Source of the DNA: a virus
Strand: one strand, 5' to 3'
Length of the DNA stretch: 34,071 nucleotides
Virus record (IMG/VR): IMGVR_UViG_3300046471_000241
Span: 1-34,071 of that record
Shown here: in pieces, positions 1 to 34,071 of the stretch
How positions within the stretch are numbered: position 1 is the first letter of the stretch
Layout: every line of letters starts with the position of its first letter
Made by a program: the position numbers and the translations under genes
The notes under the pieces: generated by a model
Databases searched by the model: none
Told to the model about the DNA's origin: nothing
The model's input: only the letters and a program-made list of their open reading frames with translations

Positions 1-333
1 CTAAATCAGCGGGTTCTTTTTCCTCCAAATATAGTTATCCTTATTTTTTATTCTGAAAAATAACCATGGCATAACCCAGGCAAGTAAGAATAAAGGTATC
101 GCTAAAATGACAGATAGATTAACAAAGTTATAGTTTTGGTAGAGTAACAGGATTAAAAGAGCTGAAATAAAAATCAAGATGATCCGCAAATATAAAATTA
201 ACTTCCTCGTAGGTCTGTCAATATAGGCCATGATTATTTCAGCACCACAATAAGGACATAGGGTACTGTTTTCCTTTAATTTACTATCACAGAATCCGCA
301 TGTAGCATGCTCATCAACATGATTACTTTTCAC
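1..333 (-). CDS. Zinc-ribbon two-pass membrane protein, function unknown
   Basis: A 110-residue protein I do not recognise. Residues 12-29 form a compact zinc ribbon, C12-x2-C15 and C26-x2-C29. Two hydrophobic helices follow at about residues 47-67 and 73-94, with a short basic tail. This suggests an inner-membrane protein with a cytoplasmic metal-binding head. The start is GTG at 333, preceded by GAGAGG about five bases upstream. The stop codon lies at bases 1-3, so the gene is complete. It is AT-rich and sits just beyond the relic of gene A on the same strand, which is the relative position of cargo genes in P2 prophages. It may therefore be cargo of a lost prophage rather than a core host gene. 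The context is inference; the zinc ribbon and helices are visible. Confidence 0.7.
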   Translation of the reverse strand: MKSNHVDEHATCGFCDSKLKENSTLCPYCGAEIIMAYIDRPTRKLILYLRIILIFISALLILLLYQNYNFVNLSVILAIPLFLLAWVMPWLFFRIKNKDNYIWRKKNPLI

Positions 334-909
334 GTAAACCTCTCGGACTGACTTTTGCTGTGTATGAATTCTTGCTTAATGTTATTTATTTGATTTTATT
401 ATCTTAATTACTACTCTTTATCTCGAGTGTACTTTACATAATTTCTTTTGAAATTAGCAAGGGGATTTTTCTTGCAAACCGTAAGTGAATATGTGGGGGT
501 TCTGTTAGTTTTTAGTAATGACTCCTTTTACCAAGATTGTTCTTATTTTGAATTTCTATATACAACCCTTATCTGAACAGGGGATGGGTTTTATAATATA
601 AATTATGGCTAAGACATTTCCTAGTAAGCATGCCATATGAATTTTTATTGAATACCTTGCTGACTGCTTCTTGATGCGGCTGAAATAAAAATCGGCAGGG
701 GTAGCGAAAAGAACAGGCCAGGAATTGGAAAAAGCTCATACGCTAATGTTTCTGACTCCCCATGTGCTGAGAGAACAAGACATTGTTCTTATTTACACAT
801 TATTTGGTCGCTTGTCTGGCATCCGGTGTCATTTAAACTCATTTTTGTTTCGTAATACTTACTCAGGGCTTTGTTTATGATTAGATTTTCTGGACAGATA
901 CAAGTGATA
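334..909. other. AT-rich stretch without a convincing gene
   Basis: About 575 bases of low-GC DNA with no ORF of credible length on either strand and no tRNA-like fold that I can see. It would contain the promoter of the minus-strand gene starting at 333, but no hexamer pair there is clear enough to call. Confidence 0.5.
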
Positions 910-1090
910 CTAATCTCCTCTCCCTGCGTTGAACACCGACAGGCGTCGATTCTCCGTGACTGAGCTTTTAATCAACCTGCAGTTATTGGCAGAACGCCGG
1001 GGCGCGCCGGAGAGGCTTTTTGCGGTCAAAACCTCCGGGTCAGGGGCAGAAGCAACGATGCGCTATTCTGGTGCGTGCTTATATCTCCGT
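910..1090 (-). pseudogene. A: Relic of a P2-type gene A (replication initiator), C-terminal part including the ori region
   Basis: Read on the minus strand, 980..1077 aligns with 28572..28670 of the intact gene A, with about 11 mismatches over some 92 aligned bases plus a small indel. It encodes the same peptide series RIVASA..EVLTAKS..GAPR. The Trp codon before RIVAS (TGG in the intact copy) is TAG here, and everything upstream in the gene is missing, so it cannot make gpA. After the shared NNC residues the frame runs into an unrelated tail and stops at 910. The retained piece includes the GGCGCGCC block that forms the likely rolling-circle origin in the intact gene. It is probably the remains of an older prophage or satellite at the same attachment site, with int, C and cox deleted. 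Confidence 0.85.
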
Positions 1091-1158
1091 CGACAATTGA
1101 GAACATCGGACTGACAGGTTCAGATACTGTTGAACGGCGCTGAGTAATAAAAAGGCAC

Positions 1159-1183
1159 TAAAAAAGGCACATTTTTGTGCCTT
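1159..1183. repeat. att core, left end of prophage (25-bp direct repeat, also a terminator)
   Basis: Identical over 25 bases to 33355..33379; the flanking bases differ on both sides (c/a before, g/t after). The core holds the inverted repeat AAGGCACA-AAAA-TGTGCCTT followed on the minus strand by a run of T. It is therefore also a rho-independent terminator that can stop leftward transcription coming from ogr. A partial extra copy (AAAAAGGCAC) lies immediately to the left at 1149..1158. Strand exchange by Int occurs somewhere inside this block. Confidence 0.93.
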
Positions 1184-1228
1184 GGGAAATGATGTTAAAT
1201 ATATGAATTAAATGGATTTATTCATCTC

Positions 1229-1249
1229 AGTGTCCACGCATTGACCACA
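1229..1249. promoter_or_regulatory. Candidate integrase arm-type sites, left arm
   Basis: AGTGTCCAC at 1229..1237 is followed by GACCAC 11 bases further on. The same AGTGTCCACA motif occurs twice with 11-bp spacing at 33241..33261 beside the other att core. P2 Int binds paired arm sites on either side of its core, so these are good candidates. This is inference from the shared motif and symmetrical placement. Confidence 0.5.
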
Positions 1250-1255
1250 TCGACA

Positions 1256-1286
1256 AAAGAAGCCTCGTTTATTCGGGGCTTTTTCT
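1256..1286 (-). terminator. Terminator after ogr
   Basis: Stem AGCCTCG (1261..1267) pairs with CGGGGCT (1274..1280), with one G-U pair and a six-base loop. On the minus strand it is followed by TCTTTT. It begins at the ogr stop codon and closes the FI-to-ogr operon. The plus strand also carries a T run after the stem, so it may work both ways. Confidence 0.75.
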
Positions 1287-1508
1287 TTAGTGCATCTGTA
1301 GGGATTGCTGACTGTGTTTATCTGGATGCAACTGAACAGCATGAACAGTTCCTGGCTCAACGATGATGTCAGCAATCGACTCATGAGTTTTAAATGTGCA
1401 ACTGCAGTTGATATTCTGACACTGGTGATAACGTTCTTTGGTGTTCGCGCTCAGGTAGCGGCTTGATCGTGCGTGCGCGGCGTGCTGGCATTTAGGGCAG
1501 TGCATCAT
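1287..1508 (-). CDS. ogr: Late-gene transcription activator Ogr
   Basis: Ogr is the small zinc-finger activator that lets host RNA polymerase use the phage late promoters by touching the alpha subunit C-terminal domain. The 73-residue product begins MMHCPKCQHAAHARSSRY and closely follows P2 Ogr (72 aa). It shows the paired-cysteine pattern CPKC, then a spacer of about 22 residues, then CQNINC, plus the KERYHQC core. I chose the ATG at 1508 because it aligns with the P2 start (MFHC); an in-frame ATG at 1520 would add four residues and neither has a strong ribosome site. It follows gene D and precedes a terminator. Its predicted targets are the TGT-N12 boxes at 7986, 13504 and 21349. Confidence 0.95.
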   Translation of the reverse strand: MMHCPKCQHAAHARSSRYLSANTKERYHQCQNINCSCTFKTHESIADIIVEPGTVHAVQLHPDKHSQQSLQMH

Positions 1509-1602
1509 AGTAATCACCATGTAATCATTTTAATCATATGCAATCATTGTATGTTATCGCGCAAAACATACATCTGAAATTACAGTGTTTTACACAGCTT
1601 GC

Positions 1603-2766
1603 TTATTCAGGCCCATCGCTTTCTGACGCCTCGTAATTTACATCTGACAAAAGCACCTCAAGATTTAACGTCGTCACAAATCCACTGCTGCCCAGGCTGT
1701 GTGTCACTTTGCTGATAATCCACGGCTGCGCGTCGATCACGGATTTAAAACCGGACACCGCCACCGGCGTTTCAGGAAATAAATCTGCACGCCCGCGAGC
1801 CAGGGAGAGCGAGAACTCTGCGACACCGCGCTGGAGTTTGTCCCATTTTGCCTGCGCCGCCCGCATGGCGGCCTTTTGCGTGGCGTAGATGGTGGTCAGG
1901 GCAAACACGTTTTCATCACTCCCCGCCAGGTAATCACCTTCTTTGGCCTCCGGCGGTTTCTCCACCTTTGCGCTGACCTTTTTCGCATTGGGATGCTGCA
2001 CGTTGTTCAGAGATTGTGATTTCTTTTTCCGCTGCACCTTCACCTTTTTAGGCTTCGGGTCTTTGGTGTGAAGCCAGCTTGCCGACACGCCGGTATAAGC
2101 CCCGCGATCGGCAATGTTGAACGTGTGCCCGTCGCCGTCGCTGCGCACGATGGTCATCTGCGGGATAGGCTTCCCGCTGGCGGTCTTTGCCGCCCCCGGC
2201 TTGATAAACAGCAAACTGCCCGCCTTGATGGCGACAACCGCGCCGTTCAGCTCGGCCAGGCGGGTAATAAACTTCGCGTCGGTTTCCTGGGTCTGGTCGA
2301 TGTGCGACACCTTCACGCCCCTGAATGGCTCAGCCACGGCGGGCTTGAGGTTATTGCGCGCCGCGACGGCGGCCACCACGGCCTCCAGAGTCGTGTCGTG
2401 GTAAGAGTTATCACGGCGGGAATTCAGGCTGCCGCGATAGTCCGCACTGCGGGCGCGAATGGTCAGCGTGTCCGGCGTCCCCCGGTGCTCAACTTCATCC
2501 ACCGTAAAGTCGCCTTTGTTTATCAGTGCCTGACCTTTCCAGCCGAGTGCGATATTTATCACGGCACCGCGCGGCGGCATTTCCATCAGTCCGTCCGTAT
2601 CGCTCAGCTCGATGTCGAGCTGGTCGGCCTCAAAGCCGCGGTTATCGGTGAGCGTCAGCGAAATCAGCCGGTTGCTGACGTCCTGGGTAATATCCTTCCC
2701 GGCCACGGTCACGGAGAAGCCAGGCGCAAACTGCGCACCGGCGCCGATGGTCATATCCGTAATCAC
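1603..2766 (-). CDS. D: Tail protein D (baseplate hub, late control protein)
   Basis: gpD forms the hub that connects the tail tube and baseplate to the gpV spike and is related to the T4 gp27-type hub. The product is 387 aa, the same length as P2 gpD as I recall it, and carries the typical N-terminal segment FSVTVAGKDIT and the linker rich in Lys near residues 240-260. The start is GTG at 2766, overlapping the stop of U as GTGA, which indicates translational coupling. An ATG four codons later is an alternative. It is the last tail gene before ogr in the F operon. No lesion is seen. Confidence 0.95.
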   Translation of the reverse strand: MITDMTIGAGAQFAPGFSVTVAGKDITQDVSNRLISLTLTDNRGFEADQLDIELSDTDGLMEMPPRGAVINIALGWKGQALINKGDFTVDEVEHRGTPDTLTIRARSADYRGSLNSRRDNSYHDTTLEAVVAAVAARNNLKPAVAEPFRGVKVSHIDQTQETDAKFITRLAELNGAVVAIKAGSLLFIKPGAAKTASGKPIPQMTIVRSDGDGHTFNIADRGAYTGVSASWLHTKDPKPKKVKVQRKKKSQSLNNVQHPNAKKVSAKVEKPPEAKEGDYLAGSDENVFALTTIYATQKAAMRAAQAKWDKLQRGVAEFSLSLARGRADLFPETPVAVSGFKSVIDAQPWIISKVTHSLGSSGFVTTLNLEVLLSDVNYEASESDGPE

Positions 2767-3233
2767 AGCAAGCCTCCCAACTGGCCGGTTAAACCACCCG
2801 CCTGATCCAGTAACCCGTCGGCCTGAGCTTTCATGTCGCCGAACATCGCCGCCAGAGATTCATCAACGCGGGTGAGCGTCAGCGTAAACTCTATCTTTCG
2901 CGGCGCGCCGTTGGAGAAAAATTCCGTGTGGGTTTCGCTGACGCTGTTCACCACGAACATCCCGTAAATCGTGCCGCTGCCCTCCAGCAGAGGCCACGCC
3001 TTGCCTTCATCGGCCATCAGGTTCAGTGCCAACAACGACAACTTTCCGCCGGTGATTTCCGGCATCAGCACGCCGGACAGGGTAATTTTCTCCTCATTCA
3101 CGCCGAGAAACTGCGGCAACGGACGCAGGCCGACGCGGTTGTTTGCAGGCCAGCGGTAATCGACATCGCGCTGCAAACTTTGATAAGGGACGGTCTGCAA
3201 CTGAAACACAAAAAAACCGAGCGTTAACATCAT
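2763..3233 (-). CDS. U: Tail completion protein U
   Basis: gpU is needed to finish the P2 tail; it belongs to the phage P2 GpU family and is packed between T and D in all P2-type phages. The 156-aa product starts MMLTLGFFVFQLQTVPYQ and contains the conserved middle RPLPQFLGVNEE and the SGTIYGMFVV block. The alternative second Met would shorten it by one residue. It begins 12 bases after the stop of T and overlaps the start of D by four bases, consistent with one late transcript running FI to ogr. Confidence 0.93.
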   Translation of the reverse strand: MMLTLGFFVFQLQTVPYQSLQRDVDYRWPANNRVGLRPLPQFLGVNEEKITLSGVLMPEITGGKLSLLALNLMADEGKAWPLLEGSGTIYGMFVVNSVSETHTEFFSNGAPRKIEFTLTLTRVDESLAAMFGDMKAQADGLLDQAGGLTGQLGGLL

Positions 3234-3245
3234 GCGGATATCTCC

Positions 3246-5738
3246 TTAATCGTTATCCATGCGGGAACGTTGTTGCGCAGCGCGCGCACGATCGCGCGCC
3301 TCCAGTTCTGCGCGGATTTGGCGGCTGGTGTCTTGCCCACCCAAACCGGCACCGGCGGCAATCTGATAATGGTGCGTACTCCGATCGACATAGCTGCGCC
3401 CACCACCCGCTGACACGGGGGCATAGTTGCCACCCATGAGAACATCCACCGGGGGCGCAAAGGGATTAGGATTACCCAGGGGATTATTCTCAACAGGCGC
3501 ATTCCCGCCGGACGGTGAACGCCCGTCCGCTTTCGCGGCGTTTTTATCAATGTCCGCCGATTCATCTTTAATGATGCCGAGCTTCTCCAGCAGCCAGTCC
3601 ACGCCCTGACGCAGCTTATTGAATGCCTGTAACGGCGCGGTCAGCGCGTTGGCAATGGCCTGTCCGAACATCACGCCGGTGTCCTTGCAGTTGTTCAGCG
3701 TTTCCTGCGTGGATTTCACCGGCTGAATAAGGTCTTTGAACCACTGCCAGACCATTTTTAATTTGTCGCCGAGCCAGTCAAAAACCGGCCTAAGCGGCGC
3801 AAACAGTTCTTTCACCGGCGCGAACGCAATGCCCAGCCCTTCAATCACGCCCGCAAAGAAGGCGCTGATCGGCTCCCAGTACTTACGAATAAGCAACGCT
3901 GCGGCGACGATTGCCACACCGACGGCGATCACCGGCCAGGTTATCGCGCCGATGGCGGCAACAATGGCACTGCCCGCGATACTGAAACCCGCACTCAAGA
4001 ATCCCGCACCGGCGATCAGTGCATTAATCCCCGTCATGACAGGCCAGGCGACTAACCCGATGGCACCCAGCACAGCAACCAAACCCGAAACACCCCCAGC
4101 GATAGTCACCAGATTTGTCGCGAGCTTAGGGTTAGCGCTTACCCAGGCGTTGAGTTTATCCAGCCAACCGGTGGCGGTTTGCGTGAGTTTGCGCAACTGT
4201 TCATCCATTTCTTTAAACGCGGTAAAGCGCAGCCGGGCAAAGCTGCCTTGCAGACGCGCAACATCACCGGATAAATTATCCCGCAACGTGTCCCCCATTT
4301 TCAGAGCGGCACCGCTGACATCCCCGAGCTGATCCTTAGCCCCCGCCAGCGCGCCAAGAAATGCGGGGATTTGGTCAATCGATAAATCCTCAATCGGCGT
4401 CCCAAACAGCGCGATGGCCGCATTTGCCCGCGCCGCCGGGTCTTTGATGGATAACAACCCTTTGGCCGTTTTTTGCATCGCCGTCCGCGCCCCGGCGCCG
4501 CCTTTCGCGATTGCCCGTGACATTTTTCCGGCATTCAGCCCGATTTCTTCATAAGCCGACACGCTGGCTTTTGACATGTCAGAGCCGCGAATGCTGAACT
4601 CTTTAATCGCATCGCCGGTTTTATCAAGGGCGAACTTCCCCTGTTTCGACATATCTATCAGCAGAGACATCGCCTCAGCGCCGCTAAATCCGAGGTTGCG
4701 AAAGTGCGTAGAATATTCATGCAGGATTTCCGGCATCTCTCCGCGCATTTGTGCAGAGACGCGCTGCATCCCGGCGGTGATCAGATCCAGCGCCTCGTCA
4801 CTGCTGCCCGCAAGCCCGTTTTTCATCATGATGGCGGCTATCTGGATGCTTTCAGCGGTTTCACTGCCAAAGGCCGTTTGCATATCCAGCGCCTTACGGG
4901 TGATGCGCTCCAACTCTGCGGAGCCTACATCCCCCATTGTGCCCAGGGTGCTGCGAACCGCAGACACGGCTTCGGTGATTTTTTCAATATCTTCACTGAC
5001 GCCCGAACTGTTAATGCGCTGAATAACCTGGGTGTAATCGCCCCCCTTCGCAGAGTCTTCACCCTGACGCGCGGCAATCAGCGCGCCGCTGTGCTGACTT
5101 TGAACTTCGGGTGCCATTAACCGACTACCGGCATACAGGGCCGCCGTCCCCACGCCAAGCGCGGCCGCGCCGCCGTTGCGCACGCCTGCCGCCACCGCCT
5201 TGCCGCGCTCATAACGGGCGCTGACCGCGTTTAGCCTTGCCTGCTGCGCGCTGACGCGTGCCAGAGACTCCCTCTGCTGGTTGAGCTGGGCGGTGGTTTG
5301 GCTGATGGAGGCTTTCAGTCGGCGCTCAGACTCGGACAGGTTGCGCGTGCTGATCCCGGCCTCGGACAGTTCGGCGCGCTGACGCTGCACAGACTGCCGC
5401 AGGCCGTTGAATTTGGTCTGCAACTGCGCGGCGGTGCGCTTCGCTGATTCCATAGCCTTCGTCTGCGCACGGGTCGGGTTGGCGGTGTTCCTGAACTGGA
5501 TCGCCAGCGCCGCCGCCTCGGCTTTGGCGTCTTTCAGCTTCTGGCTGGTGACGGCCATCTGGGCGCTGGATTTCCTGAATCCCTCAATCTTTCCGGCCTG
5601 GGCGTTCAGGTCTTTGAGGGTGGCTTGTGATCCGAGAATATCGTTAGACAGGGATTTGCTGGCATTTTGAACGGCTTTAAACGGGCGGGTCGCCTGGTCT
5701 ACCGCCTTTAACAGCACCTCTAATTTTAAATTACTCAC
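3246..5738 (-). CDS. T: Tail tape-measure protein T
   Basis: gpT sets the length of the contractile tail and passes out of the tube ahead of the DNA. At 830 aa it is close to P2 gpT (815 aa). Residues 1-180 are rich in Ala, Gln, Lys and Glu with heptad-like spacing, a long coiled coil. The centre (about 545-625) contains strongly hydrophobic, Gly/Ala-rich helices typical of tape measures. The C-terminal 100 residues are polar and Gly/Pro/Asn-rich. The start is GTG at 5738 with GGAG eight bases upstream, inside the end of the E' frame (8-base overlap). Expression is thus coupled to the frameshifted E+E' product, the assembly chaperone that coats gpT. Confidence 0.95.
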   Translation of the reverse strand: MSNLKLEVLLKAVDQATRPFKAVQNASKSLSNDILGSQATLKDLNAQAGKIEGFRKSSAQMAVTSQKLKDAKAEAAALAIQFRNTANPTRAQTKAMESAKRTAAQLQTKFNGLRQSVQRQRAELSEAGISTRNLSESERRLKASISQTTAQLNQQRESLARVSAQQARLNAVSARYERGKAVAAGVRNGGAAALGVGTAALYAGSRLMAPEVQSQHSGALIAARQGEDSAKGGDYTQVIQRINSSGVSEDIEKITEAVSAVRSTLGTMGDVGSAELERITRKALDMQTAFGSETAESIQIAAIMMKNGLAGSSDEALDLITAGMQRVSAQMRGEMPEILHEYSTHFRNLGFSGAEAMSLLIDMSKQGKFALDKTGDAIKEFSIRGSDMSKASVSAYEEIGLNAGKMSRAIAKGGAGARTAMQKTAKGLLSIKDPAARANAAIALFGTPIEDLSIDQIPAFLGALAGAKDQLGDVSGAALKMGDTLRDNLSGDVARLQGSFARLRFTAFKEMDEQLRKLTQTATGWLDKLNAWVSANPKLATNLVTIAGGVSGLVAVLGAIGLVAWPVMTGINALIAGAGFLSAGFSIAGSAIVAAIGAITWPVIAVGVAIVAAALLIRKYWEPISAFFAGVIEGLGIAFAPVKELFAPLRPVFDWLGDKLKMVWQWFKDLIQPVKSTQETLNNCKDTGVMFGQAIANALTAPLQAFNKLRQGVDWLLEKLGIIKDESADIDKNAAKADGRSPSGGNAPVENNPLGNPNPFAPPVDVLMGGNYAPVSAGGGRSYVDRSTHHYQIAAGAGLGGQDTSRQIRAELEARDRARAAQQRSRMDND

Positions 5739-6164
5739 TGTCGGCTCCGCTGCGCTGCATGGCCTTATGACGCCACACCAGCAGCTCGGTCAGGGTCATC
5801 AGATACAGTTCTGACGGCGGCCAGTGAAAAATCACCGCGATGTCCGCCATCAGATCATCGACTTGCAGGTATGGGGGAAATTTTACAGTTCCGATTTCGG
5901 CGACAAAAAACCGATCACCTTGCCCGCCAGCGCAATCAGGTCGGGCAGGTTCAGGCTTTTGCACTCCTGCGTCGTCAGGTTCGGGAGGGTGATGCGCGGC
6001 AGAATGACGGTCAGCGCGTCAACGTCGGCGTTCGCCAGGGAGGCGAGGCCAATCCCGCGCAGGTGTCCGGCGTTCGGCTTAATGATTTCAACCTGGCTGA
6101 TTTCGGTGTCGCCGCGCTTGATCGGTTCTTCCAGGATAACGATGTTTTCATTGTGTTCTGACAT
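5731..6164 (-). CDS. E+E': Frameshifted tail chaperone E+E' (-1 programmed frameshift)
   Basis: Translation of E can slip back one base on the heptamer TTTTTTG (5904..5910, minus strand) and continue as VAEIGTVKFPPYLQVDDLM to the TAA at 5731. The fusion would have 87 residues from E plus 57 from E', 144 in all, against about 142 in P2, where the same T6G slippery sequence is used. The E' part carries the conserved FHWPPSELYLMTL block and has no start codon of its own at the proper place. The frame ends eight bases inside the start of T. It should be annotated as one joined coding sequence, not as a broken gene. Confidence 0.9.
5883..6164 (-). CDS. E: Tail assembly chaperone E
   Basis: The zero-frame product is 93 aa (P2 gpE is 91 aa). 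It is made in excess over its frameshifted extension and, by analogy with lambda G and GT, helps fold the tape measure and load tube subunits on it. The sequence begins MSEHNENIVILEEPIKRGDT and ends GFLSPKSEL. The slippery T6G heptamer at 5904..5910 lies over codons 85-87, so a fraction of ribosomes leaves this frame six codons before the stop. It sits between FII and T, as in P2. Confidence 0.93.
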   Translation of the reverse strand: MSEHNENIVILEEPIKRGDTEISQVEIIKPNAGHLRGIGLASLANADVDALTVILPRITLPNLTTQECKSLNLPDLIALAGKVIGFLSPKSEL

Positions 6165-6222
6165 AGCGGTGTCTCTTCTTCAAAGGGGAGGTTTCGCGCC
6201 GTTGTCCGGCGCGGGTTACGGG

Positions 6223-6732
6223 TTACAGGCCGATGTTTTTGCGGTGCTGTGCCACGCGGTCAACGCCGCCGACGATTTCCACCATGTTCACGGTATCGAC
6301 TTCAATCACGTCTTTGCCGTCAATCGTGAGTTTGAAATAGGTGCATTGGGTAGTGATTTTGGTTTCGGTGTCTTCACCCTGCTTGTACTCGCCGAAATCC
6401 ATCTCTTTATGACGTCCGCGCATCGTGACTTCCACGGCGGAGGTGTTGCCGGTGTCGTCGCGCTGGAAGGAACCGGCAAAGCGCAGCGGCACGGCATCCA
6501 CCGCGCCCCACTGCTGCAACACCAGTTCATCCAGTCCGCCCACCGTCCACTCAAAGGTCAGCGCGTCGTCATCCAGACCGAAATCAATGGCGGCGGAACC
6601 GGTCATGCCGCCGCCGCGATAGTTCTCCAGCTTGCGGGTCAGTTTCGGCAGCGTCAGCGCGCTAACCGTGCCGAGGTAGCTGTTCCCGTCGTTAAACAGG
6701 TTCAGGTATTTCAGTTTCTTAGGCAGTGCCAT
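6223..6732 (-). CDS. FII: Major tail tube protein FII
   Basis: FII polymerises into the inner tube of the contractile tail. The 169-aa product begins MALPKKLKYLNLFNDGNSYLG and runs with P2 FII (172 aa) over its whole length, including LPKLTRKLENYRGGGM, RFAGSFQRDDTGNT and the end HRKNIGL. It follows the sheath gene FI by 13 bases and precedes E by 58 bases. There is no sign of damage. Confidence 0.97.
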   Translation of the reverse strand: MALPKKLKYLNLFNDGNSYLGTVSALTLPKLTRKLENYRGGGMTGSAAIDFGLDDDALTFEWTVGGLDELVLQQWGAVDAVPLRFAGSFQRDDTGNTSAVEVTMRGRHKEMDFGEYKQGEDTETKITTQCTYFKLTIDGKDVIEVDTVNMVEIVGGVDRVAQHRKNIGL

Positions 6733-6745
6733 GTTTTAGCGCCTC

Positions 6746-7915
6746 TTAGCTGTTAACGGAGGTGGCGAACGTCGCCAGGTACTGATCGGTGATGCGCTGA
6801 CGCAGGGTTAAATCTTCCAGCGGCGGCACCGGCGTATAGTCGTAATCAATAAACAACTTGCCTGCTTTCAGGGTGTCGACGGTGTTCGCGTCGGGGTCAT
6901 ACCAGCAGTTGCCATCAATGATCAGACCGGCGGTTTTCATTTCGCGCAGCTTGGCGTTAATGCCCGCAATCATGTCCTTGATAAGCGTCGGGGTCATTGG
7001 CCTGTCCATCGCCCACAGGTGTGCTTCTGCCAGGGTGTCCGCCAGCACCTGCGCGGTGCGGGTGTAGTTCTCAAACAGGAACAGCGGATCATCTGAGCAG
7101 GTGCGCTGCCCCCAGAACTTAAAGCCGTCTTTGCGGATAAGCGTGGTCACGCACGCCTGGTTCAGCAGGTCAGCATCGGTGCCGGGGGTCTGCAAATCCC
7201 AGTACACGCTGGCAGACAGGCCGGTGACGCCGTTGATCCCGACGTTAGAGAGTGTTTTATGCCAGCCGGTTTCCGCATCGATTTTGGCACGCAGGCCGAG
7301 GGCATAAGCCGTTGCAGGGGCGATGTCGCTGGCGTTGGTGGTGGTGTTCCAGGATACAAAATCCGGCCAGACCACCATCAGCTCACGCTGGCTGAAATTG
7401 TCGCGGTACTTGATGGCATCAGAGACGGTTTTACAGCCGTATGCGCTGACGTAGCCGAATGCACGCAATTGCTGACAGACGGCGGCAAGCGCGGTCGCAA
7501 CCTCCTGGTTATCCAGACCCGGCACGCCGAGAATGCGCGGCTTTACGCCGAGTTCAGTCTGCGCGGACAGCAGGGCTTTCATACCGGTATACATGCCGGT
7601 TTCGTCTGACCCACCGATGATGTTGGAGGTGGTTTCCGCTTCGGTGTCACCTTCTGCCACGCGCACGACAACGACAACGGGTTTAGCCTGGTTGGCGATC
7701 GCCATCAGCGAGGCGCGCAGCGTGCCGGTTTTACCGGCCTTACCGGCGGCGGTGAGTACGTTGGTAATGAGTACCGGCGTATCCAGCGGGAACGTGGCAG
7801 CGTCCGCATCTTCGCCGGTGCAGACCATCCCGATGATGGCGGTGGAAACGGTGGAGATAACGCGGGTGCCGTCATTGATTTCAACAACGCGCACACCGTG
7901 ATGATAATCAGCCAT
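6746..7915 (-). CDS. FI: Tail sheath protein FI
   Basis: FI is the contractile sheath subunit. The 389-aa product starts MADYHHGVRVVEINDGTRVI and ends in the conserved DYDYTPVPPLEDLTLRQRIT, closely matching P2 FI (396 aa). The middle block NFSQRELMVVWPDF and the segment GWHKTLSNVGINGVTG are also as in P2. It is the first gene of the F operon, with an Ogr-type activator site about 70 bases upstream at 7986..8003. Confidence 0.97.
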   Translation of the reverse strand: MADYHHGVRVVEINDGTRVISTVSTAIIGMVCTGEDADAATFPLDTPVLITNVLTAAGKAGKTGTLRASLMAIANQAKPVVVVVRVAEGDTEAETTSNIIGGSDETGMYTGMKALLSAQTELGVKPRILGVPGLDNQEVATALAAVCQQLRAFGYVSAYGCKTVSDAIKYRDNFSQRELMVVWPDFVSWNTTTNASDIAPATAYALGLRAKIDAETGWHKTLSNVGINGVTGLSASVYWDLQTPGTDADLLNQACVTTLIRKDGFKFWGQRTCSDDPLFLFENYTRTAQVLADTLAEAHLWAMDRPMTPTLIKDMIAGINAKLREMKTAGLIIDGNCWYDPDANTVDTLKAGKLFIDYDYTPVPPLEDLTLRQRITDQYLATFATSVNS

Positions 7916-7985
7916 GGTGTTTTTCCTGTGATTGGGGTGAGGTCAATCATCGCTGGTTGTATCGGCGCAGGCACGGCGGGCGGGG

Positions 7986-8003
7986 TGTGTAGGGAATGGC
8001 ACA
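7986..8003 (-). promoter_or_regulatory. Ogr activator box of the FI promoter (P_F)
   Basis: On the minus strand the sequence reads TGT-N12-ACA inside GTTGTGCCA...TACACACC. P2 late promoters carry a dyad TGT-N12-ACA element centred near -55. Counting 55 bases gives a transcription start near 7940, which leaves a leader of about 25 bases before FI. The same GTTGTGCCA half is found upstream of V and O. Confidence 0.75.
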
Positions 8004-8012
8004 ACGGGGAAG

Positions 8013-8041
8013 AGAAAAAACAAAGCCCCTCTTCGGGGCTT
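8013..8041 (-). terminator. Terminator of the V-to-G tail operon
   Basis: AGCCCC (8024..8029) pairs with GGGGCT (8035..8040) around a five-base loop; on the minus strand the stem is followed by TTGTTTTTT. It lies just past the stop of G and ends immediately before the Ogr box of the next operon. Confidence 0.88.
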
Positions 8042-8044
8042 CGG

Positions 8045-8500
8045 TTAAGCGGGGATTTCAGGCCAGGGAATATCCGGTGCGGCAGACAAATCCAGCCGGT
8101 TAAGCGCGACGCGGTATTTTTTCCAGGCGGTCAGGCTTGCCCGTTCCGCCTCCGTGGCATCGTCAATATCGACGGCATCTTGCAAAGGCGCAATAGTCGC
8201 GTTTGCCTTTGCCATCAGCGAGGACAAGGCCGTGACGGCTTCGGCCTTGCGTTCTTCAACCGTCGGCGGCGGAATATCCCCCCAGGCGGGCAGACCGTCA
8301 GTGCCCGCAACCCGCATTTTCCCCTCTGGTGGCGGAAGGGTTTGATATTCACGGTAAACAACATCGCTGACCGCAATGCCATCATCCGGCCAGCTTCCGG
8401 CATCGTCGTACACGTCCCGCAACGCACGCGGATAAAAGCCGTTGGTGAGCGGGCTGTAAACATAAAGACTTGAGGTGACTGCGCTGTAATAGTTGCTCAT
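8045..8500 (-). CDS. G: Tail fibre assembly chaperone (G-type)
   Basis: This 151-aa protein belongs to the phage tail-fibre assembly chaperone family, which folds or trimerises the receptor-binding fibre encoded just upstream. It shows the family layout: an N-terminal Tyr/Phe-rich half (YYSAVTSSLYVYSPLTNGFYP), a Pro-rich turn with PEGKMRVAGTDGLPAWGDIPPP, and a helical C-terminal half with AEAVTALSSLMAKANATIAPLQD and the final LNRLDLSAAPDIPWPEIPA. It is somewhat shorter than P2 G (175 aa). Its ATG sits 10 bases after H, with GGGA as ribosome site. It is the last gene of the V operon. Confidence 0.88.
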   Translation of the reverse strand: MSNYYSAVTSSLYVYSPLTNGFYPRALRDVYDDAGSWPDDGIAVSDVVYREYQTLPPPEGKMRVAGTDGLPAWGDIPPPTVEERKAEAVTALSSLMAKANATIAPLQDAVDIDDATEAERASLTAWKKYRVALNRLDLSAAPDIPWPEIPA

Positions 8501-8509
8501 AATTTTCCC

Positions 8510-11026
8510 TTACCAGCCGGTGGCTTCCCAGTAACTGCCGCCACTGTCCTGGCCGCAGGTGAAACCGATATTATTAATAATTTGCGCCGTACCAAAGTTG
8601 TCGTTGAACGTCCCGCCGCCGCCATTGATGGCGGTCACCTGAACGTTGACGCAGGCGCTCGGGAAGGGAATGGGAAAATTCACCGTTGACCAGCCTCGAC
8701 TCCCTTTGTTGACGACGCCCCACTGCTTAATCATTCCTGTGTCACCGCAGCGCCACCAGCCGCCGCCGAGATTGGCGGTGTTGGTATTGACCGGCTGCCG
8801 GTTATTGGGGCTGAAAACGCGCTGCCCCATCTCATAAATCCCGCCACCTTCGGCGGAAATACTCCCCTGTGTCGCCAGGTCACCGGTGCCGGTAAATCTG
8901 ACAAAGCCCGTTTGTACGGAATTCGCCTGATTAACGGTGCGGAAAAGAAAGCCCCCCACGCCGCCGCCCCGGTTGTTCACAAAGTCGGATTCGCCCTGGC
9001 CGCCGCTTTCGTTCCAGCCTAAATAGGTCCCTTGCCCGTCGCCAGGGTGCGGGATGGTTATCGCCCGGAGATAATTCGCCGTGACGCGACCGTTAACATC
9101 ACCGCCCACGCGGGGAAATGCGCCCACATCATCCGCATTCAGCCCGATATCCTGCGTGCCATCAAACGCCACACCGGCAATCTTGCGGGCGGTGGCGAGT
9201 TTGGTCGCGGCAACGGCTGTGCCATTTGCAGGAAGTGCACCCACGTTTGCCGCGCTAAGATTGATATCCTGCGTGCCATCAAACGCCACACCGGCAATTT
9301 TGCGGGCAGTCGCGAGTTTGGTCGCCGCGACGGCTGTGCCGCCCGCCGGTAATGCGCCGACGTCTGCCGGTGTCGGTTTGTTCGCCTGGCAGTAAATTTC
9401 ATTCCAGGCCGTCCAGGGACCATCGACGCCGTTCCACGCTCCGGTAGCGCCCCGCGTAAACTGTCGTCCGTTGTTGTTAAAGGCAATCTGCTGCGTCGCA
9501 TTCGGCCCCCAGGTCACGAAAATCACGCCGACAAAACCGTTCATCGGATAGCCTTTGTCCGTGGTCGCGGCGGCGGCACCGGGCACGCCGTAATGCCCGA
9601 ACATGGCCGTACCATGCAGCGCGTTGGGCGAGTCTGTCGCGGTTAGGTTCGTGCGGATTTTAAACGCCGTCGCCATTTCATCCGCCAGCGCCTTTTCACT
9701 GGCGGCGCTTTGCGCGGCCGTCCACGCGCCCACGTCGGCGGCGGTGGGTTTGTTATTCGCGCTGTACGTTGGCACCCACTCTTTCCAGGGACCATCGACG
9801 CCGTTCCAGTCAGCGGACAACCCGCGATTCCAGATATTGCCGGTGAACGTAACGTACATCTGCTGACAGCCGTAGGCGCTCGGTGTGACATACAGCGTGC
9901 CTGCGATGCCTTGCGGATAGTGCAGCGCCGCCGTGGCGTTGGCATTTTTAGGCTGCGCGTACAGGACGGCGCTTCCGACTCCGCTGGCAAAGCCCAGGGT
10001 ATTAATATCCGTGGTGGTCAGGATGGCCGACGGCACCGCGACGGAATTCACCGCGCTGGCCTGCACCCAGTCACGCCAGGGTCCATCTGTGCCATTCCAG
10101 GACGCATTCAGCGCACGCGTCCACACCATGCCGGTGTTTTGCACGGTGTAACGCTGCAGCACGCCGCCCGTCCAGGACGCGGGGATAACCTCCAGCACGC
10201 CCGCGGCTTGTGCGCCTGGTGGGTAGCCATTGGCGACCGTGGCATTCGCGCCGGTGCTCTGCACGTAAACCCCGATGTTTGCCAGATTAAACGTGTTGAT
10301 ATTCGCGGTGCCGAGAACACCAGTAATGACGGGTAACGCCCCCACGTCTGCCGCCGCCAGGGTAATGTCAGCGCTCAGCGCTTTATTGTTCACCTTGCGG
10401 GTGGACGGTACGCGGGTGTTGGCATTGTCGTTGGCGGCCTTGACCGCTTTGGGCGTGGCGGCCAGCGCCTCACTGGTACTGCTGACCGCGCTGTTAAGCT
10501 GAACAAAACCTTTTGCCGTCAGCGTGCCGTCGGGGTGGTTGCGGGATTTTTCATGTGCGGCCAGCAGGTCATTCACATACTGCTCGGTGGCCATAATCAC
10601 CGAGTCGTCGATCAGCAGGCTAATGGCCTCGGTGTTACTGACGGCAATCACCATACGCAACGTTTGCGTGCGCCCTGAACCTTCCGCCAGGGTCGGTTTG
10701 TACGTGTCCGCCATATTGCAGACGGCAATCAGCGTGCCGTCGTCGGCAAACAGACCCATTTCACGCATCCAGAAGCCGCCGACGCTCGCAGAAATCACCG
10801 CCTCAGCAATGACCCAGTTGCCATGAGTCGGATCCAGCTTTAAGGAGTTGAGCGGCGTGCGGTACACCTCTTTAACCAGCTTAGTCTGCGTGGCAACCGG
10901 CGTGGTCGCCTTGCCGTTGCCGTCACCGACGGCAAGCTGCGTAATGTTGATGTCAGTTCCCGCCGCAATGGCGGCCGCAATGCGCGACTGTCCAAGCGTG
11001 GTGACAACGGATTTAAATGTGCTCAT
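8510..11026 (-). CDS. H: Tail fibre protein H (receptor binding)
   Basis: H is the fibre that adsorbs to the host surface. At 838 aa it is longer than P2 H (669 aa). The first 160 residues (STFKSVVTTLGQSRIAAAIA... VGGFWMREMGLF) match the conserved P2-type collar that docks on the baseplate. The central shaft contains at least three knob-like units of the pattern SWNGxDGPWxxW (near residues 315, 410 and 540) and a 39-residue repeat containing AATKLATARKIAGVAFDGTQD. The C-terminal 90 residues (WWRCGDTGMIKQWG... EATGW) form a tip unlike P2 and resemble receptor-binding tips of other tailed phages. Extra shaft modules and a swapped tip suggest host-range change. The start has GAGG as ribosome site. 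Confidence 0.92.
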   Translation of the reverse strand: MSTFKSVVTTLGQSRIAAAIAAGTDINITQLAVGDGNGKATTPVATQTKLVKEVYRTPLNSLKLDPTHGNWVIAEAVISASVGGFWMREMGLFADDGTLIAVCNMADTYKPTLAEGSGRTQTLRMVIAVSNTEAISLLIDDSVIMATEQYVNDLLAAHEKSRNHPDGTLTAKGFVQLNSAVSSTSEALAATPKAVKAANDNANTRVPSTRKVNNKALSADITLAAADVGALPVITGVLGTANINTFNLANIGVYVQSTGANATVANGYPPGAQAAGVLEVIPASWTGGVLQRYTVQNTGMVWTRALNASWNGTDGPWRDWVQASAVNSVAVPSAILTTTDINTLGFASGVGSAVLYAQPKNANATAALHYPQGIAGTLYVTPSAYGCQQMYVTFTGNIWNRGLSADWNGVDGPWKEWVPTYSANNKPTAADVGAWTAAQSAASEKALADEMATAFKIRTNLTATDSPNALHGTAMFGHYGVPGAAAATTDKGYPMNGFVGVIFVTWGPNATQQIAFNNNGRQFTRGATGAWNGVDGPWTAWNEIYCQANKPTPADVGALPAGGTAVAATKLATARKIAGVAFDGTQDINLSAANVGALPANGTAVAATKLATARKIAGVAFDGTQDIGLNADDVGAFPRVGGDVNGRVTANYLRAITIPHPGDGQGTYLGWNESGGQGESDFVNNRGGGVGGFLFRTVNQANSVQTGFVRFTGTGDLATQGSISAEGGGIYEMGQRVFSPNNRQPVNTNTANLGGGWWRCGDTGMIKQWGVVNKGSRGWSTVNFPIPFPSACVNVQVTAINGGGGTFNDNFGTAQIINNIGFTCGQDSGGSYWEATGW
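9146..9340 (-). repeat. Tandem 117-bp repeat within fibre gene H
   Basis: Bases 9146..9223 and 9263..9340 are near-identical 78-base blocks set 117 bases (39 codons) apart. They encode two copies of AATKLATARKIAGVAFDGTQDI. This is an internal shaft duplication and offers a site for length change by recombination. Confidence 0.9.
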
Positions 11027-11035
11027 AACGTCCTC

Positions 11036-11563
11036 TTATGCGGGGTAAACGGTCAGCAGTTCGCCCAGGTAGTGCGCCGCGCCGGTGTAAACGTCGCCTT
11101 TAATATCCTGGGTGATGGTCAGGCCAATCAGATGACGGCTGGCCGGTTTGGCATCAGCTATCAGCCTTTCCATTTCTAAATACATTTCCTCGGTGATGCC
11201 GGTTTCCAGCACGCCGATATCCAGGCGAAACGTGCCGGGTTCGTCATTGGTTTCCCACCACTCGGTCACGTTAATCAGGTAGCCGAGCGGCTCCACCACG
11301 CGCCGGATGGCACCGATAGTTCCCTTATGGCAGTGAATGAACCAGGCGGATTGAATGACGCGGCGCTTGGTGACGACAGGCCAGTTTTCATCCCAGCGGT
11401 CAACCGACAGCGCCCACGCCAGGTAAGGCAAAAACTTCGCCGGACAGGTCAGCGGATCCCAAAGCTGCCGCAGCGGCACCGGCACGTTTTCAAGCGCGGC
11501 GCAGGCCTCGGCGGCGGCAACCTCAAGAGCCGAGGAACCGACGGGCAGCAGGCGATCACTCAT
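11036..11563 (-). CDS. I: Baseplate wedge protein I
   Basis: gpI is a baseplate component next to J. The 175-aa product starts MSDRLLPVGSSALEVAAAEA and has the conserved LRQLWDPLTCPAKFLPYLAWALSVDRWDENW block found in P2 gpI (176 aa), followed by KGTIGAIRRVVEPLGY. It overlaps the end of J by eight bases and precedes H by nine, so translation of the baseplate genes is coupled. Confidence 0.95.
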   Translation of the reverse strand: MSDRLLPVGSSALEVAAAEACAALENVPVPLRQLWDPLTCPAKFLPYLAWALSVDRWDENWPVVTKRRVIQSAWFIHCHKGTIGAIRRVVEPLGYLINVTEWWETNDEPGTFRLDIGVLETGITEEMYLEMERLIADAKPASRHLIGLTITQDIKGDVYTGAAHYLGELLTVYPA

Positions 11564-12464
11564 CGTAGCCGCCCACTTTCAGGGTGTACGCGGTGCAGAA
11601 TGACGCCTGCGTTTTATCCAGCTCGATGTCAGCGGCGGGGCTTTTCAGCTCTACCCGTTGCACACCTTCAACGTGCAGCGCGGCATAAATGGCGGACAGC
11701 CGGATGTCGCGGCCTAACCGGTGCTGCGCGGTGGTGTAAGCGATAAGCTTGGCTTCGGCAGCTTCGCGGATAGGTTCAGCTTCCGGACCCGGAAACAGAT
11801 ACAGCACGGCGTCAATGGTGTAACTGACCACGGTGGCGGACTGGACGGTCACGCGGTCGGCCACGGGGCGCACGTTTTCATCGTTGAGCGCGGCCTGAAC
11901 TACCGCCAGCAGGTCAGCGGGGGCGGTGCCGTTGCCGGTCTGTGCCAGCACGGAAATCGTCACGCAGGCGGGCGACGGACTGATCACCGAAATATCCGCC
12001 ACCCGCCCGTCAGCAGAGCGCCCGTGATACTCATAGGAACCGACCGGACCCGCCACGCTCAGCCCTTCAAACGCCTGCTGCGCGCGGATACGCAAATCCG
12101 CATCGCTTTCCATCACTGCCGCGACAGCAGGCACGCTGACCGTATCCGCAGGGGTGATGGTCAGGCGCGCCACGCTGAACGTGGCGGCGATATTGTCCAG
12201 GTCTGTGCCGGTGGCGTAGGCCAGCATCACCGCCTGCGCCGCCTCGTTAACCCGCTGACGCAGGATCACTTCGCGGTAAGCGTTCTCCTCCAGCAGCTTC
12301 ACAATGGGTTCAGACTCCAGGGTCAGCGTGCGGGCGATGGCGGCCTGCTGGTCTTCGGGGTACAAGGAGACCAGCGTGGCTTTGCGCTCCGCCAGCAGGA
12401 TTTCGTAATCCAGCACCTCCACCACGTCGGGGGCGGGTAACTGGCTGAGATCAATCGTTGCCAT
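11556..12464 (-). CDS. J: Baseplate wedge protein J
   Basis: gpJ is a baseplate wedge protein, related to T4 gp6 and the Mu gp47 family. I start it at the ATG at 12464, giving MATIDLSQLPAPDVVEVLDYE, because P2 gpJ begins the same way; an immediately preceding ATG (12467) would add one Met. The product is 302 aa, the P2 length as I recall it. The conserved central LLAYATGTDLDNIAA-like segment and the C-terminal GVQRVELKSPAADIELDKTQ are present. It begins three or four bases after the stop of W. Confidence 0.95.
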   Translation of the reverse strand: MATIDLSQLPAPDVVEVLDYEILLAERKATLVSLYPEDQQAAIARTLTLESEPIVKLLEENAYREVILRQRVNEAAQAVMLAYATGTDLDNIAATFSVARLTITPADTVSVPAVAAVMESDADLRIRAQQAFEGLSVAGPVGSYEYHGRSADGRVADISVISPSPACVTISVLAQTGNGTAPADLLAVVQAALNDENVRPVADRVTVQSATVVSYTIDAVLYLFPGPEAEPIREAAEAKLIAYTTAQHRLGRDIRLSAIYAALHVEGVQRVELKSPAADIELDKTQASFCTAYTLKVGGYDE

Positions 12465-12467
12465 CAT

Positions 12468-12818
12468 TCAGCTCACAGGAAGGGTTAAGGAAATGGCGGC
12501 GGACGTGTCTTTGCGGGTGCCGGTGAGCTCCACCACCGCTTTCCCGTCAAACGTCGTGTCAAAGGTGATGCCGGTCAGGCTGACGCGTGGCTCCCATTTC
12601 AAAATCGCGCTGTAACAGGCCGCCATGATTTGCAGGCGCAGCGCCGCATTCTGCGGGCGGTCAGTCAGTATCGATAGCAGTGAACCATAGTCACGGCGCA
12701 TGACGCGGGAACCGACGGGCGTGCGCAGAATATCGCTGACCGACTGCTGAATGTGCGCCAGGTCTTCGACGCTGCGCCCCGTGTCGCGAGCCAGACCGAT
12801 GTATTTCGCGTGAGTCAT
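12468..12818 (-). CDS. W: Baseplate protein W
   Basis: gpW is the baseplate protein of the T4 gp25 lysozyme-like fold family. The 116-aa product (P2 W is 115 aa) contains the family core ILRTPVGSRVMRRDYGSLL and the downstream EPRVSLTGI block. It lies between spike V (four-base overlap) and J, as in P2. Confidence 0.94.
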   Translation of the reverse strand: MTHAKYIGLARDTGRSVEDLAHIQQSVSDILRTPVGSRVMRRDYGSLLSILTDRPQNAALRLQIMAACYSAILKWEPRVSLTGITFDTTFDGKAVVELTGTRKDTSAAISLTLPVS

Positions 12819-13456
12819 GAAGGCACCTGCGTCTGACCGCCGCCCGTCTGGACGCCGCCGTGTTTATGGTTATGCACAACCACGCCGTTTGACGTGAGGC
12901 TGCCGCCGGAATGGGTGAGGTTCCCGGTTAGGGTGCCGCCCTGTTTCACCTCCAGACTGCCCGTGGTGAGCTTCTTGGTGCAGACCACTTCCGGCGTGTC
13001 GAGCGTGATGCGCGTTTTTGCCGTGCAGGTGATATCCGGTGCAGTCACAGCGACTTTTTCCGACGCGTTTACCGTGGCAGACTTGATGCCGGTAGCCAGC
13101 AGCGCGCCGGTTTTTGGTTCGTACTCGATCACCGCGCCGTCAGGGAATGACACATGCAGCGCATCGGCTGATGCAGAAGGCGCAGGAAATTCATCCGAGA
13201 AAATGCCGGGCATCACGAAGGCGGTATCCAGCTCACCGCCCAGACAGAACAGCAGAACCTGTTCACCGATGGACGGTGCCCACCAGGAACGCGAGCGCCC
13301 TGCACGGGAGGTCAGCCAGTGCAGCCAGTCGGTGACGTTGCCGCCGGTATTGACGCGACAAGTTGCTGCCTCTAAATCCACCTCGGCAACGGTGCCAATG
13401 CGGATCAGATTGCGCAGTAGGCGCGGGATGTCGTTGTTTGGGATGGATGTATTCAT
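12815..13456 (-). CDS. V: Baseplate spike V
   Basis: gpV is the trimeric spike at the tail tip that pierces the outer membrane. The 213-aa protein has the OB-fold half with TDWLHWLTSRAGRSRSWWAPSIGEQV, a beta-helical middle of short repeats, and a C-terminal apex with HNHKH at about residues 195-199. In P2 gpV the corresponding HxH motif binds an iron ion at the needle tip. Length is close to P2 gpV (211 aa). The start at 13456 aligns with P2 (MNT). No strong ribosome site is visible. It is the first gene of the V operon, with an Ogr box about 50 bases upstream. Confidence 0.95.
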   Translation of the reverse strand: MNTSIPNNDIPRLLRNLIRIGTVAEVDLEAATCRVNTGGNVTDWLHWLTSRAGRSRSWWAPSIGEQVLLFCLGGELDTAFVMPGIFSDEFPAPSASADALHVSFPDGAVIEYEPKTGALLATGIKSATVNASEKVAVTAPDITCTAKTRITLDTPEVVCTKKLTTGSLEVKQGGTLTGNLTHSGGSLTSNGVVVHNHKHGGVQTGGGQTQVPS

Positions 13457-13466
13457 GGATGAAAGA

Positions 13467-13488
13467 ATGCCGCCCTGTCAGGCGGCAT
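13467..13488 (-). terminator. Hairpin between the V promoter and the V start codon
   Basis: On the minus strand ATGCCGCC pairs with GGCGGCAT around the loop TGACAG and is followed by TCTTTC. The stem is strong and the tail is U-rich. It could end transcription entering from the upstream cargo or S gene. Because it lies at or just before the predicted start of P_V (about 13457), it may also sit in the promoter rather than in the transcript. Confidence 0.5.
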
Positions 13489-13503
13489 ACAATTTGAGGC
13501 GGG

Positions 13504-13521
13504 TTGATGACGTGTGGCACA
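13504..13521 (-). promoter_or_regulatory. Ogr activator box of the V promoter (P_V)
   Basis: The minus strand reads GTTGTGCCACACGTCATCAA, that is TGT-N12-CAA. The same box, with CATCAACCCGC downstream, precedes O at 21349..21366. This fits the P2 late-activator element at about -55. Confidence 0.75.
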
Positions 13522-13540
13522 ACGTGGGGATCACTGACTG

Positions 13541-13888
13541 ACTGAGGAGTATTCGCTCAAACTTGAGCTGACACATCTCGTAGGTAGAACATCAGTCTGG
13601 TTTGAGCTGTGAGTTCAACGGGCCGATGCAACGCTATCCTTAAAGAAGGGGGCGTTGGAACTGAACAGGTATGCTCGTAATTGAGAGTCATTGAAATCGA
13701 TTTATTTCACTACGTGATTTAGATACTCAATTTTTTATGATTACATCTAATTATTTAGAAGTAAGTTTATTCTTGCCAGTAAAAACTATCTCATGGCGAA
13801 GGATTTATTATTTTCAATATTGACACTCCCCTGTAGACTTAGTTGGGGAGTGTGTTGTTAATTTATTATGATATGGATGGGGTCATGG
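13541..13888. other. Non-coding junction left of the membrane-hydrolase cargo, with a terminator-like hairpin
   Basis: AT-rich DNA with no credible ORF. ACACTCCCC (13823..13831) and GGGGAGTGT (13845..13853) form a perfect 9-bp stem with a 13-base loop just downstream of the cargo gene stop. The sequence after the stem on the minus strand is AT-rich but has no clean T run, so termination would be imperfect. No insertion-sequence remnant is recognised here. Confidence 0.6.
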
Positions 13889-15340
13889 CTATCTTGTTCT
13901 CCTACCATGTTCGCTGCAACTCAACCATTCTGCTACGTTCATTATAGCCTGCGGATGTGAATGCGTTGAATGTATTAACATGCCATCACTTTGTGGAGCG
14001 AATTTTATGACATTATGCCCCCCGCCAACTGGGGTTTCAGATGTTGCAACAAAAACTTCCGGACAAAAAATTAATCGTAAATCACCATAAGCTATTGCCT
14101 TGGCTAAGGCCAGCCAAAATGAAAATATTGCAACTGGGATTGCAGCAATAAGTAAAACATGGGGGGTGTCTTTTGATGGTTTCACCCATTGATAAATATG
14201 AGAAATAACAGTTAATATAAAACTCACCATAAATACATAGATAAAATACTTTTCCTGAGGATAAAAAACCAATATATTAATACTAGCGAAAATATAAAAG
14301 AGATAACTTAAAATAGCTGACCAATGTATTAACCCACTACGTTTCACTTGACCTTTTTTAAGTTGAGAGAATATAGAAAAACACCATTCATGAAGTGAAC
14401 TTACAAACCTAAGCCCCGAATCCGCTTCATCACCAATAGCGTGAAAAATCTCAACATTTCTAAAGTCAACTGCTTCCTGCTCTTTTTCATTGTCTACTTC
14501 TCTTAAAAAATCATTTTTATATTTTTTGGATATTTTTATTTCAAAGAATATTGAAATAAAGAAAATCAGTGCTGCTAAATTGAGGTTGTATAATTCAAAG
14601 GGCACTAACAACACTGCCAGAAAAAACTGAATAGCCAAGGCACCACTAATATTAATAAGATTCAATAACGAGCCTGAAGTTCTTGTTATCTTTCGGCGGA
14701 AAATGAATGGTGGTGATAAAAGGCAAACTCCTTGAACTTTTTTGGCAATGTCAGGTCGCAAGTAAGACATTTCTCTCACAATGGCTGCGCCATGGCTGTG
14801 AGCGACAATGTAGTTATTTTTTGCAGGTGAGTTGTAAATATGTTCCCCTAATTGATGAGCTGCATGTTTACGAGAGGATACTGTGTTTTTCCCATCCCAG
14901 ATAAATCTAGATAGTTGTACTTTTGGATTTCTTTTTTTAATTGATTTGCACATTTCTGAGTCTGATTGCGTCCACGGTGCATTCGGCTCGAATGTGCCAT
15001 GAACAAGGTGAACTATGACCTCTGCTGATTCAATATCAGCAATTTCGTTAATAGTTGTTTTTTTATGAGGAGGAAATATACAATGCCATGCCGTTAAAAT
15101 AACCTTTTGCCAGATTACATAGTGAGCGAGTACTAATATGAGTATTATTGCGACAGGTATAGTTATGAGGCCAATGGCAACTGTCTTAATGACATATTGG
15201 AGTGTGCCTTTGTTGTGAGTAATACAATAATATAGTATGGATGAAATAAAAAGCACTGACATAGCTATCAACACGCCAGCCAAACCAAATAATACAACAT
15301 AGTCAATAAAATTATCATGTATCATCAAACGGTCTTCCAT
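13889..15340 (-). CDS. Cargo gene: multi-pass membrane serine hydrolase (lipase-like)
   Basis: The 483-aa protein combines an alpha/beta-hydrolase core with about six hydrophobic helices. Helices lie near residues 13-40, 49-77, 228-269 (two), 338-360, 364-386 and 393-418. The hydrolase part shows VHLVHGTF (111-117) as a likely oxyanion strand and VAHSHGAA (179-186) with Ser182 as nucleophile. HAIGDEADSGL (300-310) offers Asp304 or Asp307 as the acid, and IHSTHSHP (456-463) probably supplies the His. A complete triad is therefore plausible. The gene is AT-rich, unlike its neighbours, and sits between S and V, where P2 carries the cargo gene orf30. A lipid or ester substrate is inferred. A role in lysogenic conversion or phage exclusion fits the place but is not shown. 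Start: ATG 15340 has no ribosome site; ATG 15325 has GGA upstream. A TATAAT lies at 15352..15357. Confidence 0.8.
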   Translation of the reverse strand: MEDRLMIHDNFIDYVVLFGLAGVLIAMSVLFISSILYYCITHNKGTLQYVIKTVAIGLITIPVAIILILVLAHYVIWQKVILTAWHCIFPPHKKTTINEIADIESAEVIVHLVHGTFEPNAPWTQSDSEMCKSIKKRNPKVQLSRFIWDGKNTVSSRKHAAHQLGEHIYNSPAKNNYIVAHSHGAAIVREMSYLRPDIAKKVQGVCLLSPPFIFRRKITRTSGSLLNLINISGALAIQFFLAVLLVPFELYNLNLAALIFFISIFFEIKISKKYKNDFLREVDNEKEQEAVDFRNVEIFHAIGDEADSGLRFVSSLHEWCFSIFSQLKKGQVKRSGLIHWSAILSYLFYIFASINILVFYPQEKYFIYVFMVSFILTVISHIYQWVKPSKDTPHVLLIAAIPVAIFSFWLALAKAIAYGDLRLIFCPEVFVATSETPVGGGHNVIKFAPQSDGMLIHSTHSHPQAIMNVAEWLSCSEHGRRTR

Positions 15341-15516
15341 ATGAATAGTTGATTATAAAACTTGTCAGATCTTGTGGTTGTAATTGCAAGGCTAAATAAG
15401 AACATGGCATGCTTATAGTAAAGGTAATACCATCTTAAGTGATACTAAATTCAACTAAAAATGGATGGCCTTGAAGACCTATTTTGACATACTTGTAATG
15501 ATGTCTGCTACTGGCA

Positions 15517-15676
15517 CAGGCTGTGTGAAAACGCTTTAGGTATGTAGCCTATGGTAAAGAATAAATCTTGAACCGTGTCCTTACGTAAAATTTGGCATTA
15601 CTATCCGGCCATTATGTTTCAGATTTCGCATAGCTTCACACACTTCAGTTCTTGACCTGAGTTTTCACACAGCCTG
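15517..15676. repeat. 16-bp perfect inverted repeat bounding 128 bp
   Basis: CAGGCTGTGTGAAAAC at 15517..15532 is the exact reverse complement of 15661..15676. Terminal repeats of this kind are typical of insertion sequences and their small non-autonomous relatives. The enclosed 128 bp have no ORF worth naming. It lies at the right-hand junction of the membrane-hydrolase cargo and may mark how that cargo arrived. A hairpin-forming element without mobility is the alternative. Confidence 0.55.
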
Positions 15677-15716
15677 GGCACAAAGCTGCCTGTCAGATTA
15701 GGTTTAGCTCTGTGCC
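15677..15716 (-). terminator. Hairpin after S, possible end of the O-to-S operon
   Basis: GGCACAAAGC (15677..15686) pairs with GCTCTGTGCC (15707..15716), with one mismatch and a 20-base loop, ten bases past the stop of S. No T run follows on the minus strand, so intrinsic termination is uncertain. Confidence 0.35.
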
Positions 15717-15725
15717 GCAGTTATG

Positions 15726-16184
15726 TCAGGAGAAGCCTGAGCTAAGAAGTATTAGCAATTCATCTTCCACAATCTTCATATCTTCCGCATCCAGCCCTAA
15801 CAGCGGGCGCGCCGGATACTGCATTTCTTTTGCACGGACAGACGGACGATCCCGCAGCCCGTACTGATGCACCTTCGCCATGCGCTGAACCTGTCCGGTG
15901 AATTCCACCACTGCGTCATCAGCGGTGCCCTTGGCCTTCATGTATTTGGCCGTGCGCAGTTTGGCGAACATTTCCCGCTTAATACGGCCTTTCTTTGCCC
16001 GCAAAGGCTGCGGACGTCGCGGTGTGAACGGCTGCCCCTCCGGCGTGACCTGCTGTTTAATGCGCTGCTGCTGATGTTTGCGCAGACGCTTCGCAATGGT
16101 CGCCGCCATCGCCTTCCGGCTTTGTGGCGACAGCGCCTCAATCAGCCCCGCCAGGCGGGTATCAAACGCTGACAACTCACTCAT
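15726..16184 (-). CDS. S: Tail completion protein S
   Basis: gpS acts with R in finishing the tail of P2. The 152-aa protein (P2 S is 150 aa) belongs to the virion morphogenesis family shared with Mu gpG. It shows the basic N-terminal stretch KAMAATIAKRLRKHQQQRIKQQ and the conserved VHQYGLRDRP and YPARPLLGL motifs near the C-terminus. It overlaps the end of R by eight bases. It is the last gene of the O operon before the cargo region. Confidence 0.94.
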   Translation of the reverse strand: MSELSAFDTRLAGLIEALSPQSRKAMAATIAKRLRKHQQQRIKQQVTPEGQPFTPRRPQPLRAKKGRIKREMFAKLRTAKYMKAKGTADDAVVEFTGQVQRMAKVHQYGLRDRPSVRAKEMQYPARPLLGLDAEDMKIVEDELLILLSSGFS

Positions 16185-16644
16185 GCCACTGACTCACTAA
16201 CTCGCCGTGCAGGTACAGTTCACGCGGCCTTTCTACCGGCTCCGGCAGGGGCGGTTCAGGAAAGTGCTCCACATACAGACCGGCATCAATCTGTTTGACG
16301 ACCACGCGCTCGGTGAGCTGCACGTCAATCGCGATATCGTAGGAACCATCATCCAGCATATCGGCCTTAAATTTAAAGCCGGTCTGCTGCTTTTCCGGTG
16401 TCGCCATGATGTCCGGCTGGTTCTCACGCAGCCATGCCAGAATGGGCACAATGATCAGATCGCAGTCCTCGGCAAAGTTGGTGATAAGCAGCTCCATCTG
16501 ATACTGATATTCAAACGACAGCGAGCTGGCTAACGTGGAAACGATGCGCCCGTTATCCACAAACATCCGCAGGGTGTCGGGGCTGGTTTGCAGCACCGGC
16601 ACCGCATCAGTTAACGCTTTTCGCAGTTGAGCGGGTTTTAACAC
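16177..16644 (-). CDS. R: Tail completion protein R
   Basis: gpR is the tail completion protein preceding S in P2. The 155-aa product, the same length as in P2, starts MLKPAQLRKALTDAVPVLQ and has the conserved core YQYQMELLITNFAEDCDLIIVPILAWLRENQPDI in divided form across residues 46-80. It overlaps the distal end of lysC by 38 bases and the start of S by eight, indicating continuous translation from the lysis genes into tail completion. Confidence 0.94.
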   Translation of the reverse strand: MLKPAQLRKALTDAVPVLQTSPDTLRMFVDNGRIVSTLASSLSFEYQYQMELLITNFAEDCDLIIVPILAWLRENQPDIMATPEKQQTGFKFKADMLDDGSYDIAIDVQLTERVVVKQIDAGLYVEHFPEPPLPEPVERPRELYLHGELVSQWHE

Positions 16645-16897
16645 GGTGTTCCTCCTGGCATTGTTTGACCGCTTCCATCTGGAGGCCGCAGGCGGTCAGC
16701 GCGGCCTCCAGGTTTCTGACGTCACTGCTTAAATCGCCGTTAGTGGCCGGTGCGCTTGCCGGTATCGGGCAACTCGTGACCGCCGGACAGCCAACGTAAA
16801 TAATCTGCGGCGCTGGCAAAGGCGGGGCGTTGGTGCATCCGGCCAATGCCGTCAGGCAGACGAGCGCTATACCAGTCGCGCATTTCCTGATTTTCAT
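16607..16897 (-). CDS. lysC: Outer-membrane spanin lipoprotein LysC (Rz1-like)
   Basis: LysC is the outer-membrane half of the spanin complex that joins the two membranes in the last step of lysis. I start it at the ATG at 16897, with AAAGG about eight bases upstream; the product is 96 aa or so. It begins MKIRKCATGIALVCLTALAGC, with a lipobox LAGC and lipidated Cys21, followed by a short Pro-rich mature protein. It is encoded in another frame largely inside the distal part of lysB, the classic nested Rz/Rz1 layout. A longer frame from 16942 would spoil the signal peptide. Confidence 0.9.
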   Translation of the reverse strand: MKIRKCATGIALVCLTALAGCTNAPPLPAPQIIYVGCPAVTSCPIPASAPATNGDLSSDVRNLEAALTACGLQMEAVKQCQEEHRVKTRSTAKSVN

Positions 16898-17165
16898 TGA
16901 GTAACCTTTGAATGTGGACTTCACGGACGCGTGCCTCCTCACCCGCCCGTGCGAGCTGGGTGCGCAGGCTTTGTTCCTGGCGTTCGCGCATCAGTGCCTC
17001 ATCGCTCAGGCGCTGAATGGCGTTGTCGCGGCTTTCAATACCGGCTGACAGTGTGCCGATAATGCGCTGCGCCTGGTCGGCTTCATCATGCAGGCCGCCG
17101 ATACGCCAGGTTTGCAGCCCCGCCAGCGCACAGGCGGTCAGCAATAAAATAATCACAATGCGCAT
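16740..17165 (-). CDS. lysB: Inner-membrane spanin LysB (Rz-like)
   Basis: LysB is the inner-membrane spanin subunit, as long as P2 LysB (141 aa). Residues 2-20 (RIVIILLLTACALAGLQ) form an uncleaved membrane anchor; residues 27-95 are a charged periplasmic coiled coil (QAQRIIGTLSAGIESRD... VREVHIQRLLNENQEM). The C-terminus PDTGKRTGH is variable. Its start overlaps the stop of the lysozyme gene as TGATG. lysC is embedded in its 3' part. Confidence 0.92.
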   Translation of the reverse strand: MRIVIILLLTACALAGLQTWRIGGLHDEADQAQRIIGTLSAGIESRDNAIQRLSDEALMRERQEQSLRTQLARAGEEARVREVHIQRLLNENQEMRDWYSARLPDGIGRMHQRPAFASAADYLRWLSGGHELPDTGKRTGH

Positions 17166-17674
17166 CAGACACCCCGCAGGCAGTAGGCCAGCTCATTCGC
17201 GCGGCGGCGCTCCAGGCCGGTGACGCGCTCGCCCTTCACAAACACCCAGCGCGGCAACTGTTCGCAGGCGTCCCGCCATTTTCCCTTGCTGATAAAAAAT
17301 GCCAGCGTGGATTGACACGCCGCCGCCACGCCGACGTTAAAGGCAAAGGACACCACGGCGTCGTACACCGGCTGCGGCATGGCAACCTGCATACAGCGTG
17401 CAATGCCTTTCTCCACCCGCATCACGTCTTCCACCAGATTCACGGCGGCCTGACGTTCGCTGATGTGCGTTTGCGGCTTCACGCCTGCGGTGTGCCCGAT
17501 GCCGTTTGTCCAGACGCCCGCGCTGCACTGATAGGCAGACAGGCGGCAGCCTTCAAAATCGGCAATCAGTGCCAGACCGGCGGCGGAGGTTTTCAACGTG
17601 GGCGTTTGCGGCAGCAGCGCGGCAATCGCCAGAACGGCGGCGACGGCGCAGCGCCTAACGATTGATGGCGGCAT
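17165..17674 (-). CDS. K: SAR endolysin (phage lysozyme K), P1 Lyz type
   Basis: A GH24 lysozyme of 169 aa that cleaves the glycan strands of peptidoglycan. Residues 9-21 (CAVAAVLAIAALL) are a signal-arrest-release helix of weak hydrophobicity, so the enzyme would leave through Sec, tethered and inactive. The catalytic pattern E-8-x-5-T is E41, C50, T56: a Cys takes the usual Asp position, as in P1 Lyz. C43 and C50 can lock each other, and C9 in the helix can exchange with them after release, exactly the cysteine set that controls P1 Lyz. The start lies inside the holin gene (20-base overlap), with AGGGGGG as ribosome site. P2 itself uses a different gpK, so the lysis module is swapped. Confidence 0.92.
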   Translation of the reverse strand: MPPSIVRRCAVAAVLAIAALLPQTPTLKTSAAGLALIADFEGCRLSAYQCSAGVWTNGIGHTAGVKPQTHISERQAAVNLVEDVMRVEKGIARCMQVAMPQPVYDAVVSFAFNVGVAAACQSTLAFFISKGKWRDACEQLPRWVFVKGERVTGLERRRANELAYCLRGV

Positions 17675-17870
17675 TAATGTCCCCCCTGATGCCCATCTGT
17701 TTGAGCAGGCGGTAGGTTTTGCGCCGGTAGTACCAGTTCACCAGGAAGGTCGCGACGCCGACGGCGGCACCGACTAAAAAGGCAATATCCTGCGGTGACA
17801 TTGCGCCGAGCCAGGCAAGAAAGGCCGCGACGCAGTAACAGATAAACGAGGTGATGCGCTCCATGGTCAT
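17655..17870 (-). CDS. Holin (Y position, HP1-like two-helix type)
   Basis: The gene lies where P2 has holin Y, but the protein is shorter, about 71 aa. It has two membrane helices (ITSFICYCVAAFLAWLGAM and IAFLVGAAVGVATFLVNWYY) and a basic tail RRKTYRLLKQMGIRGD, the arrangement of small holins such as that of HP1 relatives. Two start codons lie two apart (ATG ACC ATG at 17870 and 17864). The first overlaps the stop of X (TGATG); the second has GGGA at better spacing. A TTG at 17879 is unlikely. A dual start like lambda S (holin and antiholin) is possible. With a SAR endolysin, the holin mainly times lysis by collapsing the membrane potential. Confidence 0.85.
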   Translation of the reverse strand: MTMERITSFICYCVAAFLAWLGAMSPQDIAFLVGAAVGVATFLVNWYYRRKTYRLLKQMGIRGDINAAINR

Positions 17871-18073
17871 CAGTCCCAAAGTGAGACGGTTTCACTGACT
17901 GCGGCCAGGGTGATGTCCGGCAGCTCCACCGCGTAGCCATGGGGCAGAATTGCCCCCTGTGCGGCTAACCCCACGTTAGCCGCGTAAACGTGTTCAACGA
18001 CCGATCCCGTGCGCCCGTAGTACCGCCAGCAAAGTGAATCCACGGTGTCGCCCTGTTCGGCAGTGACTTTCAT
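17870..18073 (-). CDS. X: Tail protein X
   Basis: gpX is a 67-aa tail protein with a LysM-like fold, the same length as in P2. The sequence shows GDTVDSLCWRYYGRTGSVVEHVYAANVGLA, the typical LysM/tail X pattern, and AILPHGYAVELPDI. It overlaps L (TGATG at 18073) and the holin gene, so L, X and the lysis genes are translated in series. Confidence 0.94.
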   Translation of the reverse strand: MKVTAEQGDTVDSLCWRYYGRTGSVVEHVYAANVGLAAQGAILPHGYAVELPDITLAAVSETVSLWD

Positions 18074-18543
18074 CAGAGCAGCCCGATGATGCAGTGCGAC
18101 ACACCAGCGACGTCGCTGATCGCGTTGCGCCCGTCACGCCATAAATCATCCACCGTGCTTTCCACGATCGCGGCCTTTTGGCTGCCCGCGCCGGTGGTGT
18201 CGTTATTCGGGTAACGCTCGGCCAGAAACGCGGCGGCAATGGACGCCACGGCGCGCTGATAGGCGCAGACCTTCACGCTTTCGTCATCAATCTGATCGGC
18301 AGGGACATCCGCCAGGCATGTAAATCCCTGGGCAATCTGCGCATCACGAAAGCTGAACAGCTCGGCGTTCACTTCGGTCATGGCAAACTTCGCGGCAGCT
18401 CTCAGACGTTTCGCCGTGACGGTGCCCTCCAGGCGCAGCGTGTCGCGCAGCTCAGCCGGATCCACATCAGGCCAAAAGTGGGTATTTTTAATCGCGGGTT
18501 CCGTCGCGGCGTCCGGTTTCGGTGCAGGTACAACAAGAGACAT
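18073..18543 (-). CDS. L: Head completion protein L
   Basis: gpL is the head completion protein that closes the capsid after packaging. The product is 156 aa (P2 L is 169 aa) and carries FWPDVDPAELRDTLRLEGTVT near the N-terminus and the VCAYQRAVASIAAAFLAERY segment typical of the family. The start has AGAGGT at a good distance. A 95-base gap with a strong hairpin separates it from M, the largest spacing inside the O operon. Confidence 0.93.
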   Translation of the reverse strand: MSLVVPAPKPDAATEPAIKNTHFWPDVDPAELRDTLRLEGTVTAKRLRAAAKFAMTEVNAELFSFRDAQIAQGFTCLADVPADQIDDESVKVCAYQRAVASIAAAFLAERYPNNDTTGAGSQKAAIVESTVDDLWRDGRNAISDVAGVSHCIIGLL

Positions 18544-18561
18544 AATGACCTCTGAATGGGG

Positions 18562-18618
18562 GGCGGTGGACGCCAGCCTTGAGCGCGGTCAAAGATCGGT
18601 CTCGGCTGGCGTGCCGCC
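18562..18618 (-). promoter_or_regulatory. Long GC-rich hairpin in the M-L gap
   Basis: GGCGG-TGGA-CGCCAGCC (18562..18578) can pair with GGCTGGCG-TG-CCGCC (18604..18618), broken by one small internal bulge. It sits between M and L within the O operon. No T run follows, so an mRNA processing or stability element is more likely than a terminator. This is inference from base pairing only. Confidence 0.45.
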
Positions 18619-18638
18619 CTGCGCGGGGCGCATGCTTT

Positions 18639-19295
18639 TTAGCGGCCGGATGCCTTTTTAATGGCAGACTCCAGGCGCTCAATGTCTTTTTTTACGCCTG
18701 ATTTGCCGTCGAGAATGAGGGCACTTTTCAGACGCTCCAGGGCTAACGTGTCCTTGCCGCCGTCGCGGTAGAGATAGCCGATAATCTTGTGCAACTGCGC
18801 ACGCACTTTATCGGGCATATCTTCGCCGTCAGTCAGCTCCAGCACCTCCAGCATCAGCTCAATGCTGACCGCTTCACCGGCGGCGCGGGCACGGGCGGTC
18901 TGGTCGATCACTTCCTCCGTGAAGGCACAGCCCGCCGTGCGGGTGCCAAACGGCATCGCGAGCCGGTGTTTAAAGGCGTAGCGGGCAATGTTCAGCGCAC
19001 CGGCGATATCACCGGCGTCAATCCGCCAGATCATGACGGTCATCAGGATGGCATCCTGCGCGCCGTTCCCTTCGGCGAGTGCGCCCGACACCCACGGGGC
19101 GTACTCCGGCAGCAGCTTGCGTTTCAGCTCCGCTTTCGCCTGGAAGGACTGGAGCTTATGCAGTACCTGCTTATCCGCATTGAGCTTTTGCATTTGCAGT
19201 TCGTAGCCGGTGGCGTGAGTCAACTGACCGGCGGCCTGCTGTGCGGCGATAATGGCTGACTGTCGCAACATGTGACGGCGGCAAGGGCTAATCAT
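18639..19295 (-). CDS. M: Terminase small subunit M
   Basis: gpM recognises cos together with P. The 218-aa protein starts MISPCRRHML, like P2 gpM (MTSPCRRHM), and contains LLPEYAPWVSGALAEGNGAQD, ILMTVMIWRIDAGDIAGALN and the C-terminal GVKKDIERLESAIKK. It is shorter than P2 M (247 aa); the Lys/Arg-rich C-terminal tail of P2 is missing. It lies 11 bases after N. Confidence 0.95.
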   Translation of the reverse strand: MISPCRRHMLRQSAIIAAQQAAGQLTHATGYELQMQKLNADKQVLHKLQSFQAKAELKRKLLPEYAPWVSGALAEGNGAQDAILMTVMIWRIDAGDIAGALNIARYAFKHRLAMPFGTRTAGCAFTEEVIDQTARARAAGEAVSIELMLEVLELTDGEDMPDKVRAQLHKIIGYLYRDGGKDTLALERLKSALILDGKSGVKKDIERLESAIKKASGR

Positions 19296-19306
19296 GACGT
19301 CCCCCT

Positions 19307-20371
19307 TTATTCCGCTGATTCAGGCGCGGCAGCTTTGAAGGTGCCGAGCTGGATGTTTTCAACCAGGCAGCCGCCGCGATAGTCTTCCACCACAAAATCC
19401 TCATTGATGGATTCGTAGTTTTCGATGCGGTCACGCTTTGGCACTTCCTCAATGTGACGGCGGTGTGAGCCGTCCATCCAGTAGATGGACAGGTTATCCA
19501 GGCGGGTGATCATGAACGCATTGGCAGGGAAGCCCGGCACGCGCACCGCCGGTAAATTACCGATGCGCTTCTGGCTGATAATCATATCCGCTGCCAGGCT
19601 TTCCGAGTTCTCCTGCGCCTTGTTCACCAGCGGGAAATACTTGTCTGCCAGCAACTGACGACCGCAGATCACCACCAGGCCGGTATCGTCCTGATAAATC
19701 GGGTCAACCATGTTGTTGGTGGCATCCATCACCAGCGCGTCCAGGTTCTCAAAGTCACCGCCTGCACCGACGCGGACGGTCTCGGAAATCACGGCGTCAT
19801 CCTCACCGAGAATTTTGCTCATCACGCGCTCCGGCGCATTGTTGCGGTACTTTTGCAGCCAGCCCACGTTCACGTCCTGCAACAGCGGGTTTTTGGTGCG
19901 GTTTGATGTCGCCGCACGCTCAACGCCGTTAAAGCCGATGGTGATGCGGTCCAGCGCCTGGCGTTTCACGATGGCGTCACGTAAACGCGCCTGGAAATCC
20001 TGGTAACGCGCCCACAAATCCAGCGTGGCGTAGCGGAAATGGAAATCGTAGTTCGTCTGGCGGCACTCATAGCCCTCAGCGGTCAGGGTGTTGAAGTCAG
20101 CCGTTTGGCGTTCACCGGTGCCGCTGGTGTCTGCCGTGCTGGCAATCGAACCGGACACGCCGACGCCGACCTTTTCCCCCTTCATTTCATCCACCGGAAT
20201 GATGTTAATCATCTGCAGGAAGGCAGAGGATTCCTGCACGCGGGTCATCAGCGTTTGCGTCACCGACGGCTCGACGCTGAATTTTTTATCCAGGTCGCTA
20301 GTGTCCACCGAGTTCAGCTCGGCGATGCGGGACAGGAAGGCGTTAAATTTAAAGCGGGTAGTTTGTTTCAT
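19307..20371 (-). CDS. N: Major capsid protein N
   Basis: gpN forms the T=7 head shell (T=4 when a P4-type satellite directs assembly). The 354-aa protein (P2 N is 357 aa) begins MKQTTRFKFNAFLSRIAELN, and the first 30 or so residues would be removed by the O protease. The HK97-fold core is seen in the segments LDLWARYQDFQARLRDAIVKR and DRITIGFNGVERA. It lies between scaffold O and M as in P2. No lesion is seen. Confidence 0.97.
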   Translation of the reverse strand: MKQTTRFKFNAFLSRIAELNSVDTSDLDKKFSVEPSVTQTLMTRVQESSAFLQMINIIPVDEMKGEKVGVGVSGSIASTADTSGTGERQTADFNTLTAEGYECRQTNYDFHFRYATLDLWARYQDFQARLRDAIVKRQALDRITIGFNGVERAATSNRTKNPLLQDVNVGWLQKYRNNAPERVMSKILGEDDAVISETVRVGAGGDFENLDALVMDATNNMVDPIYQDDTGLVVICGRQLLADKYFPLVNKAQENSESLAADMIISQKRIGNLPAVRVPGFPANAFMITRLDNLSIYWMDGSHRRHIEEVPKRDRIENYESINEDFVVEDYRGGCLVENIQLGTFKAAAPESAE

Positions 20372-20417
20372 GCGTTTTTATCCAAAATGGTTATCGGGTT
20401 AATCGCGAGCGTTGTAC

Positions 20418-21269
20418 TTAGCAGTCGGTGAAATGGGCTGCATCACCCTTGCCGCCGCCGCTGGAAACGGGGCGCTGCGTGTAGTTCTGAGGGGCGGATT
20501 TTTCCAGCTTGCCTTTGAGCGTGCTGAACTGTTCGCGATCATCTTTCGCGGTTTGTTCCAGCGCGTTCAGGCGTTGTGTCACGGTGTTTTCCAGTGCGGA
20601 CAGCTTTTCATCAGTGGCTTGCAGGCCGGTTTCGACGTGTTCCACCACCACTTCCACGGCGTCATGCACGTCTTTAAAGCGGGCATCATCCGAGGTGGAT
20701 TTGCTGGAAAGCAGTTGTTTCACACGGGAGAACAGTGACGGCGCAGCCGGTTTCTCTTCCTCAAACTCAAACGCCGTTTCTTCGGCGGCGGTAAAGAGGT
20801 TGTCCGCACTTTGCTTACGGCCTGCCAGCGGGTTTTGCTGTGCCTTCGCGCTGAACTGCAGGTACTCGGTGCCGAGGCTGGCGGGGCTGTCGGTCACGGC
20901 CAGGCCGATCAGGTAGGCTTTGCCGGTGTCGGAAAACGAGGGGTTCACTTCGATGGAGGTGTAAACCTTCTGGCGGGCTTTCACCATCGACACTAAATCC
21001 GGCGTCGGGTCGATATCGGCATACAGTGCCAGCTTGCCTTTCAGGGCACCGTCAGCCACTTCTTCGGCGTAGACGCCGGTGACATCGCCGTACATACGAA
21101 ACGCACTGTCAGGGAAATAGCCCTTGATGTGCTCCATGTTGATGCGTGCGCCGTAGACCTTCGGGTCATAGGTCGCCGCCATCTGTTCAATCCACTCGCG
21201 GGTGATTTCGCGTCCGTCGGTGGTTGCCCCTTCGGTACAGATACGAAAGCGCTTTGCTTTTGTTGCCAT
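20418..21269 (-). CDS. O: Capsid scaffold and protease O
   Basis: gpO is both the internal scaffold and the serine protease that matures the P2 capsid. I start it at the ATG at 21269 with GGAG eight bases upstream, giving MATKAKRFRICTEGATTDG; a longer frame to 21365 has no family support. The catalytic residues known from P2 (Asp19, His48, Ser107) map to D18 (TTDG), H47 (INMEHIKG) and S105 (VYTSIEV), and all are present. The C-terminal half is a charged coiled coil, the scaffold domain, ending GDAAHFTDC. The product is 283 aa, as in P2. It is the first gene of the O operon. Confidence 0.96.
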   Translation of the reverse strand: MATKAKRFRICTEGATTDGREITREWIEQMAATYDPKVYGARINMEHIKGYFPDSAFRMYGDVTGVYAEEVADGALKGKLALYADIDPTPDLVSMVKARQKVYTSIEVNPSFSDTGKAYLIGLAVTDSPASLGTEYLQFSAKAQQNPLAGRKQSADNLFTAAEETAFEFEEEKPAAPSLFSRVKQLLSSKSTSDDARFKDVHDAVEVVVEHVETGLQATDEKLSALENTVTQRLNALEQTAKDDREQFSTLKGKLEKSAPQNYTQRPVSSGGGKGDAAHFTDC

Positions 21270-21348
21270 GTGTCGGACTCCAGTCGGTGTGTGCTTCTGA
21301 GGAGTCCAAGTTTCCAGACACACGCCCACCACCGCCAGCCGATGCGGG

Positions 21349-21366
21349 TTGATGCTCGATGGCACA
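21349..21366 (-). promoter_or_regulatory. Ogr activator box of the O promoter (P_O)
   Basis: On the minus strand GTTGTGCCATCGAGCATCAA fits TGT-N12-CAA. The block is shared with the V box, including the bases ACCCGC that follow. A start 55 bases from the centre, near 21302, leaves a 33-base leader before O. A matching rightward box for P was not found in this gap. Confidence 0.75.
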
Positions 21367-21413
21367 ACGTGGGCAGCAGGAAAATCAGCGTGCTGCCCGT
21401 TAACGTGGCAGTC

Positions 21414-23180
21414 ATGAAAATGACAAACTCAAACATTATCAGCGACCCACGGCGACAGGCGGCTCTGCTTTACTGGCAGGGTTTTTCTGTGCGTCAGATT
21501 GCGGAGATGCTGAACCAAAAGTTACCGACGGTGCAGAGCTGGAAAACACGCAACGCCTGGGACAACGTTGCGCCGATTTCCCGCGTGGAATCCAGCCTGG
21601 AAGCGCGCCTGATTCAGCTCACCACCAAAGACGTGAAAGGGAACGCCGATTACAAGGAGATGGAGGCGTTAGGCCGGTTAATGGAACGCCTGGCCAGGGT
21701 GAACCGCTACGGCCAGAGCGGGAATGAGGTGGATTTAAATCCCAACGTTGCCAACCGCAACAAAGGGGATCGTAAGAAGCCGACTAAGAACTATTTCAGT
21801 GATGAAGCGCTGGAAAAACTGGAGGGTATTTTTCTGGCTCAGTGCTTCCAGTATCAGCGCGTGTGGTATGACGCAGGGCTTAAGCACCGTATCCGTGACA
21901 TTCTCAAATCTCGCCAGATTGGCGCGACGTTCTTCTTTGCCCGCGAAGCGCTGCTGCGCGCCCTGGCAACCGGCCATAACCAGATTTTTCTGTCGGCCAG
22001 TAAAACCCAGGCTTACGTCTTTCGTGAGTACATCATTCAGTTTGCGCGCCTGGCCGGTGTTGAGCTGACCGGCGACCCGATTGTGCTCGGCAACAACGGC
22101 GCAAAGCTGATTTTCTTGGGCACCAACTCCAACACCGCCCAGAGCCATAACGGCGACCTGTACGTGGACGAAATCTTTTGGATCCCCAACTTCCAGAAGC
22201 TGCGCAAGGTCGCCAGCGGCATGGCCTCGCAGGAACATCTGCGCACCACCTATTTTTCCACGCCGTCAGCGCTGACGCACGGCGCGTACCCGTTCTGGTC
22301 AGGTGAGCTGTTCAACAAAGGGCGGGAAGACCGAAACGACAGGATTGAGCTGGATATCAGCCATCACGCCCTGGCGAAAGGCCAGCTTTGCGGCGACGGG
22401 CAATGGCGGCAAATCGTCACCATTGAGGACGCTTTAGCCGGTGGCTGCAACCTGTTCAACATCGACACGCTGAAACAGGAGAACAGCGCCGAGGATTTCC
22501 GCAACCTGTTCATGTGTGAGTTCGTTGACGATCAGGCGTCGGTGTTCCCATTCGCCGAGCTGCAGCGCTGCATGGTGGAAAGCGCCGAGGAATGGCAGGA
22601 TTTCAGCCCGTTTGCCATGCGTCCGTTTGGTTATCGCGCCGTCTGGATTGGTTACGACCCGTCACACACCGGCGACAGCGCAGGCTGCGCCGTCGTGGCT
22701 CCGCCGCTGGTGGACGGCGGCAAGTTCCGCGTGCTGGAACGCCACCAGTGGAAGGGTATGGACTTTGCCGCCCAGGCAAAAAGCATTGAGGCGTTAACGA
22801 AACGGTACTGCGTCGAATATATCGGCATTGATGCCACCGGCATCGGCCAGGGTGTTTTCCAGCTTGTCCGGCAGTTCTTCCCCGCCGCGATGGAAATCAG
22901 GTATAGCCCGGAAACCAAAACGAAAATGGTGCTGAAAGCAAAGGACACCATCACGTCCGGACGCCTGGAGTACGACACCAACCACAAAGACATCACGTCG
23001 TCATTCATGGCGATCCGCAAAACCATGACCGCCAGCGGCAGCCGCTCCACCTACGAGGCCAGCCGCAGCGAGGAAGCCAGCCACGCAGATGTCGCCTGGG
23101 CAATCATGCATGCACTGCTTAACGAACCACTGACCGCCGCGAACGGTGGCCAAAGCCCTAACATCCTGGAGTTTTACTAA
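21414..23180 (+). CDS. P: Terminase large subunit P
   Basis: gpP is the packaging ATPase and cos nuclease. From the ATG at 21414 the product is 588 aa (P2 P is 590 aa); the second ATG two codons later is also possible. The N-terminal DPRRQAALLYWQGFSVRQIAE is a helix-turn-helix that contacts DNA. The ATPase has a deviant Walker A KSRQIGATF and Walker B LYVDEIFW. The nuclease half shows the RNase H-like acidic motifs WIGYDPSHTGD, YIGIDATGIG and SHADVAWAI. It is transcribed away from O. Its TAA overlaps the ATG of a short ORF (TAATG). Confidence 0.97.
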   Translation: MKMTNSNIISDPRRQAALLYWQGFSVRQIAEMLNQKLPTVQSWKTRNAWDNVAPISRVESSLEARLIQLTTKDVKGNADYKEMEALGRLMERLARVNRYGQSGNEVDLNPNVANRNKGDRKKPTKNYFSDEALEKLEGIFLAQCFQYQRVWYDAGLKHRIRDILKSRQIGATFFFAREALLRALATGHNQIFLSASKTQAYVFREYIIQFARLAGVELTGDPIVLGNNGAKLIFLGTNSNTAQSHNGDLYVDEIFWIPNFQKLRKVASGMASQEHLRTTYFSTPSALTHGAYPFWSGELFNKGREDRNDRIELDISHHALAKGQLCGDGQWRQIVTIEDALAGGCNLFNIDTLKQENSAEDFRNLFMCEFVDDQASVFPFAELQRCMVESAEEWQDFSPFAMRPFGYRAVWIGYDPSHTGDSAGCAVVAPPLVDGGKFRVLERHQWKGMDFAAQAKSIEALTKRYCVEYIGIDATGIGQGVFQLVRQFFPAAMEIRYSPETKTKMVLKAKDTITSGRLEYDTNHKDITSSFMAIRKTMTASGSRSTYEASRSEEASHADVAWAIMHALLNEPLTAANGGQSPNILEFY

Positions 23181-23347
23181 TGAAAACCACCCACATCGCC
23201 CCACAAAAAAACGTCTGGACGGGCAAGGATAATTCCAGCGAGCCGCATCGCCTGAAACATCAGCCGTCAGCGGATGAATTCCGTGCGCAATACCAGGGCG
23301 GCGCCCACACTAACCACTCACACCCAAAAGGTGATCAACGTGGCTAA
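23180..23347 (+). CDS. Small ORF between P and Q, possibly coupled
   Basis: A 55-codon frame starts at an ATG that overlaps the stop of P (TAATG) and ends inside the first codons of Q. The product (MKTTHIAPQKNVWTGKDNSS... GDQRG) is polar and His-rich, and I do not know the family. It fills the whole gap between the two terminase and portal genes, so coupling of translation from P to Q is its clearest possible role. It could also be chance. Confidence 0.45.
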   Translation: MKTTHIAPQKNVWTGKDNSSEPHRLKHQPSADEFRAQYQGGAHTNHSHPKGDQRG

Positions 23348-24371
23348 GCGAAAATTCCGCAAGACGGCACAAAACACGCTCACGGCAACAGCGCAGCAGA
23401 CTGGCGGGGAGATGACGTTCAGCTTTGGCGACCCGACACCGGTGTTAGACCGCCGTGAAATTCTGGACTACATCGAATGCATCGGTAACGGCCAATGGTA
23501 TGAGCCGCCGGTCAGCTTTGACGGACTGGCTCGCACGCTGCGCGCTGCGGTTCACCACAGCTCGTCACTGTATGTGAAGCGGAATATTCTGGCCTCCACC
23601 TTTGTCCCGCACCCGCTGCTTTCACAGCAGGAATTCAGCCGCTTCGCTCTGGATTACCTGGTGTTCGGGAATGCGTTTTTAGAAGTGATCCGCAACCAGC
23701 TCGGCGACGCCGTGGTGATGAAAACCGTGCCCGCCAAATATGCACGGCGCGGCGTGGAGCCTGATACTTACTGGTTTGTGCAACAATGGAAAGAGGCGCA
23801 CCAGTTTGAAACGGGCAGCGTGTTTCATCTGATTGAGCCGGATATTAATCAGGAGCTGTACGGCCTGCCGGAATATCTCAGCGCCCTGAATTCCGCCTGG
23901 TTGAATGAGGCAGCCACGTTGTTCCGCCGGAAGTACTATCAGAACGGCGCACACGCCGGATACATTTTGTATATGACGGATGCAGCGATGAGCAGCAGCG
24001 ACGTTGATGCCATGCGTAAGGCAATGGGTAGTACTAAAGGTCTGGGTAACTTCCGTAACGGGTTTATGTACGCGCCTAACGGCAAGCCTGACGGTCTAAA
24101 AATCATCCCTTTGAGTGAAGTCGCCACCAAAGACGATTTTTTTAATATCAAGAAAGCCAGCCAGAACGATTTGCTGTGCGCGCACCGCGTGCCACCGCAG
24201 ATGATGGGCATTATTCCGGAGAACAGCGGCGGGTTTGGTGATTCGGTGAAGGCGTCGCAGGTGTTTGTGCGTAACGAACTGACGCCGTTACAAGAACGTT
24301 TTAAAGAGTTAAATGCATGGTTTGGGGAGGATGTGATCAGATTTACCTCTTACGAACTTACGCCGGAGTAA
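23340..24371 (+). CDS. Q: Portal protein Q
   Basis: gpQ forms the dodecameric portal through which DNA enters the head. I choose the GTG at 23340, preceded by AAAAGGTG at proper distance, which gives 343 aa (P2 Q is 344 aa) and the basic N-terminus VAKRKFRKTAQ. The longer frame from 23274 lies in the small upstream ORF. The P2 landmarks VLDRREILDYIECIGNGQWY, HHSSSLYVKRNILASTF and SVFHLIEPDINQELYGLPEY are all present. It is the last gene of the rightward P operon; cargo and cos follow. Confidence 0.96.
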   Translation: MAKRKFRKTAQNTLTATAQQTGGEMTFSFGDPTPVLDRREILDYIECIGNGQWYEPPVSFDGLARTLRAAVHHSSSLYVKRNILASTFVPHPLLSQQEFSRFALDYLVFGNAFLEVIRNQLGDAVVMKTVPAKYARRGVEPDTYWFVQQWKEAHQFETGSVFHLIEPDINQELYGLPEYLSALNSAWLNEAATLFRRKYYQNGAHAGYILYMTDAAMSSSDVDAMRKAMGSTKGLGNFRNGFMYAPNGKPDGLKIIPLSEVATKDDFFNIKKASQNDLLCAHRVPPQMMGIIPENSGGFGDSVKASQVFVRNELTPLQERFKELNAWFGEDVIRFTSYELTPE

Positions 24372-24441
24372 GAAGCAAACATAACGCTAACAAATGGAGG
24401 CAATATAACCAACAGTCGTTTTTTTAGGCTGCTATTCGTTA

Positions 24442-24470
24442 TTGAGAAATATCCACTTTGTTAGTATGCA
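24442..24470 (+). promoter_or_regulatory. Candidate sigma-70 promoter of the lipoprotein gene
   Basis: TTGAGA (24442..24447), a 17-base spacer and TATGCA (24465..24470) lie about 80 bases before the lipoprotein ATG. This gives the cargo gene its own promoter, independent of Ogr, in AT-rich DNA. Confidence 0.45.
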
Positions 24471-24553
24471 TATTCCTCGATTCGATCAAGATCATACGCT
24501 AAAGTTTCACCTCCAATTTGACTATACACAGTTACCTTTTTAAAAGGATTATA

Positions 24554-25132
24554 ATGAAAACGCTGTTAAGAGCTTTTGCCGTTCTCGCCATTGCAGTAGG
24601 CCTCTCTGGGTGTGCTATTAGTTTACCGTTTAATAACCGCCTGGCTTACTCTTCTATTTCGGATATGAAATCAGTGCAAATCCAAGGGGAAAAACCGAAA
24701 CTCTCAATTTCTTGGAACCCGGTTAACTTCCCTCAGCGCATCGATATTCAGGGTTCAGATGGCTTCGTAGGCGGTGGTTCCCGTACTCGGTTACCAACTG
24801 GTGTGGCCCTATCCTCTCGCATTGAAGAAGCCATTTCTACTTATGCAGATATATCACCATCAGGTCAAAATCTGACAATTACAGTACTTGAAGCACGTTC
24901 CGGTTTTGAGTATTCAGCGGGTATATTCAACATTACTCCTGCTATTGATGTCGGTACCGTTACATTCAATGCTGCGTTTAGCTTGAACGGTAAAACGTGG
25001 AATCAACAATTCTCCTCACACAAGAAAGATCCAACTATCGGCGGTACTTCAGCTACAGGTATTCTTGAAAGTGCTTGGGACGACGTTGCAGTGCAAGTTG
25101 CAAAAAGCATAGCTGCGCATATCGAAAAATAA
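24554..25132 (+). CDS. Cargo lipoprotein, function unknown
   Basis: A 192-aa precursor from the ATG at 24554, with AAGGA five bases upstream; an in-frame ATG at 24518 would lengthen it without a signal peptide logic. MKTLLRAFAVLAIAVGLSGC is a clean lipoprotein signal with lipobox LSGC and Cys20. The residue after Cys is Ala, so sorting to the outer membrane is expected. The mature part is Ser/Thr/Gly-rich beta-type sequence, and I cannot assign a family with certainty. It lies between Q and the cos-like site, where P2 has only a short gap. A constitutively expressed surface lipoprotein in a prophage could act in superinfection exclusion or host conversion. That is inference. Confidence 0.85.
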   Translation: MKTLLRAFAVLAIAVGLSGCAISLPFNNRLAYSSISDMKSVQIQGEKPKLSISWNPVNFPQRIDIQGSDGFVGGGSRTRLPTGVALSSRIEEAISTYADISPSGQNLTITVLEARSGFEYSAGIFNITPAIDVGTVTFNAAFSLNGKTWNQQFSSHKKDPTIGGTSATGILESAWDDVAVQVAKSIAAHIEK

Positions 25133-25140
25133 TCTAATTT

Positions 25141-25171
25141 CCCCATTGCATGGACGAATATTGCAATGGGG
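25141..25171. terminator. Hairpin after the lipoprotein gene
   Basis: CCCCATTGCA (25141..25150) and TGCAATGGGG (25162..25171) form a perfect 10-bp stem with an 11-base loop, eight bases past the stop codon. There is no T run after it, so it may be a weak terminator or part of the adjoining cos region. Confidence 0.45.
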
Positions 25172-25190
25172 AGTAGTCCCGCACCCCGGC

Positions 25191-25216
25191 GCGCGCAATG
25201 TTACCCGCCTGCCCGC
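25191..25216 (-). other. cos: Candidate cos site (packaging and DNA end cleavage)
   Basis: On the minus strand this reads GGGCAGGCGGGTAACATTG followed by CGCGC. It resembles the P2 cohesive-end sequence as I remember it (GGCGAGGCGGGGAAAGCAC followed by TGCGCGC). The shared parts are AGGCGGG, the AA after it, and TGCGCGC. It is a GC-rich island in AT-rich DNA. Its strand and direction toward Q are those of P2, and it lies between the Q-side and A-side cargo. No other place in the window between Q and A looks like cos. Confidence 0.65.
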
Positions 25217-25594
25217 TTCTTACTTAGTAGGTTGTTTTCAATGCATAGCTCACTACACGGCAAAGCCCTCTATGAAGGGCATACAAGTACTTTTCGATCC
25301 TACTGCGGGGCATGCAAAATCATGCGTATAATGCATGCAAATTTTCCTACACGTTGACGAATGCAAGAAATCGGTGGGCATATTTTGCTTTTAAGCACCA
25401 TGGATATAGTCGCAGATGGTGGTGAGCATGTAAGCACACTTGAAGATGCATAAGGATTGAGCATGTGAAAAAGTTTTTTTTGGCCTTCGTGAAGTAAAAG
25501 ATAACTGCATCATATTAGAGTGTGGTAAAGATAAATTATATAAAATGGACAAATACTTTATAAATTAAAGGTATATTCTTTTTATTATCTTTCG
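25217..25594. other. Non-coding region between cos and the STAND gene
   Basis: About 380 AT-rich bases. A 38-codon frame on the plus strand at 25241..25357 (MHSSLHGKALYEGHTS... with a CGAC pair) is the only short ORF with any character, and its support is weak. ATGCATGC-type palindromes cluster at 25312..25342. Terminase-binding sequences would be expected near cos, but I cannot identify them. Confidence 0.4.
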
Positions 25595-25642
25595 ATAAAA
25601 ATAAGAATACGCAGTCGCTGAATTTATACCCAACGACTGCGT
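25595..25642 (-). terminator. Terminator of the STAND NTPase gene
   Basis: ACGCAGTCG (25609..25617) pairs perfectly with CGACTGCGT (25634..25642) over a 16-base loop. On the minus strand the stem is followed by ATTCTTATTTTTATC. It lies ten bases after the stop codon, giving the cargo gene its own transcription end. Confidence 0.8.
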
Positions 25643-25652
25643 GTGTGTGAAA

Positions 25653-28238
25653 TTACTTACGGATGAGTTTTCTTTTAAGTCTCTGGCAATGTACTTCGTT
25701 GGGTTCAATACTTAAACCAATGTTAGCGAGTTCTAATGCTTCTTGCTCTTTATTAAGATGTAAAGCTAGCCAGGCAATTCTTGAACAAGATATTGGATCG
25801 GCTTCATCTTTTCTACGATAAATTACATTAAAGAGTTTAATTAGTAATTCGTTTTTAACCTGATCACCCAATTCTATTTCGTTTGAACTAAACAAATGAT
25901 TAATCTTATTTGTTATGTTTGAAAGTTCGTCAAATCCAATGTTATCATAAGCTGATAATTGAGTAAGCCCATGTATTTGGTCGAAGGGTTGGTTAAGTCT
26001 TTCAGCAATATTTGAAAATATATTCCAAGCCTGAAATTTATTTTTCTCATATTTTTCATTTTCAATGTACCGTGTAATGCAATCTTTGGCCAAGTGGTTA
26101 AACTCATGAAGGTTAGCTTCGAGTAACCACATAGCTAGTAATTTCCAACCACCATTAAAAGTGATACATATTCTTTCGAGAATTATTTTGTGATTTTTTA
26201 TAAAGTCCGTATCATGGTTCAGGGTTGACAGGTAACGAGTGAAGTTATTGCTTAAAGAGTTATTTTTGTCTTCTAAACTAATTGCTCCGAATCTTCTCAG
26301 ATACGATAAGTCTTGTGAGATAACAAATTTCTGGGAGCTAACACCTACTTTTTTATTACCAAAAGAAAAAGCTACATAAGGTAGTTGGAGAAAATAGTAT
26401 CCGTCTTCTGATTTCAATTCCTCAATCATTGAATATTGAATAAGAAGATCGATTGACTTCTCGACCTCTAATGGTTCCTCAAAAGAAAACATCAAAACAG
26501 CTTCTAGCCCTAATCGTGGTACTGCGGAATTCCACGAGGATAAAGTTAAAAATACTCTTTGAGCATAAGGTGGTAAAATAGAGTATGTTCTTTCAAACAA
26601 TGCAGTCAATACTTCATCACTGCCAGCAATCAATCGTTCCAATGAACCTTTCATCTTATTTCTTACTAAATCACCAATTAGTATTTTAATGATGTATGGA
26701 TGACCAGCAGAAATAGTATAAATCTTGTCTCTGTTTTCTTTTGTTATTCCACCTTCAATTTTTAAACTCTCAATTGTGAGGTTTATCAATTTCATCGATT
26801 GTTCTTTGCTCATTCCTTGAACATGAAGAGGGTAATCGCCTCTGAAATCACGAAGGCGAGTTGTTATCAATATCTTATTCGGAGATCTAATATAAGTGTC
26901 AACCCATTTGTAGGTTTCAGTGGGGTTGTCGATAGTTTCAAAATTATCAAATATAAATAAGGTAGAGCCTGCATCTGCTTTAGTTAATTGGTTTTGAAAG
27001 TACGTAATAGCATCAAAACTTTTTTCTTTTATTTGTTTAGATGATTTAAATAGTTTTGAATAATAGTCCGCTATATCTTTTTTTGTAATTACTTCAGCTC
27101 TAACGATTTTAGCACCATTTGGTGAAAGATCTATGTCTCTAGAGCTAAACCAAATTATTGCATCAAATCTTGTGTTTTCATATAAACGAGGAATTACCTT
27201 TAACGCTAGCGAAGTTTTACCAATCCCGCCCCTACCCAATAAAGTTATAGCTATGTGTCTTTCATCGTTAAGAAGTGTAAATAGTTCATCTTCTAATTCA
27301 TCGCGATTAATGTACTCGTAAGATAATCTAGGAACGTTAGAGAAGCAATTCTCATAAGATATTAACTCACCTAAACCTTCAGACTCACTTGGTGGTAACT
27401 GTCCTTTGGGTGATGAATATTCATTTGAATCACCATGAATTTTATCATCACTTAGATATGAAATCATTTCATATCTACTATTAGTGAATCCCCCGTTAGC
27501 AATATAGAAGTCGCGTAAATCAGGATCGCTTATAACTAGGGGTATCTTACATAATTTATCTACATAAATATAAATACCTTCTTCATATTGATAGCTGTCA
27601 GTTCTCTTTAATATTTCGAATTCATTATTTAAAGTTGATATAGGGGAAACCCTAAATTTACCGCTCATATTCCTTTTTAAATATGCGGAAGGGAGTTTAA
27701 GTAAGGAGAGGTTATCAATAATTAGATTGATACTTTTATCTAAATGGATGGCTGCTTTAGATGCTGAGTTGCTTACTGTTGCGCCATGCCCGCGAGTTTT
27801 ATTTCTAAGCTCAGTGAAATGCTTAAACCAAGATTTAAGATCTTTTTTTACTAGATTTTTATCGTATGGTAAGTTAAAGCACTCTAATGAAAGTTGGAGT
27901 TCACTGACAGCTTCGAATTGCCAATCTCCTAATGTTGATTTTTTTATAAATTCTGCTTGATGGGTTCTCATTTCATCGGGTAAGTACTGCGAGGCGGTGC
28001 CTATGAGTAAATCATCAATTGAGTTTGACCATTCACCTAAACCACTTGCTCTTACTAAGCCATGGAGAATTTTATATTGATGCCTATCCTTATCTTTTTT
28101 TAAGGATGATACTAATGATAAGGTTATTAATTTGGTTAAAGCTTCACCAAAAATTAACAAGTTGAAGAAGAAAGCAAAATCAGAGTCGCTTTTTGAAATC
28201 TCGACCTTTCTACTTAGTTGCTCTATAAAACGATTCAT
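25653..28238 (-). CDS. Cargo gene: STAND NTPase, HEPN-like N-terminus plus NB-ARC plus repeats (probable anti-phage protein)
   Basis: A protein of 861 aa from the ATG at 28238, which has GAGG five bases upstream; the TTG at 28265 is less likely. The helical N-terminus holds ELRNKTRGHG, an R-x5-H motif (R145-H151) typical of HEPN ribonucleases. The NTPase core has Walker A LGRGGIGKTS (334-343), Walker B TLFIFDNFE (426-434), the sensor ITTR (458-461) and GHP (512-514), the NB-ARC order. A winged-helix region and helical, TPR-like repeats follow to the end. STAND proteins of this design sense a ligand with the repeats, oligomerise through the NTPase and fire the N-terminal effector. The gene is AT-rich, has its own terminator, and occupies the A-cos interval where P2 has the exclusion genes tin and old. 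Anti-phage function is therefore likely but inferred; the trigger is unknown. Confidence 0.85.
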   Translation of the reverse strand: MNRFIEQLSRKVEISKSDSDFAFFFNLLIFGEALTKLITLSLVSSLKKDKDRHQYKILHGLVRASGLGEWSNSIDDLLIGTASQYLPDEMRTHQAEFIKKSTLGDWQFEAVSELQLSLECFNLPYDKNLVKKDLKSWFKHFTELRNKTRGHGATVSNSASKAAIHLDKSINLIIDNLSLLKLPSAYLKRNMSGKFRVSPISTLNNEFEILKRTDSYQYEEGIYIYVDKLCKIPLVISDPDLRDFYIANGGFTNSRYEMISYLSDDKIHGDSNEYSSPKGQLPPSESEGLGELISYENCFSNVPRLSYEYINRDELEDELFTLLNDERHIAITLLGRGGIGKTSLALKVIPRLYENTRFDAIIWFSSRDIDLSPNGAKIVRAEVITKKDIADYYSKLFKSSKQIKEKSFDAITYFQNQLTKADAGSTLFIFDNFETIDNPTETYKWVDTYIRSPNKILITTRLRDFRGDYPLHVQGMSKEQSMKLINLTIESLKIEGGITKENRDKIYTISAGHPYIIKILIGDLVRNKMKGSLERLIAGSDEVLTALFERTYSILPPYAQRVFLTLSSWNSAVPRLGLEAVLMFSFEEPLEVEKSIDLLIQYSMIEELKSEDGYYFLQLPYVAFSFGNKKVGVSSQKFVISQDLSYLRRFGAISLEDKNNSLSNNFTRYLSTLNHDTDFIKNHKIILERICITFNGGWKLLAMWLLEANLHEFNHLAKDCITRYIENEKYEKNKFQAWNIFSNIAERLNQPFDQIHGLTQLSAYDNIGFDELSNITNKINHLFSSNEIELGDQVKNELLIKLFNVIYRRKDEADPISCSRIAWLALHLNKEQEALELANIGLSIEPNEVHCQRLKRKLIRK

Positions 28239-28299
28239 CTCTACCTCATAAAATTTAGTTATCAAAATTCATTAAATTTTACATGTCGTAATGAAATGA

Positions 28300-28327
28300 A
28301 GTTAGCAATCTCTAAGTTAGTTAGCAA
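28300..28327. repeat. Two direct repeats upstream of the STAND gene, operator-like
   Basis: AGTTAGCAA occurs at 28300..28308 and 28319..28327, 19 bases apart, with a related GTAGTTAGT further upstream. They lie 62 to 90 bases before the start codon, in the likely promoter region. They could be binding sites for a regulator; none is identified. Confidence 0.4.
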
Positions 28328-28432
28328 CTTGATTTTGTGCCTACTTTGCAATTACTAGTTTTTTAGGTGTAGTTAGTAAGTGCTTTAAAGGCAAAAGCGA
28401 AATTTTTATGAAATGCGATTCTTTAATATTCG

Positions 28433-30430
28433 TTATAACCTCGCCACAATCGGTATCTGCCGATGTATCGAGTCAACATTAGATTGTAGGTGGGCTGATG
28501 TAAGCGTTTTATAAGGCCTGCCAGCCTGGCTATCATGGATATTGTATGTAGGTTTCGTTCTGCCTAACCCACAGTTATTGACAGAACTCCGAGGCGCGCC
28601 GGAGGCGCTTTTTGCGGTCAAAACCTCAGAATCAACGGCAGAAGCAACGATGCGCCATTCAGTGGTGCGCGTTTCATATACATGTGATTCGCCGAGGTGG
28701 GGCGCGAAAATGCCCACAACTTTTTTCACTTCTTCATCGTAGGCGTTCAGCTCATTGGCAACGCGACGTGCTACGCGCACCGTCTGATCGTCACGCGGTA
28801 TATTAGCGCCGCCCTGGGCTGTCATGTACGCCATAAAGTCACCGGCATCAGCAGCAGCGCGAACGGCTTCCACTTCTTCGTCAAAGGTTTCAGTCAGACT
28901 GATGGAACGGATGCGGCGGCACTCACGGTATGAACCCATAGTAGGCAGGCCGATGGGATGGAATTGAGGGATACGCCATGTTGCAGCCCAGGCAGTAACA
29001 GCAGCAGCGGAATCCGTCAGAAGCTCGCCGGTCTCGTGGTCGCGTTCGCCTTCCAGTGCGTAACCGTCGATATTCTTCGCGATGTATTTAGCGATGTAGC
29101 CAGCAGCACCGCCTCGGTTCAGGTGCTTACAGTCAAAGCGGTTCTTGGCTGCGCCGCGCTCGTCACCGTCTTCTTTCATGGCGTATTTGCGCATGATATC
29201 GATCACCGACTTACGCATGGCAGGCTTGGTGAATAACATCATGTGCCAGTGCGGAGTCGCGTCGTGGTGAGGCTCAACTACGCGCATCCCATAAACTGAT
29301 AGGCCACTGTCTTTAAACGCGGTGCGCATTTTGCTCCAGATCCCACAAAGATAACGCTGTGCATCTTTCGGCGTGTAGGCCTCTTTGTCCCAGGCATGAT
29401 TTCGCTGAACGCGCTTGTTATCACCTTTACCAACCATGCGGGTCGGGTGAAATTTAGAAGGGGTGGTGATGGTCAGAAACATCCCGACGTCACCATTCGC
29501 GGCAGCATATTTTTCGGTGCCGGCGATAGTGCTCATCAGCTCCATGCGGCGGATTTCAGGGTTTGAAATACTCGCCATGACCTTATCGATCAAACTGATA
29601 CGCTCGCCGGTTTCGACATTCTCCAGGTCGCGGCTTTTTAGATAGTCCAGATTCGACAGTCGGCGGGAACGAACTTCACGGATAGCCTGCTTACTGGCAT
29701 AGGGAGACGCGTCACGGTTAACCTTGCCGATTGCGATCAGCAATGACTCACGCCAGCGGGTACGCTGGCCTTTCAACTGACTTAACCACCAATCGGGATT
29801 TACCAGCCGAGACATGCTAGCGATGGCAGACGTTGCATCAAGCTTGCCTTTAGTGAATTTTGTCCAATACATAGGGTTGACGTTGAAGGCACGAGACATT
29901 CCTGCAATATCACGATACAGAGCGCACTGCGTATCAGACTGAAGAAGTACCGCGTAATCTCCACCATGTTCAGCCAACAGCTGATCGCAACGGTCTTCAT
30001 AAATGGCCTTCAATTGTCCTGCAATATTCTGTGTGAAACGACGTAGCGGTTTGTCGCTCATGCTTGGTAACTGGTGATAAACATCGGCCTCTGAGATGAA
30101 TTTCATGGTGGCATTGATATTCATTGCATGGGCTTTATTAACTGCATCGACACGCGGCAGGATGCTGCGGCCAAGGGTATAAACCAGATATTTATTGGCT
30201 GCGTGAATGCCCAGAGTTTTGAGCAGGTACTTATGGCGGCCAGTGAAAATTTCTTGCAGGTCTTTAGAGAGGTTTTTTACTTTGATTAAAACAGCTTGCC
30301 CCTGATCGTATTCATCACGGGTAAGCGGTCTCGGCCTTTCTTGGGGAACGATTGGGGCTAGGGGTTTATTCCAGGGGAACGCCCAAACATCGGGCGTTTC
30401 AGTCTGAGAAGTAAAGCGATTGTTCTGCAT
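28433..30430 (-). CDS. A: Replication initiator A (rolling-circle HUH endonuclease)
   Basis: gpA nicks ori and stays bound to the 5' end to start rolling-circle replication. The 665-aa product has the metal-binding HUH motif PHWHMML (H394, H396) and the tyrosine pair Y445 and Y449 in GYIAKYIAKN, equal to Tyr450/Tyr454 of P2. Similarity to P2 gpA is strong up to APRSSVNNCG near residue 610. The remaining 55 or so residues are unrelated and about 100 residues fewer than in P2, so the C-terminus has been replaced right after ori. The start ATG overlaps the stop of a 27-codon ORF (TAATG). It is the last gene of the early operon. A relic copy is at 910..1090. Confidence 0.96.
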   Translation of the reverse strand: MQNNRFTSQTETPDVWAFPWNKPLAPIVPQERPRPLTRDEYDQGQAVLIKVKNLSKDLQEIFTGRHKYLLKTLGIHAANKYLVYTLGRSILPRVDAVNKAHAMNINATMKFISEADVYHQLPSMSDKPLRRFTQNIAGQLKAIYEDRCDQLLAEHGGDYAVLLQSDTQCALYRDIAGMSRAFNVNPMYWTKFTKGKLDATSAIASMSRLVNPDWWLSQLKGQRTRWRESLLIAIGKVNRDASPYASKQAIREVRSRRLSNLDYLKSRDLENVETGERISLIDKVMASISNPEIRRMELMSTIAGTEKYAAANGDVGMFLTITTPSKFHPTRMVGKGDNKRVQRNHAWDKEAYTPKDAQRYLCGIWSKMRTAFKDSGLSVYGMRVVEPHHDATPHWHMMLFTKPAMRKSVIDIMRKYAMKEDGDERGAAKNRFDCKHLNRGGAAGYIAKYIAKNIDGYALEGERDHETGELLTDSAAAVTAWAATWRIPQFHPIGLPTMGSYRECRRIRSISLTETFDEEVEAVRAAADAGDFMAYMTAQGGANIPRDDQTVRVARRVANELNAYDEEVKKVVGIFAPHLGESHVYETRTTEWRIVASAVDSEVLTAKSASGAPRSSVNNCGLGRTKPTYNIHDSQAGRPYKTLTSAHLQSNVDSIHRQIPIVARL
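28572..28605 (-). other. ori: Predicted rolling-circle origin (ori) inside gene A
   Basis: On the minus strand GGCGCGCCTCGGAGTTCTG followed by TCAATAACTG matches my recollection of the P2 nick region (CGCGCCTCGGA/GTCCTG). P2 gpA acts in cis on an origin inside its own gene, at this place in the coding sequence. The same block, altered at several bases, is retained in the relic at 980..1013. Exact nick position is not provable here. Confidence 0.6.
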
Positions 30431-30513
30431 TACAAACCGTCTTTGATATCAATGATCAGATAGCCAGCATTGATGCCAGCCAGAATGAGCAATGCCATCG
30501 AGAACAAAATCAT
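30430..30513 (-). CDS. 27-residue membrane mini-protein between the TraR-like gene and A
   Basis: The frame encodes MILFSMALLILAGINAGYLI plus seven polar residues, a single membrane helix with an acidic/basic tail. Its ATG overlaps the stop of the upstream gene (ATGA) and its TAA overlaps the ATG of A (TAATG), leaving no spare base on either side. Such double coupling is hard to explain by chance. It may serve mainly to pass ribosomes into A, or act as a tiny membrane protein. Family unknown to me. Confidence 0.65.
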   Translation of the reverse strand: MILFSMALLILAGINAGYLIIDIKDGL

Positions 30514-30734
30514 TTACTGTCTCGGTAATGCTTAGCGTTTAGCTCACTGATTTCCTTGCAATAGATACATAGCTCAACGCCAGGCAGAGCTGAGCGGCGT
30601 TCTTCAGGAATAGGGCGGTCACAGTCGAGGCAATACATGGCGGAAACGCCCGTAGTGCTTATGCGGGCAGCTTGAATTTGTGACTCTAAGATCAGGTCCG
30701 CTCGTTCTTGGGCAGCGTCAATGACATCAGCCAT
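30510..30734 (-). CDS. TraR/DksA-type zinc-finger protein
   Basis: A 74-aa protein with the C4 zinc finger C-x2-C-x17-C-x2-C (YCLDCDRPIPEERRSALPGVELCIYC) of the TraR/DksA family. Members bind the secondary channel of RNA polymerase and can mimic DksA with ppGpp. P2 has a related early gene (orf82). The N-terminal half is the short helical tip MADVIDAAQERADLILE. It overlaps the preceding gene by one base and the mini-ORF by four. Confidence 0.88.
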   Translation of the reverse strand: MADVIDAAQERADLILESQIQAARISTTGVSAMYCLDCDRPIPEERRSALPGVELCIYCKEISELNAKHYRDSK

Positions 30735-30916
30735 TAATGAAATTCTCCCGCTTCGTTTTGGATGCGGGTAGCCTCAACGCGTAAAGCTTCGGCGGCTTCA
30801 GTGCCGGTCATTGCCTGCTTGACGATGAAACATGCGATAGCCTCAAGACGTGCAGCGAATACGGCTGCACGATTTAAACGTTCGTCAGAACGAGCTTCAT
30901 TTATGATTTCTTCCAT
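30734..30916 (-). CDS. Small early protein, DUF2732-like
   Basis: A 60-aa, fully helical and charged protein (MEEIINEARSDERLNRAAVF... AAEALRVEATRIQNEAGEFH). The pattern EARxDER followed by GxEAAEALRxEA fits the P2-family protein DUF2732, of unknown function; I assign it from memory. It lies in the same small-gene block as in P2 (orf80 to orf83). Confidence 0.7.
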   Translation of the reverse strand: MEEIINEARSDERLNRAAVFAARLEAIACFIVKQAMTGTEAAEALRVEATRIQNEAGEFH

Positions 30917-30982
30917 TATCCAATCCTGTTTTTAGGCAAAAGAATGCCCGGCGGGTTGAACGCCAATTAAATTTCAGATGTA

Positions 30983-31309
30983 TTAATGTTCTATGTTGAG
31001 AACTGAGTCGGTTTCACTAATAAAGGCCGGAAGCGCGTTACTAAACTCAATGAGTGAGTTAAGTGCTTCAATGACCTTTATTCTTTCACTGTGTGCCAAT
31101 TCAAAGAAACGCATATTGATATGACGACTTTTCAATCCAGCATGGAAGCAGATCAATTTGCGCATGGTCGGCGTACTTTCATCAAACGTTTCCTGCGCAA
31201 TATTTTTCTGGCTGGTCAGCATTTTTCGGATCCCGATAATATGCTGAAAACAGGCCTCTCTTTTTTCCTTCGGGATACTTTCCGAATAGCTCAATGTTTG
31301 CGATTGCAT
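30983..31309 (-). CDS. Small early phage protein, DUF5347-like
   Basis: A 108-aa protein from the ATG at 31309, with GAGGTG just upstream; a longer frame to 31429 would run through the fil gene and is rejected. The sequence MQSQTLSYSESIPKEKREAC... FFELAHSERIKVIEALNSLIEFSNALPAFI resembles small enterobacterial phage proteins grouped as DUF5347, but this is from memory. It stands where P2 carries B, the DnaB helicase loader; I see no convincing match to B. Confidence 0.65.
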   Translation of the reverse strand: MQSQTLSYSESIPKEKREACFQHIIGIRKMLTSQKNIAQETFDESTPTMRKLICFHAGLKSRHINMRFFELAHSERIKVIEALNSLIEFSNALPAFISETDSVLNIEH

Positions 31310-31316
31310 AGACACC

Positions 31317-31481
31317 TCAACCAAAGAAGCGTTTGTAGAAGGGCTTCCGGCTTGAACCGGTTGAATACATTTGCGGTTTAGCTGGATTCCAGCGTTTGCC
31401 ACCTGGTAGCTCAATCCAGCCATGTCCAAAACTGCGGGAAGGGCTTTGTCTTTTCAGCAGTGGTGCAATTGAAATAACCAT
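31317..31481 (-). CDS. fil: Filamentation protein Fil-like (DUF2724)
   Basis: A 54-aa protein from the ATG at 31481, with a near-perfect AAGGAGG ribosome site. It begins MVISIAPLLKRQSPSRSFGH and continues GWIELPGGKRWNP, the hallmark of the Fil/DUF2724 family. Fil of phage 186 causes host filamentation by blocking cell division when expressed after induction. It lies between cox and the next early gene, its stop eight bases before the following ATG. The gene is short and easily missed. Confidence 0.82.
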   Translation of the reverse strand: MVISIAPLLKRQSPSRSFGHGWIELPGGKRWNPAKPQMYSTGSSRKPFYKRFFG

Positions 31482-31490
31482 TTCCCCTCC

Positions 31491-31763
31491 TTAACGTGGC
31501 TCGCCCAAGCCCAACCACATCAGCCAGCCGTCGCGGATCTCTCTGGGGCGTTTTTCAAACGCTAACTTCATACCTGCATTCCAGGCAGGCAGGTATACCC
31601 AAGTCTCACCGCGTGCGGTTGGATTCTCTGGGTTGCGCATTTCAATGATGGGCAGCTTTCCCGCCTCGATCATCGACTTAACAGCAACAGGTGTTTTGCC
31701 GATTGCCTTGGCAAATTCTGTGTAGGGAAGGGCATCCGACACACTTACGATTTGTTTGCTCAT
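31491..31763 (-). CDS. cox: Cox: early switch repressor and excisionase
   Basis: Cox represses the C promoter, directs Int to excise the prophage, and in P2 also activates a promoter of satellite P4. The 90-aa protein (P2 Cox is 91 aa) begins MSKQIVSVSDALPYTEFAKAIGK and ends EIRDGWLMWLGLGEPR, the last 14 residues identical to P2 as I recall it. The N-terminal half is a winged-helix DNA-binding fold. It is the first gene of the early operon, facing C. Probable binding arrays lie at 31794..31829 and 33270..33309. Confidence 0.96.
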   Translation of the reverse strand: MSKQIVSVSDALPYTEFAKAIGKTPVAVKSMIEAGKLPIIEMRNPENPTARGETWVYLPAWNAGMKLAFEKRPREIRDGWLMWLGLGEPR

Positions 31764-31883
31764 CTGCTAACCTTTCTCGAGATCTCGACAACTGCTTATA
31801 GCCGCTTAGCGACGCTTACAGATGTTTAGATTATGTTGAATCAAAATAACGTTTACATCTAATTATTAGAGGATCTTGAAAAC
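31764..31883. promoter_or_regulatory. Lysis-lysogeny switch region between cox and C, with four 10-bp-phased repeats
   Basis: This 120-bp gap holds the promoters Pe (toward cox) and Pc (toward C) in P2. Four copies of a GCTTA-type unit begin at 31794, 31804, 31814 and 31824, exactly one helical turn apart. Similar units beside att (33270..33309) point to Cox as the binder. I could not assign -35 and -10 elements with confidence. Confidence 0.7.
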
Positions 31884-32183
31884 ATGTCAAGCTCAATAGC
31901 TGAGAAGATAGGGCTCATGAGGGAATCTGAGAGGATTAACCGGAGGCAATTCGCTGAGTTGACAGGCGTTCCATATAGCTCTTTGACCTACTACGAGAGT
32001 GGCAGATCCGTGCCGCCGACGGATGTGACTATGAAAATTTTGGCTCACCCAAAGTTCACAAAATACACAATGTGGTTCATGACTGATCAAATTTCTCCTG
32101 AAGCCGGACAGATCGCGCCGGTTCTCGCACACTTTGGGCAGGGCGAAACAACGTCGTCCCACTCCGACAAAAAGACTGGTTAA
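31884..32183 (+). CDS. C: Immunity repressor C
   Basis: C keeps the prophage silent by blocking the early promoter. The 99-aa protein has exactly the P2 C length and follows it closely: EKIGLMRESERINRRQFAELTG is the helix-turn-helix with VPYSSLTYYESGRS, then FTKYTMWFMTDQI and QIAPVLAHFGQGETTS. P2 C is a small dimer that is not inactivated by RecA-stimulated cleavage, so such prophages are poorly SOS-inducible. The high similarity suggests an immunity class near that of P2. Confidence 0.96.
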   Translation: MSSSIAEKIGLMRESERINRRQFAELTGVPYSSLTYYESGRSVPPTDVTMKILAHPKFTKYTMWFMTDQISPEAGQIAPVLAHFGQGETTSSHSDKKTG

Positions 32184-32258
32184 CGCTACATTTCGACTTT
32201 TTACGTTTTATAGATTCACTGAGTCTTTGCAGTACCCACGATTCCGGAGGGCTTCAAT

Positions 32259-33266
32259 ATGTCGATTAAGAAGCTCGATGATGGTCGTTATGAAGTGGAC
32301 ATCAGACCGCAGGGGCGCAACGGAAAGCGCTTCCGGCGTAGGTTCGACAAGAAACATGAAGCAGCCGCATACGAAAAATATGTAGCGGTGAATTATCACG
32401 ACAAAGAATGGCTATCTAAACCGGCTGACAAACGGCCTTTATCCGAGTTGATAGAACTGTGGTGGCTCTATCACGGGCAGAACGTGAAGCACGGCAAGCT
32501 CGACAAAGCCAAACTGGAGTTCATCTGTAACCTGATGAATGACCCGTGTTCTTTCCAAATTGATAGCCTGGCTATTACAAAATTTAAGTCTTTAAGATTG
32601 GCGAAGGGCGTTAAGGCAACGACGGTAAACCGCAATTTGATGTTGCTGAGTGGCCTGTTTACTTACCTGAACGAAGCCGGTTTATTCCACGCTGAAAATC
32701 CGTTGCATGGAGTAACGTTGCTAAAAGGGCAGCTATCATCCATGACTTTTATGTCTGCTGATGAAATTGAGAAGTTGCTGTCTGTTTTGGAAGGGGACAA
32801 TAAGAGGATTGCGATCCTGAGCTTGAGCACTGGAGGCCGCTGGGGAGAAATAAGCAGTTTGAAGGTCGAGAATGTCATTAATAACAGAGTGACTTTTCTC
32901 AATACCAAAAACGGCAAACCCAGAACAGTCCCGATCTCCGATGAGGTATGGAAGGCAGTCAAAAATCAGAAGTCTGGATTACTTTTTCCTGATGCCGATT
33001 ATTTGACCTTCCGGCTGCTATTGAAATCGGTGAAGCCAGACTTACCGAAAGGGCAATCATTACATGTGCTGCGACATACGTTTGCGACACATTTCATGAT
33101 GAACGGCGGGAACATAATCACCCTGCAGAGAATTCTCGGACACGCGAATATTAACCAAACAATGGTCTATGCTCACTTCGCGCCGGACTTCCTGCAGGAC
33201 GCAATTTCCTTCAATCCACTGAGGGGAAAAGCGGGGCTGGAGTGTCCACATAGTGTCCACACCTAA
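32259..33266 (+). CDS. int: Integrase (tyrosine recombinase)
   Basis: Int joins attP and attB and, with Cox and IHF, reverses it. The 335-aa protein (P2 Int is 337 aa) starts MSIKKLDDGRYEVDIRPQGR, the arm-binding N-terminal domain. The catalytic domain shows R194 (TGGRWGE), H269 and R272 (HVLRHTF), H295 (ILGHANI) and nucleophile Y304 (TMVYAHF), so the active site is complete. It is co-oriented with C, as in P2, where both come from Pc. The last codons contain two copies of the arm-type motif AGTGTCCACA, so coding and recombination sites overlap. Confidence 0.97.
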   Translation: MSIKKLDDGRYEVDIRPQGRNGKRFRRRFDKKHEAAAYEKYVAVNYHDKEWLSKPADKRPLSELIELWWLYHGQNVKHGKLDKAKLEFICNLMNDPCSFQIDSLAITKFKSLRLAKGVKATTVNRNLMLLSGLFTYLNEAGLFHAENPLHGVTLLKGQLSSMTFMSADEIEKLLSVLEGDNKRIAILSLSTGGRWGEISSLKVENVINNRVTFLNTKNGKPRTVPISDEVWKAVKNQKSGLLFPDADYLTFRLLLKSVKPDLPKGQSLHVLRHTFATHFMMNGGNIITLQRILGHANINQTMVYAHFAPDFLQDAISFNPLRGKAGLECPHSVHT

Positions 33267-33309
33267 GCATCTTTATAAGGCTTACAGCTGCTTACAGCAT
33301 TTATAACTC
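33241..33309. promoter_or_regulatory. attP arm: Int arm-type pair and phased Cox-type repeats
   Basis: AGTGTCCACA occurs at 33241..33250 and 33252..33261, 11 bp apart; the left end of the prophage has a similar pair. Then CTTTATAAG, GCTTACAGCT, GCTTACAGCA and TTTATAAC units begin at 33270, 33280, 33290 and 33300. This repeats the 10-bp phasing and the CTTACAG core seen between cox and C. The order int, arm sites, Cox sites, core is that expected for P2. Confidence 0.7.
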
Positions 33310-33354
33310 ATTGATTTATAGTGAACGCGTTGTAAGTGCAGGAAAAATAAATGA

Positions 33355-33379
33355 TAAAAAAGGCACATTTTTGTGCCTT
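33355..33379. repeat. att core, right end of prophage, and terminator of can
   Basis: Perfect 25-base copy of 1159..1183. On the minus strand AAAGGCACA pairs with TGTGCCTTT around AAAA and ends in a T run, which makes it the intrinsic terminator for can, whose stop is 35 bases away. Integration at a terminator stem rather than in a tRNA keeps the host gene intact. Confidence 0.93.
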
Positions 33380-33414
33380 TTGTTTTTTGAATTTCTGTAG
33401 AGTAGGGCGGCTTG

Positions 33415-34071
33415 TTATTGCGGGTCGCCGTTCAGCAAGGCGGAGACGCCCTGACGGTAGCGCTGTTCCAGTGTTTCGCGGCTGGTGGCGTCAACTTCTA
33501 GGTTGCGCAGACGTCCGTCCAGAATGCCGTAAACCCAGCCGTGCAGCGTGACTTTCTGGCCGCGTTTCCAGGCCGATTGCATCACGGTGGAGTGGCCGAG
33601 GTTGTAAACTTGCTCAACCACGTTCAGTTCACATAACTTATCGAGGCGCTTCTCTGGCGACAGTTCGCCCAGCAGGGAACTGTGTTTGTACCAGATGTCC
33701 CGGATATGCAACAACCAGTTATTAATCAAACCCAGTTCAGGGTTTTCAACCGCCGACTGCACACCGCCACAGCCGTAGTGACCGCAGATAATCACGTGTT
33801 CGACTTCCAGCACGTCGATAGCATATTGCACAACGGACAGGCAGTTAAGGTCGGTGTGGATGACCAGGTTGGCAACGTTACGGTGAACGAACAGTTCGCC
33901 TGGCTCAAGCCCTGTCAGGCGCTCGGCGGGAACACGGCTGTCAGAACAGCCAATCCACAGAAAGCGGGGTTTTTGAGATTGGGAAAGCCGCTCAAAGAAA
34001 CCAGGATCTTCATCAATCATGGTTTTGGACCAGGCTGCGTTATTGCTGATGAGTCTTTCTATGTCATTCAT
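33415..34071 (-). CDS. can: Beta-class carbonic anhydrase (host gene)
   Basis: Can interconverts CO2 and bicarbonate in the cytoplasm and supplies bicarbonate for growth in air. The 218-aa protein follows E. coli Can (220 aa) closely: [16 protein letters not shown] at the start, zinc ligands C42, D44 (CSDSR), H98 and C101 (GHYGCGG), and [10 protein letters not shown] near the end. It begins with ATG at the last base of the window, so the start fits but its promoter is outside. It marks the host side of the right attachment site and an Enterobacterales host. Confidence 0.96.

Follow-up and report, generated by a model that had tools for sequence, protein, structure and literature searches.

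A putative membrane-embedded lipase-type hydrolase carried as optional cargo by P2-like phages, and its possible role in phage defence

Described systems and the locus in the window

Phage P2 carries optional (moron) genes, among them the phage-exclusion genes fun(Z), old and tin, and fun(Z), which is annotated as blocking T5, occupies the slot between genes G and FI. Minimal lipases such as Bacillus subtilis LipA (1i6w) and Lip_vut1 (6nkc) have the catalytic order Ser-Asp-His and an AHSxG nucleophile elbow, and LipA is a secreted, soluble enzyme with about 56 residues from Ser to Asp and 23 from Asp to His. LysB esterases of mycobacteriophages are lipases that aid lysis, and CapV is a soluble patatin that is switched by a nucleotide. 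Tle1 and Tle3 combine an alpha/beta-hydrolase bearing a GxSxG-type motif with a membrane-binding part, which in Tle1 is a membrane-anchoring, amphipathic module, and they are delivered and accompanied by immunity proteins (PMC13133936). In P2-like phages, three moron loci have been described, namely TO, Z/fun and orf30 (PMC3091744, PMC6823313), and genes unrelated to defence are likewise present in P2 moron slots, as described for the A-Q slot (Rousset 2022, PMC9122126).

The protein described here resembles several of these systems in part. Its predicted core is shared with LipA and Lip_vut1 over 158-159 residues at 2.2-2.4 Å, with the same order of catalytic residues and the same type of elbow, but at only 16-18% identity, and unlike in LipA, 122 residues separate Ser from Asp and 153 separate Asp from His, both intervals being filled by predicted membrane helices. 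Like the P2 exclusion genes, it occupies a P2 moron slot as optional cargo, and an Escherichia coli homologue sits in the fun(Z) slot itself; however, phage exclusion belongs to the P2 genes, whereas the hydrolase is a candidate, and we found no sequence relation to any described P2 moron family. Infection would be stopped by membrane damage, as with CBASS phospholipases of the CapV type and retron membrane effectors, and a type IV retron reverse transcriptase occupies the same S|V slot in another P2-like phage. In contrast to CapV, the protein would be an alpha/beta-hydrolase integral to the membrane, and it has no known partner.

The window, that is, the whole stretch of 34,071 nucleotides analysed here, is a 34-kb virus record with a P2-like gene order. 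The first-pass annotation had described the hydrolase as cargo at the known P2 site of orf30 in GC-poor DNA, and these points were borne out: the open reading frame, its strand and its extent (Table 1) are correct; its neighbours are S and V, the published orf30 site (PMC3091744, PMC6823313), where P2's own record has Orf30; GC content is 0.32-0.38 within a region of 0.57-0.64 (about 35% for the reading frame against about 60% around it); and two of the three P2 moron sites have members of the family, which also occur next to an integrase, ahead of a terminase and on plasmids. The gene thus has the features of a P2-like moron, lying in a variable locus, differing from its flanks in composition, occurring sporadically and having moved horizontally. 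The E. coli copy has a stronger hairpin at the position equivalent to that of the probable terminator in the window. Because homologues with 72%, 65%, 50%, 49% and 38% identity share most of its length and the dN/dS ratio between the window copy and the E. coli version is 0.18, the reading frame is not a chance one; this ratio also indicates that the protein has been maintained.

Table 1. Coordinates of the hydrolase gene, its parts and boundaries, and comparable cargo slots (positions in the window unless a locus is named)
Feature	Position	Strand	Remarks
Putative membrane-embedded serine hydrolase gene	13889..15340	-	483 aa / 483 codons
P2 gene V, cargo-site flank	12815..13456	-	baseplate assembly/spike
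P2 gene S, cargo-site flank	15726..16184	-	phrog_26, tail completion
Hairpin directly 3' of hydrolase stop codon	13823..13853	-	probable terminator
N-terminal membrane helices 11-41 and 46-88 (predicted)	15077..15310	-	lacking in most distant homologues
HGTF motif, residues 114-117	14990..15001	-	probable oxyanion-hole loop; near invariant, but also a search pattern, hence biased
Ser182 codon, predicted nucleophile in AHSHG	14795..14797	-	immediately past strand 175-181
First insertion, predicted membrane helices 223-248 and 253-287	14480..14674	-	between Ser and Asp halves
Asp304 codon, predicted catalytic acid	14429..14431	-	past strand 296-301; invariant in the A2 alignment; 73/78
Second insertion, hydrophobic helices 339-359, 364-386 and 394-418	14087..14326	-	between Asp and His
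His457 codon, predicted catalytic base	13970..13972	-	past last strand 443-447; 76/78
Type-A boundary palindrome, inner half TGTGCCAGTAGCAGACATC	15500..15518	-	5' end of shared unit
MITE-like element, 166 bp	15514..15679	.	19-nt inverted ends (95%); splits the type-A palindrome 5' of the hydrolase gene
Type-A end, outer half CTAATCTGACAGGCAGCTTTGTGCC	15677..15701	-	
A/B-bounded slot	L087:7800-9719		
A/B-bounded slot	L002:9993-11912		
24-nt boundary palindromes of the slot, P2	L221:7336-7359 and 9433-9456		
Type IV retron reverse transcriptase and nearby small membrane proteins, S|V (orf30) slot of a P2-like phage	L182:3083-6086		PADLOC RT_IV, E 3.7e-163
TIR protein, Z/fun slot	L154:3569-4534	-	matches ThsB (PADLOC)
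RelA/SpoT-like synthetase, Z/fun slot	L204:6056-7330	+	PADLOC candidate model
HNH-like protein (by eye), Z/fun slot	L117:354-1163	-	

Predicted fold, membrane helices and catalytic residues

We searched the window protein against family models and found no match in NCBIfam or PADLOC, one insignificant match in PHROGs and only subthreshold matches in Pfam (Ser_hydrolase, E 0.0022; Hydrolase_4, E 0.0087; and Thioesterase), so that the family is at present without any model by which it could be detected. An AlphaFold2 model built on an alignment of 59 sequences had a mean pLDDT of 82.5, with most of the hydrolase core at 93-97 and the N-terminal helices as the weakest part (46-75). Fold prediction had been named in the first-pass annotation as the check on whether the triad residues meet, and its outcome was favourable: VIA-align 2 superposed lipases on the model at Z of about 18, with 6nkc at Z 18.3 and 2.3 Å over 159 of 171 residues and LipA at Z 17.9, which assigns the predicted model to the alpha/beta-hydrolase fold. 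The matched minimal lipases span model residues 106-476, and for this reason the model supports a complete lipase fold into which the membrane helices are inserted. Because the superposition covers the strands before and after both insertions, the model also implies that Ser182, Asp304 and His457 converge in space. Foldseek alone gave weak scores for the same model, probably because of the insertions, and the VIA-align 2 match list, to which this statement applies, contained no full-length membrane counterpart. Even apart from any defence role, the predicted fold is unusual, in that membrane helices interrupt a minimal lipase core at two points between catalytic residues.

The order of elements in the model (strand-Ser-helix, strand-Asp and strand-His by DSSP) is canonical, and model and conservation agree in placing nucleophile, acid and histidine each past the expected strand. 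The three residues are invariant or nearly so in the 59 aligned homologues, which are mostly 16-25% identical, and occur together in 71 of 78 aligned homologues, so that the loss of Ser and His among homologues, the observation that would have told against the first-pass annotation, was not what we saw. The triad proposed there stood in Ser182, in His457 (from a range of 457-462) and in Asp304; its other candidate acid, Asp307, is excluded, as it is not conserved among homologues. The positions of highest conservation among the 78 were H114-G115-T116, W148, N152, R157, H181-S182-H183-G184, P211, D304, E305, A306, G419 and H457. The conservation of AHSHG and HGT is biased, because both motifs served as search patterns, while D304, H457, W148 and R157 lay outside these patterns and are free of this bias. 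The A2 alignment of 59 leaves out five short sequences with a His at the Asp304 column (L050, L055, L061, L067 and L071), which look like another subfamily or a misalignment. Taken together, the lipase-type alpha/beta-hydrolase reading is well supported by the predicted fold, the conserved triad and its order, and the placement of the insertions, in agreement with the serine-hydrolase reading of the first-pass annotation.

Seven hydrophobic helices (Table 1) emerge both from hydrophobicity and from the model, and they lead us to infer an integral membrane location; the first-pass annotation had counted about six, and its interleaving of helices with the triad was recovered in the model while its number was not. 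Two segments were present at the first insertion in 48 of 71 homologues, and two or three at the second in 57 of 71; the N-terminal pair was missing from most of the 71. A separate model of L090, a phage homologue with 21% identity, kept both insertions, with a core pLDDT of 96-98. The positive charges that flank helices 3-5 (RRK, KISKKYK and KKGQVKR) suggest that the catalytic domain lies on the cytoplasmic side. Three full spans between Asp and His would place these residues on opposite sides; if the two face the same side of the membrane, one of the three helices within 339-418 is probably not a full span but re-entrant, in-plane or inserted only in part.

Distribution of the family and ends of the shared unit

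Searches of 50,697 phage records with both protein and DNA yielded no match to the hydrolase, and single-protein scans of genome contigs and viral contigs likewise yielded none, so that an alignment was required as the query. A protein search retrieved a copy with 72% identity from a Salmonella plasmid and remote homologues from plasmids of Polaromonas and Paraburkholderia, and a DNA search retrieved one E. coli genome. An alignment of five sequences as the query recovered 78 loci in the GTDB species genomes and a further six in IMG/VR, with identities of 65% in Rahnella, 50% in Proteus, 49% in Paraburkholderia and 38% in Erwinia, followed by a tail of 20-36% across many phyla. The Rahnella homologue (L009:7400-8780) has an apparent frameshift in the N-terminal membrane segment near a T-rich run, which seems to be a sequencing error or decay. 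The gene was present in 1 of 5426 E. coli genomes, genuinely in 1 of 395 Enterobacterales and at full length in 3 of 399 Burkholderiales, and it is mobile and patchy. Several homologues lie amid ordinary chromosomal genes, the Proteus copy adjoins a phage integrase, and L090 lies upstream of a terminase. There was no conserved partner gene among the neighbours of the closer homologues; near the distant ones, a SIR2 gene lies close to the Polaromonas homologue, and most other neighbours tested had no PADLOC match.

The near-identical copies found between G and FI in E. coli P2-like prophages (L002 and L087) belong to a unit of 1925 bp that is shared with a Salmonella IncFIB plasmid at 99.2-99.4% identity and contains no second gene. 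The window copy shows about 75% DNA identity to this unit, the similarity beginning at the same 5' point. At the start of the block stands GTCCGCTATGTGCCAATAGCAGAC (type A) and at its end GTCCGCTTCTCGCTCAAAGCAGAC (type B), both of which are 24-nt palindromes: type A, GTCYGCT..GTGC..AGCRGAC, lies after G, and type B, GTCYGCT..CGCTC..AGCRGAC, lies before FI. Their A-to-B orientation is consistent, with varied low-GC genes between them, and they are also found on the plasmid. Type A follows G at a distance of 53 or 65 bp in about 20 P2-like prophages, and B, where found at the slot, lies mostly about 80 or 157 bp before FI; in P2 itself, an A with one mismatch past G and a degenerate B with three mismatches before FI flank fun(Z). 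Palindromes A and B mark the fixed ends of the Z/fun (G|FI) cargo slot of P2-like phages.

A scan of IMG/VR for GTCYGCTNNNNGCNNNNAGCRGAC returned at least 120 stretches, at least 15 of which had more than one copy, and the reversed control pattern returned 46 stretches, none with more than one copy. Among the matches listed, the adjacent pairs with both members typed comprised 13 in the order A+ B+, 2 in the reverse order B- A- and 3 otherwise. We rejected the idea that the palindromes are the ends of a cargo-specific transposon, because they also flank ordinary chromosomal genes and are the fixed ends of the G|FI slot; they are boundary repeats and no proof of a transposon. The intact pattern is absent from the window even when three mismatches are allowed, because the type-A end at S|V is split by the MITE-like element. 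Parts of this element are found again in intergenic DNA of plasmids from Klebsiella, Salmonella, Rahnella and Erwinia. An exchange mechanism has been discussed for the A-Q hotspot, only as speculation (Rousset 2022, PMC9122126), and the cassette boundaries offer a concrete handle on the movement of optional genes among P2-like slots and to plasmids.

Possible roles of the hydrolase

We propose that the protein may be an inner-membrane serine hydrolase in which a minimal-lipase domain (residues about 106-476) would bring together a triad from three sequence pieces parted by membrane helices, so that the active site would be held at the bilayer. Fold and placement make acyl esters of membrane lipids the most likely substrate. 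In a lysogen, the enzyme would stay silent until another phage upset the cell or its membrane, and would then become active; the ensuing membrane damage would stop the infection, and the protein would thus act as a single-gene abortive-infection effector. No sensor domain or partner gene was recognised, PADLOC returned no match for the window protein and three single weak matches among the 59 homologues, and in the literature covered, which was mostly outside subscription journals, we found nothing specific on membrane alpha/beta-hydrolases in phage defence.

Equivalent P2 slots hold defence-type genes (Table 1), together with the DpdB-like protein of L114 and a number of small membrane proteins, and four of ten cargo genes tested with PADLOC had a match, a figure that gives no rate since the ten were chosen by eye. 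By analogy with this cargo and given the sporadic occurrence of the gene, an anti-phage effector, which the first-pass annotation had suggested alongside a lysogenic-conversion effector, is the most likely role, although we hold it tentatively and give it slightly less than an even chance. Were it true, a membrane lipase with enzyme and anchor in one chain would be added to the effectors that stop infection. More doubtful is the wider proposal of an unnamed, scattered family of integral membrane lipases with the domain spread across helix insertions, acting in single-gene phage defence and carried among P2 moron slots and plasmids by a cassette with palindromes at its ends.

The main rival, which we consider unlikely although still worth weighing, is a lysogenic-conversion enzyme with no anti-phage role that would remodel or recycle membrane or envelope lipids of the host, or remove acyl groups, and would thereby benefit the lysogen. 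The enzyme fold and membrane placement fit this scenario equally, P2 moron slots are classical sites of lysogenic conversion, and homologues reside in free-living bacterial chromosomes beside ordinary genes; nevertheless, the very sporadic distribution and the repeated use of phage and plasmid slots that defence genes also occupy favour defence somewhat. Less probable again is an esterase, thioesterase or deacylase bound to the membrane whose substrate would be a small acylated molecule or a lipoprotein and not bulk phospholipid. An alpha/beta-hydrolase fold does not fix the substrate, and the subthreshold Pfam matches point in this direction, but the nearest folds are lipases and cutinases and the active site appears tied into membrane helices.

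We regard as very improbable a late gene that aids lysis and is expressed with the late operon to which S and V belong: the hydrolase is on the same strand as both, and lipases aid lysis in some phages, but it has its own hairpin terminator and long flanks, the phage records searched contain no match, and the plasmid-borne copy and the one next to an integrase are not part of late operons. The least probable reading, an antibacterial phospholipase akin to the Tle effectors of type VI secretion and delivered into rival cells, draws on the architecture of Tle1, on the neighbouring V as a spike homologue and on weak matches of 6 of the 59 homologues to Tle3 (PF24322, best 3.8e-5) and of one to NF041560, but it is not supported, as the window protein matches no Tle model, no immunity or adaptor gene is adjacent or within the unit, most copies lie away from V or VgrG genes, and integral helices are unlike a soluble delivered toxin.

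Other optional genes were seen alongside the hydrolase. The E. coli phage L087, with the hydrolase at G|FI, carries at S|V a 389-aa protein of phrog_9373 (function unknown) with predicted membrane helices (L087:1582-2751, minus strand). At the A-Q (old/tin) defence hotspot of the window, a low-GC gene (25653-28265, minus strand) encodes an 870-aa protein, STAND-like by eye with a GRGGIGKT P-loop, which matched PADLOC only weakly (E 2.7e-4) and the PDB not at all, and a 204-aa putative lipoprotein (24518-25132, plus strand), which had no PADLOC match, lies beside the portal gene Q. Positions 32259-34071 hold a phage integrase and, after it at the edge of the window, a carbonic-anhydrase-like gene, which is perhaps the host flank of the prophage.

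Follow-up and report, generated by a model that had tools for sequence, protein, structure and literature searches.

A HEPN-like/NB-ARC protein, probably a one-gene abortive-infection system, in the gpA-gpQ cargo slot of a P2-type prophage

The interval between gpA and gpQ of P2-like phages is a hotspot in which P2 itself carries old and tin. Old-tin and three of eight further hotspot systems that were cloned gave protection against phages, and an NLR is named for the P2 hotspot in a figure legend of the same report (Rousset et al. 2022, PMC9122126; cited here, like the other sources, from the part of its text available to us). From the P4 hotspot the authors describe the STAND proteins TIR-STAND-TPR, SIR2-STAND and nuclease-STAND, and the reading proposed for the TIR-STAND-TPR protein is that sensing by the repeats and NTP-dependent assembly activate the effector. 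N-terminal HEPN-STAND fusions, as well as HEPN together with STAND, TPR and S1, were predicted in bacteria in 2013 (Anantharaman et al., PMC3710099), and fusions of HEPN effectors with an inactive STAND module followed in 2021 (PMC8195603). Tha, a HEPN RNase encoded by a prophage, is triggered by phage tail proteins and loses its protective effect through the H270A substitution (PMC11087260). Among the newly validated defences of a 2026 report, some contain HEPN and others P-loop NTPases such as NACHT (PMC13092281). In the literature searched, mostly outside subscription journals and available in part, we found no tested phage defence of the HEPN-NLR type.

Here, we analysed a window of 34,071 bases, a full IMG/VR virus entry, holding a gene for a HEPN-like/NB-ARC/TPR-like protein at positions 25653-28238 of the (-) strand. 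Judging from the sequence, we consider it likely that this gene is a one-gene NLR-like system of abortive infection (superinfection exclusion), carried as exchangeable cargo of a P2-type prophage. The frame of 861 aa is intact: it begins with the ATG at 28238, contains no internal stops and closes with the stop ending at 25653, so that the coordinates of the preliminary description are correct. A TTG start at 28265, giving 870 aa, was dropped as less likely, since a Shine-Dalgarno-like GAGGT motif precedes the ATG. The gene had been described as AT-rich, and its GC content is indeed 33.2%, versus 53.9% for the window outside 25133-28432. It had also been credited with a terminator of its own, and a terminator-like hairpin of 15 pairs does lie 10 nt past the stop (25642-25609, (-) strand). 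A hairpin search found 3 such sites in the region, where shuffles gave 1.7 (sd 1.5), thus the argument for the hairpin is its position and length and not the count. An Rfam scan of the window gave no match, and no tRNA was found in the window or at the three loci of genomic relatives described below (L168, L173 and L197).

Genes for integrase, Cox, tail fibre, sheath, gpA and portal identify the prophage as P2-type; the right end of the window carries a carbonic anhydrase gene and there resembles a host flank. The host is probably of the Rahnella/Ewingella kind, since the closest portal proteins in named genomes (metagenomes aside) come from Rahnella and Ewingella and are 90-93% identical. The borders of the hotspot are the gene of the replication protein gpA (28433-30430, (-) strand; Phage_GPA, 4.6e-100) and that of the portal protein gpQ (23274-24371, (+) strand; Phage_portal, 2.6e-17). 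The gene under study shares the strand of gpA and starts 194 bp past its end. Positions 25180-25339 form a conserved block, matched partly or wholly in 25 of 160 P2-type loci, which is probably the cos region. The placement given earlier, in the A-cos interval of a P2-type prophage where tin and old reside, is therefore upheld: the gene lies between gpA and gpQ, beside the probable cos.

Two related loci delimit what has been exchanged. In the first (L003), similarity extends up to 25339 on the gpQ side (96% identical DNA) and resumes from 28518 on the gpA side (86%), and in the second (L004) it extends up to 25246 (98%) and resumes from 28521 (94%); each holds other genes between the same borders. 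As these loci match only outside the cargo, the gene is what varies in an exchange of segments whose borders are conserved. The exchanged segment was placed at 25340-28517 by blastn (E<=1e-8) against the 160 P2-type loci, none of which covered the bins from 25400 to 28499, and tblastn (1e-3) found no relative of the 861-aa protein in these loci. By these DNA comparisons the gene is a single-gene cargo of the P2 gpA-gpQ hotspot, swapped between related phages.

The variety of cargo in this slot was assessed in the 121 of the 160 loci that had both borders, using ORFs of at least 200 aa. The gpA-gpQ slot held 216 ORFs in 179 clusters, and the structural side of the same loci held 451 ORFs in 70 clusters, with four large ones dominating. 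We scanned 80 representatives of the 179 slot clusters with PADLOC, hand-picked among 140 with preference for one or two larger ORFs per locus. At 1e-8, 408 models were matched; the 25 models listed had at most five slot members each and were led by NsnB, PtuA, AriA, HEC-01A, Old and AbiLi, and GajA was also among the defence models matched. Since the output is given per family and has no control set, it describes the kind of cargo and not an enrichment.

Direct searches with the protein or the gene revealed no full-length relative in E. coli (megablast), phages, plasmids, viral contigs or genome contigs. The plasmid search gave one 25% match to residues 300-605, and nothing when the L168 relative served as the query. 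Relatives were reached by tblastn and profile searches of sampled genomes and, in viral contigs, by scans for motifs combined with alignments. The cut-offs of the genome searches ranged from 1e-5 (8-genome set) to 1e-20 (389- and 375-genome sets), and the samples overlap. No relative was present in the samples of 8, 4 and 389 genomes, and 392 genomes of the family gave no full-length relative and one match to the NTPase only. One full-length relative, along with one NTPase-only match, was found among 369 genomes of the class, and the same full-length one in a 2-genome search; one relative was found among 398 genomes of the phylum, and the same one in a 48-genome search; the 375-genome sample also gave one. 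The genomic relatives are three, 33-34% (L168), 36% (L173) and 55% (L197) identical to the window protein. Seven viral contigs carry further relatives: L171 and L174 (both 43% identical), L175 and L176 (36-37%, with identical proteins), L183/L177 (one contig), and the fragments L178 and L182, which come from one metagenome and possibly from one gene. Three further motif scans of viral contigs returned already known contigs only.

The surroundings of these relatives vary. The viral contigs differ from each other and are prophage-type, their viral status following from the collection searched: L171 has an integrase and a methyltransferase as neighbours, L174 an integrase, an exonuclease and a CI-like repressor, L175 baseplate and major head genes, L177 a Mu-type transposase and a terminase, and L178 a portal. 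Inspected by eye from translations, the L173 and L197 relatives are solitary among housekeeping-type genes and the L168 relative is solitary near nif-type genes; no defence neighbours were recognised in this way at any of the three. GC content is lower than that of the surroundings by at least 5 points in 8 of the 11 stretches compared (e.g., 36% against 64% for L197, and 35% against 53% for L173), the exceptions being L171 and L183, with differences of about 3 points, and L174, which is 1 point higher. Among 560 open frames around ten loci, just three cross-locus pairs match, so no partner gene recurs. These pairs, annotated from neighbourhood scans and by position, are an integrase (window and L171), a 61-residue methyltransferase (L171 and L182) and a portal (L175 and L178). 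The gene is rare, and it occurs in unrelated prophages and as a lone chromosomal gene.

The core of the protein is a STAND/NB-ARC NTPase by sequence, and the earlier claim of a complete NB-ARC domain is well founded. PF00931 matches residues 321-530 (26649-27278, (-) strand) with E=5.4e-9 and 36.1 bits against a curated cut-off of 23.5, the other Pfam matches being weaker and to related NTPase models only. The Walker A motif GRGGIGKT (27213-27236, (-) strand) is kept as G.GGIGKT in all nine sequences reaching it, and a DNFE-type Walker B as well as TTR and GHPY motifs are present. The full-length AF2 model, built from six sequences, is poor (pLDDT 54.8) and was used for its more confident parts only. 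In VIA, residues 308-470 of this model match NTPases of ORC/Cdc6 and plant NLRs at Z of about 10-11; Z is similar for the matches between residues 679-861 and TPR chains. The last 200 residues (660-861; 25656-26261, (-) strand) are modelled as helical, TPR-like repeats with pLDDT mostly 70-90. Pfam TPR_2 matches four of six family members at E<=0.1, while TPR models in Pfam at E<=1 have no match in the window protein itself; the repeat-rich C-terminus described previously is thereby supported at the level of the fold. A sequence profile of the whole protein against the PDB found an arsenite ATPase only. For the whole protein, the matches from PADLOC and NCBIfam fall in the NTPase region. In PADLOC (E<=1) the window protein has one weak match, RTas1465, and a DRT identity was dropped, this match covering residues 378-482 only. 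In NCBIfam, four family members match FxSxx_TPR and one matches AfsR, all far below the cut-off, and an FxSxx_TPR identity was dropped for that reason.

Many STAND proteins are regulators, and the protein could accordingly be a non-defence STAND regulator serving the physiology of the prophage or the host. The FxSxx_TPR and AfsR matches, weak as they are, lean this way, as do the three genomic relatives, which stand alone outside recognised defence islands. However, scans of the window protein contain no DNA-binding family, and the cargo slot, the exchange between related phages, the low GC content and the patchy occurrence fit a conflict gene, so we regard a regulatory role as quite unlikely.

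Between the NTPase and the N-terminal domain lies a conserved block, residues 190-303 (27330-27671, (-) strand), in which an alignment of six sequences has 19 of its 44 invariant columns. No family was found for it: all Pfam matches of the whole protein start at residue 309 or later, and a PHROG scan of residues 1-309 gave no match. The block is modelled at low confidence in the full-length AF2 model, and its SGK is replaced by NGK in L197.

The N-terminal domain (residues 1-181; 27696-28238, (-) strand) is predicted to be all-helical by an AF2 model of residues 1-202 built from six sequences (pLDDT 87.3, pTM 0.85). HEPN domains are defined by R-x4-6-H, in which the R is followed by N, D or H; many families, but not all, add E-x3-[KR] in helix 2 as a further motif, and helices 2 and 3 are separated by a variable insert (PMC3710099). 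In sequence and model alike, the window protein bears this signature. The candidate active site is R145-N-K-T-R-G-H151 (27786-27806, (-) strand), and E32-x3-K36 (28131-28145, (-) strand) lies in a predicted helix spanning residues 20-44. In the model, R145 is near the end of helix 135-148 and H151 is ahead of helix 156-176, and several helices between residues 53 and 120 form an insert. These helix positions agree with the published HEPN layout, although the insert is bigger than the loop, helix or hairpin described there (PMC3710099, from its available text).

An R-x5-H pattern had been noticed in the preliminary description, and it is present, but alone it is weak, since 8.0% of shuffles of the window protein carry one in the first 200 residues (31% anywhere) and the window protein has a second match at residue 52. 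What makes it strong is conservation: RN[KR]TR[GA]HGA is kept without exception in nine of nine N-termini, those of the relatives being 33-55% identical to the window protein. The same nine share E-x3-K, and no other run of nine residues in the N-terminus is as conserved as residues 145-153, which are RNxTRxHGA itself. When 22 invariant residues (from eight N-termini, all except that of L197) were placed at random, both motifs arose in 4 of 200,000 trials, a generous test that treats invariant columns as independent and ignores clustering.

Searches by family and by fold were less telling. A profile search against HEPN families had been advised earlier; a Pfam scan of the eight N-termini at E<=10 found none of these families, its sole match being DUF3025 in one member (0.047). 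Foldseek with the N-terminal model against the PDB and viral models gave nothing at E<=0.001, and the sequence profile of the N-terminus against the PDB gave one chain at 0.16, which is not HEPN. Comparison of profiles with two other sequences carrying the HEPN motif (the N-terminus of L165 and a neighbour of L168) gave a probability of 0.4%. In VIA the N-terminal model matched MtlR (Z 6.0, 117 aligned, 3.8 Å), sacsin HEPN (Z 5.7, 114/137, 3.4 Å), Csm6 (4.8), HepS (4.8) and Las1 (3.7), all within the tool's noise for helical bundles; HepS and Las1 are likewise HEPN-type. MtlR is assigned to the HEPN superfamily (PMC3710099), sacsin by the same paper or by its structure title, and Csm6 is HEPN-type (PMC11087260). 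HEPN-type rows make up 7 of the best 50, among rhodopsins and other bundles at Z of about 5. We therefore call the domain HEPN-like, by active-site signature and predicted topology, and not a proven RNase or a member by fold. The original HEPN call is thus strengthened by two signatures, of which E-x3-K had not been noted before, while the fold search did not rise above noise.

The absence of matches to HEPN models, together with a domain that is all-helical up to residue 181, could also mean that the protein is a defence NLR with N-terminal helices that form no RNase but a bundle of the death-fold or membrane-active type, as in plant coiled-coil resistosomes. Plant resistosomes (NRC, ZAR1-type and Sr35) are among the structural neighbours of the full-length model, and in some of these rows the alignment takes in the N-terminus. 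Those rows, however, have rmsd of about 9-21 Å, and no resistosome is among the matches listed for the N-terminal model alone. Moreover, conservation peaks at RNxTRxHGA (residues 145-153), and a helix end with polar and basic residues that never vary, along with E-x3-K, suits an active site better than a pore. We thus find such a bundle unlikely.

The domain might instead be a catalytically idle HEPN-like part that binds RNA or acts as an adaptor, with a separate host factor serving as the effector. There are known cases of inactive HEPN domains, e.g., in part of the MtlR family (PMC3710099), and the VIA rows at the top include MtlR-type chains. Idle HEPN domains, however, are without the motif according to the same source, whereas its residues are kept in all nine N-termini here, and no partner gene recurs among the frames of the ten loci. 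An idle domain is, in our estimation, very unlikely.

Under the preferred reading, a one-gene abortive-infection system, the C-terminal repeats would both hold the protein in an inactive state and detect a product of the infecting phage. ATP-dependent assembly of the NB-ARC domains would then pair the HEPN domains, and R145 and H151, with E32, would cleave RNA, so that growth would stop ahead of phage release, to the benefit of the lysogenic population and of the resident prophage. We infer the sensing and assembly steps from what has been proposed for the TIR-STAND-TPR protein (PMC9122126), and RNA cutting from the action of HEPN domains in pairs, as in Tha (PMC11087260). Tentatively, and with some doubt, we also suggest that the relatives may form a distinct family of one-gene HEPN-NLR sensors. 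It would combine a new HEPN subfamily (RNxTRxHGA) with an undescribed and strongly conserved middle domain of about 110 residues (NxSGKxR-type block) that couples it to NB-ARC, and would be spread across P2-like, Mu-like and lambdoid-type prophages and solitary chromosomal inserts.

If the preferred reading holds true, one phage gene unites the design of plant and animal immune receptors with an RNA-cutting effector. The relatives in several phage types pinpoint the residues to mutate, and thus bacterial NLR sensing and HEPN RNases as effectors become testable with one cloned gene.

Among known systems, AVAST (Avs) proteins are STAND NTPase sensors of phage proteins. A chain of the Avs5 filament appears in the VIA list at Z 9.8, but with an rmsd of 15 Å over 255 residues, and PADLOC (E<=1) gave no Avs match for the window protein, so the protein was not classed as Avs. 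HepS of prophage Gifsy-1 (PDB 9oik), by its available description a prophage protein in complex with a phage tail tip, aligns over 116 residues at the within-noise Z given above; its chain has 197 residues and therefore cannot also hold an NB-ARC core. Tha resembles the window protein in being prophage-borne and in its R-N...H motif (RNSIMH, in a predicted dimer). It differs in that Tha-1, of 301 aa, carries its HEPN domain at the C-terminus, with no N-terminal domain discernible, and no NTPase is reported for it in the available text (PMC11087260).

The remark in the preliminary description that the exact architecture may be undescribed was too strong, as HEPN-STAND (PMC3710099, PMC8195603) and STAND-TPR (PMC9122126) proteins have been reported; with fusions known since 2013 and 2021, the combination of HEPN and STAND is not new in principle. 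Like the HEPN-STAND proteins of PMC3710099, for which a role in conflict was predicted, the window protein joins an N-terminal HEPN-like domain to a STAND NTPase. Unlike them, in a comparison made by description only, its N-terminus matches no HEPN family, and a conserved middle block comes next. With the STAND proteins of PMC9122126 it shares the STAND core, the C-terminal repeats and the type of genomic slot. Their effector, as far as the available text describes it, is TIR, SIR2, Mrr_cat or BpuSI_N, while that of the window protein would be HEPN-like; if so, a HEPN-type effector joins those with TIR, SIR2 and nuclease domains in hotspots already known for STAND defences.

Cargo in the P2-type slots, the gpA-gpQ intervals of loci L003-L082 and L085-L164, was extremely diverse, as 216 ORFs from 121 loci fell into 179 clusters. 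These slots are a source of candidate defence genes. On the gpQ side, the window shares with the two related phages that carry other cargo (L003 and L004) a lipoprotein-like ORF of 204 aa (24518-25132, + strand), in which LSGC was taken by eye as the lipobox. A family search with this ORF gave no match at E ≤ 0.01. It lies between gpQ and a conserved block at 25180-25339, which is kept in 25 of the 160 P2-type loci and is probably cos.

The window also encodes a 483-aa membrane, alpha/beta-hydrolase-like protein (13889-15340, − strand), which was weakly matched by the Pfam family Ser_hydrolase (0.0022) and had no match in PADLOC, NCBIfam or PHROGs (E ≤ 0.01). Its neighbours are, as we presume from the P2 gene order, gpV-type and lysis-type genes, and it looks like a second cargo gene.

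In L168, a 269-aa ORF (6706-7515, + strand) with the HEPN-type motif RNRIVH lies immediately upstream of the chromosomal relative of the window's HEPN-like/NB-ARC protein; a family match was sought for this ORF and none was found. The 774-aa NB-ARC-TPR protein of L165 (895-3219, + strand), from a genome of the same family as G001, is encoded next to a resolvase-like gene and was weakly matched by HEPN_Swt1 (0.0077, under the cut-off). It is possibly a further HEPN-NB-ARC-TPR design, with an N-terminus unlike that of the window protein. Among PHROG families, phrog_24039, a phage family of unknown function, matched residues 310-606 of the window protein, the NTPase region (3.8e-14), and on this sequence similarity it is assigned as another phage-borne STAND-type family.
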